From positions 1-64,000 of the forward strand of contig NZ_JAQSDY010000030.1 of the NCBI RefSeq assembly GCF_029946145.1: 64,000 nucleotides of DNA, given 5' to 3'. The first letter of the stretch is position 1; each line of letters begins with the position of its first letter. Origin of the DNA: Brevundimonas sp. Its GTDB lineage: Bacteria; Pseudomonadota; Alphaproteobacteria; Caulobacterales; Caulobacteraceae. The notes beneath the pieces are model-generated. The model had not been told where the DNA came from and did not search any database. It was given only the letters and a program-made list of their open reading frames with translations. This document shows positions 1-64,000 of this stretch, one piece after another. A program made the translations under genes and the position numbers.

Positions 1-28
1 GAAAGGCAGACGGTTGTAGCTTAACCGG

Positions 29-556
29 GTGTCCTCGAAACCGGGTGCAGCTCAGGACGCCTTTCTCTTCGACACCACTGTCCTGTCGATCTATCTCGAC
101 CCGAACCATCCTCAGCACATCGCGAAGGGTCAATCGCTCGCGGCGCTGCCGGCCGAGAACCCCCGGTTTGTGTCTCCGGTCGCTCTAGGAGAACTCGGGT
201 TCGGAACCCGACTCGCCAGCCTGATCGGCAAGGGCGATCCCGCCAGACTCAACGCCATCCTCGCAGAGGCCCGCGCCTATGCCGTTCTCGACATTACCCA
301 CCACACAGCGTCCGCCTATGCCGAGCTGAAGTCGAAGGTGGCCCACAAATATCTTGCCAAGACGCTTCGGCAGGATCGCCCGAAGTATATCGAGGACTGG
401 ATCGACAAAGCCACCGGACAGAAGCTCGCCATCGACGAGAACGACCTTTGGATGTGCGCCCAAGCCAAGGAGCGCGATCTCGTCTTCGTCACGGCGGACG
501 CGCGGATGAAACGTATCCCTGATGCCGATGCAGAAGTGCGTCTGCTTATCGTCTAG
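29..556 (+). CDS. PIN-domain (VapC-like) ribonuclease toxin
   Basis: A 175-aa protein with the PIN layout. It has an N-terminal FDTTVLS strand carrying the first acidic residue (about residue 15), a mid-protein Glu in VALGELGFG, and a C-terminal IDENDLWMCAQAKERDL block followed by FVTADARM, which supplies the remaining acidic metal ligands. PIN proteins of this size are usually Mg-dependent RNases of type II toxin-antitoxin pairs. The GTG start follows an in-frame stop only 10 bases upstream, so the gene is complete. An antitoxin would be expected upstream, and the window begins too close to see it. It lies outside the tRNA-Leu island, immediately to its left. Family is fairly sure; toxin role is inferred. 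Confidence 0.75.
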   Translation: MSSKPGAAQDAFLFDTTVLSIYLDPNHPQHIAKGQSLAALPAENPRFVSPVALGELGFGTRLASLIGKGDPARLNAILAEARAYAVLDITHHTASAYAELKSKVAHKYLAKTLRQDRPKYIEDWIDKATGQKLAIDENDLWMCAQAKERDLVFVTADARMKRIPDADAEVRLLIV

Positions 557-622
557 CCGGCACCCGGGTTCTCCGTGCCAAGGCGTCAGAGGCGGTCGGG
601 AGGCGGCTACTCGATGTGAGAG

Positions 623-707
623 TGGTGCGGGTGGCCGGGGTCGAACCGGCACTCCTTTCGGAACTGGATTTTGAATCCAGCGCGTCTACCAATTCCACCA
701 CACCCGC
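623..707 (-). tRNA. tRNA-Leu(CAA)
   Basis: The minus strand folds as a class II tRNA. The 7-bp acceptor stem is GCGGGTG with CACCCGC, the anticodon stem is CTGGA/TCCAG with loop TTCAAAA (anticodon CAA), there is a long variable arm, a T-arm with GGTTCGA, discriminator A and an encoded CCA (plus-strand 623-625). It is the attachment gene of the island to its right. The 5' half, at higher coordinates, is repeated near 11,960-12,006, so that half of the present gene was probably supplied by the incoming element. Confidence 0.96.
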
Positions 708-715
708 ACAGGTCT
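669..715. repeat. Island left attachment repeat (attL, inside tRNA-Leu)
   Basis: This 47-base segment runs from the anticodon loop through the 5' end of the tRNA-Leu gene. It matches 11,960-12,006 in the same orientation with three mismatches. The two copies bound a segment whose right end carries a tyrosine integrase, as expected for attL and attR. Crossover was probably in the anticodon-loop region, where identity begins. Confidence 0.85.
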
Positions 716-1016
716 AGCGAGGGCTGATCTACAAGGCGGGCGCGCGGGTTTCAACTGATGTGATGCCGGGTCGTCACCCTTGCCCTGTTACGAGGAATAG
801 TCGGCAACGCGCCAGAACCGGAACTTGGCGGCTAGTCAGAAACACGACATTCTGCTCAATTGGCATGCGGCTTGAAAGCCCGCTTCCCGGACGCCTCCGA
901 AGGTGCCGTAGGCGACTCAAAGGAGATATCGCAAGAGACTGCTTCCGGCCGGATAGGAACCGCTGGCATACTTCAACAACGGCTCGGTCCGTCGCAAGGC
1001 CCTCATTGGGTCGGGT
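709..1016. other. Intergenic stretch, no gene seen
   Basis: This is the left end of the island, between tRNA-Leu and the 3' end of the E2-like gene. ORFs listed here in several frames are short, lack convincing ribosome binding sites and have no recognisable domain. I see no RNA gene or clear terminator. Confidence 0.5.
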
Positions 1017-1676
1017 TCACGCCCCTCCAGCCGGCCGGACGCCCAGCTGAAGGTGTACCTCCTTGATCGGCGGAGGGGGCCTTGCTCCCTCGACAACCTC
1101 CACCACCGTTTGAGGAGGTTTGCGGGTGGCAAAACCACCGCGTACAACGTTCGAGAAAGTTGCAGCTAGTTCGATGAAGTTCTGGCGCTGATCGTTGGGC
1201 ATACAACAATCAGCATATCGGCGGGACTGAGACCCGCATCCGCATAGCTCATCGCCTCTACATTCGATCAGCCTGTAGTAGGCCGACACTTTCGGGTCGC
1301 CACCGGGGAGAGCGTACTGCCTTCCGGGCCAGCGGCCGAAAGCTTCTAGATGGAGGTGTCGGAGCGCCCAAACGCTATAGAGATCAAGCAGAGTTCGAAG
1401 ATCGCCGCCCTCGTGCCAGGCGCCGTCCGTCGGAGAGAAGGCGCAGACAGAGCCGTCGTGAAAATTGGTATGCCTCGGGCCTATCCAGCGCGGGGCACTG
1501 TCACCGGTCCAAAAAGCCCATGCGCGAGGGCCAGCATCTGCCCGATAAGGCAGAGCTACCAAGAACGTGGCTTCTCGATCGAGATCGGCGATGACCGAAC
1601 TCTTTGCAAGAAGCCACATCCCGTCTTCGTCGGGGTAGGTCCGGAGCGAGGGATACGCTTCGGCAAGCGCGGTCAC
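1017..1676 (-). CDS. E2 (UBC)-like protein with C-terminal SEC-C zinc motif
   Basis: I start this gene at a GTG that overlaps the stop of the upstream 48-aa ORF (GTGA), giving 219 aa; the ORF-track N-terminus beyond it looks spurious. The centre resembles the E2 ubiquitin-conjugating active-site region. It reads PRHTNFHDGSVCAF, compared with the HPN...G.IC pattern of E2s, then a conserved Trp (AWHEGGDL) and a leucine-rich helix (LRTLLDLYSVWALRHLHLE). The candidate catalytic Cys is in GSVCAF, about residue 81. The C-terminal part has CGCGSQSRRYADCC, a CxCGx8CC SEC-C-like zinc ligand set. No E1, JAB peptidase or ubiquitin-like protein is adjacent. The divergent neighbour is an HTH-ImmA/IrrE-type protein, which suggests a two-sided regulatory or defence module. 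The fold assignment is motif-based and needs a profile or structure search. Confidence 0.55.
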   Translation of the reverse strand: MTALAEAYPSLRTYPDEDGMWLLAKSSVIADLDREATFLVALPYRADAGPRAWAFWTGDSAPRWIGPRHTNFHDGSVCAFSPTDGAWHEGGDLRTLLDLYSVWALRHLHLEAFGRWPGRQYALPGGDPKVSAYYRLIECRGDELCGCGSQSRRYADCCMPNDQRQNFIELAATFSNVVRGGFATRKPPQTVVEVVEGARPPPPIKEVHLQLGVRPAGGA

Positions 1677-1819
1677 CTGAACTTCGTACGCGGCACGAAG
1701 TAGGTCGATGCCGATCCGTGCCCCGGCACCGGCCGGCCGTGGTCCACGGGCCTGCCCTTGCCGTCTGGCGGCCCCTTTCCGCGGTCGGGTTGCGGATCCT
1801 CGCGTTCCTTGTCTGCCAT
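1673..1819 (-). CDS. Small 48-aa ORF translationally coupled to the E2-like gene
   Basis: This ORF is too short for the supplied track. The ATG is preceded by AAAGGAG at seven-base spacing, one of the better ribosome binding sites in the island, and the stop overlaps the GTG of the E2-like gene by two bases of a GTGA. The 48-aa product is charged and rich in Gly and Pro (KGPPDGKGRPVDHGRPVPG) and ends in YFVPRTKFR. It is probably disordered and too short for a beta-grasp ubiquitin-like fold. It could be a substrate or partner of the E2-like protein, or a leader whose translation drives it. The real-gene call rests on the ribosome binding site and coupling only. Confidence 0.55.
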   Translation of the reverse strand: MADKEREDPQPDRGKGPPDGKGRPVDHGRPVPGHGSASTYFVPRTKFR

Positions 1820-2056
1820 CACCAGTCTCCTTTGTTTCGTTGGATGGGGACTCTCGACCCAAGGCGACGCGCCCTTGATCGTGCACTACGAGCAAACATT
1901 GCGTGTCGAGCGCAGCGCCAAGCTCGTGCAACACTGCCCGCGTACCCGTCCCGAAAGTCTCTTCCCTCGGAATCCCGGATGTGCGAGTCTGTGTCACCAG
2001 CACAAGCTGCGCCGCCGGCTGGGGTGTGTCAAGGCGTGTCGTTCGCACGGGGAAAG

Positions 2057-2998
2057 ATGCAGTCATTCCAGGAGAAGCTCGTTGAAGCCGTCAAACGGAA
2101 GCGAGAGGCCGAGGGACTAAGCATCCGTGCCTTGTCGGCAGCTGTCGGAATTAGCTTTTCTTCGCTGGCCCGGATCGAGCGCGGAGAGGGCCAGCCAGAT
2201 AACAACTCCAAGATTCGGTTGCTGCAGTGGCTCGGGACGGACGCCGAAGCGGCCGGCCTAGGGTTCGACAATGTCGCGTTCGTGCACTTTCGCGCAGGGA
2301 AAAACATTCAGTCGCCGACCGTTCAAGCGTTGCTGGAAGCGGCCGATTGTCTTCGCCGATCTCTTGGCAAAGTAGATGACCGCACGGCTCATGTAGCGGT
2401 CGAAGACAGTGCGTCCGAAAGCGCACCGCTATCGAAGGATGAGCTCGAGCAGATTGCGTACAAGTTCCGAGCGGACCTCGGACTAGCCGAGGCGCAGCCC
2501 ATTGATAGTCTAAAAATTGAGGTCGAGGGGGTAGAGGTAGTCCGTGCCGGACAGACGAACTGTCTTGATCAGAAGACGGTGGATTACCTTCGCGAGCGCG
2601 CGAGCGGAGAGTGGTCGGCGATGAGCGTGCCGTTGGACGTTGAGCATGAACGGTGGGCTGTCCTGTTGAACGATGGCCACACTTTGGAGCGCCAGCGCGT
2701 CACCGTTCTAGAAGAGTTCTGGCACATTCTGCTCGGCCACAAGCTCACGAAGATCGCACGGATAGCTGAGGCTTTCGGCCGGACGTACGACAAAACCGAG
2801 GAGCACGACGCCTACTACCTCGCCTCGGCGACCCTATTGCCCAAGGCCGCGTTGATAGAAGCCGTCGGCAAGAACCGCTCGTCCGAGCAAATCGCGGGGG
2901 TGTACGGCACGTCGTCTGAGCTCGTGGACTATCGCGTTAAACGCCTGGGCCTATGGCGAGAGCACGTAGGCAAGCGGGTCAGCCTGTCTTCCGACTGA
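2057..2998 (+). CDS. HTH-XRE / ImmA-IrrE-like metallopeptidase fusion
   Basis: The chosen ATG gives 313 aa (MQSFQEKLVEAV), dropping 151 spurious residues of the ORF track. Residues 1-70 are an XRE helix-turn-helix (LSIRALSAAVGISFSSLARIE). The C-terminal half follows the ImmA/IrrE layout, but the zinc motif reads VLEEFWHILLGH, with Glu where the first His of HExxH should be. That could be a metal-free regulator or a variant site. Family members with an attached HTH typically cleave or sense a partner and autoregulate. It is divergent from the small ORF/E2-like pair and shares a 237-bp intergenic region with it, where it probably binds. The motif LLGHKLTKI supports the family call. Confidence 0.72.
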   Translation: MQSFQEKLVEAVKRKREAEGLSIRALSAAVGISFSSLARIERGEGQPDNNSKIRLLQWLGTDAEAAGLGFDNVAFVHFRAGKNIQSPTVQALLEAADCLRRSLGKVDDRTAHVAVEDSASESAPLSKDELEQIAYKFRADLGLAEAQPIDSLKIEVEGVEVVRAGQTNCLDQKTVDYLRERASGEWSAMSVPLDVEHERWAVLLNDGHTLERQRVTVLEEFWHILLGHKLTKIARIAEAFGRTYDKTEEHDAYYLASATLLPKAALIEAVGKNRSSEQIAGVYGTSSELVDYRVKRLGLWREHVGKRVSLSSD

Positions 2999-3449
2999 CG
3001 GCATTGCGCGGTGGGCCAAGAAGCGGACATGCCGATTTCGCTATGGGAAGCCCTCATCGCAGAGGACTGCCGGCTTCTTTGAGCTCGACCGTCGAGCCTT
3101 CGTACCCCTCCGGTGAGGGCCGCCTTGCGGGGACGGGGTGGGGCCGGGATGCTGCGCTGGTAAGGAGTCCTTATGAGCGCTGATACGAGAGACTGCCTGG
3201 GGGCATCGGTTTTTTGATGCACTGCGCCCGCAGGCCGTCGCCCCGGACAAGGACCACGACCGGCTCGTGAAGGCGAGCCGCCAGTTCTAGTCCCAAGCCC
3301 CACCCCTCTCTTCGAGGAGATCGCCCGGCCTGACCTTCAATTCCAGCGCGGGCCGCGCCCCCCCAAGGGATATATACCCGAATTGTTTACCTCTTCTTTC
3401 CTCCTCGTAGGCGAGTGGTTAACAGTTCATTTTCGAGGGGGAGACGGGT
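2999..3449. other. Long intergenic region upstream of the hsd operon
   Basis: About 450 bases without a convincing gene. The last 90 bases are AT-richer (ATATATACCCGAATTG, TTAACAGTTCATTTTC) and probably hold the hsdM promoter. They are followed by the AGGGGGAG ribosome binding site used by the TTG start. Short ORFs here have no domain or ribosome binding site. Confidence 0.5.
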
Positions 3450-5042
3450 TTGGCGAAGCGTCCAGCGACCGGCGGGGCTGACCCGGCGGCGACAACGAAA
3501 ATGCAGGCGACGCTGTGGGCTGCGGCCGACAAGCTGCGCGGCAACATGGACGCGGCCGAATACAAGCACGTCGCGCTGGGTCTGATTTTCCTGAAGTACA
3601 TCTCCGACCGGTTCGAGGAGCGGCAGGCTGAGATTCTGGCCGATCCGGACACGCCTGACGACCTCAAGACGGAGTTGGCCGAAGACCGCGACGCCTACAC
3701 GGCCGAAAGCGTATTCTGGGTGCCGCCGACGGCGCGTTGGACCTATCTCAAGGAAAACGCGACGAGTGTGTCTCCTACGGTCGGCACCCTGATCGATGAC
3801 GCAATGATCAAACTGGAGGCCGAGAACGCTTCGCTTCGAGGCGTGCTGACCAAGAACTACGCCCGTCCTGAGCTGGACCAGACACGCCTGGGTGAGGTGG
3901 TGAAGCTCTTCTCCGACCTGGCGTTTCGCGACGCTCACCACGGTCAGGACACGCTAGGACGCGTGTATGAGTACTTCTTGGGGCAGTTCGCCATCGCGGA
4001 AGGTAAGCGCGGCGGTCAGTTCTATACCGCAGGCTCGGTTGTGCGGCTGCTGGTCGAGATGCTCCAGCCCTTCAAGGGGCGCGTGTACGATCCATGCTGC
4101 GGTTCGGGCGGGATGTTTGTCCAATCAGAACGGTTCGTAGAGGCCCACAATGGGAGTCGGAATGACGTCTCCGTCTTTGGTCAGGAGTCCAACCCGACCA
4201 CTTGGCGCCTAGCAAAAATGAACCTCGCGATCCGAGGCATCGAGGCTGACCTAGGGCGCAAGTGGGCAGATACCTTCAACGAAGACCTCCATCCCGGGCT
4301 GAAAGCCGACTTCGTGTTGGCCAACCCGCCCTTTAACGACAGCGATTGGGGCGGCGAGAAGGTTCGGTCGAGCGAACGCTTCCCCTATGGCGTGCCGCCC
4401 GCTGGCAACGCCAACTTCGCTTGGGTTCAGCACTTCATCCACCACTTGGCACCCTATGGGCTCGCCGGCTTTGTATTGGCCAACGGCTCTCTCTCCAGCC
4501 AACAGTCGGGCGAAGGTGAAATTCGCCGCAGGATCATTGAGGAAGGCGATCTGGTCGACTGCATTGTGAGCCTGCCAGGCCAGTTGTTTTCAACGACGCA
4601 AATTCCGGTCTGTCTGTGGTTCCTCGCCAAAGATAAGTCGAATGGCCTGATCAAGGACATCACCCTGCGTGACCGGCGGCGCGAGACGCTGTTCATCGAC
4701 GCCCGAAAGCTGGGAACGATGGAGACTCGCACACTCAAGGTTCTGAGCGACGCAGACGTAGCCAAGATCGCAGATGCGTACCACGCTTGGCGGGAAAAGG
4801 GTGGGCGGTACACGGATCAGCCGGGTTTCAGCAAGGCGATCACGACCGAGGAAATTGCCGCTCAAGCCTATGTGCTCACCCCTGGTCGCTATGTGGGAAC
4901 GGCCGCTGCGGATGACGACGCCGAACCCTTTGAAGAGAAGATGGCCCGGTTGGTCACGACTTTTCGAGAGCAAGTCACCCAAGGCGCGAAGCTAGACGAC
5001 ACCATACGCCAAACGTTGGCCGGGGTCGGCCATGGCTGGTGA
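3450..5042 (+). CDS. hsdM: Type I restriction-modification methyltransferase subunit
   Basis: A 530-aa HsdM that transfers a methyl group from S-adenosylmethionine to adenine N6 within the HsdM2S complex. Visible are the N-terminal helical HsdM_N region ([20 protein letters not shown]), SAM motif I DPCCGSGG near residue 214 and the catalytic NPPF near residue 291. The start is TTG with a GAGGGGGAG ribosome binding site; no better start lies nearby. Its end overlaps hsdS by 11 bases, so the two are translationally coupled. Length is normal for the family. It is first gene of a four-gene operon in the island. Confidence 0.96.
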
Positions 5043-6345
5043 GTGGATCGAACAGTCTTTCTCCGATTTGGTGGGGGGGCGTGAGAACGTCATCGGCGGG
5101 CCCTTCGGTTCAAACCTGACGTCCGCCCACTATACTGCATCTGGAGTTCCAATTGTTCGCGGAAGCAACATGGAACGTGCCGGGCGCTATCTCGGCGATG
5201 ATTTCGCATACGTGTCCGATTCAAAGGCCAAGTCATTAAAGACGAACCAGATTGCGGCAGGCGATCTTGTAGTCACTCAGCGAGGTACTCTAGGTCAGGT
5301 TTCAATTGCTCCTGAAATTGGACCGGCCCACTACGTAGTCTCCCAAAGCCAAATGGGAATTCATGTCACGTCAGCCAATCGGCTTTTCGTATATTACCTT
5401 CTGAAATCTCCGGCGTTCGATGAGTTTTTGGACGGGGCGGCAATTCAGACGGGCGTACCGCACATCAATCTGGGACTGCTCAGGCAGTGGCGAGTGAAGG
5501 CTCCGTCACGATTTGAGCAAGACGCGATCGCTGGCCTACTAGGAGCGCTAGACGACAAAATCGAACTTAGTCAGCGAATGGCGCAGACGCTTGAGGCGAT
5601 GGCACTAGCGCTCTTCAAAAACTGGTTCATAGATTTCGAACCAGTTCGGCGCAAAGCCGATGGTCGCAATCTAGGCCTTCCACACCACGTAGAAACATTT
5701 TTCCCTGCCGCGCTCTCCGAGGAGGGCCTGCCGGCAGGCTGGGGCCTGCAGACCGTCGGAGAAATGTTCGAGGTAAGTGGCGGCAATACACCGTCAACAA
5801 CCGAGCCTGACAACTGGAACGGATCGCATCAATGGGCGACACCGAAGGATTTGTCGTCCCTAACATCCCCTGTATTGCTTCAAACGGAGCGCCAAATTTC
5901 CGAGGCAGGATTGGCGCGGTCGACATCAGGACTCCTGCCGAAGGGAAGCCTACTGCTCTCCTCACGCGCTCCCATCGGCTACATGGCATTTGCGACCCGC
6001 CCCGTCGCAATCAACCAAGGATTCGCTGGGCTGGTACGCAAGAAAGTATCGACTGTGTACGCGTGGGCTTGGTGCGCAGCTCACATGGAGATGATCCGGG
6101 GTAATGCAGGCGGCTCTACTTTCCCTGAAATCAGCAAGTCTGTACTGCGCAACCTACCAATGCTCCGACCATCTGATGCGGTACTCACGGCCTTTGAAAC
6201 TACGTCAGAGCCTTTGGTCAGCCGAATGATCACAGCCGTAGAAGAAGCGGCTACGCTTGCGGATCTCAGAGACGCACTGCTTCCCCGCCTGATCTCGGGT
6301 GAGCTGCATATCCGAGACGCTGAAAATGCGGTTGCGGCAGCCTGA
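5032..6345 (+). CDS. hsdS: Type I restriction-modification specificity subunit
   Basis: A 437-aa HsdS with two target recognition domains separated by a conserved coiled-coil spacer (residues about 165-205, [20 protein letters not shown]) and a matching C-terminal helix ([19 protein letters not shown]). The two variable domains recognise the two halves of a bipartite DNA site, and the spacers set the gap length. The TRDs are less GC-rich than neighbouring genes, as expected for recombining specificity domains. It lies in the hsdM-hsdS-Abi_C-like-hsdR operon. The recognition sequence cannot be read from sequence alone. Confidence 0.95.
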
Positions 6346-6346
6346 C

Positions 6347-7039
6347 ATGGCGTACTCCCTGCAAATGCTCCGCGCCTTGATTGAGGCTCACCCTGATCGG
6401 GCAGAGCGGCTTACCCCGCACGTCGAGGCTCTTGAAGTCAGCATTCAGAGCCAGCCGGCCTTCTGCCTCCAGAATGTCAGAACCTTGTTTGAAGCCGCGC
6501 ATGCCACGATCGCGCCCCAGTTAGGAATCGAGTTCCCAAGTCGGGCCGGATTTCCGGACCGAATGCGGGGTGTCATCGACGCACTCGATTTCTCCGTCGC
6601 AGATCATCCCGACGCCGCGACCATTCACACTCACGTTCAGTCACTGGTTGCCGCCATCAACGACATGGCTGTGGCCCTCGCCCGGCTAAGCAACGTGCCC
6701 AACATGCGCCATGGCGGTTCCCTGGATTGGGGTACCCTGGAACGTCAACACGCGACGATGCTGGGTGGGTTGTGCGACAGCTTGGTTAGTTTCCTTTTCG
6801 ACGTCGCTTGGAGCCGCCCTCTCGCCCTCGATGAGGATGCCCAGCCCGCGATCTTCGAAGACTTCGCGGACTTCAATGAATGGCTCGATGACGTAAATGG
6901 ACCAGTCGAAGTCGCTGGCTCGACCTTTCGCGCGAGCCGAGTCCTGTATCTGCTCGATCCTCTGAAGCACGAAGCGGGACGTGCCGACTGGTATACCAGA
7001 GCCGCGGCCGGCACCGCTGAAGACGAGGAAGCTGCGTGA
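6347..7039 (+). CDS. Abi_C-like protein embedded in the type I RM operon
   Basis: Start placed at the ATG one base after the hsdS stop (230 aa, MAYSLQMLRAL); the track's GTG start lies inside hsdS. The protein is mainly helical and acidic. Its middle (FEAAHATIAPQLG, then NVPNMRHGGSLDWG and RQHATMLGGLCDSLVSFLF) resembles the abortive-infection C-terminal (Abi_C) pattern, in which an Arg-rich LRN/HG turn precedes a helix ending in a hydrophobic run. Its stop overlaps hsdR by four bases, so it is co-translated with the R-M subunits. It may guard or modulate the restriction system. The family call is tentative. Confidence 0.5.
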   Translation: MAYSLQMLRALIEAHPDRAERLTPHVEALEVSIQSQPAFCLQNVRTLFEAAHATIAPQLGIEFPSRAGFPDRMRGVIDALDFSVADHPDAATIHTHVQSLVAAINDMAVALARLSNVPNMRHGGSLDWGTLERQHATMLGGLCDSLVSFLFDVAWSRPLALDEDAQPAIFEDFADFNEWLDDVNGPVEVAGSTFRASRVLYLLDPLKHEAGRADWYTRAAAGTAEDEEAA

Positions 7040-10000
7040 CGGATTATCCGGTTCCGCCCAGCGCTTCGCGTCACTCGGTCCGTGAAGAGGCGGTAGAACT
7101 CGCCGCCCTGTCTTGGTTCAATTTGATCGGTTGGCGAACAGTCGCAGGTGACTACCTAGCCCCGGACGGACCAATCGGCGCGCGCGCAAGCTACGCTGAG
7201 ACGATCTTGGTACCGGAACTCCGAAGCGCGTTGGTGGCTCTGAACCCAGATGCCCCTGCTTCGACGATCGAGGCCGGCATTCAGAAGGTGCTGGCATTAC
7301 CCAGCCAAGACTTGAACGAGAACAACCGCGCCTTCCATCCTTTTCTCGCATCCGGTGTGCCGGTCGAGATCGTCGAGAACGGGGAGCCGCGCACAGTAGG
7401 CCTTCGCCTTCTCGACCGAGATGTCCTCACGAACAACCGGTGGCTCGTCGCCAATCAGTTCGTCGTTCAAGGCGAGCGCGAGGTGATCCGTCCGGACGTG
7501 GTCGCCTTCGTCAACGGGCTTCCCCTAGCCGTGCTGGAGTTGAAAAGTCCTGTTGCCACACTGGCAACCTTGGAGACGGCACACAATCAGCTTCGAAACT
7601 ACAAGGCCAAAGCCGCCGAACTGTTTCGGACGAACCAAGTGTTGGTGATCAGCGACGGCCTTCACGCGCGTGTCGGGTCGCTTACTTCCGGACTCGACCG
7701 CTTCTCGCCTTGGCGCACCATCGACGGCGTCAAGGAACAGGACGACGGCCGCCCGGAGTTGGAGGTTCTGATACGGGGCGTCTTCGCACCGGAACGGTTT
7801 CTGGAACTGATCGCCGATTACGTCGCCTTCGAGATCGAAGACGGGGTCGTCCAGTCCAAGAAGTTGGCGGGCTATCACCAGTTCCACGCGGTGCGGAAGG
7901 CGCTCTCTTCGACGGTGGCTGCCGCCGTAGGCGGCGGGAAAAAGGGTGGCGTCGTTTGGCACACTCAAGGATCGGGCAAGAGCCTGACCATGTTGTTTTT
8001 CGTGCGTCAGCTGCAACTGGCCAAAGAACTGAAAAACCCGACGATCGTGGTGGTCACCGACCGAAACGACCTGGACGACCAGTTGTTCGGCACCTTCTCC
8101 GCGCACATCTCCGCCCTTCGCGGTCAGCCGCAGCGGACGACCAACGCCGAGGACATGCGCCGCTCTCTTTCGGTGGACATCGGCGGGTTGGTGTTCACGA
8201 GCATGCAGAAGTTCCGGGGCGAGGAAGGGCAGCACCCTCGACTAACTGAACGCAGCAATGTCGTTGTCATCGCGGACGAAGCGCACCGCACCCAGTACGG
8301 CTTCAACAAGACCTTCAAGGTCGAAAAGGAGGGGGTTACCGAACAGGTCGGCTTCGCTGAGTACCTACGACAGGCTCTACCCAACGCAACTTTTGTCGGG
8401 TTCACCGGCACGCCGATCGAGGAAAAGGGCCGAAACACCGAGGCCGTATTCGGCGAGGTCATCGACAGCTATGACATGACCCAAGCCGTAGCTGACAAGG
8501 CGACGGTGCCCATCCACTACACCGCAAGGCTGGCGAAGCTCCGGCTGAACCTGACGGACGAGGAGCGAGCCGAGTTAGACGCCTTGGCGGAGGAGCTGTC
8601 CGAAGACGACGATGCCGCCGTTGAGCGCGAGAAGGGCAGGCTCAGCCGGTTCGAGGAAGCCGTCGGCGCACCAGATCGCGTGGCGCAAGTCGCAGCCGAC
8701 ATCGTTGAGCATTTCGCAGCCCGGCGCGAGGCCATGGCTGGCGGCAAGGGCATGATCGTCGCGGTCAATCGAAAGACCGCCGTCGCACTCTATGACTGCA
8801 TCACTGCGCTTCGCCCTGATTGGGTCTCGGCCGATCCTCGCGATGACACGTCGGGGATGCTGAAAGTCGTCATCACGGGCAAAGGCAATGCCGATCCGCC
8901 CGAACTCCAGCTTCACTTGCGGACGAAGAAGGGGCGCGAGGACCTAGCAGACCGGTTCAAGAAGCCGGGGTCGGGCTTTGACCTGGCCATCGTCCGGGAC
9001 ATGTGGCTGACAGGCTTCGATTCGCCCTCACTGCACACGCTCTACATCGACAAGCCGATGCGAGGGCACGGGCTGATGCAGGCCATTGCGCGCGTGAACC
9101 GGGTCTGGGGGGACAAGCCGGGCGGTCTCGTCGTCGATTATCTCGGGATTGGCGCGGAGCTGCGCGCTGCCTTGGCCCAGTACACTGACCGCGATCGCGA
9201 CCAAGTACGGCTCGATAACGACGAAGCGGTGCGCCAGACCCTGATTCGGCTGGAGAGCGCGCTGGCGCTTCTGGAAGGCGCGCCGTGGCGCGACTTCTTC
9301 GGCGCCGACCCTGGAGGCCGCCTAACCGTCCTTAAGCAGTGTCTGGAACACCTCTTGGCAAGCCAGCACCGCGACGAATTCGTCAAGGTCGCGCTGGAGC
9401 TGGAGAGCGCCTACGGCATCAGCGCCGGCGACGCGCACGTGACAGTCCGCCGTGATCAGATCGCCCTCGTCGCCGCGATCCGAGCGAACCTGGTTAAATA
9501 TACGTCCGGCGGCAGTGGGCGGGGTAGTTCCGAGGTCGAACGAGACATTCGCCAACTGATCTCTCGCGCGGTCATGGCTGATGGCATTCTGGACGTATTC
9601 AAAGCGGCCGGCCTAGACCGCCCGGACCTCGCCATCTTGTCCGACGAGTTCCTCGCTGAGGTCGCGCAGACCAGTCAGAAGAACCTCGCTGTCGAAACCC
9701 TGCGGCGCCTTTTGGCCGGTGAAATCAAGACCCGCGAGAAGAGCAACATCATCGAGGCGATGAGGCTGTCGGACAGGCTGGAAGGCACCCTGCGTCGCTA
9801 TCACAACCGCGCGGTCGACAGTGTTCAGGTGATCGAGGAGCTCATTGCCCTCGCGAGGGACATCAGCGCCGCCAACGCGCGGGGGGCCGAACTAGGGCTC
9901 TCGGCAGAAGAGCTCGCGTTCTATGATGCTCTTGCGGAGAACGGCTCCGCCAAGGAGCTGATGGCGCATGAGGAGCTGCGGACCTTGGCCCAGGTGCTGA

Positions 10001-10179
10001 CCCTCACGATCAGAAAGTCGGCTTCTATCGACTGGACCGTGAAAGACAGCGTCCGAGCCAAGATGCGGATCGAGGTCCGGAAGGCTCTAGCGCGCTATGG
10101 ATACCCGCCCGACCTTCAGAAGGCGGCGGTCGATTTGGTGCTCCGGCAGGCGGAGTCTATCGCTTCCGGCTGGGGCTAA
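7036..10179 (+). CDS. hsdR: Type I restriction endonuclease subunit R
   Basis: A 1,047-aa HsdR, the ATP-dependent translocase and nuclease of the complex. The N-terminal PD-(D/E)xK nuclease has RPDVVAFVNGLPLAVLELKS (about 152-171). The SF2 motor has Walker A QGSGKS (about 311-316), the DEAH box IADEAH near 411-416 and motif III FTGTP. A long helical C-terminal region should contact the methylase. The GTG start sits in a GTGA overlap with the preceding gene. Full length and intact motifs suggest an active enzyme. Confidence 0.96.
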   Translation: MTDYPVPPSASRHSVREEAVELAALSWFNLIGWRTVAGDYLAPDGPIGARASYAETILVPELRSALVALNPDAPASTIEAGIQKVLALPSQDLNENNRAFHPFLASGVPVEIVENGEPRTVGLRLLDRDVLTNNRWLVANQFVVQGEREVIRPDVVAFVNGLPLAVLELKSPVATLATLETAHNQLRNYKAKAAELFRTNQVLVISDGLHARVGSLTSGLDRFSPWRTIDGVKEQDDGRPELEVLIRGVFAPERFLELIADYVAFEIEDGVVQSKKLAGYHQFHAVRKALSSTVAAAVGGGKKGGVVWHTQGSGKSLTMLFFVRQLQLAKELKNPTIVVVTDRNDLDDQLFGTFSAHISALRGQPQRTTNAEDMRRSLSVDIGGLVFTSMQKFRGEEGQHPRLTERSNVVVIADEAHRTQYGFNKTFKVEKEGVTEQVGFAEYLRQALPNATFVGFTGTPIEEKGRNTEAVFGEVIDSYDMTQAVADKATVPIHYTARLAKLRLNLTDEERAELDALAEELSEDDDAAVEREKGRLSRFEEAVGAPDRVAQVAADIVEHFAARREAMAGGKGMIVAVNRKTAVALYDCITALRPDWVSADPRDDTSGMLKVVITGKGNADPPELQLHLRTKKGREDLADRFKKPGSGFDLAIVRDMWLTGFDSPSLHTLYIDKPMRGHGLMQAIARVNRVWGDKPGGLVVDYLGIGAELRAALAQYTDRDRDQVRLDNDEAVRQTLIRLESALALLEGAPWRDFFGADPGGRLTVLKQCLEHLLASQHRDEFVKVALELESAYGISAGDAHVTVRRDQIALVAAIRANLVKYTSGGSGRGSSEVERDIRQLISRAVMADGILDVFKAAGLDRPDLAILSDEFLAEVAQTSQKNLAVETLRRLLAGEIKTREKSNIIEAMRLSDRLEGTLRRYHNRAVDSVQVIEELIALARDISAANARGAELGLSAEELAFYDALAENGSAKELMAHEELRTLAQVLTLTIRKSASIDWTVKDSVRAKMRIEVRKALARYGYPPDLQKAAVDLVLRQAESIASGWG

Positions 10180-10450
10180 TCGCTATAGCGCAAAGGAGGG
10201 CGGACCCGCCCCTTGGAGGGTCCAGGCTGCGCTCACCGATCATGCTTCGATCTTTAGATCCGGCTAGCCCGTCCGTCGGTGGCGGGTGCTGGGCGCAGTA
10301 GGTCAGCAGCGCTATTTCCGAGACAGGGTTAGGATGATCGCAGTCCGAAAGCGGACGTCGCCAACGACAGATATGAGTCAAGTTCAGAGAATGTCTCGAC
10401 GCCAATCATCGGTGCCGAGATGTAGGTTGATTCTGTGTCGCTGTTGGGTG
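10180..10450. other. Island intergenic segment, no gene seen
   Basis: About 270 bases downstream of hsdR. A short GC hairpin (GGGCGGACCCGCCC) occurs just after hsdR but lacks a clear T-run, so it is only a possible terminator. No ORF is convincing. Confidence 0.4.
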
Positions 10451-10532
10451 GCGCGGGCGGCGGGGTCGACCCGGCAATCCTTTCGGAACTGGATTCTGAT
10501 CCAGCGCGTCTACCAATTCCACCACACCCGTG
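10451..10532 (-). pseudogene. Decayed tRNA-Leu copy (probably CAG type)
   Basis: Nearly the whole of a tRNA-Leu can be aligned here to the gene at 623-707, including acceptor, D-arm, variable arm and T-arm. The anticodon hairpin reads CTGGATCAGAATCCAG, one base short of the usual loop around CAG. The T-arm has lost another base, the first acceptor pair is A.C and the discriminator/CCA is absent. It is unlikely to be functional. It sits inside the island just downstream of the integrase gene and may be the remnant of an older attachment site. Confidence 0.75.
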
Positions 10533-10592
10533 TCGTAAAGAAGAATGGCGGCTCGGCGATAGGTCGCCAATCACTTTGCCCAGCAATCGTGT

Positions 10593-11837
10593 TCACAAGG
10601 ATGGGCGTTCGCCCGGTGGGGTCGAGCGGGTTCCCGCTCTTCGGCTCGGCTTAGGACGCCGAACGTTGATGGCCGACGCGTCGATCATATTCTTGATGTG
10701 GGACGCATAGTATTTCTCGATCATCTCGACGCTGGTTCGGCAGTTTTTGGCGATCTGGTAGATGTCAGCACCTTCCATGAGGCGCATGGAAATGTAGGAG
10801 TGGCGCAAGCTGTAGGCGGTGCGCACCTGACCATCCCTGTCGCGCTTGAGGTCCAGCTCTTCCAGCACCGTATTGAGCAGCTCGCGCGGCGTGCAGCCAA
10901 AGACCTTTTCGGTGGGCCTGGGCGCCTTCGCACCGGCTGCTGTGTTCCGTTGAACGAGACGCCGAAACGGCTGCACGGCACCCGGCATGCTCTTGCAAAA
11001 GCCGACGCCGCGTTTGCCCCTCACCTCGATCTCGAGGATCCGCTCGCCGCTGTCATCGTCGAGGACGATCTCAACATCCCGGAACTCCAGGCGACCCGCC
11101 TCGTCTGGGCGCAGACCTGTGTTGACCATGAACAGAACGTAGTCGTGCAGGCGCAGGCTTTCGAAGGTCCAGCGCCCTCTGTTGTGCCGAGGGTTGGCGG
11201 CTCGTTCGCGTGTGGCCTCGTAGAGGAGCTTGTATTCGGCCGGCGAGAACCATGCCCGGTGAACGATCTTGCCTGATGTTTTGTACGGGGTGGAAAGGTC
11301 GGGAAGAATGGCTAGCCAGCCATGTCTATTGGCTGTCTTCAGGACCTGACGGAGCGTCACGATCTCGTGGTGCAGTGTCGTGCGGGCAGGTCGCTTCGGC
11401 TCGCCGGTTTTCGGGTTGAGCCGGGATGTCATCCGGTGAACCCGGTACTCCTGCACCAGCCCGGGAGTGATCTCGCTCAGCAGCTTGTCTCCGAAGAAGG
11501 GATAGAGGTGAACCCTCAGCCGATCACTGTGTCCTTTGACGTACTCCGGGTTCCGCTCACCCAGAGTGAGGGCTTCGTACTCGCGCACGAACTGCTCTCC
11601 ACCCTCCCTGAATGTCTTGCCAGATCGCTTAGGGGCGATGCCGCCGCCGAAACGGTGTTTGCCTTGAAGGGTGAGAAACCAATCCTCGGCGAAGTCTTTC
11701 GCCAGAGCGAGACTCTCTTGCTTCGTGGTGCTGCGGAACTGGCGCCCGCCCACGGACGCGGAGCACTGCCAGTGCGGGCTGTTCGGCCGCTTGAAGACCT
11801 GAACTTTGCCGCCAAGGAGCGCGTGTCGAGTGGTCAT
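10593..11837 (-). CDS. int: Tyrosine-type integrase of the island
   Basis: A phage-type integrase of about 414 aa. The second in-frame ATG is preferred because GGAGG lies nine bases before it; the first (11,852) has no ribosome binding site. It has an N-terminal arm-binding region, a core-binding domain, and a catalytic domain with NTGLRPDEAG (first Arg), YSLRHS (Arg-His, with Tyr in place of the first His), and the nucleophile in MIEKYYASH. It catalyses exchange between the tRNA-Leu attachment sites. It lies 120 bases inside the right repeat, the normal position for an island integrase. The catalytic residues look intact. Confidence 0.93.
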   Translation of the reverse strand: MTTRHALLGGKVQVFKRPNSPHWQCSASVGGRQFRSTTKQESLALAKDFAEDWFLTLQGKHRFGGGIAPKRSGKTFREGGEQFVREYEALTLGERNPEYVKGHSDRLRVHLYPFFGDKLLSEITPGLVQEYRVHRMTSRLNPKTGEPKRPARTTLHHEIVTLRQVLKTANRHGWLAILPDLSTPYKTSGKIVHRAWFSPAEYKLLYEATRERAANPRHNRGRWTFESLRLHDYVLFMVNTGLRPDEAGRLEFRDVEIVLDDDSGERILEIEVRGKRGVGFCKSMPGAVQPFRRLVQRNTAAGAKAPRPTEKVFGCTPRELLNTVLEELDLKRDRDGQVRTAYSLRHSYISMRLMEGADIYQIAKNCRTSVEMIEKYYASHIKNMIDASAINVRRPKPSRRAGTRSTPPGERPSL

Positions 11838-11959
11838 CGACAGGGCCTCCATATTGCGCTGTTTGCGCTAGCACTGCGCTAGGCGCTTGCCGCACCATAG
11901 AGCCAGAAAAATGCTATGAAATCAATATGACGTCAGTAAATTTGACGTGATTGACGGGC

Positions 11960-12006
11960 TTTTGAGTCCAGCGCGTCTACCAATTCCACCACGCCCGCAC
12001 AGGCCG
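11960..12006. repeat. Island right attachment repeat (attR)
   Basis: It matches 669-715 with three mismatches and contains only the 5' half of a tRNA-Leu gene, from anticodon loop to acceptor start. It is the displaced original 5' half of the target gene. One of its changes (GCGGGCG instead of GCGGGTG) would break an acceptor pair with the present 3' half, consistent with drift after displacement. Confidence 0.83.
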
Positions 12007-12088
12007 CCCGGACTTCTCGGCAGGCGGGCTTGGTAGCGTGGGGGGTCCGTGCGGGTCAATCCGGCAAAGCCGCCGACCCGCCGCCGGA

Positions 12089-12958
12089 TTATCCCCCTGC
12101 GGCTCGACGGGCCGCGCGCTCTTCCCGCTGCAGCCGGCGGCTCTCGCGCTGCCGTTCCTCGTCTTCGCGGGTCTGATAGCCGCTCATGATGAAGTGGGTC
12201 TTGTAGAGCACGCGTGTGGTCGGGACGGGGGCGCCGGGCTCGGCGAGGTTCTGGAGCCGGGCGCGGCGAGCCGCGGTCAGCGCGGCCCGGCCGAACCGAC
12301 CGTCCCTGGGATGTTCGGATTCAATGGCGCAGTCTCGCAGGGATCCGTCCGGATTGCTCACACAGGTGGCCACCGCGAAACCCCGGGCATACCGCGTTGA
12401 GGGAAAATCCGGTTGGGGACGCACCGCCCAGGCGAGGTTCCTGGGAATGCCGTCTTCCTGCAGGGCCTCCAGTTCCGCGTCGCGCGGATCCACAAGCGGC
12501 CGGTCGCATGTGGTCAGGGTCTGATCGATCGAGACGGATGAGGCCGGCAAATCAATGTCGTACAACAGGTTGCGCCCGTCCGTATGGCCTGCCGGCACGA
12601 GGATGCGCAGGCGCCCGCCGGTCCGCAGTTCGCGGGCGAAGGGGGCCGGCAGCTCACTGATCGCGATGGTGTCGTTCGTCGCCACGCCCCAGCGGCTTTC
12701 TACCAGATCGTCATCCCCGAAGGCGATGCGCAGTGGACGGGTCGTCGCTCGCCCCGCAGGCGGCAAGCCGGTGATAATCGCTTCGAACCCGCCGTCGGCG
12801 CACCGCGTTGCGATGCTTATCCCGTTGTCGAACCGGGTATAGGCGACCAGCAGCTTCTGGCGCTGATCCTCCAGCAGATCCCAGTCGGCGGAGGCATCCT
12901 GGGCGAGCGCTGGCAGCGCGACGGCGCAGGCGAAGAGGGCGGTCAGGTTACGTTTCAT
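12089..12958 (-). CDS. Secreted protein with TonB C-terminal-like domain (paralogue A)
   Basis: The start is MKRNLTALFACAVALPALAQ, a clear signal peptide, giving 289 aa; the longer track start is rejected. The mature N-terminus begins ADWDLLEDQRQKLL and is shared with the next gene upstream. The C-terminal third (RPQPDFPSTRYARGFAVATC...DGSLRDC...FGRAALTAARRARL) resembles the TonB C-terminal domain, and an Arg/Glu-rich tail follows. There is no N-terminal membrane anchor beyond the signal sequence. It is paired with a paralogue at 13,028-13,864, so the two probably act in the periplasm as duplicates. The specific role is unknown. Confidence 0.7.
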   Translation of the reverse strand: MKRNLTALFACAVALPALAQDASADWDLLEDQRQKLLVAYTRFDNGISIATRCADGGFEAIITGLPPAGRATTRPLRIAFGDDDLVESRWGVATNDTIAISELPAPFARELRTGGRLRILVPAGHTDGRNLLYDIDLPASSVSIDQTLTTCDRPLVDPRDAELEALQEDGIPRNLAWAVRPQPDFPSTRYARGFAVATCVSNPDGSLRDCAIESEHPRDGRFGRAALTAARRARLQNLAEPGAPVPTTRVLYKTHFIMSGYQTREDEERQRESRRLQREERAARRAAGG

Positions 12959-13027
12959 GAGAACAATCCGGACGGGTCCACTGCCGCAACCTTGCGGGGA
13001 TCGAAGACCGCCCGTCAAGGCGACGTT

Positions 13028-13864
13028 TCAGGAAACCCTGAACCGGATCGTGAAACTGATGACCTTGCCGATCACGGCCCCTTCATCCTCGGGAAGTCCA
13101 AGTAGGGCACGTTCCGCCGATCGCTGGGCGCTTCGTCCGAACCCTGCGCCTGCGGGCATTTCAGACACGACGCGGCAATCATTCAGAGCGCCTTCGGCGG
13201 CGACAAGGCACACAAGGCGCACCTCCGCCTGTTCAAGACCGCGCTCCATTGCGAGCGAGGGGAAGTCAGGCCTGGGTCGACTGGCCCAGACGATCAGTTC
13301 CGGCTCGGCCCTCGGTCGCAAATCCCAATCGTCCGTAAGCGGAACCGAGCATGCCGTCAGAACCCGGTCCACGGACGTCGCGGACGCCGGCACGGACAGG
13401 CGATAGCGATGGGACCGCGCCCCGGCCTCGGTCGCTTCCAGAAGAATGTCCAGCTCGCCCTCCGCACGAAGCTGGCGCGCCAACCGTTCCGGTTCGGCGG
13501 GCGAAGCAATCGGCCGACCTGCCCAGGTGAGCCAAAGTTGGCTTTCATTCTGGATCGGGTCGGCAGTGACCCTGACCGGTCGCAGGGCCATGTCTGTTGG
13601 CGGCACGCCGGTGAGCAGAAGGTCCAGCGCGCCAGCGCGGCAGCGCAGTGCAATCTGATTTGCCCCGAAGTTCAGCGTGGCCAAGGTCAACTGACGTTCT
13701 GGATCTGTGATCAGATCCCAGTCCCCGCTCGCCTCTTGTGCCGTCGCAGGGCCGGCCAGCGTCAGGGCGGTCAGGATGACTACCAATGGCATCGCGCCAC
13801 AGCCTGCTGCGCCACGGGAGGGGCCACCGGACTGATGTCGGGGAATGCTCTGTTCAGGCGTCAT
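13028..13864 (-). CDS. Secreted protein with TonB C-terminal-like domain (paralogue B)
   Basis: A 278-aa paralogue of the gene just downstream. Both have a signal peptide, a GDWDL mature start, a conserved Cys in QIALRCRAG, and a C-terminal block SRPRPDFPSLAMERG...GALNDCRVVSE...FGRSAQRSAERALL that follows the TonB_C pattern. The start could instead be the internal Met before PLVVILTALTLAGPATAQ; neither has a strong ribosome binding site. The pair arose by tandem duplication and lies just outside the tRNA-Leu island. Function is not known. Confidence 0.66.
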   Translation of the reverse strand: MTPEQSIPRHQSGGPSRGAAGCGAMPLVVILTALTLAGPATAQEASGDWDLITDPERQLTLATLNFGANQIALRCRAGALDLLLTGVPPTDMALRPVRVTADPIQNESQLWLTWAGRPIASPAEPERLARQLRAEGELDILLEATEAGARSHRYRLSVPASATSVDRVLTACSVPLTDDWDLRPRAEPELIVWASRPRPDFPSLAMERGLEQAEVRLVCLVAAEGALNDCRVVSEMPAGAGFGRSAQRSAERALLGLPEDEGAVIGKVISFTIRFRVS

Positions 13865-13977
13865 GACAGTATTCCCGCGCCGCCCGGAAGAGGCCGCACA
13901 GCTTGCGAAACCTTAATCCGCTGCGCGCATCCGTAAAGGTGCGTCGCCGCCTCTGCCCTCTGAAACCGGAGGTCGAG

Positions 13978-15012
13978 ATGAAACGTGTGACGCTGGCAGT
14001 CATTTCAGGCGTGCTGCTGTCCTGTCAGGGACCGGCGGCCGTTCTGGCGCAGGAGGCGGCGGCGACGGCAGGCGTCGCGACCGGGGCGGGCGCCCTGATC
14101 CACCGGACGCGCGCGCTGGATACGCTGGACCGTCGGCTGGCTCACTATGTGATGGCTGAGCGGACGCCGCCGATCCGGGCCCGGCTGGCGGAGCGACGCG
14201 CGGCCTATCTGGCGCTGACCGAGCCCGAGGCCTTCCGCCAGGCGATCAACGCCGACCTGCTGGCCGTGTCGGGCGACAAACATCTGCAGGTCTGGCTCGA
14301 AGGCCGCAGCCGCGACGACGTGGTCGCCGAAGGAGCGCCGCCGTCCATGGAGGCGATGTCGGCCGAGGAGGCGCGCAACGGCTATGGCGTCCGCGAGGCG
14401 CGCATGCTGGACGGCGGCGTCGGCTATCTGAACCTGGCCTCGTTCAGCGGCCATCCCGATTCGACCCGCGCGATCGACGCCGCGATGGCCCGATTGGCCG
14501 GGGCGCGGGCGCTTGTGCTCGATCTGCGTGAGAACCTTGGCGGCGGCGAGGTCGCCCTGCGCCAGCTGATGGGACATTTCGCGCCGGAGCCGATGCGGCT
14601 GGAGGATTTGCAGTTCCGGCGCTGCGCGCCCGATCCTGCCGATCCCGAGGGGTGCATTCAGGACGGCAGCCGCGATACCTTCGAGCGGTTCGCCAATACG
14701 GTCGACCAGCCGGCCTTCCCGGATCAGCCGATCTATGTGCTGGTCGGCCCCGGCGCCTTTTCGGCGGCGGAAGCCGTGGCCTACGACCTGCAGGCGGCGC
14801 GCCGCGCAACCGTGATCGGCGAGCCGACGGGCGGCGGCGCCAACCCCTCAACGGGTATGGATCTGGGGCCGTGGTTCACCGTCATCATGCCCATCGGCGT
14901 GGCGCGGCACCCGGTGACCGGGACCAACTGGGAAGGCGTGGGCGTTCAGCCTGATGTGCTTGTTCCGGCGGAACGGGCGCTGGATGAGGCCCTGAGACTG
15001 GCGGCCGGCTAG
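13978..15012 (+). CDS. S41-family (C-terminal-processing/IRBP-like) secreted peptidase
   Basis: The ATG with GGAGG upstream gives 344 aa beginning MKRVTLAVISGVLLSC, a signal sequence that may be a lipoprotein signal. It has an N-terminal helical bundle and then the S41 fold. LVLDLRENLGGG supplies the substrate-binding loop, GPGAFSAAEA carries the nucleophilic Ser, and GEPTGGGANPS follows. A basic partner to the Ser is expected downstream and not assigned with certainty. Members of this family without a PDZ domain hydrolyse small periplasmic peptides. It ends in a 4-base convergent overlap with the FAH gene. Confidence 0.85.
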   Translation: MKRVTLAVISGVLLSCQGPAAVLAQEAAATAGVATGAGALIHRTRALDTLDRRLAHYVMAERTPPIRARLAERRAAYLALTEPEAFRQAINADLLAVSGDKHLQVWLEGRSRDDVVAEGAPPSMEAMSAEEARNGYGVREARMLDGGVGYLNLASFSGHPDSTRAIDAAMARLAGARALVLDLRENLGGGEVALRQLMGHFAPEPMRLEDLQFRRCAPDPADPEGCIQDGSRDTFERFANTVDQPAFPDQPIYVLVGPGAFSAAEAVAYDLQAARRATVIGEPTGGGANPSTGMDLGPWFTVIMPIGVARHPVTGTNWEGVGVQPDVLVPAERALDEALRLAAG

Positions 15013-16016
15013 ACGCTTTCGACCGTCTGTTCGATCGCGCCGAATATCGAGTGGTGTTTGTCGTCCAGCATCTCGATGCGGACCGTGTCGCCGGCCTTGA
15101 GGAAGGGGGTCACGGCCTTGCCATGCAGGATGGTCTCGACCGTCCGGACCTCGGCGATGCAGGAATAGCCCAGGCCGCCTTCGGCCACCGGCTTGCCGGG
15201 ACCGCCGTCAGCGTCGCGGTTCGACACCGTGCCGGACCCGATGATGGTGCCGGCGCACAGGGCGCGGGTCTTCGCCAGGTGGGCGATCAGCGTGCCGAAG
15301 TCGAAGGTCATGTCCACCCCGGCGTCGGCCTTGCCGAAGTCCTCGCCGTTCAGCTGGACGTTCAGCTCGCCCTTGAGCTTGCCGTCGACCCAGCGGTCGC
15401 CGAGCGCCCGGGGCGTGACGAAGACCGGCGACAGGGCCGAGGCGGGCTTGGACTGGACGAAGCCGAAACCCTTGGCCAGTTCGCCGGGAATCAGGTTGCG
15501 CAGTGACACGTCATTGACCAGGCCGACCAGTCGGATGTGGTTCAGCGCTTCTTCCCGCGTCACGCCCTGGGGCACGTCGCCGGTCACGACGACCACCTCG
15601 GCCTCGAGGTCGCACCCCCAGGATTCATCGGCCAGGGGGATGGGATCGCGCGGGGCTAGGAAGCCGTCGGAGCCGCCCTGGTACATCAGCGGGTCGGTCC
15701 AGAAGCTGTCGGGCATTTCGGCGTTGCGCGCCTGACGCACCAGGGCGACGTGGTTCACATAGGCGGAGCCGTCGACCCATTGGTAGGCGCGGGGCAGAGG
15801 CGCGGCGGCCTCGCGCTCATGGAACCGGCCGCGCGGCACGCCGCCGTGTTCGAGACTTTCCGCCAGGGCCAGAAGGTCGGGCTCGATCCGGTCCCAGTTG
15901 TCCAGCGCGGACTGGAGCGTCGGCGCGATCAGGAAAGCGTCGGTGAACCAGGCGAGATCGCTGGAGACGAGAACGAGGCGACCGTCGCGGCCGTGCTTGA
16001 GCGAGGCGAGTTTCAT
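15009..16016 (-). CDS. Fumarylacetoacetate hydrolase-family protein
   Basis: A 335-aa protein of the FAH fold: an N-terminal domain (MKLASLKHGRDGRLVLVSSD), then metal-binding acidic residues in DLEAEVVVVTGD and the conserved LVGLVNDVSLRNLIPGELAKGFGF block. The QSKPASALSPVFVTPRAL and GSGTVSN segments are typical of the larger fumarylacetoacetase-like branch. It probably hydrolyses a C-C bond of an acylpyruvate in aromatic amino acid breakdown. Other tyrosine-catabolic genes are not adjacent, so the exact substrate is uncertain. Confidence 0.85.
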   Translation of the reverse strand: MKLASLKHGRDGRLVLVSSDLAWFTDAFLIAPTLQSALDNWDRIEPDLLALAESLEHGGVPRGRFHEREAAAPLPRAYQWVDGSAYVNHVALVRQARNAEMPDSFWTDPLMYQGGSDGFLAPRDPIPLADESWGCDLEAEVVVVTGDVPQGVTREEALNHIRLVGLVNDVSLRNLIPGELAKGFGFVQSKPASALSPVFVTPRALGDRWVDGKLKGELNVQLNGEDFGKADAGVDMTFDFGTLIAHLAKTRALCAGTIIGSGTVSNRDADGGPGKPVAEGGLGYSCIAEVRTVETILHGKAVTPFLKAGDTVRIEMLDDKHHSIFGAIEQTVESV

Positions 16017-16066
16017 GCCTCAGGCTTAGGCGGTTTTATCCGGCGTGGAAACCGTGCCTGGACCGG

Positions 16067-16789
16067 TCAATGGCCGGCGCGGGTTCCGCTGACCTTCCCC
16101 GCCGCCGGACGCTTTGGCCCGTGCGTCGACAGTTCGGCATGGGCGGCGCGCAGCTCGCGCACGCGTTCGCGGCGCAAGCCCCAGTGGTCGTTGAAATGGC
16201 CGATGGCGACACGCAGGGCGTCGTTGCGTTCCTGCACGCTCAGCGGCTTTTTCGCGTCATGGTCGCCGTGAGGGTCGCCGGCCGGCTTGTGGCCCTCGGC
16301 CTGGCCGCTGTTCACGATGACGGTCACGCCGCCCATGGAGGCGGGAGCCGCTTCATGGTGTCCCGGCTTCTCGTCGTGACCCCCACCATGGCCATGGTCG
16401 GCATGGGGCGCGTGCGGCTTGTCAGCGGCTTCGCCTTTCAAAGCCTTGTCCAGGCCCTTGGTGATCTTGCCTGCGCCGCCGGCCATGCCGAGCGTCTTGC
16501 CCAGCCGCCGTTCGATGGTCCGGACCAGTGCTGAGGCCCTGGCCGGCAGGGAATCACCGTCGGCCTTCATGGCCTCCTTGGCGGCGTCATCGATCTCTTC
16601 CCAGATCGAGTCCGCGGCGTCGGTCCGCGCGCTCCGGGAGCCTTGGCCGAAATACCAGCCGATCAGGGCGGCCGCGGCCAGTCCCAGCAGCAGCCCTCCC
16701 CACACGACCGGATCGGCGCCGATCATCAGCGGGGCGTCCAGCGGCGCATTGGCGGCGTCAGCGGTGGCGAAGTCGGCGCCGTAGGCCAT
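16067..16789 (-). CDS. Membrane-anchored His-rich hypothetical protein
   Basis: A 240-aa protein with one transmembrane segment near residues 29-48 (VVWGGLLLGLAAAALIGWYF), a helical cytoplasmic region, then a histidine-rich linker (HAPHADHGHGGGHDEKPGHH). The C-terminal helix (VQERNDALRVAIGHFNDHWGLRRERV) is charged. The His stretch could bind Ni, Zn or Co, which is an inference. No family is recognised. It stands alone between the FAH gene and a small hypothetical gene on the same strand. Confidence 0.65.
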   Translation of the reverse strand: MAYGADFATADAANAPLDAPLMIGADPVVWGGLLLGLAAAALIGWYFGQGSRSARTDAADSIWEEIDDAAKEAMKADGDSLPARASALVRTIERRLGKTLGMAGGAGKITKGLDKALKGEAADKPHAPHADHGHGGGHDEKPGHHEAAPASMGGVTVIVNSGQAEGHKPAGDPHGDHDAKKPLSVQERNDALRVAIGHFNDHWGLRRERVRELRAAHAELSTHGPKRPAAGKVSGTRAGH

Positions 16790-16890
16790 GCGGCTGTCCC
16801 TCCCGGTCTGCGCGAATGAGTGCGGCGCGCATCTTGCTCCGACGGCTCAGCTTGGCAACGACAAAGGTTAACGGCCTGCGGATTCCGGCG

Positions 16891-17157
16891 TCAGCGCGGC
16901 GGGGTGATCAGGGCCTTGGCCTCGGCCCCTGTCGGGGCTCCCATATCGCGCACCTCGACCTCGACCGCGATGGCGCCTTCGGGGTCGTGGGCCCAGAGGT
17001 AGCGCCGTTCTATCTCGACCTCGCGACCCGACGGTGCAAAGCCGGTGAAGCTGTCACCCCAGGGGGTCACCGACCTCATGTCGGGCCAGGGCAGGGCGCA
17101 GGCGATGTCCAGTTCCTCGATGGCCATGGCCGACAGCTCGTCGTCGCTCACAGCCAT
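16891..17157 (-). CDS. Small hypothetical protein
   Basis: An 88-aa acidic protein (MAVSDDELSAMAIEELDI...WPDMRSVTPWGDSFTGF). Its start overlaps the end of the methyltransferase gene upstream by 10 bases, so it is probably co-translated. No signal, membrane segment or known motif is seen. It may form a small beta-rich domain. The gene call rests on coupling and codon use. Confidence 0.6.
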   Translation of the reverse strand: MAVSDDELSAMAIEELDIACALPWPDMRSVTPWGDSFTGFAPSGREVEIERRYLWAHDPEGAIAVEVEVRDMGAPTGAEAKALITPPR

Positions 17158-17657
17158 CGGCGGACCTTCTGGCGATACGCCTCATAGGCTGAACCGAATT
17201 TGGCGCCGAGGTAGCGCTCCTCGCGCTGGATGACGAACCGGTCGATCACCAAAAGGCAGGGGATCAGCAGGATGAGCACGATCCAGCTGTCCATCGCGAT
17301 GGCCAGACCGGCGTAGGTAACGGCGAATCCGACGTAGATGGGATTGCGGCTGAGGCGGTAGGGACCCTCGATGATCAGGGCGGTCGACGGCTTCCACGGC
17401 TCGACCGCGGTGCCCCGACGGCGGAACAGCCCCGCCGCCATGCCGTCGAGCAGCAGGCCTCCGACGATCAGGGTCAGCGCAATGCCGCGACGAACGGGCA
17501 TCTCCAGCCCGAAGCCGGCCGCCAGCCAGCCGAAGCCGGCCTCGACCCCCTCGGGCCGGGCGCCGAGTTCCGCCAGCCCCCAGCCGACCAGCAGGAAGCC
17601 GAGATAGATCAGCGGGGGCGGCGCGATGACGCCGGGGATGTCGCGGATATCAGCCAT
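17148..17657 (-). CDS. Isoprenylcysteine carboxyl methyltransferase-like membrane protein
   Basis: Start placed at MADIRDIPGV (169 aa), trimming 26 residues of the track. It has four or five membrane helices and the ICMT/PEMT signature GPYRLSRNPIYVGF followed by the C-terminal QREERYLGAKFGSAYEAYRQKVRRW. In this superfamily these residues bind S-adenosylmethionine for methyl transfer to lipidic or thiol substrates. It is the middle gene of a tightly overlapping set on the minus strand: an 8-base overlap with the membrane protein before it and 10 bases with the small gene after it. The substrate is unknown. Confidence 0.82.
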   Translation of the reverse strand: MADIRDIPGVIAPPPLIYLGFLLVGWGLAELGARPEGVEAGFGWLAAGFGLEMPVRRGIALTLIVGGLLLDGMAAGLFRRRGTAVEPWKPSTALIIEGPYRLSRNPIYVGFAVTYAGLAIAMDSWIVLILLIPCLLVIDRFVIQREERYLGAKFGSAYEAYRQKVRRWL

Positions 17658-18024
17658 ATTGTCCCCACTGACCATATCGAGGGTTGAACTCGTTTTGGGA
17701 AAACCACAGCCCCAGCCGGGATTGAACGACCACAAACGCCGTGATCAGCACCAGGGCGACGACCGTTTCCGCGACCGCAAACCGATCACGCTGACTGATT
17801 TCGTCGTAGCCCCAGGTGCGTTCCGCGAAATAGCGTTTCGCCAGTCGAAAAGCGAGCTGAAGCAGAAGGACGCCGGACCAAAGATAGACGCGCCACCGTT
17901 CAAAAAACAGCATCAGGGCGACTATCGCCAGACTGAGGATGACCAGCAGCCAACGGTGCGTTTGTTTCTGGTCCTTGACGATAAGCCGTTGATAGCCGCT
18001 CGGATCGTTATCGGGCGCCGTCAT
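17650..18024 (-). CDS. Small three-helix membrane protein
   Basis: Start at MTAPDNDPSG gives 124 aa. Three hydrophobic segments are visible (WLLVILSLAIVALMLFF, VYLWSGVLLLQLAF and VALVLITAFVVVQS), with basic residues between the second and third. Its start lies 17 bases inside the end of the asparaginase-family gene, and its stop overlaps the next gene, so it belongs to one transcription unit. No family is recognised. Confidence 0.66.
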   Translation of the reverse strand: MTAPDNDPSGYQRLIVKDQKQTHRWLLVILSLAIVALMLFFERWRVYLWSGVLLLQLAFRLAKRYFAERTWGYDEISQRDRFAVAETVVALVLITAFVVVQSRLGLWFSQNEFNPRYGQWGQYG

Positions 18025-19081
18025 CGTTGGCCTCATCGGCATAGATGGCGACGGATGGCGCCGAGATGCTGGACACCGCGCCGCGATACATGCCGGACGT
18101 GGTCATGGCGAAGGCGGGCCGGCCCTGCAGGTCCATGACGATGACCCCGCCCGAGCCCCCCAGCGACAGGGCGTCATCGACCTCGGCCTGGCCCGCCACC
18201 TGACCCGGGGCCCCGGCGTGGATGCGGCTGCAGATGTCGCGCGCGACCGAGGCGCGGATGTAGAATTCTCCGTCGCCCGTCGCGGACACGGCGCAGCCTT
18301 CGCGGTTGGACGCATAGGTGCCCGCGCCGATCACCGGCACGTCGCCGACCCGGCCCCAGCGTTTGGCGGTCATGCCGCCGGTCGAGGTGCCGGCGGCGAG
18401 GCGGCCCTGGCTGTCCAGCGCCACGGCTCCGACGGTGCCGAATTTGCGCTCGTTCAGGGGTGGGGCCGGCAGGTCGTTTGTGGCTTGCGGAACCGGGGCG
18501 CCGGCGGGTCGCTGCGGAATGGGCAGGTTCTGCTGCTGAAGCGCGCGCTCCAGCCCCTGCCAGCGGCGTTCGGTGAAGAAGAAGGACGGATCGACCTGCT
18601 CCAGCCCCACCGAGGCGGCGAAGCTATCGGCGCCCTGGCCGATCAGCATGACGTGGGGCGAGCGCTCCATGACGGCGCGGGCCGCCGCGATCGGGTGGCG
18701 GGTGGTGGTCAGGCCGGCCACGGCGCCGGCGGTCAGGTCCGTTCCGTTCATGACGGCTGCGTCCAGTTCATTGCGTCCGGCGGCGGTGAAGACCGCGCCA
18801 CGCCCGGCGTTGAACAGCGGATCATCCTCCATGACCTCGATCGCGGCCTGCACGGCGTCCAGCGCCGCCCCGCCGTCGGCCAGCACGGCGGAGCCGGCCT
18901 CCAGCGCGCGCTTCAGGGCCACGCGATAGGCGGCGTCCTGTTCGGCCGTCAGACTCTGGCGCTCGATGACACCGGCCCCGCCATGGATGGCGAACGACCA
19001 GCGGGGCGCTTCCTGGGCCAGGGCCGGGGCGGCGGACAGGAGCAGCGCGAGCGCGGCCGGAACGAGGCGTGCAAGGGACAT
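18008..19081 (-). CDS. Isoaspartyl peptidase / plant-type L-asparaginase, exported
   Basis: A 357-aa Ntn-hydrolase precursor. A signal peptide (MSLARLVPAALALLLSAAPALAQ) is followed by FAIHGGAGVI at the mature start. The autocleavage site lies before the Thr of KFGTVGAVALD, about two-thirds through, and GTSTGGMTAKRWGRVGD and GAGTYA complete the active site. The enzyme removes N-terminal isoAsp residues from damaged peptides and can hydrolyse asparagine. The signal peptide places it in the periplasm. It heads a minus-strand run with three smaller genes. Confidence 0.9.
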   Translation of the reverse strand: MSLARLVPAALALLLSAAPALAQEAPRWSFAIHGGAGVIERQSLTAEQDAAYRVALKRALEAGSAVLADGGAALDAVQAAIEVMEDDPLFNAGRGAVFTAAGRNELDAAVMNGTDLTAGAVAGLTTTRHPIAAARAVMERSPHVMLIGQGADSFAASVGLEQVDPSFFFTERRWQGLERALQQQNLPIPQRPAGAPVPQATNDLPAPPLNERKFGTVGAVALDSQGRLAAGTSTGGMTAKRWGRVGDVPVIGAGTYASNREGCAVSATGDGEFYIRASVARDICSRIHAGAPGQVAGQAEVDDALSLGGSGGVIVMDLQGRPAFAMTTSGMYRGAVSSISAPSVAIYADEANDDGAR

Positions 19082-19176
19082 GATCGGCCTTTCGAAAGCG
19101 AGCCCTGAACCTCGGCCAAGCGCGGGTTCAACTCAAGGGGCGGCCGCAACAGCCGACAGGGCGGATTTCAACCGGT

Positions 19177-20127
19177 TCAAAGTATCCATTGCGGTTGGGC
19201 GATCTCGACCGGCGCCATGCCATAGATGCGGCGGCTGAGGGCGCCGAGAGTCAAGGCGGACCCCTTCGAATCGGCCAGCCAGGCGCATCCCAGCAGACGG
19301 TTCACCGACGGCGGCCGGTCGACCCAGCCGAAAGGCCGGTCTGGCAGCAGCAGCAGGCGGCGGCGCTGGCCGTCGCGTCGCCAGCGCCACGCCGGATCGC
19401 CGCGGATCGCCTGGGCGAATTCCGGGTCAAGCGTGACCAGAACCTCGGGGTCCCACGCGGCGACCTGTTCGCGGGTCACGCGACCGATGTCTCTCGCCCC
19501 CTCGGCGACGTTGGTCCATCGCGCACCTTCCAGCACCTCGGTGGCGAGGGCGCCCCGGAAACCTGTTTCAAGTCCGTCCACTCCCCGGGCGTAGTAGAAA
19601 CTCGGCCCCGGTGGCGCGGCGCGCCAGCGCTCCAGCACCCCGGCGGCCAGATCGGCCAGCGTGTCGGCGCTCCGCCCGGACTCGAGCAGCGCTCCGGCCT
19701 CCCGGATTGCCTCCGGGATACGGGTCAGCGTCCCGTCGATCAGCCGCCAGTCCACCCCCAGTCGGGCCTTCAGGCGCTGTGCGAGGGCCTGATGCTCCGC
19801 GTCGATGTCGCCGTAGTCGATGATCAGCCGCGGCTTCAGCGCGGCGATGGCTTCCAGGTTCGCGGCTCGGTCGCCGCCCACGAGAGCGCCCAGCTCGGGC
19901 AGGTCAGCGGCCAGGGCCGGTAGCGCGGCGAGCGTTGTCCCCGCAGGCTTTCGCGGCCAACCGGCCAGCCGCTCGCGCGCGACGGCCCATACGAGGAGCG
20001 CCGCCGGCGATCCGGCGACAACGACATCCCGACGGGTTGCGGCGCCGGGCGAAGAGCCGCGGGAACAGGCAGACAGGGTCAGGGCGCCGCTGAGGCCGAT
20101 CAACGCTGACCTGCGTGTCGTGTTCAT
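19177..20127 (-). CDS. Periplasmic iron-siderophore/vitamin B12-type substrate-binding protein
   Basis: Start at MNTTRRSALIGLSGALTLSAC gives 316 aa with a twin-Arg-like and lipobox-like signal. The fold follows the two-lobed FepB/BtuF class: DVVVAGSPAALLVW, VGGDRAANLEAIAALKPRLIIDYGD, and a C-terminal lobe with EVLVTLDPEFAQAI and PFGWVDRPPSVNRLLGCAWLA. These bind Fe-chelates, cobalamin or tungstate/molybdate-like ligands for ABC import. No permease or ATPase gene is adjacent, so it is an orphan here. The ligand is not deduced. Confidence 0.78.
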   Translation of the reverse strand: MNTTRRSALIGLSGALTLSACSRGSSPGAATRRDVVVAGSPAALLVWAVARERLAGWPRKPAGTTLAALPALAADLPELGALVGGDRAANLEAIAALKPRLIIDYGDIDAEHQALAQRLKARLGVDWRLIDGTLTRIPEAIREAGALLESGRSADTLADLAAGVLERWRAAPPGPSFYYARGVDGLETGFRGALATEVLEGARWTNVAEGARDIGRVTREQVAAWDPEVLVTLDPEFAQAIRGDPAWRWRRDGQRRRLLLLPDRPFGWVDRPPSVNRLLGCAWLADSKGSALTLGALSRRIYGMAPVEIAQPQWIL

Positions 20128-20312
20128 TTGCCGTCCCGGTCTGCGAATCCCGTGCATCGTGCCGCCCACTTGAGCAAGGCGCTACCATCGAACCAATTTA
20201 CCCTTAACTCTTGTCCGGTCTTGCGCAGCGTGCTGGTTATGCGCCCATCGCGCGCAGGTGGGCGCCGCAATATGGGAGTGAGCCGTTGAGTACGACGGAC
20301 GGAGGAGGCGCA

Positions 20313-22187
20313 GTGACAACGACGCCCCAAAAGACTTTTCTGGGACATCCCCGCGGACTGGTGATCCTGTTCTTCACCGAGATGTGGGAGCGCTTCTCCT
20401 TCTACGGCATGCGCGCCCTGCTGGTTCTGTATTTGACCCAGCACTTCCTGTTCGGCTCGGCCGAGGCGCAAGGAATCTACGCCGCCTATGCCGCGCTGGT
20501 CTATCTGATGCCCGTGCTGGGCGGCGCCATCGCCGACCGGTTCCTGGGGTCGCGCAAGGCCGTAACCATCGGCGCCCTGCTGCTGGTGGCCGGTCACTTC
20601 ACCATGGCCTTCGAAGGCGGCGGCGGACGCGAGTACATCCAGTACGGCGGTCAGGAATACCGGATCGAGGTCGAGGGCCGGGACACCGATCGCCAGCTGT
20701 TCGCCATGGTCGGCGAAGAGAAGGTGCCGATCACCGTGGGTCCGGAAGGCATCCGCGTTTCCGGCATCCCGACTGCGGCCGAGGAAGCCCAGGCGCGCTC
20801 GGAGGCGTCGTCACAGGCCACCGTGCCCGCAACCGCGACCGTCACTGACCCCGAAGCCGCCGCCGTGCCGGCCGATGGTCCGGCGACCGCCGTGGCCACC
20901 TCGCCTGAGACCCTGGCCGACGCCGTGCGTCCCGGGGCCGTGACCGCGCCCGGAGGCCTGCCGGCCATGATCGGGCCGGACGACTACGAAATCCGCAAGA
21001 CCGTGGACCTGCCCGGTCAGGCGACCCTGTTCTTCGCCCTGGCGCTGATCATCGTCGGCGTGGGCTTCCTGAAGCCGAACATCTCGACCGTGGTGGGCTC
21101 GCTCTACGAGCAGAACGACCCGCGCCGCGATTCGGGTTTCACCATCTTCTACGTCGGCATCAACCTCGGTTCGATCCTGGCTACCGCCCTGTGCGGCTGG
21201 CTGGGCATCCAGTATGGCTGGCGTTACGGCTTCGGCTTGGCCGGCGTCGGCATGCTGTTCGGCCTGCTGACTTTCTGGATGGGCCAGAAATGGCTCGGCG
21301 GTCGCGCCGACCCGCCCGCCAGCGCCAAGCTGGACAAGAAGACGCTCGGCGTGCCGCGGGAGGCCTGGATCTACATCCTCGGCATCCTGTTCGTCATCCC
21401 GACCTGGCTGATCGTGCAGCAGCACGATGCGGTCGAAGCGTCGCTGCTGTATCTGGTGCCGGCCGTGTTCGCCGGCCTGCTGCTTTATTCGCTGACCTTC
21501 CTGAAGGGCGACGACCGCTGGAAAATGCTGGCGGCGATCATCCTGACCATGTTCTCGGTGCTTTTCTGGACCCTGTTCGAACAGGCGGGCTCGTCCCTGA
21601 CCCTGTTCGCCGACCAGTCCACCGAGATGCCGAGCTGGTTCAACGCCGCCCAGACCCAGACCTTCAACCCCGGCGTCATCGTGGTCTTCGGCCCGGTCAT
21701 GGCGGCGCTCTGGGTCCTGCTGGCCAAACGCGGTCTGAACCCGAGCGTGCCTCTGAAGTTCGCCTTCGGCCTGATCCTGGTGGGCGCCGGCTTCCTGCTG
21801 CTGGTGTGGGCTTCGAAGAACTTCGTCACCGCCGACTTCAAGGTGCCGTTGCTCTGGCTGTTCCTGGCCTACTTCCTGCACTCGATCGGTGAGCTGTGCC
21901 TGTCGCCTGTGGGCCTGTCGATGATCACCAAATTGTCGGTGGCGCGCATGGTCGGCATGATGATGGGGGCCTGGTTCATGGCCTCGGCGCTGGCGCATAT
22001 CATCGCCGGCATCGTCGCCAAATCGACGGCTACCGAGACGGTCGGCGGCGTGGTGACCAACCCGCAACTGGCGCTGGAAACCTACGCGGGCGTGTTCCAG
22101 ACCATCGGCCTGTATGGGGTCGGCATCGGCTTCATCCTGCTGCTGATCTCGCCGGTCCTTAAGTGGATGATGCGCGGCGTTCAGTAG
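20313..22187 (+). CDS. Proton-coupled oligopeptide transporter (POT/PTR family) with an inserted loop
   Basis: Start set at the GTG preceded by GGAGGAGG (624 aa); earlier in-frame starts lack a ribosome binding site. EMWERFSFYGMRALL is the ExxERFxYY proton-coupling motif, and FYVGINLGS is the PTR2 signature. Helices TM1-TM3 are followed by an unusually long soluble segment of about 125 residues (EYIQYGGQEYRIEVEG to DDYEIRKTVDL), Ala/Pro-rich in part and likely periplasmic. The remaining helices follow. It imports di- and tripeptides. A strong terminator lies just downstream. Confidence 0.92.
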   Translation: MTTTPQKTFLGHPRGLVILFFTEMWERFSFYGMRALLVLYLTQHFLFGSAEAQGIYAAYAALVYLMPVLGGAIADRFLGSRKAVTIGALLLVAGHFTMAFEGGGGREYIQYGGQEYRIEVEGRDTDRQLFAMVGEEKVPITVGPEGIRVSGIPTAAEEAQARSEASSQATVPATATVTDPEAAAVPADGPATAVATSPETLADAVRPGAVTAPGGLPAMIGPDDYEIRKTVDLPGQATLFFALALIIVGVGFLKPNISTVVGSLYEQNDPRRDSGFTIFYVGINLGSILATALCGWLGIQYGWRYGFGLAGVGMLFGLLTFWMGQKWLGGRADPPASAKLDKKTLGVPREAWIYILGILFVIPTWLIVQQHDAVEASLLYLVPAVFAGLLLYSLTFLKGDDRWKMLAAIILTMFSVLFWTLFEQAGSSLTLFADQSTEMPSWFNAAQTQTFNPGVIVVFGPVMAALWVLLAKRGLNPSVPLKFAFGLILVGAGFLLLVWASKNFVTADFKVPLLWLFLAYFLHSIGELCLSPVGLSMITKLSVARMVGMMMGAWFMASALAHIIAGIVAKSTATETVGGVVTNPQLALETYAGVFQTIGLYGVGIGFILLLISPVLKWMMRGVQ

Positions 22188-22211
22188 CGCTGCTCATCGC
22201 TGAAACAGAGA

Positions 22212-22240
22212 GGGCGGAGCCTGACGGCTCCGCCCTTTTT
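22212..22240 (+). terminator. Rho-independent terminator after the POT transporter
   Basis: A perfect 10-bp stem (GGGCGGAGCC / GGCTCCGCCC) with a TGAC loop is followed by five T residues, 25 bases after the transporter stop. It also lies near the 3' end of the convergent receptor gene. Confidence 0.92.
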
Positions 22241-22292
22241 CGTGCGCCGGGGGTGGGCGCACATCAGTTTTGGGGACGTGTGGACGCCTTCT

Positions 22293-24395
22293 TCAGAAGG
22301 TCTTTCTTATCTGGACGAACAGCCAGGGGCTCATCTGCGTGCGGCGCACCTCGCGGAACGACAGGGGGGCGGTGTCGCGGGGGCCGGCGTAGATTTCGCG
22401 GTCATAGCCGGTGCGGCGGTTCGAGGCGTTTCCGAGGTCGACCCTCACCGTCAGATCGCGGCGCGGCTTCCACTGGGCATAGGCGCTGACGCCGGGCTCG
22501 GCGTAAAAGTAGCGGATTTCGCGCACGCGGTAGGCGGCGCCCTTGTCGACATTGCAGCCGTGGTCAAAGCCATAGGACCAGCGGCCGCCCTTCAGGTCCT
22601 GATTGAAAGCCACGCCGCAGCCGAAGGCCTGGCTGCCCTGGAATCGCCGCTCCGCGCCGGTGACCGGGTCGACGACCGAGGTCTGTGACCAGCTGCCGCG
22701 CACCTGCAGGCGGCCGTTGGGCAAGCCGAGCTTGTCTGTCGGCAGGGTCAGGCGGGTCTGGAAGAAGTTCGAGGTCCCGTCGCCGATATTGCCAACGCCG
22801 TCGAAACCACCGGTCAGTGGAATGACGTCGACGACGTCCTCGATCTCGGCATGACTCAGGGTGAAGTCGAGAACGCCTTCATTCCAGAAGCGGCGCTCAT
22901 AGATGGCCTCGAACACGGTCGCCTTCTGCGGCTCCAGGTCCGGGTTTCCGCCCTCGACCTGGCCGATGTCGATGTCGGCCGAAGCGACGAAGTCGCCGAA
23001 GTCCAGCTGGCCGACCTCGCGTTCGGCGCGGAAGCGGAACTGGTGGCCGACCCACGGCGTCCACGTCATCTGGATGCGAGGTTTGGGAAAGACGAACGAT
23101 TTGGACTGGTTGCTGTCGCCCGACTGGCTGATCTCCGAGATCTCGACCCGCAAGCCCGCCTCAAGCGTGAACTTCGGACCCGGCCGCCAGGTCGTCTGGC
23201 CGAACACCTCGCCGCGCAGTTCCTCGACCCGGACCGAGGCTGACGGCAGCGGAATGACCACGCCGTTCTCTTCATAGGCGTTGGTGCTGTCGAGGAAGTT
23301 GAAGGCCACCTCGCCTCCCGTCTCGACGGCGAATTGGTCGTCGGGCCGGTAGCGCAGGGTGGCGCGGGCGATCGACTCGCCCGCGGTGGAATCGGCGTCG
23401 AAGGTCGAGCTGCCGCCAATGCCGGTCGAGACGCCCGTGTAGGCCTCTGTGCCGTAGCGTTGCAGTCCGGTCAGCTCCAGCCCGGTGCGGGGGTTCAGAT
23501 CGCGGGTCCAGTTGATGCCGAGCTCGCCGTCGACTGAATCCGCCTCCTCGTCATTGAAGCTGTCGCTGCCGGCGCCCGAACGGATCAGCAGATCCTGCGA
23601 GTTCTCGTTGCCGAACCAGCCCAGCAGGCCGTTGACCTTCAGCAGGCCGTCGGCCACGCGGCGCTGGACGGCGCCGGTGGCCCGCACCGTCCGGATGCGG
23701 TCCCACAGCACCAGATCGGCGTCCTGAATCAGATTGCCGGCGGGGTCGTAGCGGCGGCGGGGGCCGTCGCCGGTCCCGTCGGTGCGATCGGTGAAGGCGT
23801 TGATCGAACCCTCGATCTGGTTGTCGCCCTCGCGGCGCGACCAGCGGGCGGCGATCACCGGACCAATGTAGCCGTCAGGATAGAAATAGGCGTTGGTCTC
23901 CAGCACGCGTTCGGTGACGACCGTTCGCACCAGAACGACGTTGGCGATCACCGAGCGCCCCTGCATGTCGATGCCCGGCGCGCCCCCGCGGATCAGTTCG
24001 ATGCGGGCCACCCCGGCGCCGGAGATGCGGCGCAGGATCTGGTCCAGGCTGTCGCTCTTGGTCGAGGGCCGCACGCCGTCGATCAGGACGTTGCCGGCCG
24101 TTCCCGCCAGGCCGCGGGTGCCGCTGTCGCCGGTGTCGAGGCTGAATCCGGGCAGGCGGGCGATCATGTCCAGCGCAGTGTCGGGCCGCGCGTCGGCGAA
24201 GAAGGCTGGCTCGAACACCAGCGGGCCCTGCTGTGCCGTGGCTATTGCGGGCGCGCTTTCCGCCGGGGCGATCGGAACCGGCGCCCGCGCGGCCGACTGG
24301 AGCGTTGCGGTCTGCGAGGGCGGGGTCTGCGCTACCGCCGGCGCCGCCAGGGCGCACAGGGCCGCGCCCGCCAGCCAGACTGCCTTTTTCATCAT
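22293..24395 (-). CDS. TonB-dependent outer-membrane receptor (paralogue 1)
   Basis: A 700-aa protein with a signal peptide (MMKKAVWLAGAALCALAAPAVA). The plug domain runs to about residue 165 and includes NVLIDGVRPSTKSD and IELIRGGAPGIDMQG. The rest is a beta-barrel ending in the aromatic C-terminus LFVQIRKTF. Such receptors take up chelates or oligosaccharides using TonB energy. It is clearly paralogous to the next gene upstream; both share FFAD.RP, MI/VNRIPGF and the plug sequence. A conserved 33-base block lies 43 bases upstream of its start, as for its paralogue. The ligand cannot be read from sequence. Confidence 0.9.
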   Translation of the reverse strand: MMKKAVWLAGAALCALAAPAVAQTPPSQTATLQSAARAPVPIAPAESAPAIATAQQGPLVFEPAFFADARPDTALDMIARLPGFSLDTGDSGTRGLAGTAGNVLIDGVRPSTKSDSLDQILRRISGAGVARIELIRGGAPGIDMQGRSVIANVVLVRTVVTERVLETNAYFYPDGYIGPVIAARWSRREGDNQIEGSINAFTDRTDGTGDGPRRRYDPAGNLIQDADLVLWDRIRTVRATGAVQRRVADGLLKVNGLLGWFGNENSQDLLIRSGAGSDSFNDEEADSVDGELGINWTRDLNPRTGLELTGLQRYGTEAYTGVSTGIGGSSTFDADSTAGESIARATLRYRPDDQFAVETGGEVAFNFLDSTNAYEENGVVIPLPSASVRVEELRGEVFGQTTWRPGPKFTLEAGLRVEISEISQSGDSNQSKSFVFPKPRIQMTWTPWVGHQFRFRAEREVGQLDFGDFVASADIDIGQVEGGNPDLEPQKATVFEAIYERRFWNEGVLDFTLSHAEIEDVVDVIPLTGGFDGVGNIGDGTSNFFQTRLTLPTDKLGLPNGRLQVRGSWSQTSVVDPVTGAERRFQGSQAFGCGVAFNQDLKGGRWSYGFDHGCNVDKGAAYRVREIRYFYAEPGVSAYAQWKPRRDLTVRVDLGNASNRRTGYDREIYAGPRDTAPLSFREVRRTQMSPWLFVQIRKTF

Positions 24396-24438
24396 CCTCT
24401 CCCTGTTACGGCAAAGGTGCGCGAGGGTCGGCGGCGTC

Positions 24439-24471
24439 TCCAGTTACAAGCTGGACAGGTGGATTAAATCG
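24439..24471 (-). promoter_or_regulatory. Upstream block shared with the paralogous receptor gene
   Basis: This 33-base block matches 26,614-26,646 at 28 positions, including GATTAAATCG and TCCAGTTA at its two ends. Both copies lie just upstream of a TonB-dependent receptor start in the same orientation. It is either a conserved promoter/operator or residual homology from the duplication. Confidence 0.5.
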
Positions 24472-24516
24472 CCGACAGGCTTGGGGCGGCTCCAGGGCCG
24501 CCCCGCCGTGTGGAGG

Positions 24517-26559
24517 TCAGAACGTCTTGCGCAGTCGGAGCGACACGAAGGTCCGCGGGTCGATGTAGCGGTTTTCCACGAAGGCTACGGGGCGGGCCTG
24601 GGTGCGGTCGGCGAAGACGGTGCGCTGGACTTCGAAATCGTCCCAGACGTTCAGCTGGGCCCGCAGCGACAGGGTCGCGGTGGGCTTGTACTCGGCCCAT
24701 ACCTCGAAATAGTCGGCGCCACGGAAGCCCGAGGTCTGGTCCGGATCGTAGCTGGTCTGGCTGAGCTTGGTGATGTAGGCGCCGCCCCACTGCAGCTTCC
24801 AGGAGTTGATGTCCTGGGCGATGGTGAAGGTGGCCTGCGACGGGCGAACGCCCGAAATTCCGCGGGTCTCACCCGTGGTCGGATCGGTGACCTCGGTGTG
24901 GTTCCATGTGTTGCGGAAACCCAGCCGCCCGCCCGTGAAGCCGTACCTGTCCATCGGGACCAGTACGTTGACCGCCAGCTGGTCCAGCGTCCCGTCGCCG
25001 ATATTGCCGACAGCGGAAAGGCCGCCATCCAGCGGGATCACGTCGATGGCGTCGACGATCTCGTCGTGGCGCAGGCCGACGCTGACGATGCCGTCGGTCC
25101 AGAAGCGGCGCTCATAGGTGGCTTCGGTGATCCAGCGCTGCTCCGGTTCCAGATCGGCGTTGCCGCCCAGAACATTCTCCTCGTCGAGATCCGACGAGGC
25201 GGCGAAGTCGCCGAAGTCCAGCTGCCCCAGTTCGCGCTCGAACCGGAACCGGAACTGGTTGTTCGGCATCGGCGTCCAGGTCGCCAGCACCCGGGGTTTG
25301 GGGAAGAAGAAGCTCTTCTCCTGCTCGGCGTCGCCGGATTGGGTGATCGTCGACGCCTCGACGCGCAGGCCGCCTTCGACGGTCAGGGTCGGGCGGACGC
25401 GCCAGGTCGCCTTGCCGAAGACCTCGCCGCGGGTCTCCTCGACCTTGACCGAGGCCGAGGGCAGGGGCACCGCGACGCCGCCGACGGTGAAGGCCTGCTG
25501 GATCTCCAGCATGTTGTACGCAACCTCGCCCCCGCCCTCGAAAGTCAGGGCCGACGACCGTTCGAAGCGCAGCAGCGCGCGGGCGATGGTCTCGGAGGCG
25601 TTGCCGTCGGCGATGAAGCGTTGTTCGGGGCTGTCGACGCCGCCGACGCGGGTACGCGACGTCGAAAGGTTATCGAATTCGTTGAACTGGTGGATGAACC
25701 GGGTCTCGAGGTTCAGACGGGTGCCCAGCGGACGGGTGTAGACGACCCCGAACTCGCCGCTTGAGCCATCCTCCTCATAAAGGTTCTCGCGCCGCACCGT
25801 CGGCGAGGTCTGCAGGTTGATGCTGTAATAGTCGTTGACGCCGTAACGGGCGGTCAGGTCGATCTTGCCGCCGAAAAGAGGCGTGGCGAAGTTGCCGCGG
25901 ATCGAGGTGCCGCCGCCGTACTGGTCATTGAAGAAATCTTCCTGGCGGATGACGGCGCCGTTCGCGTCACGGCGAATGATGGGGCCCTCGCCGTTGGCGT
26001 CGCTCATCGACATGCCGTCGCTGAGGGTCACGCCCCAGGTCCTCTCGCCCTCCCTGGCGGTGAACTGGTAGCTGCCGCCGTACAGATCCTGTCCGCCACC
26101 GAAGATGGTGGCGTTGGCGGTCAGGATCGACTGCCGGCTGGACTCGGACCTGGTGATCACGTTCACCACGACGGCGAAGCCCTGCATGTCGATGCCGGGC
26201 GCCCCGCCGCGGACCAGCTCTATCCGTTCGACCTGGGCAGCCAGGGTGCGGCCGAGGACGGCCGATCCGGTATCGTTCTTGGAGGCCGGACGAGATCCGT
26301 TGACCAGGATGTTGCCGACCGAGCCTTCGAAGCCGCGGCTGCCGTCGCCGTCGACGACGGCGAAGCCCGGGATACGGTTGACCATGTCCAGGGCCGAGTT
26401 GGGACGCTGGTCGGCGAAGAAGTCGGGCGCGAAGATCAGGACGCCCTGTTGCGCCGCGTCCGCCTGGGGGGCGGCCTGCTGTTCGCCGGGCGTCTGGGCG
26501 GACGCCGCGCCGGCGGTCAACAGGAGCGCCGTCGTCGCCAGCAGGATGGTCTTGGTCAT
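24517..26559 (-). CDS. TonB-dependent outer-membrane receptor (paralogue 2)
   Basis: A 680-aa receptor with signal peptide MTKTILLATTALLLTAGAASA, a Gln/Ala-rich linker, a plug (ILVNGSRPASKNDTG, IELVRGGAPGIDMQGFAVVV) and a 22-strand-type barrel ending VSLRLRKTF. It is co-oriented with paralogue 1, 121 bases upstream of it. The sequences align over their full length, so the two derive from a tandem duplication and probably take related but distinct substrates. Its promoter faces the TraB/GumN gene. Confidence 0.9.
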   Translation of the reverse strand: MTKTILLATTALLLTAGAASAQTPGEQQAAPQADAAQQGVLIFAPDFFADQRPNSALDMVNRIPGFAVVDGDGSRGFEGSVGNILVNGSRPASKNDTGSAVLGRTLAAQVERIELVRGGAPGIDMQGFAVVVNVITRSESSRQSILTANATIFGGGQDLYGGSYQFTAREGERTWGVTLSDGMSMSDANGEGPIIRRDANGAVIRQEDFFNDQYGGGTSIRGNFATPLFGGKIDLTARYGVNDYYSINLQTSPTVRRENLYEEDGSSGEFGVVYTRPLGTRLNLETRFIHQFNEFDNLSTSRTRVGGVDSPEQRFIADGNASETIARALLRFERSSALTFEGGGEVAYNMLEIQQAFTVGGVAVPLPSASVKVEETRGEVFGKATWRVRPTLTVEGGLRVEASTITQSGDAEQEKSFFFPKPRVLATWTPMPNNQFRFRFERELGQLDFGDFAASSDLDEENVLGGNADLEPEQRWITEATYERRFWTDGIVSVGLRHDEIVDAIDVIPLDGGLSAVGNIGDGTLDQLAVNVLVPMDRYGFTGGRLGFRNTWNHTEVTDPTTGETRGISGVRPSQATFTIAQDINSWKLQWGGAYITKLSQTSYDPDQTSGFRGADYFEVWAEYKPTATLSLRAQLNVWDDFEVQRTVFADRTQARPVAFVENRYIDPRTFVSLRLRKTF

Positions 26560-26613
26560 TGCAGGATTCCCCTCGTCATGTGACGGGAGGTGTGGCGGTC
26601 TGTCGCGGCCGCC

Positions 26614-26646
26614 TCCAGTTAAAAGACAGACAGGTAGATTAAATCG
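26614..26646 (-). promoter_or_regulatory. Upstream block shared with the paralogous receptor gene
   Basis: The second copy of the 33-base block, starting 54 bases upstream of paralogue 2. Five substitutions separate it from the copy at 24,439-24,471. Confidence 0.5.
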
Positions 26647-26692
26647 AGTACATCATTACACAGATGTCATGATTGTGTTCCGATTTAGTCTT

Positions 26693-26708
26693 GTAACTAC
26701 TCAGTTAC
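26693..26708. promoter_or_regulatory. Perfect inverted repeat upstream of the TraB/GumN gene
   Basis: GTAACT-ACTC-AGTTAC lies 23 bases before the GTG of the TraB/GumN gene, in an AT-rich divergent promoter region. It has the size and position of a repressor operator; the regulator is unknown. Confidence 0.4.
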
Positions 26709-26730
26709 GTCAGACGACAAAGGTAAATCT

Positions 26731-27696
26731 GTGAAATTTCTTGTATACAGTGCGTTCATTCTGACCTTGCTGGCTGGCGCGAGCCCTCCCGTCGCTTCCG
26801 TAGCCCAGACGCCCGAGACGGAGGCGACCGAGCTGGATGAGGTGATCGTTCTGGCCCGGCGGTCCGGCGCGCCGATGTGGACAGTGACCCGGGGCGACAG
26901 CACCCTGATCCTGGTCGGCGCGATCACCGGCATTCCGCGCGACCTGTCGTGGCGACCCGACGACCTGGAAGCGGCGGCGGCGCGGTCGGACCAGATCCTG
27001 TCGCCCCAGGAGGGGCGGGCCTCGGTCACCGACCTGTTCCGCGTCATCTGGCGCGCCCGCACCATCGCCCGCATGCCCGAAGGTCAAACGACCGCCGACT
27101 ATCTGACCCCCGACTATCAGGCCCGGCTGGAGGCTCTGATGGCCGGCGAGCGCAATGAGGACTGGAGGCGCAGGAGCCTTCTGTTCGTCGGCTTCGACCT
27201 GATGCAGGACAAGGCCGGCTACAGGAGCGGCCGCACCGGCGATGACGCCATGGACGTAATCCGACGCGCGGCGCGGCGGGCCCGCGTGCCGGTTCGGCCG
27301 GTCGGGACCGTGCGCGGCGACGAGTTGATCGACAGCCTGATCAATGCGCCCGAGGACGCTCACGTCCCATGCGTCCAGGCCGCCATCGCCGCCGCCGAGG
27401 CGGGGCCGGATGCGACGCGCGACCGAGCCGAGGACTGGCGGGCCCTGCGGGTTGCGGACGTCGTGGGCTCTCCCGTCGACCAGGCGCTGAACCAGTGCTG
27501 GCCATGGGGCGACCCCGAGATCGCGCCACAACTGCGGCAACAGTGGGCGGCGGCGATCGAGACGGCGATGATCTCGCCCGGCGTGACCATGGGCGTGGCG
27601 CCGGTCCGGCTTCTGGCCGAAGCGGGCGGCGTACTGGACGGGCTCGAGGCGCGCGGGTTCGAGGTGGTCGGGCCGGAGTGGAAGCCGGCGCCCTGA
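26731..27696 (+). CDS. TraB/GumN-family protein
   Basis: A 321-aa exported protein (signal sequence MKFLVYSAFILTLLAGASPPVASVA). After it comes the family hallmark, a strand-turn GAPMWTVTRGDSTLILVGAITGIP followed by DLEAAAARSDQIL, similar to the Tiki/TraB/GumN fold with metal-dependent peptidase ancestry. Two Cys residues (VPCVQAA, NQCWPW) may form a disulfide. The start is GTG with an AAAGG element upstream. It diverges from the TonB-dependent receptor pair and shares its promoter region. The biochemical role is unknown. Confidence 0.82.
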   Translation: MKFLVYSAFILTLLAGASPPVASVAQTPETEATELDEVIVLARRSGAPMWTVTRGDSTLILVGAITGIPRDLSWRPDDLEAAAARSDQILSPQEGRASVTDLFRVIWRARTIARMPEGQTTADYLTPDYQARLEALMAGERNEDWRRRSLLFVGFDLMQDKAGYRSGRTGDDAMDVIRRAARRARVPVRPVGTVRGDELIDSLINAPEDAHVPCVQAAIAAAEAGPDATRDRAEDWRALRVADVVGSPVDQALNQCWPWGDPEIAPQLRQQWAAAIETAMISPGVTMGVAPVRLLAEAGGVLDGLEARGFEVVGPEWKPAP

Positions 27697-27815
27697 AAAA
27701 CACAGTCCACAGCGTCTATAGCGTCTACTCAGTCCACTGCTGAAGCTTCGCTGGATTTCGGCGGAAGTCGACATGGCGGGCATGGTAGGGCCGGCCTGCG
27801 TCAGAATCGGTCGTA
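27697..27815. other. Short intergenic stretch
   Basis: It lies between the TraB/GumN stop and the stranded tldD 3' fragment. Nothing recognisable. Confidence 0.4.
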
Positions 27816-27958
27816 TCAGACCGCCGTGCCGCCCACCGTCAGGCCCGTGATCTTCAGACTGGGCTGGCCGATGCCGACGGGGACGCCCTTGCCGCACAGG
27901 CCGCCGCCCGGATCGAAGGCGAAGTCGTCGCCGATCATCTGTATCCGGGGCAAGGCCG
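27816..27958 (-). pseudogene. Stranded duplicate of the tldD 3' end
   Basis: Read on the minus strand this encodes RIQMIGDDFAFDPGGG then CGKGVPVGIGQPSLKITG and VGGTAV with its own TGA stop. It corresponds to the last 45 or so codons of the intact tldD ending at 30,233. A nine-base deletion removes GGQ from the conserved CGKxGQ block, and homology stops abruptly at the codons for TAL. No start or upstream part exists. It is a gene end left behind by insertion or duplication. Confidence 0.88.
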
Positions 27959-27979
27959 TGACAGGCGGAGGAACAGGTC

Positions 27980-28663
27980 TCACGGGGTGATCAGGAGGGC
28001 GCCCAGGTCCGTCTGGGGCGGGACCACGGCCGCCCAGGTCCCGTTGCCCCAGCTCCAGCCCTGATCGATATCAAAGCTGACGGCCCGAGCCGTCTCTGTC
28101 TGGAAGTCGATGAACAGCCCCTCGGCGTAGGCGGTGCTCACGGCCGAGCCGACGGGAATCTTGTCGATGGCGAACATCACCAGCACCTTTGCGGTCGGCC
28201 CGATCATGTCCATGCTGTTGCCGTGGAGCGGAAATGCACAAATCGGGGCGGGCCCTGGACCCGCGTCCGCCGACAGGCCGCAGGTCCAGGGCGAGGGCCC
28301 CTGGTTGACCACGGAGATCACCCCCGGCTGGCCGCTCGCTTCGGTCGTCAGGAGGCCCGTGGTGGCGACCTGGACGGTCTGGCCGACGTCGGCCGGGGCC
28401 GAGGCGGACATGGCGACGACGGCGTTCCCGGACAGGGCCGTGGTCGAGATGAAGGCGGCGGCCGGGTCGGACAGGGTCACGACCGTGCTCTGGAGGCAGT
28501 GCGGGATCCGGAACCAGACCAGGGGGTAACCGCCTCCGTAGCCGACGGCGGCGGTGAGGACAGGGCCGTAGCTGACCGCCGCGAAGCCGTAGAGCGCGAG
28601 GTTTCCGGTGGAAAGGGCCTGCACCGTGGCGCTTGAGAGACTGATCGTCAGGGTGCGTTGCAT
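27980..28663 (-). CDS. Unrecognised protein, paralogue of 28988-29665
   Basis: Start at MQRTLTISLSSATVQAL (227 aa); the track adds 18 spurious residues. It shares a backbone with the gene at 28,988-29,665: an N-terminal strand-helix, YPLVWFRI (PLVWFK), a stretch of alternating polar residues, VVNQGPSPWTCGLS, a mid CAFPLHGNSMDMIGP block and a C-terminal FIDFQTETARAVSFDIDQGWSWGNGTWA. It looks like an all-beta cytoplasmic or released protein with no signal peptide. I do not recognise the family. It is last in a minus-strand set with two related or accompanying genes, probably under the nearby XRE regulator. Confidence 0.65.
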   Translation of the reverse strand: MQRTLTISLSSATVQALSTGNLALYGFAAVSYGPVLTAAVGYGGGYPLVWFRIPHCLQSTVVTLSDPAAAFISTTALSGNAVVAMSASAPADVGQTVQVATTGLLTTEASGQPGVISVVNQGPSPWTCGLSADAGPGPAPICAFPLHGNSMDMIGPTAKVLVMFAIDKIPVGSAVSTAYAEGLFIDFQTETARAVSFDIDQGWSWGNGTWAAVVPPQTDLGALLITP

Positions 28664-28740
28664 CAGAGGTCGATCCCGAAAAGAGGGTCGGCGGAGACGG
28701 AACCGCCGACCCTTCAAGGCCAGGTTGTACGATTCCTGGT

Positions 28741-28977
28741 CTAGTAGACCACGTAGAGGCTGTTGGGCAGGCCGTTGGTGATGGTGAGCGACTGTGCCCG
28801 TATGTGGTTGATCGTATACTCCTGGTCGGGCTGGACGGGGATGTTCACAGCCTGCTGGGCGGCGATCTGATAGGTCACCTGACCGGCGACGTTGTGCCGG
28901 TTTTCCAGTTCGACCCGGTCATCGAGGACGCCGGCGGGGAAGACGTAGGTGGCGCCTGCGCCGATTCTGGTTTCCAT
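28741..28977 (-). CDS. Unrecognised 78-aa protein between the two paralogues
   Basis: An ATG with AGGAG upstream opens a 78-aa ORF (METRIGAGATYVFPAGVLDDRVELENRHN...LTITNGLPNSLYVVY). Alternating hydrophobic residues suggest a beta-rich domain. It ends 77 bases before the start of 27,980-28,663 and begins 10 bases after the stop of 28,988-29,665, so it is operonic with both. No family is recognised. Confidence 0.62.
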   Translation of the reverse strand: METRIGAGATYVFPAGVLDDRVELENRHNVAGQVTYQIAAQQAVNIPVQPDQEYTINHIRAQSLTITNGLPNSLYVVY

Positions 28978-28987
28978 TTCGCTTCTC

Positions 28988-29665
28988 CTACGCGCTGGCG
29001 TCGCTGGTGATCAGCAGCGGGACGAGGCTGGCATTGGGCAGGATCGACCTGGCCCAGGTGCCGCTGCCCCACGACCAGCCCTGATTGATGTCGAAGGACA
29101 CCGCCCGGGTCTGGGCCGCCGTCAGGTCGACCAGCACGCCGGACGAGAAGCATTTGTACTGGACCGTGCCGGTGTTGACCGTGTTGGTGGCGAAAGTCAG
29201 CAGCACCCGCTCGATCGGGGCCACGACGTCCATCATGTTGCCGTTCAGCGGAATGGCGCACATCGGATTGGCCACGCCGTTGGTCAGCTGCGAGATGCCG
29301 CACGTCCACGGCTGCGGGCCCTGGTTCAGCACCGAGATCGCCGACTCCGTGCCGCCGCTGGCCGACATGAGATTGCCGTACTGGTCGACGTCGGCGGTAT
29401 CGCCCAGGTTCATGTCGATCGAATTCTGCGCGTTGACCGCGCCGCCCGAAATGATCTGGCTGGTGGAGATGTAGGCCTGGTACTGTTCTTGCCAGACCAC
29501 CTGGGTCGACGGCAGGAAGTTGTTGGTCTTGAACCAGACCAGGGGCGCGCCGCCCTGGATGGTGCTCTGGACCGCCTTGAAAGCATACAGGCTGAAGCCC
29601 TGGGTCTTGAGGGCGGTGATGGTGTCCGACGATAGGGCGATGTCGATCTCGTATGAGGTCGCCAT
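28988..29665 (-). CDS. Unrecognised protein, paralogue of 27980-28663
   Basis: The ATG with GGAGG upstream gives 225 aa (MATSYEIDIALSSDTITALK); the 411-aa track version wrongly extends through the regulator region. Shared blocks with its paralogue are GAPLVWFKTN, VLNQGPQPWTCGIS, CAIPLNGNMMDVVAPIERVLLTF and VLVDLTAAQTRAVSFDINQGWSWGSGTWA. There is no signal peptide or membrane helix. Two conserved Cys (WTCG, MCAIP) recur in both proteins. It is probably a beta-sandwich with a binding role; this is inference. Confidence 0.66.
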   Translation of the reverse strand: MATSYEIDIALSSDTITALKTQGFSLYAFKAVQSTIQGGAPLVWFKTNNFLPSTQVVWQEQYQAYISTSQIISGGAVNAQNSIDMNLGDTADVDQYGNLMSASGGTESAISVLNQGPQPWTCGISQLTNGVANPMCAIPLNGNMMDVVAPIERVLLTFATNTVNTGTVQYKCFSSGVLVDLTAAQTRAVSFDINQGWSWGSGTWARSILPNASLVPLLITSDASA

Positions 29666-29820
29666 GGGTTTTCCTCCAAATGTCCCGGCGCGCTGGATCA
29701 GCCCGCCGCTGGTCACAGGACGCAACCAGTGAGAGAACTTTTGGTCCTTATTTCGATCTTTGCGAGCATAACCGATTGCGCGACGCGCAAGCAGCCGGCC
29801 AGTCGTTTGCGCCTCGCGCA

Positions 29821-30180
29821 TCAGGCGCGTGGATCGACCGCTTCGGTCAGGTCGAGCAGGGCCCGGGCGGCGATCAGGGCCCGGCCAGACGGCAGTCCCG
29901 GGAACAGCTCCCGCGCCAGGCGCTCGACGGCGGGGGCCGCTTCCCGATGCGCGTCGATATGACCCCGGCCGGTGACGAGCCAGTCCAGAGAGACGTCCAG
30001 CGTCTGGCTCAGCCTGATGGCGTTGGCGATCGAGATGGCCGGACCGCGGCGCCATCGGCTGATGGCGCTCTCGTCCACGCCCAGTTCGGCGGCCAGCGCT
30101 TGAAGCTTGCCGATCCGGCGCTGCCGCAGCGCCTCGCCCAGTCGTTCGGCCCAGGCCGAGGCTTCGGTGGAAACATGCAT
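29821..30180 (-). CDS. XRE-family transcriptional regulator
   Basis: A 119-aa protein with a helix-turn-helix at about residues 26-60 (KLQALAAELGVDESAISRWRRG) and a short helical C-terminus. It lies between tldD and the unrecognised gene cluster on the same strand and probably controls that cluster. The 155-bp gap between its stop and the next gene contains a small direct/inverted GCGCGACGCGC element. Confidence 0.85.
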   Translation of the reverse strand: MHVSTEASAWAERLGEALRQRRIGKLQALAAELGVDESAISRWRRGPAISIANAIRLSQTLDVSLDWLVTGRGHIDAHREAAPAVERLARELFPGLPSGRALIAARALLDLTEAVDPRA

Positions 30181-30232
30181 GTGAATCCTTCCCGCATAGA
30201 TTGCGGATTGGGTCTACATACAATCTATAGTT

Positions 30233-31663
30233 CTATACCGCCGTGCCGCCTACCGTCAGGCCGGTGATCTTCAGACTGGGCTGGCCGATGCCGACGGGGA
30301 CACCCTGGCCGCCCTTGCCGCAGACGCCGACGCCGGGGTCGAAGGCGAAGTCGTCGCCGATCATCTGCACCCGCTGCAGCGCCGTGGCGCCGTCGCCGAT
30401 CAGGGTCGCGCCGCGCACCGGGGCGGTGATCCTGCCGTCCTCGATCAGATAGGCCTCGGTGCACTGGAAGACGAATTTACCGTTGGTGATGTCGACCTGG
30501 CCGCCGCCGAAATTGGCGGCGTAGAGACCGCGCTTCGTCGAGGCGATCATGTCGGCCTGCTTGTCCCGGCCGCCTTCCATGAAGGTGTTGGTCATGCGCG
30601 GCATCGGCATGTGGGCGAAGGACTGGCGCCGGCCGTTGCCCGTGGCGCGGGCGCCCAGCTGGCGCGCCGACAGCCGGTCGTGCATCAGCCCGACCATGAT
30701 GCCATCCTCGATCAGGACGGTGCGCGAGGTCGGGGTGCCCTCATCGTCGACCGACAGCGATCCCCGGCGGCCGGCGATGGAGCCGTCGTCGACCACGGTG
30801 ACCCCCGGCGCGGCGACGCGCTTGCCCATCATGCCCGAAAAGACCGACGAGCCCTTGCGGTGGAAATCGCCCTCGAAGCCGTGGCCGATCGCCTCATGAA
30901 GCAGGACGCCGGGCCAGCCGGCGCCCAGAACCACGTCCATTTCGCCGGCCGGGCAGTCGACGGCCTCCAGATTGACCAAGGCCTGGCGCAGGGCTTCGTC
31001 GACCTGGCCCTGCCAGCGGTCGGGTGCGATCCAGGTCTCGAAGCCGGCGCGGCCGCCGGCCCCGGCCGATGCGCTCTCGCGCTTGCCGTTGGCTTCGACG
31101 GTGATGGAGACGTTCATCCGGACGAGTGGCCGCATGTCACGCACCAGCCGGCCGTCGCCGCGCAGGATCTCGATCTGACGGCGCTCGCCGATCAGGCTGG
31201 CCGAGACCTGCACGACACGCGGATCGCGGGCGCGGGCCCAGGCGTCGATCTCGGACAGCAGGGCGATCTTGTCGGAGAAGGCGGGCGAGGCGAGGGGATC
31301 GACCGCGTCGTAAAGCTGCTGGTTGGTGGCGCGCGGGGCTTCGGCGGTGACCCCGGCGTGGCCGGATTTGGCGAGGGAGGCGCTGTCGGCGGCGCGGCGG
31401 ATGGCGAGGCCGCTGATTTCGTTGGCGTGGGCGTAGCCGGCGGTCTCGCCCGCCACCACCCGCAGACCGAAGCCTTCGCTGGCGTCATAGGCCGCGGACT
31501 TCAGCCGGCCGTCATCGAAGACCAGCGATTCGCTCTCGGAGCGTTCGAGGAACAGCTCCCCGTCGTCGGCTCCCTGAAGTGCGCCTTGCAGGATGGACAG
31601 GGCTTCGTCGGCGCCGACGTCGGCGCTGTCGAGAATGGCGGGAGGCGATACGAGGACGGTCAT
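30233..31663 (-). CDS. tldD: TldD-family metalloprotease (PmbA/TldA partner)
   Basis: A 476-aa TldD with the metal-binding HEAIGHGFEGD motif, VFSGMMGKRVAAPGVTVVDDG and the C-terminal FAFDPGVGVCGKGGQGVPVGIGQPSLKITGLTVGG. Together with TldE/PmbA it forms a barrel protease that processes modified peptides and unfolded small proteins. All hallmarks are intact. Its last 45 codons are duplicated at 27,816-27,958, and its own 3' end may be the copy supplied by the incoming segment. The partner gene is not in the window. Confidence 0.95.
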   Translation of the reverse strand: MTVLVSPPAILDSADVGADEALSILQGALQGADDGELFLERSESESLVFDDGRLKSAAYDASEGFGLRVVAGETAGYAHANEISGLAIRRAADSASLAKSGHAGVTAEAPRATNQQLYDAVDPLASPAFSDKIALLSEIDAWARARDPRVVQVSASLIGERRQIEILRGDGRLVRDMRPLVRMNVSITVEANGKRESASAGAGGRAGFETWIAPDRWQGQVDEALRQALVNLEAVDCPAGEMDVVLGAGWPGVLLHEAIGHGFEGDFHRKGSSVFSGMMGKRVAAPGVTVVDDGSIAGRRGSLSVDDEGTPTSRTVLIEDGIMVGLMHDRLSARQLGARATGNGRRQSFAHMPMPRMTNTFMEGGRDKQADMIASTKRGLYAANFGGGQVDITNGKFVFQCTEAYLIEDGRITAPVRGATLIGDGATALQRVQMIGDDFAFDPGVGVCGKGGQGVPVGIGQPSLKITGLTVGGTAV

Positions 31664-31702
31664 GGGCCCTAAGTAGGGGCTGACCGCCCTCGCGTCACCG
31701 GG

Positions 31703-32455
31703 TCAGTTCTGGTCGATGTCGCCGGAACCGGAAATCGACTGCGTCAGACTGGCGGGCCGGCGGGTCAGATCGACGTCGCCCGAGCCGGAAATGTCGATCC
31801 GGGCCGAACCGGTCGGACCGACGCGGACGTCTCCCGATCCGGAGGTGTCGACGCTGGCGTCAGTGGTCCGGAGCGCCGACAGGTCGGAATCGCCCGAACC
31901 GTTGACGTCGATCGTCGCGATCTGCGTCTGGCCGGCGGCGTCGACGTCGCCCGAACCTGAAATGTTCAGCTCGAATGTCGGCAGATCATAGGCCCGGATC
32001 GACAGGTCGGCCGAACTCTCCAGGTCGAAGGCCTTCACCGACGGGGCGGTGATCACCACTCTGAGCCGGCGATGGTTGCTCCAGCCGAACACGACGTGGT
32101 TGGTGCTGTCGTTGTCCCGGTCCCAGGTCAGGCGGCCGTCGATGAAGTTGACGCGGTCGACCATCGACTTGCGGCCGGTGATCACGACCGAGGGCGTGTC
32201 GCCCTGGATGTAGGTCACGTCGCCCGGGATCTCGACCGTCAGACGGTCGCCGCCGGTCCAGGCCAGGTTGCGGGTCACGGACGGGCTGTCGTCGCGTCTG
32301 TCGAAGGTGACCGTCTCGTATTCGTCGCCCTCGCGGAAGGTCCATTCCCAGCCGTTGCGGGCCAGGTCGTCTCCGCCGATGGCGGCGGCGCCGGACAGGG
32401 CGGCGATGCAGAGCACCAGACTGGCGCCCGTGATGATGAGAAGCGTGCGGATCAT
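31703..32455 (-). CDS. GIN-domain (DUF2807) exported protein
   Basis: Start at MIRTLLIITGASLVLC, with GGAGG upstream, gives 250 aa with an N-terminal signal/anchor. The body is a repetitive beta-helix with many SGSGDV/NGSGDS turns (six or more), the hallmark of the DUF2807 head domain. In families with PadR and DUF1700 neighbours it is an envelope-stress-type exported protein. It is the last gene of the padR - DUF1700 - DUF2807 operon, 13 bases after DUF1700. Confidence 0.85.
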   Translation of the reverse strand: MIRTLLIITGASLVLCIAALSGAAAIGGDDLARNGWEWTFREGDEYETVTFDRRDDSPSVTRNLAWTGGDRLTVEIPGDVTYIQGDTPSVVITGRKSMVDRVNFIDGRLTWDRDNDSTNHVVFGWSNHRRLRVVITAPSVKAFDLESSADLSIRAYDLPTFELNISGSGDVDAAGQTQIATIDVNGSGDSDLSALRTTDASVDTSGSGDVRVGPTGSARIDISGSGDVDLTRRPASLTQSISGSGDIDQN

Positions 32456-32468
32456 GTCAGTTCCTCCC

Positions 32469-33053
32469 TCAGAACTTGCCATCGGCCGGGGTCTGTTCCC
32501 CCAGGGCCGGCTTCAGCAAACGGTAGTGCAGGCGCGCGTACCAGACGGTCGCGTTGACCAGCAGGATGGTGGCGATGGCGGTGAGCGCGCCCAGCGCGGT
32601 GGCGCCGGCCATCAGGCCGAGACCGCCGAGGATCGCCGTGATAGCGCCTCCCGGGAAGCCGGCGACGGGCCCGGCGATCATCACCGCGCCCCCGCCGATG
32701 AACAGGCCGACGGCGGCCATGAAGAAGCCGAACAGAACGCCGACCACGCTCATGAAGATGGGCAGCAGGATCAGCAGGTCGATCGCGCCCAGACCCAGGA
32801 CCGCGAACACGGCTCCGGCGGCGGCCGACGGGTTCTTCTCCTGATGCCAGCGCTGGGCGCCGGCCTCGGCGCGCAGTTCGCGGGCCAGGCGGTCGGGATC
32901 GCCCAGGGCGGCGGTGACCTCGGCTTCGGAGCGGCCGGCGGCGGCTCCGTCCTCGAAATGGGTCTCATAGTCCGAGGCGATGTCGGCGGCGGCGGCGGTC
33001 GGCATGCCGACCAGTCCCCGGCGCAACCGGCCCATGAATTCGGCGCGGGTCAT
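32469..33053 (-). CDS. DUF1700 (HAAS-type) membrane protein
   Basis: A 194-aa protein with an N-terminal HAAS helical domain (MTRAEFMGRLRRGLVGM...VTAALGDPDRLARELRAE) followed by four hydrophobic segments. Its start overlaps the padR stop (ATGA), so the two are co-translated. In known operons of this layout, PadR represses the transcript and the membrane protein passes signals to the exported partner. That role is inferred. Confidence 0.87.
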   Translation of the reverse strand: MTRAEFMGRLRRGLVGMPTAAAADIASDYETHFEDGAAAGRSEAEVTAALGDPDRLARELRAEAGAQRWHQEKNPSAAAGAVFAVLGLGAIDLLILLPIFMSVVGVLFGFFMAAVGLFIGGGAVMIAGPVAGFPGGAITAILGGLGLMAGATALGALTAIATILLVNATVWYARLHYRLLKPALGEQTPADGKF

Positions 33054-33424
33054 AGTTCAGCTCCCTTGTCGGTTTTTTTCACGGCGGGCGCGGCGGCAGG
33101 CGCGGCGCCGTCGAGAACGGATTCCACCGCGCGGGCGAAGGCGCGCCACTCGGACGTCTGTGCGTCGAGCGCGGCGCGGCCGGCGTCGGTCAGGCGGTAG
33201 TATTTGCGGGACGGCCCGGACGCCGATTCGACCATATAGGTCTCGACCTGTCCGTCGGACTGCATCCGCCGCATCAGCGGGTAAATCGTCCCTTCGCCCA
33301 TGTCGATCGCGTCCGACAATGTCGCTGCGATCTCATAGGCATAGCTGTCATGCCGGTTCAGAAGCGCCAGCACGCATAGCGTCAGCACTCCCTTCTTCAA
33401 CTGTATCTCGATTGTTTCGGGCAC
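33050..33424 (-). CDS. PadR-family transcriptional regulator
   Basis: The GTG start with AAGGAGG upstream gives 124 aa (MPETIEIQLKKGVLTLCVLALL). The winged helix carries SYAYEIAATL, GEGTIYPLMRRMQSDGQVE and a SGPSRKYYRLTDAG wing, all typical of PadR. The track's 39 extra residues are non-coding. It is the first gene of the DUF1700/DUF2807 operon and most likely represses it from sites between its start and 33,547. Confidence 0.93.
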   Translation of the reverse strand: MPETIEIQLKKGVLTLCVLALLNRHDSYAYEIAATLSDAIDMGEGTIYPLMRRMQSDGQVETYMVESASGPSRKYYRLTDAGRAALDAQTSEWRAFARAVESVLDGAAPAAAPAVKKTDKGAEL

Positions 33425-33454
33425 CTGGTGTCCTCCTTTGATGACGAAGATGTA

Positions 33455-33466
33455 TCGCAAGGTATC
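33455..33466. promoter_or_regulatory. Candidate PadR-linked motif, copy 1
   Basis: A 12-base word (TCGCAAGGTATC) upstream of padR. Its exact reverse complement (GATACCTTGCGA) occurs at 34,387-34,398 upstream of the next minus-strand gene. It is flanked by two copies of ATGACGAAGATGTA. It may be a PadR operator. Confidence 0.35.
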
Positions 33467-33547
33467 AGGTGACGCAAGGTAGCTGTCATAACATGACGAA
33501 GATGTAACGGAAGCGGGCGAGCCCCCGGACCCGCCCGCCACGACGCC

Positions 33548-34315
33548 CTACTGCCCGGACGCTTCGGGGGCGATCACGTGGATCACCTGACCGGCCGCGT
33601 TCAGGAATTCGATCGCGCCATAGCCCTCGGGCGTGATCGTCAGACGCAGTCGGGTCTGGTCCCGGGCGTCGTTCAGGGCCACGGCCGGCGCTCCATCCGC
33701 GCTGACGGTCAGGGCGATCCGTGTCGGGGTCGCTATGCCCGGGACCAACGAATTGCCCAGTCCCGGCTCACGCAGCAGCGGGGGCGCCTGGTTGATACCG
33801 AAGAAGACGCTTCCGTCCGGCATCACCCGCCAGCCGATCGCGTCCATGTTCGGGAAGTCCATGGCGATGACGGGTACGCCATCCCCCACGTCCTGAACTG
33901 CGAAGCCGCCGCGTTCCTGGCCCTTGGCGTTATACAGCAGGATGCCCGCGCCCGTGATTGCGCGTTGATACTCGATGCCGTCGATCACGGGGCCCGAGGT
34001 CCGTCCGGTCAGGGTCATGCGGATCGTCCCGTCGTCGCCGACGATATCGATCCGGCGGGCAGTGATCCGTTCGTGGTCCACAGTTTCGACGATGTGGCTC
34101 TCGGGGGTGCGCGTGACGATCATGCGCTCGAGCTGCTCGAGGGCCGGGCGTCGGAACTCCGGCGTGTCCAACGGCCGACCGGTGGCGTCCGGCGCTCTCG
34201 CCATATCCGGGTCCTGCGGGGTCGGGACGAGCCCGGCGGCGTGAACGGGCGCCGCCGCCGCCAGAAGCACGCTGGCCAGGCTGAAGGCGGAAATCATATG
34301 CGTTCCAGGGTTCAT
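33548..34315 (-). CDS. Secreted hypothetical protein
   Basis: Start at MNPGTHMISAFSLASVLL, with GGAGG upstream, gives 255 aa with a signal peptide ending near AAPVHA. The mature protein is beta-rich: IVGDDGTIRMTLTGRTSGPVIDG, ILLYNAKGQERGGFAVQDVGDG, VMPDGSVFFGIN and LNDARDQTRLRLTIT. These repeated G-turns suggest a beta-propeller or beta-sandwich. No family is recognised. A 12-base word shared with the padR upstream region suggests common control. Confidence 0.7.
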   Translation of the reverse strand: MNPGTHMISAFSLASVLLAAAAPVHAAGLVPTPQDPDMARAPDATGRPLDTPEFRRPALEQLERMIVTRTPESHIVETVDHERITARRIDIVGDDGTIRMTLTGRTSGPVIDGIEYQRAITGAGILLYNAKGQERGGFAVQDVGDGVPVIAMDFPNMDAIGWRVMPDGSVFFGINQAPPLLREPGLGNSLVPGIATPTRIALTVSADGAPAVALNDARDQTRLRLTITPEGYGAIEFLNAAGQVIHVIAPEASGQ

Positions 34316-34386
34316 TGTTCTCCTCCGGAGGTCGCCACCACAGGCTGGGGCGGCATGACGATCTCCGAAGGTGTCGTGCATAGCAA

Positions 34387-34398
34387 GATACCTTGCGA
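34387..34398. promoter_or_regulatory. Candidate PadR-linked motif, copy 2
   Basis: GATACCTTGCGA is identical, on the opposite strand, to the word at 33,455-33,466. It lies about 70 bases upstream of the secreted protein gene and overlaps a small inverted repeat (GCAAG-ATAC-CTTGC). Confidence 0.35.
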
Positions 34399-34561
34399 AA
34401 CCTGTATGTGATTTAATCCGTGCGCGACCGGCGGACGCGCGGCTGATCGCTTGGCAAGCGCGAGCCGATCCGATAGGGACCGGCCATCAACCGCGACAGC
34501 CCGCGAGGGCTTCGCGATCGGCTGCGACTGGTTCGCAATTTACTGCGACGAAACGGTATTC

Positions 34562-37289
<2,728 letters not shown>

Positions 37290-37303
37290 GAACTACCCAG
37301 CCC

Positions 37304-37444
37304 CGTCATCCTCGGGCTTGTCCCGAGGATCCATGACGGGATTGGCGCGATGGAATGCGAAGGGGGCTCAGGCGTCGGTGCGTCTGGGCCCTCGTCCGTT
37401 GCGACGGAAGAATGGGTCCTCGGGACAAGCCCGAGGACGACGGA
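37304..37444. repeat. Palindrome-ended intergenic repeat (MITE-like) in the oxidase operon
   Basis: Two 30-base ends at 37,304-37,333 and 37,415-37,444 are inverted repeats matching at 28 positions; each is itself palindromic around CTCGGGCTTGTCCCGAG. The interior holds no ORF. It lies entirely in the gap between ctaD and ctaB. Such short repeats are widespread between genes in alphaproteobacteria; spread by an unknown transposase is assumed. Confidence 0.75.
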
Positions 37445-37458
37445 GTAGAAGGTAGCGG

Positions 37459-38427
37459 ATGCCCGCCGACGCCACGCCACCCGCGATCTCGATGGCCCAG
37501 CCGGAAGACTTCTTCCAGCTGCTGAAGCCGCGCGTGATGTCGCTGGTGATCTTCACCGCCGTCACCGGTCTGGTCGTGGCCGGCGGCGACATCGACTGGA
37601 TATCGGGCGTCATCGCCATCCTGTGCATCGCCGTGGGCGCCGGCGCGGCGGGGGCGCTGAACATGGCGCTGGAGGGCGAGACCGACGCCCTGATGCGGCG
37701 CACGCGGGGCCGCCCGGTCGCGGCGGGGCGCGTGAACAAGAACGATGCGATGACGTTCGGCGTCATCCTGTCGGTCTTCTCGGTCATGCTGCTGGGCATG
37801 ACGACCAACTGGCTGGCCGGCGGCCTGCTGCTGCTGACCATCGTCTATTACGCGGCCTTCTACACCCTGCTGCTGAAGCGTCGGACGCCCCAGAACATCG
37901 TCATCGGCGGGGCGGCGGGCGCCTTCCCGCCGGTGATCGGCTGGGCCGCGGCGACCGGCCAGGCGCCGTGGCAGGCGTGGCTGCTGTTCCTGATCATCTT
38001 CCTGTGGACCCCGCCGCACAGCTGGGCCCTGGCCCTGTATTCGGCGGGCGACTACGCCAAGGCGGGCATTCCGATGATGCCCGTGGCGCGCGGAGCGAAG
38101 AGCACCCGGCTGCAGATACTGCTCTACACCCTGGTCTTCGTGCCCGTGGCGGTCGCGCCGGGGCTGACGGGGATGGGCGGCCTTCTGTATCTGGCCGTGT
38201 CCATCATCGGGGGCCTGGGCTTCCTGTTCCTCGCCGCGCGCCTGTATCGCAGCCGCGCCGGCGACCAGCCCGACAAGGCCGAGGCCGTGGGACGAGAGGC
38301 CGCATTGTATGATGTCCGCGCCGAGGCCAAACCGGCGCGCAACCTGTTCGCCTTCTCGATCCTGTATCTGATGGCCCTGTTCGCGGCCCTGTTGGTCGAG
38401 AGCGTCGCCGCCATCCCTGGACTGTAA
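37459..38427 (+). CDS. ctaB: Protoheme IX farnesyltransferase
   Basis: A 322-aa membrane enzyme that attaches a farnesyl group to haem b, giving haem O for oxidase assembly. It has nine hydrophobic helices and both prenyltransferase Asp/Asn-rich loops: [26 protein letters not shown] and the downstream [14 protein letters not shown]. It starts ATG with a weak ribosome binding site, 15 bases beyond the repeat. It belongs to the oxidase operon. Confidence 0.96.
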
Positions 38428-38432
38428 CCACC

Positions 38433-38612
38433 ATGACCCGCCTGACTCCGGAACAGCTGCAAGCCCGCAACAAGCGCAACCTGGCCATCGCCGGGGCGCT
38501 GGTCGTCTTCATCGTGCTGGTGTTCGGCGTGACCGTGCTGAACCTGAAGCGCAATCTGGACGCCCGCGCCGACGCGATCGCCGAGGGCCGTCCGGTCGGC
38601 TACGCCGGATGA
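38433..38612 (+). CDS. Small single-helix membrane ORF between ctaB and ctaG
   Basis: A 59-aa ORF missing from the track. Start ATG six bases after the ctaB stop; product MTRLTPEQLQARNKRNLAIAG then the helix ALVVFIVLVFGVTVLNLKRN. Its stop overlaps the ctaG start (ATGA). Short single-helix proteins at this position occur in many alphaproteobacterial ctaB-ctaG pairs (for example CoxF-like), and a role in oxidase assembly is inferred. Confidence 0.8.
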   Translation: MTRLTPEQLQARNKRNLAIAGALVVFIVLVFGVTVLNLKRNLDARADAIAEGRPVGYAG

Positions 38613-39187
38613 AACTGTCCCGTAACGCCATCGCCATCGCCTGCGCCGTGGGCGTCATGGGCATGACCGGCGCGGCCTTCGCGGCGGTGCCGCTGTACCG
38701 CATGTTCTGTCAGGTGACCGGCTTCGACGGCACGGTCCGCAAGGCCGAGAAAGCGCCCGACCACATGCTGGACGAGACGGTGCTGATTCGTTTCGACACC
38801 AATGTCCGCGACCTGCCGATGACCTTCCGCGCGGAACAGGTCAGCCAGCGGGTGCGAATCGGCGAGACCGGCATGGCCTATTTCGACGTGACGAACACCT
38901 CGGACCAGCCGATCCACGCCACGGCGTCCTACAATGTCGTGCCCGAACGGGCGGGCCCGTATTTTCAGAAACTGCAGTGCTTCTGCTTCGAGGGGCAGAC
39001 GATCCAGCCCGGCGAGACCCTGAAATTCCCGGTCCAGTATTTCGTCGCGCCCGAGATGGCGACGGATCGCGAGAGCCGCGGCGTCCGCGAAATCACCCTC
39101 AGCTACACCTTCTATCCGACCCGGCCCGCCGAACTGGCGTCCAACGCCGGCCAAGCGGCTCGCCAACCCTCTGGCGCAGCCGGATAG
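38609..39187 (+). CDS. ctaG: Cytochrome c oxidase assembly protein, Cox11 family
   Basis: A 192-aa Cox11 copper chaperone that delivers Cu to the CuB site of subunit I. The N-terminal helix (IAIACAVGVMGMTGAAFA) is followed by the immunoglobulin-like domain with the YRMFCQVTGFDG loop and the CFCFEGQTI copper-binding Cys pair. It overlaps the small ORF by four bases. Confidence 0.95.
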   Translation: MKLSRNAIAIACAVGVMGMTGAAFAAVPLYRMFCQVTGFDGTVRKAEKAPDHMLDETVLIRFDTNVRDLPMTFRAEQVSQRVRIGETGMAYFDVTNTSDQPIHATASYNVVPERAGPYFQKLQCFCFEGQTIQPGETLKFPVQYFVAPEMATDRESRGVREITLSYTFYPTRPAELASNAGQAARQPSGAAG

Positions 39188-39238
39188 CGGACGCTATAGC
39201 CTGCCGCATACGTATCTCGACCACTTCAAGAGACCCTG

Positions 39239-40147
39239 ATGGCCGACGCTCACGCCACTCCGCACCACGACTATCACCTGGTGAACCCCAGCCCCTGGCC
39301 GCTGGTCGCTTCCATCGCCGTCACGACCATGATGGTCGGGGCCGTGGTCTGGATGAAGGGTCTGGTCGGCGAGGACGCCGGTCAGGTCGCCGCCGCCCTT
39401 CTGGCCAAGGGCGACAAGGCCCTGTTCTTCGCCGGTTTCGCCGGCGTGCTGGTGTCGATGTTCGGCTGGTGGGCCGACGTGATCAAGGAGAGCAAGGCGG
39501 GTGATCACACGCCGGTCGTCTCCCTCGGCCTGCGCTACGGCATGATGCTGTTCATCGCCTCGGAGGTGATGTTCTTCGTGGCCTTCTTCTGGATGTTCTT
39601 CGAGATGGCGGTCTTCAACGAAGCCCGCGCCCACATTCCGGAAGTCAGCAACTGGGCCAACACGGCCGCCGCCTGGTCGACCTGGCCGCCCAAGGGCGTC
39701 GAGACGCTGGACGCCTGGCAGTTGCCGCTGCTGAACACCGTGATCCTGCTGCTGTCGGGCACGACCGTCACCTGGGCGCACCACGCGCTGCAGGTCGGCG
39801 ACCGCAAGGCCGCCAAGATCGGCCTGGCCATCACCGTCGCCCTCGGCATCCTGTTCACCGCGGTTCAGGCCTATGAGTACCAGCACATCATCCACGAGAA
39901 CCTGTTCTTCAACGAGGAAGCGGCGAACTCGGGCCTCTACGGTTCGATCTTCTTCATGGCGACCGGCTTCCACGGCTTCCACGTCCTGATCGGCACCATC
40001 TTCCTGATCGTCTGCCTGCTTCGCCTTCTGGCCGGCCAGATGAGCCCGGCCAAGCATTTCGGCTTCGAAGCCGCGGCCTGGTACTGGCATTTCGTGGACG
40101 TGGTCTGGCTGTTCCTCTTCGCCTTCGTCTACGTCACCTTCGGGTGA
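39239..40147 (+). CDS. ctaE: Cytochrome c oxidase subunit III
   Basis: A 302-aa seven-helix subunit III. Diagnostic blocks include FGMMLFIASEVMFFVAFFWMFFE (start RYGMMLF), TWPPKGVETLDAWQLPLLNTVILL and YWHFVDVVWLFLFAFVYV. It stabilises the core and proton uptake. It ends in a four-base GTGA overlap with the DUF983 gene. Confidence 0.96.
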   Translation: MADAHATPHHDYHLVNPSPWPLVASIAVTTMMVGAVVWMKGLVGEDAGQVAAALLAKGDKALFFAGFAGVLVSMFGWWADVIKESKAGDHTPVVSLGLRYGMMLFIASEVMFFVAFFWMFFEMAVFNEARAHIPEVSNWANTAAAWSTWPPKGVETLDAWQLPLLNTVILLLSGTTVTWAHHALQVGDRKAAKIGLAITVALGILFTAVQAYEYQHIIHENLFFNEEAANSGLYGSIFFMATGFHGFHVLIGTIFLIVCLLRLLAGQMSPAKHFGFEAAAWYWHFVDVVWLFLFAFVYVTFG

Positions 40148-40536
40148 CGGAAGGCCCCACAGGGCTTGATCCTCAACCGGCGCGGGTCGATCCGATCCGC
40201 GCCGGACTTCTTTGCCGCTGTCCCAACTGCGGCAAGGGTCCGCTGTTCGCCGGCTTCCTGAAGGTGGTCGAGCGCTGCGCGGTCTGCGGCTTCGACTTCA
40301 CCCGGATGAACACGGGAGACGGCGCCGCCATCTTCGTGATGCAGATCGCCGGCGGGATCGTGGTGTTCGGGGCCCTGTTCATCCAGATCGCTTACAATCC
40401 GCCGATATGGGCCATGCTGGCCGTCGCCCTGCCGCTGACGGCGGCGCTGTCGATCGGGTTGATGCGCCCGGGCAAGGGCGTGATGATCGCCCTGCAGATG
40501 CGCAACAAGGCTGGCCAGGCGCGCAATGACGATTGA
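40144..40536 (+). CDS. DUF983 zinc-ribbon membrane protein
   Basis: A 130-aa protein. An N-terminal zinc ribbon (CPNCGKGPLFAGF and CAVCGFDF) precedes two membrane helices. DUF983 proteins lie between subunit III and SURF1 genes in many alphaproteobacteria and are assumed to aid oxidase assembly. It starts GTG in an overlap and itself overlaps the SURF1 gene by 11 bases. Confidence 0.88.
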   Translation: MTEGPTGLDPQPARVDPIRAGLLCRCPNCGKGPLFAGFLKVVERCAVCGFDFTRMNTGDGAAIFVMQIAGGIVVFGALFIQIAYNPPIWAMLAVALPLTAALSIGLMRPGKGVMIALQMRNKAGQARNDD

Positions 40537-41233
40537 GGCGGCACGCGTCCGGTTTCCGTGGGGCCTGACGATCGTCTGCGTCCTCGCCTGCGTCCTGCTG
40601 GTCTCGCTGGGCGTCTGGCAGGTCCAGCGGATGCAGTGGAAGGCCGGCCTGATTGCCGAGGCCGAGGCGGCGGCTACCCATCCGCCCGTTCCGGTGATGC
40701 AGGTCTATCGGCCCCGTCATGAATTCCGCAGCGTCATCATCGACTGCCCCGGTCTGGCCACCGCGCCGTTCGTCGAGATGAAGACCATCGAAAACGGCGA
40801 GATCGGCGTCCGCCTGATCTCGGCCTGCCCCCTGCCCAGCAAGCCCTTCGTCACCCTGATTGACCGCGGCTTCGTGTCCGCGGCCATTTCCGCGCGCCCG
40901 TCCGTCCGGCCTTCGAACGAATCTGTGCGGATCATCGGCCAGCTGCGCATGCCGCCCAAACCGTCGGAGTTCGCTCCGCCGCCCGAGGGCGATGTCTTCT
41001 ACGCCCGCGACCACCTCGCGATGGGCCGGGCCTTGGGCGTCCGCAAATGGCTGGCCAGTCCGATGATCTTCGCCACCACCTCGTCCAACCCCGAATGGCT
41101 GGCGCTCGAACCCTCGGCGCCGCCCGCCGCCTTCTCGAACAACCACCTCGGCTATGCGTTGACATGGTTCGGGCTGGCGCTGGCCCTCGCCGGTTTCTAC
41201 ATCGTCCTGCTGCGTCGAAAGCTCACCTCCTGA
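40526..41233 (+). CDS. SURF1-family oxidase assembly protein
   Basis: A 235-aa SURF1/Shy1 protein with an N-terminal helix (LTIVCVLACVLLVSLGVWQVQRM), a central periplasmic beta domain and a C-terminal helix (SNNHLGYALTWFGLALALAGFYIVL). The family helps haem A insertion into subunit I. The conserved HLGYALTWFGLA ending is clear. Confidence 0.93.
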   Translation: MTIEAARVRFPWGLTIVCVLACVLLVSLGVWQVQRMQWKAGLIAEAEAAATHPPVPVMQVYRPRHEFRSVIIDCPGLATAPFVEMKTIENGEIGVRLISACPLPSKPFVTLIDRGFVSAAISARPSVRPSNESVRIIGQLRMPPKPSEFAPPPEGDVFYARDHLAMGRALGVRKWLASPMIFATTSSNPEWLALEPSAPPAAFSNNHLGYALTWFGLALALAGFYIVLLRRKLTS

Positions 41234-41241
41234 CCGCCACC

Positions 41242-42495
41242 TTGCACACCCTGTCCAACGGCGTCCGCGTCGTCTGCGATCCGATGCCCGGCCTGCGCAC
41301 CCTGGCCCTGACCGTCGCCGTCCGCGGCGGGGCGAAATGGGAGACCGAAGCCACCTCGGGCTGGTCCCATTGCCTCGAACACCTCGTCTTCAAGGGCGCA
41401 GGCGACATGGGCGCGCGCGAGATCGTCGAACGGATCGAGGCCGAGGGCGGGTCGCTGAATGCTTCCACCGGCTATGAGCGCACCAGTTTCGAGGTTCGCG
41501 CGCTGGACGGCTCCCTGCCGCTGGCCATGCAGGTGGTGTCGGATCTGGTCTTCCGTCCCACGCTCGATTCCGACGAGATCGAGCGCGAGAAGGACGTGGT
41601 CGCCCAGGAGATCGCCGAGGCCTTCGACACGCCCGACGACCATGTGTTCGAAATGGCCCAGACCCAGGCCTGGAAAGGACAGCCGCTGGGCCGCCCGATC
41701 CTGGGCTCGGTGAAGAGCCTGCAGCCGATCACCCGCGCCTCGATCAGCGACTGGCGCGCGCGCCTGTATTCGCCCGACCGTATGGTGGTGGCGGTGTCCG
41801 GGGCGGTCGACGAGGCCGAGCTTCTGGCCCTGGCGGAGCGCTGGTTCGGCGCGGAGACGGCGATGGCGGCGGCCGAGCCGGACGTTCCGCGTTTCACCGG
41901 CGGTGACGCGGCCCTGTCGCGGCGGATCGAGCAGGCCAATATCGTTTTCCAGCTGCCGGCCCCGGCGGCGGGGGATCCGGCCTATGCCGCGGCGCGGCTG
42001 ATGACCGAGATCCTGGGCGGCGGCATGGCCTCGCGCCTGTTCCAGAGCGCCCGCGAGGAGCGGGGTCTGGCCTATGCCATCGACGCCTATCACGAGCCCT
42101 ATGAGGATGCTGGCGTCCTGGGAATCTACGCCGGCGCAGCCGCCGAACGGGCGGTCGAGCTGGCCAGGGTCTGCGCCGCCGAGCTGAGGGCCCTGGCGGA
42201 AACGGGACCGACGGCGGCGGAGCTGTCGCGGGCCAAGGCCGTGATGAACGCGGGCCTGTGGATGTCGGACGAAAGTCCGTCGGCGCGCGCGGGCCGGGCG
42301 GCGGCGCAGGTGCTGATGTTCGGCGCCCCGATCCCGTCGGAGACCATGGCCGAACGCATGCTGGCCCAGACGGCGGAGGACGTGCGCGGGGCGGCGGCGC
42401 TGTCACTGGGCGGCGGCAAGGCCGCGACCGCGGTGCTGGGGCCGAAGGCTGCGGCGCCCGCCGGGGAGGCGTTCCACCAGACCCTTTTCGGCTGA
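41242..42495 (+). CDS. M16-family zinc metallopeptidase
   Basis: A peptidase of about 417 aa. The track start lies inside SURF1; I use the TTG nine bases after its stop (MHTLSNGVRVV). Visible is the inverted zinc motif HCLEH in the SGWSHCLEHLVFKG block, with the downstream Glu expected in EIERE. It resembles mitochondrial-processing-peptidase-like PqqL/YmxG proteins, which degrade or process short peptides. It is the last gene of the oxidase operon by spacing. A CTG or other upstream start is possible. Confidence 0.85.
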   Translation: MHTLSNGVRVVCDPMPGLRTLALTVAVRGGAKWETEATSGWSHCLEHLVFKGAGDMGAREIVERIEAEGGSLNASTGYERTSFEVRALDGSLPLAMQVVSDLVFRPTLDSDEIEREKDVVAQEIAEAFDTPDDHVFEMAQTQAWKGQPLGRPILGSVKSLQPITRASISDWRARLYSPDRMVVAVSGAVDEAELLALAERWFGAETAMAAAEPDVPRFTGGDAALSRRIEQANIVFQLPAPAAGDPAYAAARLMTEILGGGMASRLFQSAREERGLAYAIDAYHEPYEDAGVLGIYAGAAAERAVELARVCAAELRALAETGPTAAELSRAKAVMNAGLWMSDESPSARAGRAAAQVLMFGAPIPSETMAERMLAQTAEDVRGAAALSLGGGKAATAVLGPKAAAPAGEAFHQTLFG

Positions 42496-42602
42496 CTGTC
42501 CCGCTTCACCCGCCCCTTCGGGTTCGCCCGCGGCGCCCCCGGAAGGACAGAAAAGGGGAGGCACCGCTTTCCAAAGTCCCTCGTCGGACGCTATCTTTTC
42601 AC

Positions 42603-43193
42603 ATGGCCCTGCTGGACTGGATCAATGAGGCGACCGGTCCGGTTGTGAAGGGCGCCGGCGTCACCCTGAGGGCCCCGCGCGCCGGGGACCACGAGGCCTG
42701 GGCGACCCTGCGTCAGGCCAGCCACGCCTATCTGCAGCCGTGGGAGCCCAGCTGGCCCGAGGACGATCTGACCCGGGCCGCCTACAAGCGGCGGCTGGCG
42801 ATCTATGCGCGTGAAATGGAAGTCGGCAACGCCTGGCCCTTCTTCATCTTCGCGGATGCGGACCAGGCGCTGATCGGCGCCATCACCCTGTCCAATATCC
42901 GGCGCGGCGTGGCCGAGACGGGGACCCTGGGCTACTGGATCGGCAAGCCTTTCGCGGGGCGGGGGCACGCGACGGCGGCGGTGCGAGCCATGGTCGCCTA
43001 CGCCTTCGACGATCTGAACCTGCACCGGGTCGAGGCGGCCTGCGTGCCCGGCAACCTCGCCTCGCGCCGGGTTCTGGAAAAAGCGGGCTTCGAACTCGAG
43101 GGGCAGGCCCGGGCTTATCTCAAAATTAACGGCGCATGGGCAGACCATCTCCTGTTCGGCGTCGTGAATGACGGAGCCGCGCGTGGCGGCTGA
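42603..43193 (+). CDS. GNAT-family N-acetyltransferase (RimJ-like)
   Basis: Start at MALLDWINEATG (196 aa). The acetyl-CoA fold is recognised by TLGYWIGKPFAGRGHATAA, the pyrophosphate loop, and NLASRRVLEKAGFELEG. The RimJ/RimL-type pattern suggests acetylation of a protein N-terminus, probably a ribosomal protein. The earlier part of the track ORF overlaps the M16 gene and is not used. Confidence 0.87.
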   Translation: MALLDWINEATGPVVKGAGVTLRAPRAGDHEAWATLRQASHAYLQPWEPSWPEDDLTRAAYKRRLAIYAREMEVGNAWPFFIFADADQALIGAITLSNIRRGVAETGTLGYWIGKPFAGRGHATAAVRAMVAYAFDDLNLHRVEAACVPGNLASRRVLEKAGFELEGQARAYLKINGAWADHLLFGVVNDGAARGG

Positions 43194-43199
43194 TCAGGG

Positions 43200-44909
43200 G
43201 TGATCCCTGGGGGCCCGTCCAGTCAGGACCCGGTAAGGCGTTTGAACACTCGCTCCAGAAGTCTGGCCTGGGACGCGACGACCGCCATCGAGGCGCTGGC
43301 CGCCGCCGATGCCGCGCTGTGGATCTGGACGCCCGCCGACGACCAGATGCGCTTCACCGGGGCCACCCGGGCGCTGGGCCTCGGTCCGCTGGCGCCGGAG
43401 TGTTCAGGCGCGGCCTTCACCGCCGTGGCGACGCCGCAGGACCGGTCGCTGGCCGAAAAGATTCTCAAGCCACAGGAGGAGGGGACCGAGGTCGCCGTGC
43501 GCCTGCGCATGCGCGACTCCGAGACCTGCATCTGGCGCGGCGTCTGGCTGGAAGACGGCCTGCGCGCCGCCGGGGTCGTCGCCCTGGAGACAAAGTTCGC
43601 GGCCTCGCACCGGGATCACCTGACGGGGTTGCTGGACCGGCGCACCTTCCTGGCCCGCGCCGGCGAGACCCTGACCCAACCCGGCGACTATGAGCTGGTT
43701 GTGGCCGATGTCGACCGCCTTCGCCGGCTGAACGAGGCGCTGGGGCATGCGCGGGCCGATCTGGTCCTGTCCGCCCTCGGTTCGCGCCTCAACGCCGCCT
43801 TCGCCCATGACGCCAACGCCGCCCGCATCGGCGAGGACGAGTTCGCCGTCCTGGCCCCGCGCGGCACGGGCATGGTGGCCGAACGGGTGCGCGAGGCGAT
43901 GGAACAGCCGCTGCGGATCGCCGGCTTCGACATCTATCCGACCGTCTCGATCGGCTCGGCCTCGGCCGAGGGCGGGCCGGACGCGCCCGATCCCGCGGAA
44001 CTGCTGCGCCGCGTCGAACTGGCCGTCGAACAGGCCAAGACGGCGGGCCGCGGCGGCGTGGCGGCCTATGGCCGGGCGCTGGAAAGCGACAGCCTGTCCC
44101 GTCTGGCGCTCGAGGCCGACCTGAGGAACGCCTTCGTCCGCGGCGAGATCGAGCCCTTCTATCAGCCGATCGTGAACCTGCTGACCGGGGCGGTCGCCGG
44201 GTTCGAGGCCCTGGCCCGCTGGCGTCACCCCAAGCGCGGACTGGTGCCACCCGACGAATTCCTGGGTCTGGCCGACGAGATGGGCCTGATGAACGAACTG
44301 GGCCTGCTGATGATGACCTCGGCGTCGCGCCAGCTGGCCGAATGGCTGCAGCGCCATCCGTCGGCGGGCAAGCTGTTCTGCAGCGTCAATCTGTCGGTAG
44401 GCGAGATCGAACGGGCCGATCTGGTCGCGGACGTCACCCGCATCATCACCGAGGCCGGCCTGCCCAAGAGCGCGCTGAAGCTGGAGGTGACCGAGGGCGA
44501 CATCATGCGCGACACCTCGCGTGCGGCTGACACCCTGACGCGGCTGCGCGAGGCCGGGGCGTCGCTGGCGCTGGACGATTTCGGCACCGGCTTCTCGTCC
44601 CTCACGTGGCTGGCCAAGCTGCCGTTCGATACGCTGAAGATCGACCGCTATTTCGTTCTGACCATGGACAAGGACGAGGGCTCTTCGAAGATCGTCAAGT
44701 CGGTGGTCAATCTGGGCCGCGATCTGGGCCTCGACGTCGTCGCCGAGGGGGTCGAGAACGCCGGACTGGCCAAGCTGCTGCTGGACGCCCAGTGCCACTA
44801 CGGCCAGGGCTTCGGCTACGCCCAGGCCCTGCCGGCCCAGGAGGCCGAGGTCTATCTGAACGAATCCCTGGCCGACGGCACGGCGCCGATCAGGGCGCGG
44901 TCGGCCTAG
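43200..44909 (+). CDS. pdeA: GEDEF-EAL cyclic-di-GMP phosphodiesterase, PdeA-like
   Basis: A 569-aa protein: an N-terminal PAS-like region (DAALWIWTPADDQMRFTGA), a degenerate GGDEF domain whose site reads RIGEDEF (about residue 209), and an EAL domain (FEALARWRHPKRG about 335) with LDDFGTGFSSL and KIDRYFV. The EAL catalytic set looks intact. Caulobacter PdeA (CC3396) also has a GEDEF domain that binds GTP and activates its EAL domain, so this is a probable homologue. The start could instead be the TTG at about 43,242. It lies beside the oxidase cluster. Confidence 0.85.
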   Translation: MIPGGPSSQDPVRRLNTRSRSLAWDATTAIEALAAADAALWIWTPADDQMRFTGATRALGLGPLAPECSGAAFTAVATPQDRSLAEKILKPQEEGTEVAVRLRMRDSETCIWRGVWLEDGLRAAGVVALETKFAASHRDHLTGLLDRRTFLARAGETLTQPGDYELVVADVDRLRRLNEALGHARADLVLSALGSRLNAAFAHDANAARIGEDEFAVLAPRGTGMVAERVREAMEQPLRIAGFDIYPTVSIGSASAEGGPDAPDPAELLRRVELAVEQAKTAGRGGVAAYGRALESDSLSRLALEADLRNAFVRGEIEPFYQPIVNLLTGAVAGFEALARWRHPKRGLVPPDEFLGLADEMGLMNELGLLMMTSASRQLAEWLQRHPSAGKLFCSVNLSVGEIERADLVADVTRIITEAGLPKSALKLEVTEGDIMRDTSRAADTLTRLREAGASLALDDFGTGFSSLTWLAKLPFDTLKIDRYFVLTMDKDEGSSKIVKSVVNLGRDLGLDVVAEGVENAGLAKLLLDAQCHYGQGFGYAQALPAQEAEVYLNESLADGTAPIRARSA

Positions 44910-44910
44910 G

Positions 44911-45303
44911 ATGGCGGACGGCAAGCCGCCGGTGCTCGTGAGAATATTGCCTGTTGTTCTCGCCATCGCCCTGGTGGGGTGGGGCGCCTACGATCGGATG
45001 AAGGCCCGCAGTCCAGCGCCCATCTTCGAGGCCGTCAGGGCCAGCGATCCAACGATTGGCGATGTGGCGATCGAGCTGATCAACACCGGCCAGTTCCGGG
45101 ACGCTGACGGCCGTCAGGACGCCGTGCTTGAACTGTGGTGCGGAACGGTGAAAGGCCGCGCAGACGGCTTGGTCGGGGTGGTTGCCCGCCGGTCTCACAG
45201 GTCCAGCCCCGTGCGCGTGAAGGAATTGGCTCCGGGCTGGGACGACACGCTTACAGATCGCCAGCGTTGGCTGCTCACGGCATGCCGCCGCGTGAGCTCC
45301 TAA
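44911..45303 (+). CDS. Hypothetical membrane-anchored protein
   Basis: A 130-aa protein with an N-terminal helix (VRILPVVLAIALVGWGAY) and a soluble domain with TIGDVAIELIN and WCGTVKGRADG. Two Cys (WCGT, TACRR) are separated by about 55 residues. It follows pdeA by one base and ends in a 4-base convergent overlap with the YqgE gene. No family is recognised. Confidence 0.6.
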   Translation: MADGKPPVLVRILPVVLAIALVGWGAYDRMKARSPAPIFEAVRASDPTIGDVAIELINTGQFRDADGRQDAVLELWCGTVKGRADGLVGVVARRSHRSSPVRVKELAPGWDDTLTDRQRWLLTACRRVSS

Positions 45304-45869
45304 GCCCGGCCGATCTGTCCCGACAGTCGCGCCGGATCGACGCCCAGACCGGCCAGCACCCGGCCCCATTTGCTCTCGTGGTCGGGGTCGAAGATCAGCT
45401 CGGGATCGGCGTCGGCGACCAACCAGACATTCTCGCCCAGTTCGTCCTCCAGCTGGCCGTCGCCCCAGCCGGCGTAGCCGAGCAGCAGCACCGAGTGGTG
45501 CGGGCCCATAGCCGGATCCACCATGGCCAGCAGCGCCTCGCGCGTGCCTGTCATGGCGAAGCCGGCGCCGAACGCCAGCGAGGCGTCGTCGACCAGCCAG
45601 TCGTCGGTGTGCAGCACAAAGCCCCGCTCGCGCTCCACCGGCCCGCCGATCAGCACGGCGCGGCTGGCGGCATCGTCGGTCACGGGGGTGTCCAGCCGGG
45701 TCAGAACCTTCTTCAGGTTCACGCCGGGCGCGGGCCGGTCCAGCCTCAGCCCCATGGCGTGATCCGGCCGGTGGGCGCAGATCAGGATGACCGCGTGCTC
45801 GAACCGGGGGTCGCTGATGCCGGGCATGGCCACCAGCAGCCGCCCGGCCAGGGATTGGAATTCGTCCAT
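45300..45869 (-). CDS. YqgE/AlgH-family protein
   Basis: Start at MDEFQSLAGRLLVAMPG gives 189 aa; the longer track start overlaps the peroxiredoxin gene. It follows the YqgE pattern (LLVAMPGISDPRFEHAVILIC, GGPVERERGFVLH, LLGYAGWGDGQLEDEL). These proteins act as transcription- or signalling-associated factors of uncertain biochemistry. Confidence 0.92.
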   Translation of the reverse strand: MDEFQSLAGRLLVAMPGISDPRFEHAVILICAHRPDHAMGLRLDRPAPGVNLKKVLTRLDTPVTDDAASRAVLIGGPVERERGFVLHTDDWLVDDASLAFGAGFAMTGTREALLAMVDPAMGPHHSVLLLGYAGWGDGQLEDELGENVWLVADADPELIFDPDHESKWGRVLAGLGVDPARLSGQIGRA

Positions 45870-45984
45870 GACCCTATCATCGGCATGGACGGCGGCGTTC
45901 GCAAGTCGGGGCGGTTGGCGGGAGGGGCGGCAACGCCTATCTGAGCGGAACGTTTTGTCCTCACACCCATCCCGGAGCCTGCCC

Positions 45985-46470
45985 ATGACCGTCCAGATCG
46001 GCGACCGCATCCCCTCGTCCAACCTGACCCGCGCCACCGACGACGGCCCCAGGCCGGTCACCACCGACGACATCTTCGCCGGCAAGACCGTGGCCCTGTT
46101 CGCCGTACCCGGCGCTTTCACCCCGACCTGCTCGGCGTATCACCTGCCGGGCTACAAGGACCTGCGCGAGGACCTGGCCGGCAAGGGCGTGGACACGATC
46201 GCCTGTGTCTCGGTCAACGACGCCTTCGTCATGGGCGCCTGGGCCGACAGCCAGGGCGTCGGCAAGGACGAGATCGTCATGCTGGGCGACGGCAACGGCG
46301 ACTTCACCCGCCAGTTGGGCCTGTCGATGGACGCCACGGGCTTCGGCATGGGCGAGCGGTCGCAGCGCTATTCCATGCTGGTCAGGGACGGCCTGGTCGA
46401 ACAGCTGAACATCGAACAGCCGGGCGAGTTCAAGGTTTCGTCGGCGGAGCACCTGCTGGCTCAGCTTTAA
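45985..46470 (+). CDS. Peroxiredoxin, Prx5/glutaredoxin-dependent type
   Basis: A 161-aa peroxiredoxin with the peroxidatic motif PGAFTPTCSAYHLPGY (Cys near residue 49). It reduces hydroperoxides using thiol donors. Start ATG with CCCGGAG upstream; the track's 66-residue N-terminal extension is spurious. Confidence 0.93.
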   Translation: MTVQIGDRIPSSNLTRATDDGPRPVTTDDIFAGKTVALFAVPGAFTPTCSAYHLPGYKDLREDLAGKGVDTIACVSVNDAFVMGAWADSQGVGKDEIVMLGDGNGDFTRQLGLSMDATGFGMGERSQRYSMLVRDGLVEQLNIEQPGEFKVSSAEHLLAQL

Positions 46471-46524
46471 AGGCGCTATCGCTCGGGACGCGGTCCCTCG
46501 CTGCTTGAGCGCAGGGTTTGATTG

Positions 46525-46971
46525 GTGACTACCGACGTCTTCACCCCCGAGAAACGCAGCGCGGTCATGCGCCGGGTGAAGAGCCATGACACGACGCCCG
46601 AGATGGCCGTGCGCCGTATTCTGCGCGCGGCCGGGATCGGTTACCGTCTGGGCGGCGCGGGCCTGCCGGGCCGCCCGGATCTGGTGATGAAGGGCCGGAG
46701 GGTCGCGGTCTTCGTGCACGGCTGTTTCTGGCACGGCCACGATTGCGCGAGGGGCGCGCGAAAGCCCAAGGCCAATGCCGCCTACTGGACCGCCAAGATC
46801 GATCGCAACCGGGCGCGTGACGAGGCCAGCCGGGCGGCCTTGACGGCGGCGGGCTGGCGGGTGGTCACGGTCTGGGAATGCGCCATGAAGGCGGACGGCT
46901 TCGCGGAGCGGTTGGTGGCCGAGGTGCGGGATCAGGCCGCGGCGGTTTCCGCCACGGGCTCTTCGGATTGA
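46525..46971 (+). CDS. vsr: Very short patch repair endonuclease
   Basis: A protein of about 148 aa with the Vsr blocks RVKSHDTTPE, LPGRPDLVMKG and VAVFVHGCFWHGHDC. The Asp of GRPD and the His residues are present. It nicks T:G mismatches made by deamination of methylated cytosine. No cytosine methylase (dcm) is in the window, so it is solitary here. The GTG or the TTG three bases earlier can serve as start. Its 3' end overlaps the convergent kinase by 40 bases. Confidence 0.92.
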   Translation: MTTDVFTPEKRSAVMRRVKSHDTTPEMAVRRILRAAGIGYRLGGAGLPGRPDLVMKGRRVAVFVHGCFWHGHDCARGARKPKANAAYWTAKIDRNRARDEASRAALTAAGWRVVTVWECAMKADGFAERLVAEVRDQAAAVSATGSSD

Positions 46972-48884
46972 GCCATGGTCATCACGTGGGTGATGGCGCC
47001 CAGAAGCATTGGCGGCGTGATCGGCTTGGGCACGAAATAGGTCATGCCCGCTGCCGTGCAGGCGGCGATGTCGTCGGCCGAGGTGTCGGCGGTGACGGCG
47101 ATGATCGGCGCCACGGCGTTGGGGCCGCCGCCGGCGCGGATGCGGCGGGTGGTCTCGCGGCCGTCCAGCTCGGGCATCCGCACGTCCATGAAGATCAGGT
47201 CGAAGGCGGTGTGCTCGCAGATCTTCAACGCCTGCATGCCGTCGGCGGCGGTGGCGATGTCGCAGCCCAGAGGCTGCAGGATCAGCTGGATGGCGCGGCG
47301 GTTGATGTCATGATCGTCGACGACCAGCACCCGCATGGGCCGGCCCTCGTCATCGTCCTCGCAAGCGGCCTCCGATGCGCCGGCGTCCTCGACCATCAGC
47401 GGCGCGGGGAGGGGCGGAGCCTCGTACAGGGGCTGGGGCGCGGCGATCTGTTCGGCGGCGGCCGAGCGGCGGCCCGACAGGGAGCGGGCGACGGCGTCGC
47501 GGCTCTCCTGATCCAGAACGGGCGCCTCGACAGCGACGGCCTCGCCGGGCTGGAGGTGCAGCGACAGGGTGAACTGGGCGCCGGCGCCCGGCCGGCTCCG
47601 CGCTGTCAGGCGTCCGTCCATCAACTCGACGAGCTGGCGGCTGATGGCCAGACCCAGGCCGGTGCCGCCGTGGACGGTGCTGACGCCGGCGATGGTCTGG
47701 TCAAAGGGCGTGAAAAGCCGGTCGAGCTGCTCGGAGGTCATGCCCGGCCCGGTGTCGGCGATCTCGATGAGCACGGCGTGGCCGCCCGGCTCGTCCGCCC
47801 ACGCCTTCAGGCGCAGGGTGATGGACCCGGTGTCGGTGAATTTCATCGCATTGGAGATCAGGTTGTTCAGGACCTGACGCAGACGCATCGGATCCCCGCG
47901 CACCGCGTCGGGGACGGAGGACGCGCCCTCGACCCGGAGTTTGAGCCCCTTGGCCCGGGCCGGCCCGCGCCAGAGCCGGACGGTCTGGTTCAGCAGGTCG
48001 CGCAGATCGAAGTCGACCTGGTCCACCGTCATGTGACCGGCGTCCAGCTTGGCGTGGTCCAGCAGGTCGTCAAGCAGGGCCTTCATCATGAAGCCCGCGT
48101 CGGTGATCAGATGGGCTTGTGACCGCGCGGAGGCATCGGTCGCGCCGCGTTCGAGTTCGGCGGCGCCGGTGAGGATGGCGCTGATCGGGGTGCGAAGATC
48201 ATGACCGATGGCGGCCAGGAAGGCGCTGCGGCCCTCCATGATGCGTTCGGCGTCCATCCGCTTCTGATCAGCTTCGACCCGGGCGGCGGTTTCGGCCAGG
48301 CGCGCGTCGTTCATCCGCTGCCAGGTCGACAGGCAGTAGGTGACGAAGACGCCCACCGCGATCGCGGCCGCGGTGACGAAGCCGGTCGATGCGCCATAGA
48401 TGGCCATGAAGACCGGGGTGGCGGCCAGATAGAGGAACTGCACCGAGGCGGTCATCAGCATGACGGACGTCGAGCGCGGTGCGTTGATCACCGAATAGAT
48501 GCAGCCCGCCGACAGCAGCATGGCGGCGCAGATGCCGCCCATCGGTCCGCCCAGTAGCCACATCGGAATCGAGAGACTGCCGAAATATGCGGCGTTGGCG
48601 ATCAGCATCATCCAGCCGGCGACCAGGCGCAGTCCGGTCAGGGTTTCGCGACGACCGCTGTTGATCGGCGAGAAGACCCAGACATCCAGAGCCTGGATGG
48701 TGAAATAGCCCATCACCCAGGCGACGCTCAGTGGCCAGCCCAGCAGTGGGCTGAAAATCATGGCGGCGGCCGTGGCCATGCCCAGCCGCTGCAGCAACGC
48801 CTTGCGCCGTTGACGAATTGCAGTCGCCCAGGCCCCGGTCGTGGCGGCGTCATGGGCTTGCGTTCCGGCCGTAGCGATCGCCAT
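46932..48884 (-). CDS. Hybrid sensor histidine kinase with C-terminal receiver
   Basis: A 650-aa hybrid kinase. Six or so membrane helices occupy the first 190 residues with no large periplasmic domain. A HisKA domain follows with phospho-His in AIGHDLRTP (about 232), then HATPase boxes NNLISNAMKF, DTGPGM and GGTGLGLAIS, and a receiver with VVDDHDINRRA and phospho-Asp in IFMDVRMPE. It probably autophosphorylates and relays to a separate phosphotransferase. The cue is unknown. Its end overlaps vsr convergently by 40 bases. Confidence 0.9.
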   Translation of the reverse strand: MAIATAGTQAHDAATTGAWATAIRQRRKALLQRLGMATAAAMIFSPLLGWPLSVAWVMGYFTIQALDVWVFSPINSGRRETLTGLRLVAGWMMLIANAAYFGSLSIPMWLLGGPMGGICAAMLLSAGCIYSVINAPRSTSVMLMTASVQFLYLAATPVFMAIYGASTGFVTAAAIAVGVFVTYCLSTWQRMNDARLAETAARVEADQKRMDAERIMEGRSAFLAAIGHDLRTPISAILTGAAELERGATDASARSQAHLITDAGFMMKALLDDLLDHAKLDAGHMTVDQVDFDLRDLLNQTVRLWRGPARAKGLKLRVEGASSVPDAVRGDPMRLRQVLNNLISNAMKFTDTGSITLRLKAWADEPGGHAVLIEIADTGPGMTSEQLDRLFTPFDQTIAGVSTVHGGTGLGLAISRQLVELMDGRLTARSRPGAGAQFTLSLHLQPGEAVAVEAPVLDQESRDAVARSLSGRRSAAAEQIAAPQPLYEAPPLPAPLMVEDAGASEAACEDDDEGRPMRVLVVDDHDINRRAIQLILQPLGCDIATAADGMQALKICEHTAFDLIFMDVRMPELDGRETTRRIRAGGGPNAVAPIIAVTADTSADDIAACTAAGMTYFVPKPITPPMLLGAITHVMTMAQSEEPVAETAAA

Positions 48885-48948
48885 GCGGTTCCCCGAGCAA
48901 GGCGTTCTCGCCTTCCTCCCACTATGCCGAGGTTGCCCTAACGCTCCG

Positions 48949-49986
48949 TCAACGGGCCGCGCCGACGGCCTCGGAGACGGTGGAGAAACCCTCGGCGCGC
49001 AGCCGGGCGGTCAGATCCCGCTTTATCCGTGGGATCAGCCCGGGGCCTTCGTAGATCAGGGCGGAATAGAGCTGGACGGCGCTGGCGCCGGCGCGAATCC
49101 TGGCCCAGGCCTCGGCCCCGGAATCGATCCCTCCGACCGCGATCAGGGGAAGACGGCCCGCCGATGCGTCCGCGGCGGCGCGCAGGGCTTTCATGGCGCG
49201 CGCCTTGAGCGGCGCGCCCGACAGCCCGCCCGCTTCCGCACGGTCCCGGGAGCGCAGGCTGTCCGGCCGGTCCAGGGTGGTGTTGGAGACGATCAGGGCG
49301 TCGATTCCGTGGTCCAGGCTGGCCTCGACGATCAGACCGATCTCGGCCGCCGTCAGATCGGGCGCGATCTTGAGAAACACCGGGGTCGGATCGCCGGCCC
49401 GGGCCTCGTTCAGCCGGCCCAGCAGGTCATCCAGCGCCGCCCGGCCCTGCAGGGCGCGAAGCCCGGGCGTATTGGGCGAGGACACATTGACGGTGAGATA
49501 GTCGCTGAGCCCGCGCAGCCGCCTGAGGCCGGCCACATAGTCCGCCGCCTTGTCTTCCGTGTCCTTGTTGGCCCCCAGATTAGCGCCGACCACGACCGAC
49601 CGGGGCCGGTGTTCAAGGCGGGCGGCGAAGGCGTCCAGGCCCAGGTTGTTGAACCCCATCCGGTTGATGATGGCGCGGTCTTCCGACAGCCGGAACAGGC
49701 GCGGTTTCGGGTTGCCGGGCTGCGGCCGCGGCGTGACCGAGCCGCATTCCACGAAGCCGAAGCCAAGGCGCGCCAGACCCCTCAGGGCCTCTCCGTTCTT
49801 GTCCAGTCCGGCCGCCAGCCCGACCGGGTTCGGCAGGTCCAGCCCCGCGATCGTGGTTCTCAGAATCGGGTCGTCGGCGGGCGGGGAGGGCAGGGGTACG
49901 GCCTGAAGGGCGCGGATCGCCAGTTCGTGGGCAACCTCGGGATCGAGCTGTCGCAACAGGGCGGCGCCGAGGTCGTTCAGGGCCAT
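48949..49986 (-). CDS. pyrD: Dihydroorotate dehydrogenase (quinone)
   Basis: Start at MALNDLGAALLRQLDPEVAH (345 aa); the track start is upstream of this. Class 2 enzyme with an N-terminal membrane-associating helix, GLAAGLDKNGEALRG, GFVECGSVTPRPQPGNPKPRLFRL, and the catalytic Ser region SVNVSSPNTPGLR-type (VNVSSPNTPG). It oxidises dihydroorotate in pyrimidine synthesis and passes electrons to quinone. It overlaps the DUF952 gene by 10 bases. Confidence 0.96.
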   Translation of the reverse strand: MALNDLGAALLRQLDPEVAHELAIRALQAVPLPSPPADDPILRTTIAGLDLPNPVGLAAGLDKNGEALRGLARLGFGFVECGSVTPRPQPGNPKPRLFRLSEDRAIINRMGFNNLGLDAFAARLEHRPRSVVVGANLGANKDTEDKAADYVAGLRRLRGLSDYLTVNVSSPNTPGLRALQGRAALDDLLGRLNEARAGDPTPVFLKIAPDLTAAEIGLIVEASLDHGIDALIVSNTTLDRPDSLRSRDRAEAGGLSGAPLKARAMKALRAAADASAGRLPLIAVGGIDSGAEAWARIRAGASAVQLYSALIYEGPGLIPRIKRDLTARLRAEGFSTVSEAVGAAR

Positions 49987-50333
49987 CCGACCGCTCCGTC
50001 GTCGAAACGCATCACGCCCCCCGCGTCCACCGACAGCGGTCGCTCGTCCGTCGCGGCCGCGACCGGCAGGGGCGCGTAGAGGTGGGGAAACAGGGCGCCG
50101 CCGCGCGACGCCTCCCACTTCAGGTCATCGCCGAGAGGCCGCAGGTCCACGGCGACCAGCATAAGGTCCGTGCGGCCCGCATAGTGCCGCCGCGCGGTCT
50201 CCGCCAGCTGGTCGGCGCCCGACAGGTGGATATAGCCGTCCGCCAGATCCACCGCCGAACCGGCATAGGCGCCCTCGGCGCGCGCGGCGGCCCATTCGGT
50301 CCGGTCGACCAGCTTGAAGGCGACCTCCGTCAT
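49977..50333 (-). CDS. DUF952-family protein
   Basis: Start at MTEVAFKLVDRTEWAAAR gives 118 aa. DUF952 hallmarks DGYIHLSGADQLAETARRHYAG and LKWEASRGGALFPHLYAPL are clear. Members are glutathione-transferase-like or nucleotide-modifying in context, but biochemistry is not settled. Coupled on both sides: ATGA with the SixA-like gene upstream and a 10-base overlap with pyrD downstream. Confidence 0.92.
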   Translation of the reverse strand: MTEVAFKLVDRTEWAAARAEGAYAGSAVDLADGYIHLSGADQLAETARRHYAGRTDLMLVAVDLRPLGDDLKWEASRGGALFPHLYAPLPVAAATDERPLSVDAGGVMRFDDGAVGWP

Positions 50334-50833
50334 TCGCCGGCCAGGTCGCGGGGCTGCAGGAATCCCTCGAAGGCGCACCGGCCGGCCACATCCACGTTGA
50401 AGATGGCGGCGGCGCCCGGCGGAAAACCGCCGCTCATGCGATCCAGAACCGAAGGCGAGGCCGCGCTTTCGATCAGATACTCCACGGCCAGCAGGTGGAT
50501 GCCCGGATTGTGCGCCACCACCATCAGGCAACCGGCCTCGTCCTCGGCGTCCTCGATGTAGTGGCGCAGGGTGTCGGACCCGCCGTTGTAGAGTGGTTCG
50601 GGCTCGCGCACCTGCACATCGCCGAAGGCGTCGTGCAGCAGATCCCAGGTCTGGTGCGTGCGGGTCGAGGGGGAGACGAACGCAAGATCCGGCCGCATGC
50701 CCCGCGCGGCCAGTGCCCGGCCCATCGCGACGGCGTCGCTCCGTCCCTTGTCCGACAGGGAACGATCACGGTCATGGCCCGAGACGGACGACTTCTCGGC
50801 CTTGGCGTGGCGCATCAGGATCAGTCGTTGCAT
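50330..50833 (-). CDS. SixA-like histidine phosphatase
   Basis: Start at MQRLILMRHAKAEKSS gives 167 aa. The RHG phosphatase motif (LMRHAKAE) and the second His (VVAHNPG) are present; Arg residues in SLSDKGRSDA and SPSTRTHQTW complete the pocket. SixA proteins dephosphorylate histidine phosphotransfer domains. Whether it acts on the nearby kinase pathway is unknown. Confidence 0.92.
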   Translation of the reverse strand: MQRLILMRHAKAEKSSVSGHDRDRSLSDKGRSDAVAMGRALAARGMRPDLAFVSPSTRTHQTWDLLHDAFGDVQVREPEPLYNGGSDTLRHYIEDAEDEAGCLMVVAHNPGIHLLAVEYLIESAASPSVLDRMSGGFPPGAAAIFNVDVAGRCAFEGFLQPRDLAGE

Positions 50834-50843
50834 GGCCCCGGCT

Positions 50844-51632
50844 TTAAGGGCGTTCGCGCGTTCCCGCCAGATCGCCGCCCACCAGTTTCTCGCCCAGTTT
50901 CTCACGGTGCGACCGGTTCGCCGGCTGGGGCTGGAGCGCGGGCGTCATCACCGGAGCTGTCGCCACCGCCCCGCCGGGCCGGATACGGGCATAGGCCTGA
51001 CGCGTCGCCTCCAGCAGGATGACCCCCGCCGCGCCCGGCATGATGCGCTTGCCGATCTGTTCGAAGCCGTCGGCCAACGGGAGCAGCGGCCCCCAAGGCG
51101 GTACATACAGGGTCTGGGACCAGGCGGTCGGCTCCAGCCCGGCGGCCCGCACCAGCCGCTCCAGCTGGCCCCGGGTGAAGGGCCGTCCATGCCCGAAGGG
51201 AGTCGTTTCAGCTCGCGCCCAGAGCCCGCCGCGCGCCGCCGCGACCAGGATGATCCGCCCCGCCGGCGACAGGGCGCGCACGGCCTCGGCCATCAGGGCC
51301 GGGGCGTCGTCTGCCTCTTCCAGGGCGTGGACCAGCAGGATGCGGTCGAACGAACCGGCGGCGAAGGGCAGGCGGCGATCGTCGACCAGAAGCGTCCGGT
51401 TCTTGCCGACGGGGGGCCACAGCTCGACCCCCTGACCGCCCGGCATGGCCGCGACCACGCGGCGCGCGCCGACGAAGGCGTCCAGCCAGGGCGTTGCGTA
51501 GCCGAGGCCCAGCACGTCGCTGTTGGCCGCCTCGCCCCAGGCGTCTTCCAGACGCCGGGCCAGCAGACGACGCGCCAGGGCGCCGGCCGGCTCGCCGTAG
51601 AAGATGCGAAGGTCCTCGATGCTGCGCCGCAT
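50844..51632 (-). CDS. Class I SAM-dependent methyltransferase
   Basis: Start at MRRSIEDLRIFYGEP gives 262 aa. It follows the class I fold: VLGLGYATPWLDAFVG for SAM motif I, RILLVHALEEADDAP and LSPAGRIILVAAARGG. The C-terminal region is proline-rich (ALQPQPANRSHREKLGEKL). It diverges from gloB with a 45-bp gap. Substrate unknown. Confidence 0.85.
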   Translation of the reverse strand: MRRSIEDLRIFYGEPAGALARRLLARRLEDAWGEAANSDVLGLGYATPWLDAFVGARRVVAAMPGGQGVELWPPVGKNRTLLVDDRRLPFAAGSFDRILLVHALEEADDAPALMAEAVRALSPAGRIILVAAARGGLWARAETTPFGHGRPFTRGQLERLVRAAGLEPTAWSQTLYVPPWGPLLPLADGFEQIGKRIMPGAAGVILLEATRQAYARIRPGGAVATAPVMTPALQPQPANRSHREKLGEKLVGGDLAGTRERP

Positions 51633-51677
51633 GGGATCAACATAGTCCGGGTCAGGCCGGGCTGCTAGGATGGGCGC

Positions 51678-52406
51678 ATGACCCTGGACGTGCACCTCTT
51701 CCCCTGCCTGAACGACAACTACGGCCTTCTGATCCGCGATGCCGCCACCGGCGTGGTCGCCACGATCGACACGCCGGACGCCGCCGTCATCCTGGACCAG
51801 CTGAAGCGATCGGGCTGGGGGCGGCTGGACCTGATCCTGAATACCCACTGGCACCAGGACCATACCCAGGGCAACGCCCGGCTGAAGGCGGAGACCGGCT
51901 GCGAGATCATCGGGCCGGAAGAGGCGCGCAAGGCGGCGCCCATCGACCGGATCGTCGCCGGCGGCGACACGGTGATGCTGGGCGAGACCATGCTGGAGGT
52001 TACCGACGCGCCGGGCCACACCCTGGGCCATATCGTCTATCGCTCGGCCGCGGACGCCCAGGCCTTCGTCGGCGATGTGCTGTTCGTGCTCGGCTGCGGC
52101 CGGCTGTTCGAGGGAACGCCCGAGCAGATGCACGCCAGCCTGCGGACCCTGGCGGCATGGCCGGACGAGACGGTGGTCTGGTGCGCCCATGAGTATACGG
52201 CCGCCAACGCCCGCTTCGCCCTGAGCCTGGACGGCCGGCCGGAAATGATCGCGCGGGCCGAGGAGATTTTCGCGATGCGCAAACGGGGGGAGGCGACCGT
52301 TCCGACCACCATCGGCGCGGAAAAGGCTTTCAATCCGTTCGTCCGGGCCGCCGACGCCGCAGAATTCGCCGCCCGGCGCGCCGCCAAGGACGTTTTCGCC
52401 GGCTAG
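51678..52406 (+). CDS. gloB: Hydroxyacylglutathione hydrolase (glyoxalase II)
   Basis: A 242-aa metallo-beta-lactamase-fold enzyme with the THWHQDHTQGN metal motif, APGHTLGHIVY, GDVLFVLGCGRLFEGTPEQM and WCAHEYTAANARFAL. It hydrolyses S-lactoylglutathione to lactate and glutathione, the second step of methylglyoxal detoxification. Confidence 0.96.
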   Translation: MTLDVHLFPCLNDNYGLLIRDAATGVVATIDTPDAAVILDQLKRSGWGRLDLILNTHWHQDHTQGNARLKAETGCEIIGPEEARKAAPIDRIVAGGDTVMLGETMLEVTDAPGHTLGHIVYRSAADAQAFVGDVLFVLGCGRLFEGTPEQMHASLRTLAAWPDETVVWCAHEYTAANARFALSLDGRPEMIARAEEIFAMRKRGEATVPTTIGAEKAFNPFVRAADAAEFAARRAAKDVFAG

Positions 52407-52412
52407 ACGCCT

Positions 52413-53228
52413 TCAGCGACGGAGCGGCGCGGCCGGGGTCAGGAAGGCGTCGATCACGCGGGCCGACGAGGGTCTGCCCGCCACGCCCTGGACCGGCGAC
52501 ACCACGATGCGCAGGTCGCCCCGGGCGTAGGTCACCGAGGCGCGGGCGCCGTCGACGATGGTGATGCTGCGCAGACGGTCCAGCGACGACCGGGCCGAGG
52601 GCGAGCGGGCGATGCGCAGGGCCGCGTCCGTCGACAGGATCAGGGCCTCGACGGTCAGGCTTTCGGCGGCGCTGTCGGTGTCGACATTGATCTCGATCAG
52701 TCGCCCCAGCGCCTGGCTCAGCATGGCGCTGCGCCGGGTCATCAGCTGGAACATCTGGGCCGGACCCAGGGTCGGCGGCGTCAGGCTGGGGGCCGGTCCG
52801 GACAGGGAGGCCGGCGATCCACCCGGCGCGCGCGGGGTATAGACGGTCATGCCGCCGCCGGGTGTGACCCGCAGCAGCTGATCGCCCGCGTCATTGCGGT
52901 AGATGACGTCGCCGCGCGGCGCCGCGGTCGGGCGCAGCACCCAGGTCTCGTCGCGCCGGTCAAAGCGCAGAAGGGGCCGTTGACCCGAACGGTCGAGGAT
53001 GAAGCCCTCGCCCGATTCCGCGACGTAACGGCCCGTGGGCGGCATAGTCCGCGAGGCCGGGGTGCTGTTGCGCAGAGACTGGCTCTGTTCGGCCTGGGCG
53101 TTCCCGCGGGTCTGGGCCTGGGCTTCGGAAGGCGTCGAGGCAAAGGACAGCCCCGCAGCCGCGAAGGCGATCGCCATCGCGGCCGGAAGCGGCGTTCGCG
53201 CCGTTCTGGACCCTGCCGTCAACTCCAT
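52413..53228 (-). CDS. Exported hypothetical protein
   Basis: Start at MELTAGSRTARTPLPAAMAI gives 271 aa with a signal sequence (MAIAFAAAGLSFASTPSEAQA). It has a beta-rich middle (GRYVAESGEGFILDRSGQRPLLRFDR...VLRPTAAPRGD) and a helical C-terminus. It may match the caulobacterial DUF4908 family, which I cannot confirm. It ends convergently near gloB and follows the phaB gene on the same strand. Confidence 0.66.
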   Translation of the reverse strand: MELTAGSRTARTPLPAAMAIAFAAAGLSFASTPSEAQAQTRGNAQAEQSQSLRNSTPASRTMPPTGRYVAESGEGFILDRSGQRPLLRFDRRDETWVLRPTAAPRGDVIYRNDAGDQLLRVTPGGGMTVYTPRAPGGSPASLSGPAPSLTPPTLGPAQMFQLMTRRSAMLSQALGRLIEINVDTDSAAESLTVEALILSTDAALRIARSPSARSSLDRLRSITIVDGARASVTYARGDLRIVVSPVQGVAGRPSSARVIDAFLTPAAPLRR

Positions 53229-53277
53229 GGCGAACAGTCGTGAAACGGGCGCGCGGCGGATTTTGGGCAGCTCCGGG

Positions 53278-54003
53278 TCAGCCGACCAGATACTGACCAC
53301 CGTTCAGCGACAGGGTGCAGCCTGTGACATATCCGGCACGTTCGCCGGACAGCCAGGACACCATGTCAGCGATTTCCTCGCCTTTTCCGAGCCTTCCGAC
53401 CGGGATCTGGGCGATGATTCCGGCCAGGACCTTCTCGTCCATGGCCCCGACCATCTCGGTGTCGATATAGCCGGGGGCGATGCAGTTCACCGTCACGCCC
53501 TTGCGCGCATTCTCGAGCGCCAGCGCCTTGGTGAAGCCGATCATGCCGGCCTTGGCGGCGGAGTAGTTGGTCTGGCCGATCTGGCCCTTCTGGCCGTTGA
53601 TCGAGCTGATGTTGACGATGCGGCCGAAGCCGCGGTCGCGCATGCCGTTGATCACCTGACGCGTCATGTTGAAGACGCTGTCCATGTTGACGCGGATGAC
53701 GTCCGACCACTGGTCCGAGCTCATCTTGTGGAAGAAGCCGTCGCGGGTGATGCCGGCGTTGTTGACCAGCACGTCGATCGGCCCCAGCTGGTCCTCGACC
53801 TCCTTCACCGCGCGGGCGCAGTCCTCGAACGAGCCGACGTTGCCCTTGACGATGGTGACGCCCAGCTCCTTTGCGGTGGCCTCGGCCGCCTCGGTATTGC
53901 CGGAATAGCCGGCGGCGACGGACATGCCGTCTTCCTTCAACCGCTGGACGATCGCCTTGCCGATGCCGCGGGTGCCACCCGTGACCAGAGCCACTCGAGC
54001 CAT
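53278..54003 (-). CDS. phaB: Acetoacetyl-CoA reductase
   Basis: A 241-aa short-chain dehydrogenase: Rossmann TGGTRGIG (7-14), catalytic Ser in ISSINGQKGQIGQ, Tyr/Lys in YSAAKAG, and the GYIDTEMV region. PhaB reduces acetoacetyl-CoA to 3-hydroxybutyryl-CoA with NADPH for polyhydroxybutyrate. The DGFFHKM and INGQKGQ blocks favour PhaB over FabG. phaA and phaC are not in the window. Confidence 0.93.
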   Translation of the reverse strand: MARVALVTGGTRGIGKAIVQRLKEDGMSVAAGYSGNTEAAEATAKELGVTIVKGNVGSFEDCARAVKEVEDQLGPIDVLVNNAGITRDGFFHKMSSDQWSDVIRVNMDSVFNMTRQVINGMRDRGFGRIVNISSINGQKGQIGQTNYSAAKAGMIGFTKALALENARKGVTVNCIAPGYIDTEMVGAMDEKVLAGIIAQIPVGRLGKGEEIADMVSWLSGERAGYVTGCTLSLNGGQYLVG

Positions 54004-54102
54004 GTGCGTTTCCTTGTCCCTGACGGAGCCGTCTGACGCGGCGCCTGTTCAGGAACAGGTGTAGCGGCGGAAGGTTCGAGGGTCGACCCTTCGCGCCTCG
54101 CC

Positions 54103-55161
54103 TCAGATCTTCGCCATGTCCAGCACGAACCGGTACCGCACGTCCGACTTCTCCAGCCGGGCGTAGGCCTCGTTGATCTGGTCGGGGGCGATGACCTCGA
54201 TGTCGCAGGACAGGTCGTGCTCGGCGCAGAAGTCGAGCATCTCCTGGGTCTCGCGGATGCCGCCGATCAGCGACCCGGCGACGGCGCGACGGCGCCACAG
54301 CAGGCCCATTGCGTAAACCGGCAGACCCTCGGTGGTCAGGCCCAGCATGACCATGGTCCCGTCCCTGGCCAGCAGGTTCACATGGCTGGCGATCTCATGC
54401 GTCGCCGAGACGGTGTTGATGATCAGGTCGAAACTCTCGCCCGCCGCCTTCATCGCCGCCTTGTCCGAGTTGATGAGGAAATGCTTCGCCCCCATCCGCT
54501 CGGCGTCGGCCTTCTTGCGGTCCGAGGTCGACAGGACCGTGACCTCGGCTCCCATGGCCGCCGCCTGTTTGACGGCCATGTGGCCCAGGCCGCCCAGACC
54601 AATCACGGCGACCTTCGAACCCGGCCCGACCTTCCAGTGGCGCAGGGGCGAATAGGTGGTGATGCCGGCGCACAGCAGCGGCGCGGCGGCGTCCAGCGGA
54701 ATGCTGTCGGGGATGGTGACGACATAGTTCTGGTCGACGACGATGGCGGTGGCGTATCCGCCCTGGGTGATGGTCTGGCCGACGGCGGCGCCCTTGGGAT
54801 CGGCCGAGCCATAGGTCTGGGTCATGCCTGGGACGCAGTACTGTTCCTCGCCTTCCAGACAGGGTTTGCACTGGCGGCAGCTGTCGACCATGCAGCCGAC
54901 GCCGACCCGGTCGCCGACCTTGAAGCGGGCGACATTGCCGCCGACCGCCGTGACCACGCCCGCGATCTCGTGACCCGGGACGATTGGATAGGTCGTGTTG
55001 CCCAGGTCGTTCTTCACGACGTGCAGGTCGGAGTGGCAGACGCCGCAGAATTTGATCTCGATGGCCACGTCGTCCGGGCCCGGGTCGCGCCGGTCGAAGC
55101 TGAAGGGCGACAGGGGGGCGGCGCTGGACGTGGCGGCGAAGGCGCGGGTGGCGATGGGCAT
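54103..55161 (-). CDS. Zinc-dependent NAD(P) alcohol dehydrogenase
   Basis: A 352-aa medium-chain dehydrogenase of the AdhC/YahK-like class: catalytic zinc ligands in CGVCHSDLH and GHEIAG, structural zinc CxxC set in CMVDSCRQCKPCLEGEEQYC, Rossmann VIGLGGLGHMAVKQA. It reduces aldehydes or oxidises alcohols. Start ATG with TGCAGGAG upstream. Confidence 0.94.
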   Translation of the reverse strand: MPIATRAFAATSSAAPLSPFSFDRRDPGPDDVAIEIKFCGVCHSDLHVVKNDLGNTTYPIVPGHEIAGVVTAVGGNVARFKVGDRVGVGCMVDSCRQCKPCLEGEEQYCVPGMTQTYGSADPKGAAVGQTITQGGYATAIVVDQNYVVTIPDSIPLDAAAPLLCAGITTYSPLRHWKVGPGSKVAVIGLGGLGHMAVKQAAAMGAEVTVLSTSDRKKADAERMGAKHFLINSDKAAMKAAGESFDLIINTVSATHEIASHVNLLARDGTMVMLGLTTEGLPVYAMGLLWRRRAVAGSLIGGIRETQEMLDFCAEHDLSCDIEVIAPDQINEAYARLEKSDVRYRFVLDMAKI

Positions 55162-55443
55162 GGAAACTCCTGCAGGGGCTTTCGTTCAAGTGAGCGCCGG
55201 AGCGAGCGCCCGCAAGGGCGCGTTGCCGGGTTGGCGGCGAAGCGCTAGGGTTGCTCTGTCGAAAAGGACCAGCGTCGGCAATTGGTAAGCCCGGCGTCCT
55301 TCCAAATTCTGGAAGGCTCCGTCGCCGCCCGGGCCCCCATGGGTCGGCGACCCTCGGCAAGCCTGGCGCACCCCGCGTCGCCCGGCTTGTCGGGCGTGTC
55401 CGCAGCGGCCCTCCCGTCAGGCCAATTTTGCTGGAGAGTCCCC

Positions 55444-55764
55444 ATGCCCACGATCACCGCCGATGCAGGCGTCGTCACCCAGATCAATGTCTTCGAGGTC
55501 CTTCCCGGTCAGACCGGAAACCTGATCGCCCTGTTGCAGGAGGCCGCCGCGGCGTGCCGCACCAACGTGCCCGGATGGCTCTCCGCCAGCCTCCACGTCA
55601 GCGACGACGGCCGCCGGGTGATCAACTACGCCCAGACAAGGGATCGCGCGGCCATGGGCGAGGTCTTCGCCTTCCTCACGCGCCAGGGATTCCTGGAGCG
55701 GAACAAGGCTTTCGGCGTCGCCGGTCCGGGCCTCTACGAGGTCGTATGGACGCTGGAGCGCTGA
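55444..55764 (+). CDS. Antibiotic biosynthesis monooxygenase (ABM)-like protein
   Basis: Start at MPTITADAGVVTQINVFEV gives 106 aa, with a GGAGAG ribosome binding site; the longer track ORF is spurious. The ferredoxin-like dimeric alpha-beta-barrel is indicated by FEVLPGQTGNLIALLQEAA and GWLSASLHVSDDGRRVINYAQ. These proteins oxidise or bind small aromatic or polyketide compounds. Confidence 0.83.
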   Translation: MPTITADAGVVTQINVFEVLPGQTGNLIALLQEAAAACRTNVPGWLSASLHVSDDGRRVINYAQTRDRAAMGEVFAFLTRQGFLERNKAFGVAGPGLYEVVWTLER

Positions 55765-55776
55765 CCCGAAGGCGGC

Positions 55777-56526
55777 TCAGCCCAGCTTTTCGATCAGCGC
55801 CTGGGCCGCCGCCGGATTGCGCACCTTCGCCCCGGCGATGAAATAGGCGAAGACGTCGCCCGTCTTCGCCCAGTCGCGGGTCTGTTTGACGATCGCGTCC
55901 AGCTCGTCCGGGGACAGGCCCGTGGGCTCGTCCTCGCGGCTCGACATCAGCCGCGCGTACCTGAAATCGGCGGTGTTCTGGTCGATCCGCGGCCATTCCG
56001 GCGCCTCGTCGTCGTGGCCGTAGACGATGGCCGCGCCGTATTTGCGGGCCAGATCGTAGAACTGCTCGTTGTCGAACGTTCCGCTGCGGACCTCCAGCGC
56101 ATGCCGCAGCCGCACCCCGTCCTTCTCCTTGGGCAACAGCTTCAGAAAGCCCTCGAAATCGACCGGATCGAACTTCTTGGTGGCCATGAACTGCCAGTTG
56201 ATCGGCCCCAGCTTGTCCCCGAGCACGGTCAGGCCCTGATCGAGGAACCGATCGAAACTCTCGGCGCCTTCCGACAGGATTTTCCGGTTGGTGCAGAACC
56301 GGCTGGCCTTGACCGCGAAGACGAAGTCGTCTGGCGTCTCGTCGCGCCACTTCATCCAGGTCTCGGGCTTGAAGCCGGAATAATAGGTGCCGTTGATCTC
56401 CAGCGACTGCGTAGTTAGGCTCATAAACGCAAGCTCTTGTTTTTGCGGTAGTTTTTCTGGATAGAAGACTCCACGCCATGGTTCGTACGTCCAACCACCC
56501 ACGCCAACCCTGATTTTGCCGGTCAT
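55777..56526 (-). CDS. DUF72-family protein with a replaced 5' end
   Basis: Start at MTGKIRVGVGGWTYEPW (249 aa). The product matches the DUF72 TIM-barrel family (LEINGTYYSGFKPETWMKW, FVFAVKASRF, ALEVRSGTF). The first 42 codons (56,401-56,526) are AT-richer and differ from a second DUF72 5' end at 57,475-57,609 whose codons fit the host. The body joins the present 5' end at codons for SLE|INGTYY. The gene is intact, but its N-terminus looks to have been supplied by the adjoining insertion. DUF72 biochemistry is unclear. Confidence 0.9.
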   Translation of the reverse strand: MTGKIRVGVGGWTYEPWRGVFYPEKLPQKQELAFMSLTTQSLEINGTYYSGFKPETWMKWRDETPDDFVFAVKASRFCTNRKILSEGAESFDRFLDQGLTVLGDKLGPINWQFMATKKFDPVDFEGFLKLLPKEKDGVRLRHALEVRSGTFDNEQFYDLARKYGAAIVYGHDDEAPEWPRIDQNTADFRYARLMSSREDEPTGLSPDELDAIVKQTRDWAKTGDVFAYFIAGAKVRNPAAAQALIEKLG

Positions 56527-56553
56527 TTCAGTCCCCAATTCCACCGAGACAGT

Positions 56554-56832
56554 TTAGCCGTTGGTGAGCTTCCAGATGAGCGGATTTTCACCGGCTTTTT
56601 GGCCCACGCGCATTTTCTGGAGAGCCTTTCTCGGATCGCTGAAGGCAGCCACGTCGGGATGAAAGCTACAGTTCTCACCCCTGACGGAATAGTGGCGCTC
56701 CAGTTGTCCGCAAACTAGTCCGGGCCGCACAATCCCGCCGCATCGCATGTGGTCATAAAACGCTGGGCGCGCATGCCATTTCCGACGGACCTGTTGATCC
56801 CGAAGCTGCTTCCATTGTTCGTCGTGCGTCAT
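56554..56832 (-). CDS. Unrecognised 92-aa ORF in the DUF72 insertion
   Basis: An ATG with GAGGAG upstream opens MTHDEQWKQLRDQQVRRKWHARPAF...LIWKLTNG. Two Cys (MRCGG, LVCGQ, ENCSF gives three) and many Trp/Arg suggest a compact, possibly metal-binding or DNA-binding domain. It reads in the same direction as DUF72, 27 bases before its start. No family is recognised. Codon use is unlike the flanking chromosome. Confidence 0.6.
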   Translation of the reverse strand: MTHDEQWKQLRDQQVRRKWHARPAFYDHMRCGGIVRPGLVCGQLERHYSVRGENCSFHPDVAAFSDPRKALQKMRVGQKAGENPLIWKLTNG

Positions 56833-56974
56833 AGTGCTCTCCTCGCTGTCTGCTCTCCTATTTAACTTGGCGATTTCCTCCCGGACTTAGATACAGGACT
56901 CACCTTCACTGGGTGACATTTCCTGATTCGGCTTTGGCTATGTTATTATCGCTGCATCCACTAGGAGATTAGAA

Positions 56975-57130
56975 ATGTCACGTACTAACAACACTGATTT
57001 CATCAACCCAAACCTCACTGCCATTCCTGCCCCTAATGCTGCCATTATGGAAGAGCTTCGACAAATCAAGGCGGCCGTTAAGCGCATCGAACAGCGTCAA
57101 CTTCGAGACAAACAACAGCCGGACACTTAA
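56975..57130 (+). CDS. Unrecognised 51-aa ORF in the DUF72 insertion
   Basis: This ORF is below the track's length limit. ATG with AGGAG upstream; product MSRTNNTDFINPNLTAIPAP then an amphipathic coiled segment (IMEELRQIKAAVKRIEQRQL). It is divergent from the 92-aa ORF across an AT-rich promoter-like gap (TTATTATCG). Function unknown. Confidence 0.55.
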   Translation: MSRTNNTDFINPNLTAIPAPNAAIMEELRQIKAAVKRIEQRQLRDKQQPDT

Positions 57131-57201
57131 CACGCTTTATGGTGGCGCTTGTTTCTAGCAGGCCGCGGCCCATACTTGGCACCTCAGCAATAGGACAAAA
57201 T

Positions 57202-57384
57202 ATGAACTCGACTTCTTCTTTTGCGGTAATCAAGGCCTTGGTAGAGACCTGCTCTGAAATTCAGGGCGGCGGCCAACCCAATCTGGCCCATAAACTAGCG
57301 CCTGCACTGGCACAGGCAGAAGCCTACGGTTGGCATCAGGATGTAGACCAGCTCAAAGAGCTTATCGCCGCGCAACCCAGCTAG
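57202..57384 (+). CDS. Unrecognised 60-aa ORF in the DUF72 insertion
   Basis: Start at MNSTSSFAVIKALVETCSEI (60 aa), with AGGA upstream; the track's longer start is less likely. All-helical small protein (HKLAPALAQAEAYGWHQDVDQLKEL). It is 71 bases after the 51-aa ORF on the same strand, so the two may be cotranscribed. No family is recognised. Confidence 0.5.
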   Translation: MNSTSSFAVIKALVETCSEIQGGGQPNLAHKLAPALAQAEAYGWHQDVDQLKELIAAQPS

Positions 57385-57474
57385 GGCAAAGAGGGACGCC
57401 CTTAGGGCTGTATAGACCGACTCTGTGACCTAATGCAGCATTTTCAACGACTTAGCCAGGTGCTTAACTCCGCA

Positions 57475-57609
57475 CTACTGCTCGATCGAGGTCGTGTGCC
57501 GGCTGGCGTATTCCAGCTCGCGCTTCTGGCTCCATTTCTCGGGATAGAAGACGCCGCGCCACGGCTCATAGGTCCAGCCGCCGATGCCGACGCGGATCTT
57601 GCCTGTCAT
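57475..57609 (-). pseudogene. Orphaned original 5' end of the DUF72 gene
   Basis: ATG with a GGGAGG ribosome binding site, then MTGKIRVGIGGWTYEPWRGV and ELEYASRHTTSIEQ and stop. It matches the first 43 residues of the intact DUF72 protein, with the host-like codon style. It ends precisely where the insertion begins. It is a non-functional remnant, although its promoter and ribosome binding site remain intact. Confidence 0.88.
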
Positions 57610-57640
57610 GTCGTCCTCCCTGTCCACAAGGGACCTAGGA

Positions 57641-58222
57641 TCAGAGGGGCGAACTCACAAGCGCCCGGTAGGCTGCGGTCGCCTGCCCCCGCGCCGTCTC
57701 GTCATCCAGCAGGCGGCGCGAGTGTCCATAGGCCAGCACCAGCCCCTTGAACTGGAACACCTTGAGTTCCAGCGTCGTGTCGTCGGCGTCGGGACAAAGG
57801 GCCCGGAATTCGCGCTTCAGCGTCTTCGCCCAGAGCACCTGGCTGCCCTTCAGCGTGTCGCGCAGCGGACCCGGCTGGTCGTCCAGTTCCATCGCCGCGG
57901 CCTTCAGGGGGCAGCCTCCCGGGCGGTCCTCGCCGTCGATCCAGTCCAGTTCGCCCTTGAAGATCCGATCCAGCCGTTCGCGACCGGGGGCAAGAGGCTC
58001 AGCCGGGTCCCAGACCGCCGTCCTGAAACGGTCGATCATGGCGTCCACCACCTCGGCCTGCAGCGCCTCCTTGGACTGGAAATGCTTCAGCACGGCGCTC
58101 TTGGACACGCCCGCGGCGCCCGCGACGTCCTGCAGGCTGACGGCGGCGAGGCCTCGCACGGTGACCTGCGCCATCGCCTCGTCGATCAGCCGGGCATGCG
58201 TAGCGTCGCCTTTGGGCGGCAT
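57641..58222 (-). CDS. TetR/AcrR-family transcriptional repressor
   Basis: Start at MPPKGDATHARLIDEAMA gives 193 aa. N-terminal HTH: VSLQDVAGAAGVSKSAVLKHFQSKEAL, typical TetR. The C-terminal ligand domain is of the YbjK/TetR_C type. A perfect 20-bp palindrome lies 22 bases before its start and should be its own operator, with control of the divergent small genes. Confidence 0.92.
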   Translation of the reverse strand: MPPKGDATHARLIDEAMAQVTVRGLAAVSLQDVAGAAGVSKSAVLKHFQSKEALQAEVVDAMIDRFRTAVWDPAEPLAPGRERLDRIFKGELDWIDGEDRPGGCPLKAAAMELDDQPGPLRDTLKGSQVLWAKTLKREFRALCPDADDTTLELKVFQFKGLVLAYGHSRRLLDDETARGQATAAYRALVSSPL

Positions 58223-58243
58223 GAAATCAAACCTCTTGACTCG

Positions 58244-58263
58244 AAGTGACCGATCGGTCACTT
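58244..58263. promoter_or_regulatory. TetR operator (perfect palindrome)
   Basis: AAGTGACCGATCGGTCACTT is a perfect 20-bp inverted repeat between the TetR gene and the divergent 58,326 gene. A second, imperfect copy (GTGCACGAACGGTCACT) lies just downstream near 58,268. This arrangement is typical of TetR autoregulation. Confidence 0.85.
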
Positions 58264-58325
58264 AATGGTGCACGAACGGTCACTTTCCCACGGATCGTTC
58301 GCCATGACCAGCCCCGGAGGATACC

Positions 58326-58649
58326 ATGCTCGTCCTGTCCCTGATGGCGGCCCTCGCCGTCCAGACCGCCGCCCCCGCACCGTCGTCGGGCGCCGCGGCC
58401 ACCCTGCTTCAACCCCGCGAGGTCCAGCTGAACCTCGACGGCCGCAACTGGAACTGCGGTCCCGCCGGCCAATGCGTCGGGCGCGGCGGCGGCACGACCC
58501 AGCCGCTGATGCGCGAATGCCGCCGCTTCGTCAGCCGCGCGGGCCTGGTGTCCAGCTTCGGCCGCGCCGGCCTTTCCCTGACCGAGGCCGAGGTGGCCGA
58601 GTGCAACGCCACCGAAATCGCCCGCACCCGGCGGGCGGTCGGCGCCTGA
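58326..58649 (+). CDS. Small exported CC_3452-like protein
   Basis: A 107-aa protein with a signal sequence (MLVLSLMAALAVQTAAPAP) and a Cys pattern WNCGPAGQCVG, ECRRFV and VAECNATEIA that resembles the caulobacterial CC_3452 family. Four Cys can form two disulfides in the periplasm. It is divergent from TetR with the operator between, so probably repressed by it. Its stop overlaps the SnoaL-like gene (TGATG). Confidence 0.72.
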   Translation: MLVLSLMAALAVQTAAPAPSSGAAATLLQPREVQLNLDGRNWNCGPAGQCVGRGGGTTQPLMRECRRFVSRAGLVSSFGRAGLSLTEAEVAECNATEIARTRRAVGA

Positions 58650-59062
58650 TGGCCGCCGGACGCAACCGCGCGACGCTTGAAGCCGTCTTCGAAGGTCTGG
58701 CCGTCGGTGACGGCCGGGCCTTCGTCGACGCCATGGCCGAGGACTTCACCTGGATCATGATCGGATCGACCGACTGGTCCGGCGTCTATCGCGGCAAGGC
58801 GGCGGTGCGCGGCGAGCTGCTGCGCCCGCTGATGGCGCGCTTCAAATCCTACCGGAACACGCCGCGGCGCTTCATCGTCGATGGCGACCGGGCCGCGATC
58901 CAGTGTCAGGGCGACGCCGAGACCCTGGACGGCAAACGCTATGACAACACCTACTGCTGGGTGGTGCGGTTCCGGAACGGCCAGTTGGTCGAACTGACCG
59001 AATACATGGACACCCAGCTGGTCGTCGACGCCCTCGGCCCCTACGAGCGCGGCGCGGCCTAG
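58649..59062 (+). CDS. SnoaL/NTF2-like protein
   Basis: Start at MAAGRNRATLEAVFEGLAVG gives 137 aa. The cone-shaped NTF2 fold is suggested by FVDAMAEDFTWIMIGSTDWSGVYRGKAAVRGE and the C-terminal YCWVVRFRNGQLVELTEYMDT. Such proteins are small-molecule isomerases or binding proteins. Coupled by TGATG to the preceding gene and probably TetR-controlled. Confidence 0.83.
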   Translation: MAAGRNRATLEAVFEGLAVGDGRAFVDAMAEDFTWIMIGSTDWSGVYRGKAAVRGELLRPLMARFKSYRNTPRRFIVDGDRAAIQCQGDAETLDGKRYDNTYCWVVRFRNGQLVELTEYMDTQLVVDALGPYERGAA

Positions 59063-60420
59063 TAGGCGAAATCCCGGTACATCCGCCGGACATCGCCCTG
59101 CCACTCCCCGTGGTAGAGCTCCAGCAGCCGATCGGCGGGGGTGACCCCGCTGTCGGCGATGTCTTCCAGTTCCGACAGATAGCCCCGCTCGTCGACCATC
59201 CCGCCAGAGAAGCGGGCGCGGTTCTTGAGACCTTCGCGGGCGATGTGGACCATGTCCACGGCCACGTCCCGGACCGACCGGCCGGCCACTTCGGCCTTGA
59301 GACCCAGCCGTGTGACGTCGCGGCGCAGCCGCTCGTGGTCGGCGATGTCCCAGTCCTTGACCAGGTCCCAGGCCGCGGCCAGGGCCGCACCGTCATACAG
59401 AACGCCGGCCCACAGGGCCTGAAGCGCGCAGATCCGGCTCCACGGCCCGCCGTCCGCGCCGCGCATCTCCAGATACGACTTCAGACGCACCTCGGGGAAG
59501 AGCGTCGTCAGATGGTCGTTCCAGTCCTTCTTCGTGGCGCGCTCGCCCGGCAGGGCGTCGAGACCCTCGGTCATGAACCGGCGGAACGACCGGCCCGACA
59601 GGTCGACGTATCTCTCGCCGCGCTTGGCGAAATACATCGGCACGTCCAGGGCGTAGTCGGCGTAGCGCTCGTAACCGAAGCCGTCCTGGAACACGAAGTC
59701 CAGCATGCCGGTGCGGTCCGGATCGGTGTCGGTCCAGACGTTGGCGCGCGAGGACAGGAAGCCGCTGGGCTTGCCCTCGATGAAGGGCGAGCAGGCGAAC
59801 AGGGCGGTGGCGATCGGCTGCAGCGCCAGCGAGGTGCGGAACTTGGCCACCATGTCGGCCTCGTCAGCGAAATCCAGGTTCGACTGGATGGTGCAGGTGC
59901 GCAGCATCATGTCGAGGCCCAGGGACCCCTTCTTCGGCATATAGGCCCGCATGATCTTGTAGCGGCCCTTGGGCATGACCGGCACGTCCTCGCGCCGCCA
60001 CAGGGGATCGAAACCGGCGCCGATGAAGCCGAGGTTCAGGTGGTCGGCGACCTGTTTGACCTCCATCAGATGCTGGCCCGTCTCGTTGCAGATGTCGTGC
60101 ACGTCCTTCAGCGGCGCGCCCGACAGCTCGAACTGGCCGCCCGGCTCCAGCGAGATCGAGGCGGTCATCCCTTCGTCGTTCTTCCGCTCGAGTGCGATGA
60201 CGTAGCCAGCTTCCTCGACCGGCGCCCAGCCGAACCGCTGCAGGCCGGTCAGCATGGCGAGAATGCCGCTTTCACCCTCATAGGCCGGGCGGCGCAGGGT
60301 CGTGCGGTCGAAACCGAATTTCTCGTGCTCCGCGCCGATGCGCCATTGATCCTTCGGCTTGGCGCCTTTCGACATGGCGCCGATCAGGTCTTCCCGGGAA
60401 AGCGGCGCGTCGTCGGTCAT
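59059..60420 (-). CDS. gshA: Glutamate-cysteine ligase
   Basis: A 453-aa ligase of the alphaproteobacterial/plant type (RIGAEHEKFGFDR, SISLEPGGQFELSGAPL, RTCTIQSNLDFADEADM, LYHGEW). It forms gamma-glutamylcysteine, first step of glutathione synthesis. It ends in a four-base convergent overlap with the SnoaL-like gene. Confidence 0.95.
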   Translation of the reverse strand: MTDDAPLSREDLIGAMSKGAKPKDQWRIGAEHEKFGFDRTTLRRPAYEGESGILAMLTGLQRFGWAPVEEAGYVIALERKNDEGMTASISLEPGGQFELSGAPLKDVHDICNETGQHLMEVKQVADHLNLGFIGAGFDPLWRREDVPVMPKGRYKIMRAYMPKKGSLGLDMMLRTCTIQSNLDFADEADMVAKFRTSLALQPIATALFACSPFIEGKPSGFLSSRANVWTDTDPDRTGMLDFVFQDGFGYERYADYALDVPMYFAKRGERYVDLSGRSFRRFMTEGLDALPGERATKKDWNDHLTTLFPEVRLKSYLEMRGADGGPWSRICALQALWAGVLYDGAALAAAWDLVKDWDIADHERLRRDVTRLGLKAEVAGRSVRDVAVDMVHIAREGLKNRARFSGGMVDERGYLSELEDIADSGVTPADRLLELYHGEWQGDVRRMYRDFAY

Positions 60421-60487
60421 GCGGATCTTTCAGCCCCAGAGCCCGAAGGCTGTCGTTGCGGCTAGATGGGGCGAAACAGCGCGTTCC

Positions 60488-60946
60488 TCAAGGGACGTCG
60501 CGATGAACCATGCCGTGTTTGCGGCGGGCCGTGAACGGCGTCATGACGCTGACGAAGAAGGCGACCGACCATCCCAGCAGGATGGCCCCCGCCACGCCCT
60601 CGATCGCGCCGAGCAAACGCCACTCCGGCGCCATCAGCGAGTCGTCGTAGCCGATCGAGCCGTAGCTGATGCTGGAGAAATAGACGGCCTCGCGCAGGTC
60701 GGGCACCGCGCCGATCAGCTTGTAGACGGCGGCGTACATCCAGATTTCCGCCCCGTGGACGACGAACAGGCCCAGGACCACGGCGATGGTCAGCAGCGCG
60801 TGCCGCCACAGCGGCCCCTCGACATAGGACCGGCCCGCCCTGCGTTCGTAGAATTCCAGCCCGCGGCCGAGGCCCAGCAGGCCGAAGCCATGAATGCTGA
60901 CGGCGAGCAGGGCCATAACCGTCGACAGGGCCAGTTCGTTGAACAT
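60488..60946 (-). CDS. Two-helix ion channel-like protein
   Basis: A 152-aa membrane protein: helices near 7-27 and 50-66, a pore loop AVYFSSISYGSIGYDD, and a last helix (LLGAIEGVAGAILLGWSVAFFVSV). It matches the two-helix K+ channel layout, but the selectivity filter reads SIGYDD instead of TVGYGD. Ion selectivity is uncertain. It stands between gshA and rsmE on the same strand. Confidence 0.82.
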   Translation of the reverse strand: MFNELALSTVMALLAVSIHGFGLLGLGRGLEFYERRAGRSYVEGPLWRHALLTIAVVLGLFVVHGAEIWMYAAVYKLIGAVPDLREAVYFSSISYGSIGYDDSLMAPEWRLLGAIEGVAGAILLGWSVAFFVSVMTPFTARRKHGMVHRDVP

Positions 60947-60977
60947 GCTGCATCCTGCCCTTAAGCCGCTGCTCCTG

Positions 60978-61697
60978 CTAGCGGTCCCAGTCGCCGACCG
61001 CCGCCTGCCATAGCGTCAGCGCGGCGATGGCGGCGGTGTCGGCCCGAAGGATGCGCGGACCCAGCGACACGGCGGTGGTGAACGGCAGGGCCCGCAGACG
61101 GTCCCGCTCCTCCGGCGAGAAGCCGCCCTCGGGGCCGATCAGCACGGCCCAGGGGGCTTCGCCCGCGACCTGAAGCGCCGGACCCGCCGGCACGCCGCCG
61201 GTCTCGTCGCAGAACATCAGCCGCCGCCCGGCCTCCCAGCCGTCCAGCAGTTCGGCCAGCTTCACCGGCTCGTCGATCATGGGCGCGTCGACCCGTCCGG
61301 TCTGCTCGGCGGCCTCGATGGCGATGGCGTCCAGCCTGTCCATCCGCACATGCTGGGTCTGGGTCCGGTGGGTGACGATCAGGCGGATGCGGCGCACGCC
61401 CAGTTCGGTCGCCTTTTCGACGGCGAACTCCAGCGCGCTCTTCTTCACCACGCTGATCAGCAGTTCCACATCGGGGCCGGTCGACTGGGCCCGGACCTGT
61501 TCTTCTGCTTTCAGCACGACGCCCTTCTTGAGCACTTCGGCGATCACGCAGCGCCACTCCCCGTCGTGGCCGTTGAACACCAGCAGGCTGTCGCCGATCT
61601 TCAGCCGCATGACCTGGGTCAGGTAACGCGACTGGTCGAGCGTCGGCATGACGGCGGCGTCGGACGACAGGGGCTGGGGAACGTGAAGGCGGATCAT
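60978..61697 (-). CDS. rsmE: 16S rRNA (uracil1498-N3)-methyltransferase
   Basis: Start at MIRLHVPQPLSSDAAVMP gives 239 aa. SPOUT-fold enzyme with GPEGGFSPEE and LGPRILRADTAAIAAL. It methylates U1498 of 16S rRNA near the decoding site. The track start is longer; this one overlaps a small gene by ATGA. Confidence 0.95.
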   Translation of the reverse strand: MIRLHVPQPLSSDAAVMPTLDQSRYLTQVMRLKIGDSLLVFNGHDGEWRCVIAEVLKKGVVLKAEEQVRAQSTGPDVELLISVVKKSALEFAVEKATELGVRRIRLIVTHRTQTQHVRMDRLDAIAIEAAEQTGRVDAPMIDEPVKLAELLDGWEAGRRLMFCDETGGVPAGPALQVAGEAPWAVLIGPEGGFSPEERDRLRALPFTTAVSLGPRILRADTAAIAALTLWQAAVGDWDR

Positions 61698-61876
61698 TCT
61701 CCCAACCTCTCCTTGAGCAGTTCGATGGCGATCGTGAAGGCCGCGATCCTGCGCGTGAGCAAGGTGTGCTGGGCCGTGCCGGGCTTGAGGTTCACCAGCG
61801 CCTTTTCGCATTTGGCGAGGGTCGACCCGATCGCCCGCAGCGCTTCCCTGAGATCGTGCTCGCTGTGAACGGTCAT
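61694..61876 (-). CDS. Small helical hypothetical protein
   Basis: Start at MTVHSEHDLREALRAIGSTL gives 60 aa, all helical (KCEKALVNLKPGTAQHTLLTRRIAAFTIAIELLKERL). Its stop overlaps the rsmE start (ATGA), so it is coupled to it. No family is recognised. Confidence 0.68.
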   Translation of the reverse strand: MTVHSEHDLREALRAIGSTLAKCEKALVNLKPGTAQHTLLTRRIAAFTIAIELLKERLGE

Positions 61877-61922
61877 TGGACCGGTCCCATAGAGCGAACC
61901 CTCGGGCCCGTCGACAGCGACC

Positions 61923-63086
61923 CTACAGCGTCCGCGCAATCAGCAGCTTCATGATCTCGTTCGTGCCGCCGTAGATCCGCTGGACGCGGGCGTCCTTGTA
62001 CAGCTGGGCGATCGGATATTCGTTCATATAGCCGTAGCCGCCGTGCAGCTGCAGCATCTCGTCGATGACCTCGCCCTGGATGTCGGTGACCCAGTATTTG
62101 GCCATCGAGGCTGTCGCGGCGTCCAGCTTGCCCTGCAGATGCAGGCCCAGGCAGTGATCGACGAAGACCTTGGCGACCGTCAGTTTCGTCTTCACCTCGG
62201 CCAGTTTGAACTGGGTGTTCTGGAAGTCGATCACCCGCTTCCCGAACGCCTTGCGCTCCTTGACGTAGGCCAGCGTCTCCCGCAGCCCGCGCTCGGCCGC
62301 GGCCACGCCCTGGACGGCGATGTTCAACCGTTCCTGCGGCAGCTGCTGCATCAGCTGGATGAAGCCCTGGCCCTCGCCGCCGCCGATGATGTTCTCGCCC
62401 GGGACCTTCACGTCGTTGAAGAACAGCTCGGAGGTGTCATTGGCCTCCATGCCGATCTTGTGCAGGTTCCGCCCGCGCTCGAAGCCCTCGGCCCCGTCGG
62501 TCTCGACCACGATCAGCGAGGTGCCCTTGGCCCCCTCGGCCGGGTCGGTCTTGGCCACGACGATGATGAAATTGGCCAGCTGGCCGTTGGTGATGAAGGT
62601 CTTCGACCCGTTCACCACATACTGGTCGCCGGTCTTGATGGCGGTGGTCTTGATCCCTTGAAGGTCGGACCCGGCCCCCGGCTCGGTCATGGCGATGGCG
62701 CCGACCAGTTCGCCCGACTGCAGGCGAGGCAGCCAGCGCGCCTTCTGCTCCTCGGTGCCGTAATGCCAGATGTAGGGCATGACGATCGCATTGTGCAGCG
62801 AGATGCCGAAGTGATCCGCCCCCTTCCAGCCCAGCTGGCGCATCAGCACCACCTCATGCCGGTAGTCGCCGCCCATGCCGCCGTCCGCCTCGGGCATCGA
62901 CAACCCCAGCAGCCCCGCCTCGCCGGCGTCGTTCCACAGCTGGCGCGGCACCGAGGAGGCGGCGATCCACTGCTGGAATTTCTCCGGCGGCGCATGCTCA
63001 TCGATCCATTTGCCGACGCTGTCGGAGAAGAGGACGATCTCCTCCTCCTGCATGAAATCGGGCTCGGGGACGTTGAGGACGTTCAT
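61923..63086 (-). CDS. Acyl-CoA dehydrogenase
   Basis: A 387-aa ACAD: AIAMTEPGAGSDLQGIKTTA FAD/substrate block, TFITNGQLANFIIV, and the C-terminal QLHGGYGYMNEYPIAQLYKDARVQRIYGGTNEIMK with the catalytic Glu region. It catalyses FAD-dependent alpha-beta dehydrogenation of a medium/long-chain acyl-CoA. Repeats flank it upstream. Confidence 0.95.
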   Translation of the reverse strand: MNVLNVPEPDFMQEEEIVLFSDSVGKWIDEHAPPEKFQQWIAASSVPRQLWNDAGEAGLLGLSMPEADGGMGGDYRHEVVLMRQLGWKGADHFGISLHNAIVMPYIWHYGTEEQKARWLPRLQSGELVGAIAMTEPGAGSDLQGIKTTAIKTGDQYVVNGSKTFITNGQLANFIIVVAKTDPAEGAKGTSLIVVETDGAEGFERGRNLHKIGMEANDTSELFFNDVKVPGENIIGGGEGQGFIQLMQQLPQERLNIAVQGVAAAERGLRETLAYVKERKAFGKRVIDFQNTQFKLAEVKTKLTVAKVFVDHCLGLHLQGKLDAATASMAKYWVTDIQGEVIDEMLQLHGGYGYMNEYPIAQLYKDARVQRIYGGTNEIMKLLIARTL

Positions 63087-63110
63087 GGGCTCGCTCCGTC
63101 GTCTTGAGAG

Positions 63111-63262
63111 CCCTCCCCCCTGGAGGGGGAAGGGTTGGGATGGGGGTGGAGGCGCCGGCCTCGACGACGGTGTCTCGCGACCGCGACGGACCAGGGCGGA
63201 CAGCGGCTCATCGGAACCACCTCCACCCCCAACCCCGGCCCTTCCCCCTCCAGGGGGAAGGG
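63111..63262. repeat. Inverted-repeat intergenic element between acyl-CoA dehydrogenase genes
   Basis: About 150 bases with inverted-repeat ends: CCTGGAGGGGGAAGGG at the left and CCCTTCCCCCTCCAGG at the right, each extended by a GGGGGTGGAGG tract with small indels. No ORF inside. It resembles short palindromic repeats common in Caulobacterales; a MITE-like origin is assumed. It fills the 185-bp gap between the two dehydrogenase genes. Confidence 0.65.
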
Positions 63263-63271
63263 AGCAGAATT

Positions 63272-64000
63272 CTAGAACGCCTCCGCCGGCATCTGCATCA
63301 GCACCTCGGCGCCGGTCTTCAGCTTGGTCAGATGCGCCCCCGTATCCGGCAGGATGCGCTCGACGAAATAGCGGCCGGTCATCAGCTTGGTGGCGTAGAA
63401 CGGATCGGTCGACCCCTCATCCACCTTGGCCTGCGCCGCCTTGGCCATCTGGGCCCACATATAGGCCAGGGCCGTCAGGCCGAAGATGTGCAGATAGTCG
63501 GTGCTCGCCGCGCCGGCGTTGTCCGGGTTCTGCATGCCGTTCTGCATCAGCCACATGGTGCCTTCCTGCAGCTTCTTCTTGGCGTCGGCCAGGCCGTCGA
63601 CGAAGGGCTTGATCGGGCCCTCGGCGCCGTTCTCGGACACGAAGGCGTCGATGTCGGCGAACCAGCTCATGATCGCCCGACCGCCGTTGGCCGGCAGTTT
63701 GCGCCCCACCAGATCCAGCGCCTGGATGCCGTTGGCGCCCTCGTAGATCATGGTGATCCGCGCATCGCGCAGATACTGGCTGGCCGGGAAATGTTCGGTG
63801 TAGCCGCTGCCGCCATGCACCTGCATGGCCAGGCTGGCGACGTGGAAGCCCTTGTCGGTCAGATAGGCCTTCAGCACCGGGGTGATCAGACCCATGTAGT
63901 CGCGGGCCTTCTGCGCCTCGGCCTCGTCGTTCGAATGCTGCAGGTCGGCCTGCAGGGCGGTCCACAGGGTGAAGGCCTGGCCGCCCTCGACGAAGGCCTT
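63272..64000 (-). CDS. Acyl-CoA dehydrogenase, DmdC-like, 5' end outside the window
   Basis: The ORF continues without stop to the window edge (KAFVEGGQAFTLWTALQADLQ), so it is partial at its 5' end, not truncated in the genome. It carries the C-terminal ACAD blocks VHGGSGYTEHFPASQYLRDARI and YEGANGIQALDLVGRKLP, then the extra C-terminal domain of DmdC-like enzymes (FVERILPDTGAHLTKL). Probably part of fatty-acid or methylmercaptopropionyl-CoA-type oxidation. Confidence 0.92.
   Translation of the reverse strand, partial: KAFVEGGQAFTLWTALQADLQHSNDEAEAQKARDYMGLITPVLKAYLTDKGFHVASLAMQVHGGSGYTEHFPASQYLRDARITMIYEGANGIQALDLVGRKLPANGGRAIMSWFADIDAFVSENGAEGPIKPFVDGLADAKKKLQEGTMWLMQNGMQNPDNAGAASTDYLHIFGLTALAYMWAQMAKAAQAKVDEGSTDPFYATKLMTGRYFVERILPDTGAHLTKLKTGAEVLMQMPAEAF

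Follow-up and report, generated by a model that had tools for sequence, protein, structure and literature searches.

An E2-like bacterial gene with a nested small ORF and a divergent regulator: a candidate inducible modification module

How can a gene for an E2-like protein work when no E1 gene accompanies it, and what is the small ORF at its head? This question is raised by the locus at positions 1017-2998 of the window, i.e., the whole stretch of 64,000 nucleotides analysed here, which comes from an alphaproteobacterium with a genome of about 3.5 Mb. The preliminary description read the locus as a 48-aa ORF followed by a 219-aa E2-like protein, which would start at GTG 1676. That gene model was wrong on both counts: the E2 frame is open and conserved up to about 1934, and the 48-aa ORF (here ORF B) is overprinted inside a gene for a protein of about 300 aa. 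The gene is organized as follows.

1017-1934, minus strand: E2-like gene over its whole frame, comprising segment A, a linker, the E2-like domain and the SEC-C tail (305 aa if GTG 1934 is the start)
1845-1934, minus strand: segment A, consensus LxxIGxQLDxxxFPxVxNGGIVxP, with a predicted helix and two short strands; conserved in 36 homologues
1828-1833, minus strand: Shine-Dalgarno sequence AAGGAG of B; an SD-like box lies 6-8 nt before the ATG in 67/68 loci
1674-1820, minus strand: overprinted 48-aa ORF B, MADKEREDPQPDRGKGPPDGKGRPVDHGRPVPGHGSASTYFVPRTKFR, with its ATG and its +1 frame relative to the E2 gene kept in 68/68 readable loci and both frames under selection

In the window, B starts with the ATG at 1820 and ends in a GTGA stop/start overlap at 1674-1676. 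Of the 70 loci collected, 68 have an open, conserved E2 frame; the apparent exceptions, L018 and L069, carry ordinary indels after B, inside the E2 part. In 68/68 loci, no stop interrupts the E2 frame over B or over at least the 20 codons that precede it. No ATG, GTG or TTG occurs in the E2 frame between the start of B and helix alpha-1 of the E2 domain (39/39 dereplicated loci), and this first helix already overlaps the end of B; therefore, translation of the E2 protein has to begin upstream of B, which makes B an overprinted ORF. The missing start codons were used only to show this upstream start. As evidence of selection they were rejected, since they follow from the composition of B (simulated chance of none = 1.0). 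For the long frame, it is uncertain in the window's clade which codon serves as the start; in the window, the GTG at position 1934 is the leading standard candidate. The geometry of the pair is constant: in many distant loci the ATG of segment A lies exactly 47 codons before B, and in most loci the end of B is separated from the WIGPRHTN active-site block by 186 nt. The NGG of segment A was considered as a possible GG motif and rejected, as only one Gly is invariant.

Selection on both frames of the overlap was assessed on 39 dereplicated loci of large divergence (GC3 0.32 to 0.70). With the amino acids of B fixed and codons drawn from the usage of each locus, the E2 frame over B should have contained 112 stops and contained none (nominal log10 P -62; such P values overstate independence because the loci share ancestry), while the third frame had 41 stops. 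In the converse test, with the E2-frame protein fixed, 23 stops were expected in the frame of B and none were found. Amino acid conservation points in the same direction. With the E2 frame held fixed, the conservation of the B core was 3.82 against a null of -0.48 +/- 0.07, and the conservation of the E2 frame over the B core codons was 0.62 against -0.05 +/- 0.07, so that at the core GRPVxPHRSSAQ both frames exceed the synonymous null. Both frames are thus under selection over the overlap, as is required of an overprinted pair. Fully nested same-strand genes with deep conservation are rare in bacteria. Nevertheless, on this comparative sequence evidence we regard the overprinting of B inside the E2 gene as near certain.

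The B protein is of low complexity, being rich in P, G, K and H, and its most conserved motif, the core named above, is internal. In Burkholderiaceae (L060, L064 and L037), the variable half consists of a repeat rich in His and Gly, HGTGHSHGHHGHP, and the GRP[VI]xPHRSSAQ end is kept.

The larger product contains the two elements from which the preliminary description had recognized it, an E2-like active-site pattern (HTNFHDGSVC, then Trp) fused to a SEC-C zinc set (CGCG...CC in the window). Both are present on the minus strand, in the frame ending at 1017.

1443-1472, minus strand: putative active site HTNFHDGSVC, comprising H155, N157 and C164 of the 305-aa protein, all invariant columns
1293-1727, minus strand: E2-like (UBC-like) domain, based on PADLOC E2 models, a domain model and the Foldseek match 8tz0_C
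1203-1244, minus strand: SEC-C zinc motif CGCGSQSRRYADCC, with C231, C233 and C243 invariant and C244 at least 90% conserved

The HTN and the Cys are kept in 69/69 readable loci and the downstream Trp is invariant in the alignment, so the E2 arrangement of a catalytic Cys with an upstream HxN and a downstream Trp is present. Eight of the nine PADLOC families matched by the E2-like family are E2 models, the best at 2.4e-4, and the window's own ORF reached 0.0099 against a PADLOC E2 model. An hhalign comparison with CBASS E2s aligned the active-site stretch at E 0.02 and a probability of 2%. Pfam gave no domain in the window's E2-like ORF and no E2 match in the family, and a sequence search of solved structures with the E2-like protein returned nothing meaningful. 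The full-length 305-aa protein was modelled by AlphaFold (AF2) with pLDDT 85.5 and pTM 0.81. In this model, segment A is predicted to be ordered (residues 1-20 at pLDDT of about 95), residues 31-70 or so, mostly the part overlapping B, are poorly ordered, and after about residue 70 an alpha-beta4-alpha layout is followed by a helical tail with the zinc set. The E2-like domain alone was predicted with the same alpha-beta4-alpha layout (pLDDT 86.1). Foldseek found no significant match for the E2-like protein; among the matches listed, the bacterial E2 8tz0_C had the best TM (0.44, E = 1.0). The E2-like fold expected by the preliminary description is thus less well supported than its other elements: AlphaFold predicts the right layout with high confidence, but the structural match is not significant and E2 profiles match at 2e-4 at best. 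Based on the above results, E2 homology is likely: it is weak by profile and fold and not proven as such, the active site is conserved and the modelled fold is plausible.

The CxCx(8-9)CC zinc set of the SEC-C domain is found in the tail, and the Pfam SEC-C match is weak, reaching at best E 0.01, and is seen in two homologues. The CxC...CC zinc motif is common to SEC-C domain proteins such as the SecA tail, YecA and YchJ. By analogy with SecA and YecA, the tail may serve in recruitment to ribosomes or nascent chains.

The source genome has two further E2-type matches, at G000:C10:42951-43229 and G000:C29:73932-74333. The former follows a 406-aa CD-NTase-like ORF with an ImmA-like ORF nearby, and no E1 gene was recognized beside it.

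To what extent do these genes travel together? A pattern scan with the first alignment on one-genome-per-species data provided 65 further loci. In the resulting 70 loci, the E2-like gene with its nested ORF occurs far above chance, and the divergent regulator accompanies it at most of them. The co-occurrence of enzyme and regulator genes outside this strain, on which the preliminary description had made its reading depend, is therefore strong. The loci belong mainly to alpha-, beta- and gamma-proteobacteria, with others in Geobacteraceae and further deltaproteobacteria and in one Flavobacteriales MAG. Relatives were found by tblastn on plasmids of Rhizobium, Sinorhizobium and Sulfitobacter, and in both annotated records a divergent HTH regulator is annotated beside them. 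The distribution is patchy: 1/200 genomes in the search of relatives, which is the window's own genome, and 3/385 at class level, own genome included, one of the three being an unrelated weak match. No viral relatives were found in IMG/VR or in phage records. A tblastn search of plasmids for B alone gave no match and is uninformative, since the short, low-complexity query missed even the known plasmid copies. In the neighbourhood comparison, the constant members were the E2 gene, B and the regulator only; no E1, JAB, ubiquitin-like protein or CD-NTase was conserved near the E2-like gene in the 70 loci, which agrees with the earlier remark that the module has no E1 or JAB.

The regulator faces the pair across a short intergenic region.

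2057-2998, plus strand: divergent HTH-ImmA regulator (Pfam HTH_3, 3.7e-9; Peptidase_M78, 3.7e-15), in an equal position in homologous loci
1980-2049, no strand assigned: conserved operator/promoter-like block (TGTGCGA ... TTGACACA ... TGTGCTGGTGACACAGACTCGCACA), from the alignment of 11 related intergenic regions

The facing HTH-ImmA gene is thus as previously described. The shared promoter gap holds as a distance of 236 bp from the ATG of B (1820) to that of the HTH gene (2057); however, because the E2 frame is open and conserved up to about 1934, the true gap between the E2 gene and the regulator is about 120 bp. Within this gap lie a conserved TTGACACA box and the half-sites TGTGCGA/TCGCACA. 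A reading of 'VLVTQTRT' upstream of segment A in the window's clade as protein was rejected, as an operator explains the conservation better.

The type of regulator varies by locus: a fused HTH-ImmA protein, an HTH protein plus an ImmA protein with HExxH (CapH/CapP-like), an RmrA-like protein or a WYL protein, and a few loci have none of these. Strong PADLOC matches were obtained at L033 (capP 8e-75, capH 2e-29), L047 (capP 3.8e-63) and L058 (RmrA 1.2e-50), and WYL regulators were found at L049, L030 and L032. The window's regulator has weak capP and RmrA scores, and its zinc motif reads EEFWH in place of HExxH. The fused HTH-ImmA group, which includes the window and several other lineages, reads EExWH; in this group, judging by the motif, the ImmA domain may lack protease activity or have an altered ligand set. 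The CapH/CapP arrangement of an HTH repressor and an ImmA protease with HExxH is not found in the window, HExxH being present at other loci of the family, and the EEFWH motif makes proteolytic derepression in the window doubtful. On the E2 tree, the regulator type changes about 15 times, and for WYL at least five changes are forced by well-supported branches. L014 and L016 have near-identical E2 genes and unrelated regulators (ImmA-type vs. WYL), a recent swap. CapW and CapH+CapP control BREX, Pycsar, CBASS, DISARM and Bub operons upon DNA damage via ssDNA (PMC13373217). It is mainly these regulator types, i.e., guilt by association, that lead us to propose an inducible defence or stress module.

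The earlier placement of the module in an island beside a type I RM operon was also confirmed. The island, of about 11.3 kb, contains the module, the RM operon and a tyrosine integrase, and its limits are marked by a tRNA gene and repeats of its end.

623-707: tRNA-Leu(CAA), bounding the island
10461-10536 and 11954-12003: two partial copies of the tRNA end
10593-11852: tyrosine integrase

The ORF at 6299-7039, between hsdS and hsdR, has a weak Abi_C match (8e-5, just under the cut-off), a weak indication that the type I RM operon may include an abortive-infection-like protein. A VapC-like PIN-domain ORF (29-556) lies just outside the island. At selected homologous loci, SIR2-short-Argonaute, type I and type IIG RM, type II methylases and the candidate system PDC-S06 lie nearby. 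Such surroundings speak, together with the regulator type, for an anti-phage role; the neighbours were picked by eye, and thus no enrichment of defence genes is claimed. The flanks of other loci look like housekeeping genes, so a defence neighbourhood is not universal.

Based on the sequence comparisons above, we suggest, as the more probable interpretation, an inducible E2-type modification module, probably serving in defence, that is spread horizontally and consists of a repressor and an overprinted enzyme/partner pair. A DNA-damage/stress-type repressor would control one transcript, from which two proteins would be made in overlapping frames: an E2-like cysteine enzyme of about 300 aa with a SEC-C zinc tail, and the disordered B protein of about 48 aa, initiated at its own ribosome-binding site within the E2 gene. 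Stress, DNA damage or phage attack would inactivate the repressor. Then, the E2-like protein would form a thioester on C164 and modify a target, the SEC-C tail perhaps directing it to ribosomes or other partners. B would act as an obligate partner, an inhibitor, an activator or a substrate, probably present in excess and bound via GRPVxPHRSSAQ. Because of the overprinting, the two proteins would remain inseparable and their dosage would be coupled. It should be noted that no E1 is linked that could charge the cysteine, which counts against an E2 module.

Of the two guesses in the preliminary description, the 'modification-and-regulation unit' comes closer to this interpretation than the toxin-antitoxin-like pair. 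In the latter, which we consider unlikely, a toxic E2-like cysteine enzyme would be covered by B as antitoxin, and the regulator would add transcriptional control. Such a pair would suit a small, well-initiated partner that is locked to a larger enzyme and always present where the E2 gene is, and it would suit the location of the module on islands and plasmids. However, B lies inside the enzyme gene instead of forming a separate gene, and the regulators are of the immune-operon type.

In an improbable alternative, B would be a modifier resembling ubiquitin or Pup, or a substrate dedicated to the enzyme, and the E2-like protein would attach it to targets, perhaps after charging by a housekeeping E1 of the ThiF/MoeB type. 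The invariant HTN and Cys are those of active E2s, ThiF-family proteins are encoded in the source genome, and E2-type conjugation of a protein without a ubiquitin fold has a precedent in CBASS (PMC10097602). Nevertheless, the C-terminal residue of B varies (S, A, R, N or K) and neither G nor GG is found there, which argues against a classical ubiquitin-like modifier; in addition, the most conserved part of B is internal and the operon has no E1.

Programmed frameshifting that fuses segment A with B (or B with E2), in place of initiation at the ATG of B, has very little probability. Segment A does immediately precede B, the former in frame 0 and the latter in +1, and B has an SD-like box in front of it. 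Yet a +1 stop occurs 0-2 codons before the ATG of B in 6/39 dereplicated loci and within 10 codons in 17/39, so that hardly any space, or none, is left for a slip; inspection by eye revealed no slippery site, and segment A runs in frame into E2 in 39/39. Least credible is that the E2 frame alone is real and that an RNA element or composition lies behind the conservation of B: such deep same-strand overlaps are indeed rare and B is of low complexity, but its ATG, SD box and stop-free frame are kept across the loci and, with the E2 frame fixed, its amino acids are conserved far beyond the null.

Existing annotation bears on why such a module would have escaped notice. Searches of Pfam, NCBIfam, PADLOC and the literature, the last of which covered few subscription papers and preprints, brought up no matching system. 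The R. etli record (L002, 5843-6678) has only B and a shortened E2 annotated, and the Sulfitobacter record (L004, about 5820-6585) has neither. Of the overprinted pair, one protein or both may be missed by gene callers, and this could explain the absence of Pfam and NCBIfam families and of a dedicated PADLOC model. More speculatively, and with less confidence than in the inducible module itself, we propose that the locus could represent a new class of E1-independent bacterial E2 system with an overprinted modifier, substrate or controller, induced through a DNA-damage-type immune regulator and missed as gene callers reject nested frames. In the module, a deeply conserved nested gene goes together with an E2-like enzyme and with regulators that are known as activators of immune operons; if the enzyme does act with its overprinted partner and without an E1, bacterial ubiquitin-like chemistry would be extended.

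Among known systems, type II CBASS Cap2 and the E2-only CBASS genes (PADLOC PDLC00858, 00867 and 00869) share with the module the E2-like domain and the H...C...W layout, and CapH/CapP- and WYL-type regulators occur at homologous module loci as they do in CBASS. Unlike CBASS, the module has no CD-NTase, effector or E1/JAB (none conserved in the 70 loci). The CBASS E2s aligned here have an HVY-type motif, whereas the module's protein has HTN and adds the SEC-C tail, the N-terminal segment A and the overprinted protein. The Bil and Bub operons likewise include an E2-type enzyme, and regulation by CapW or CapH+CapP has been reported for Bub (PMC13373217); however, the ubiquitin-like protein, E1 and DUB of these operons are not conserved around the module.

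With respect to the CapH+CapP, CapW/BrxR and RmrA regulators, the likeness lies in the strong capH/capP, RmrA or WYL matches at several homologous loci, whereas the window's fused HTH-ImmA protein differs in its EEFWH motif and low capP/RmrA scores. The SEC-C proteins (SecA tail, YecA and YchJ) have the same CxC...CC motif, which in the module is joined to an E2-like domain and scores marginally in Pfam. Finally, as in the few overprinted genes described in E. coli (PMC4683798), one stretch of DNA encodes two proteins in different frames. The E. coli gene is an orphan of recent origin, whereas the pair described here is conserved across several phyla with a fixed geometry.
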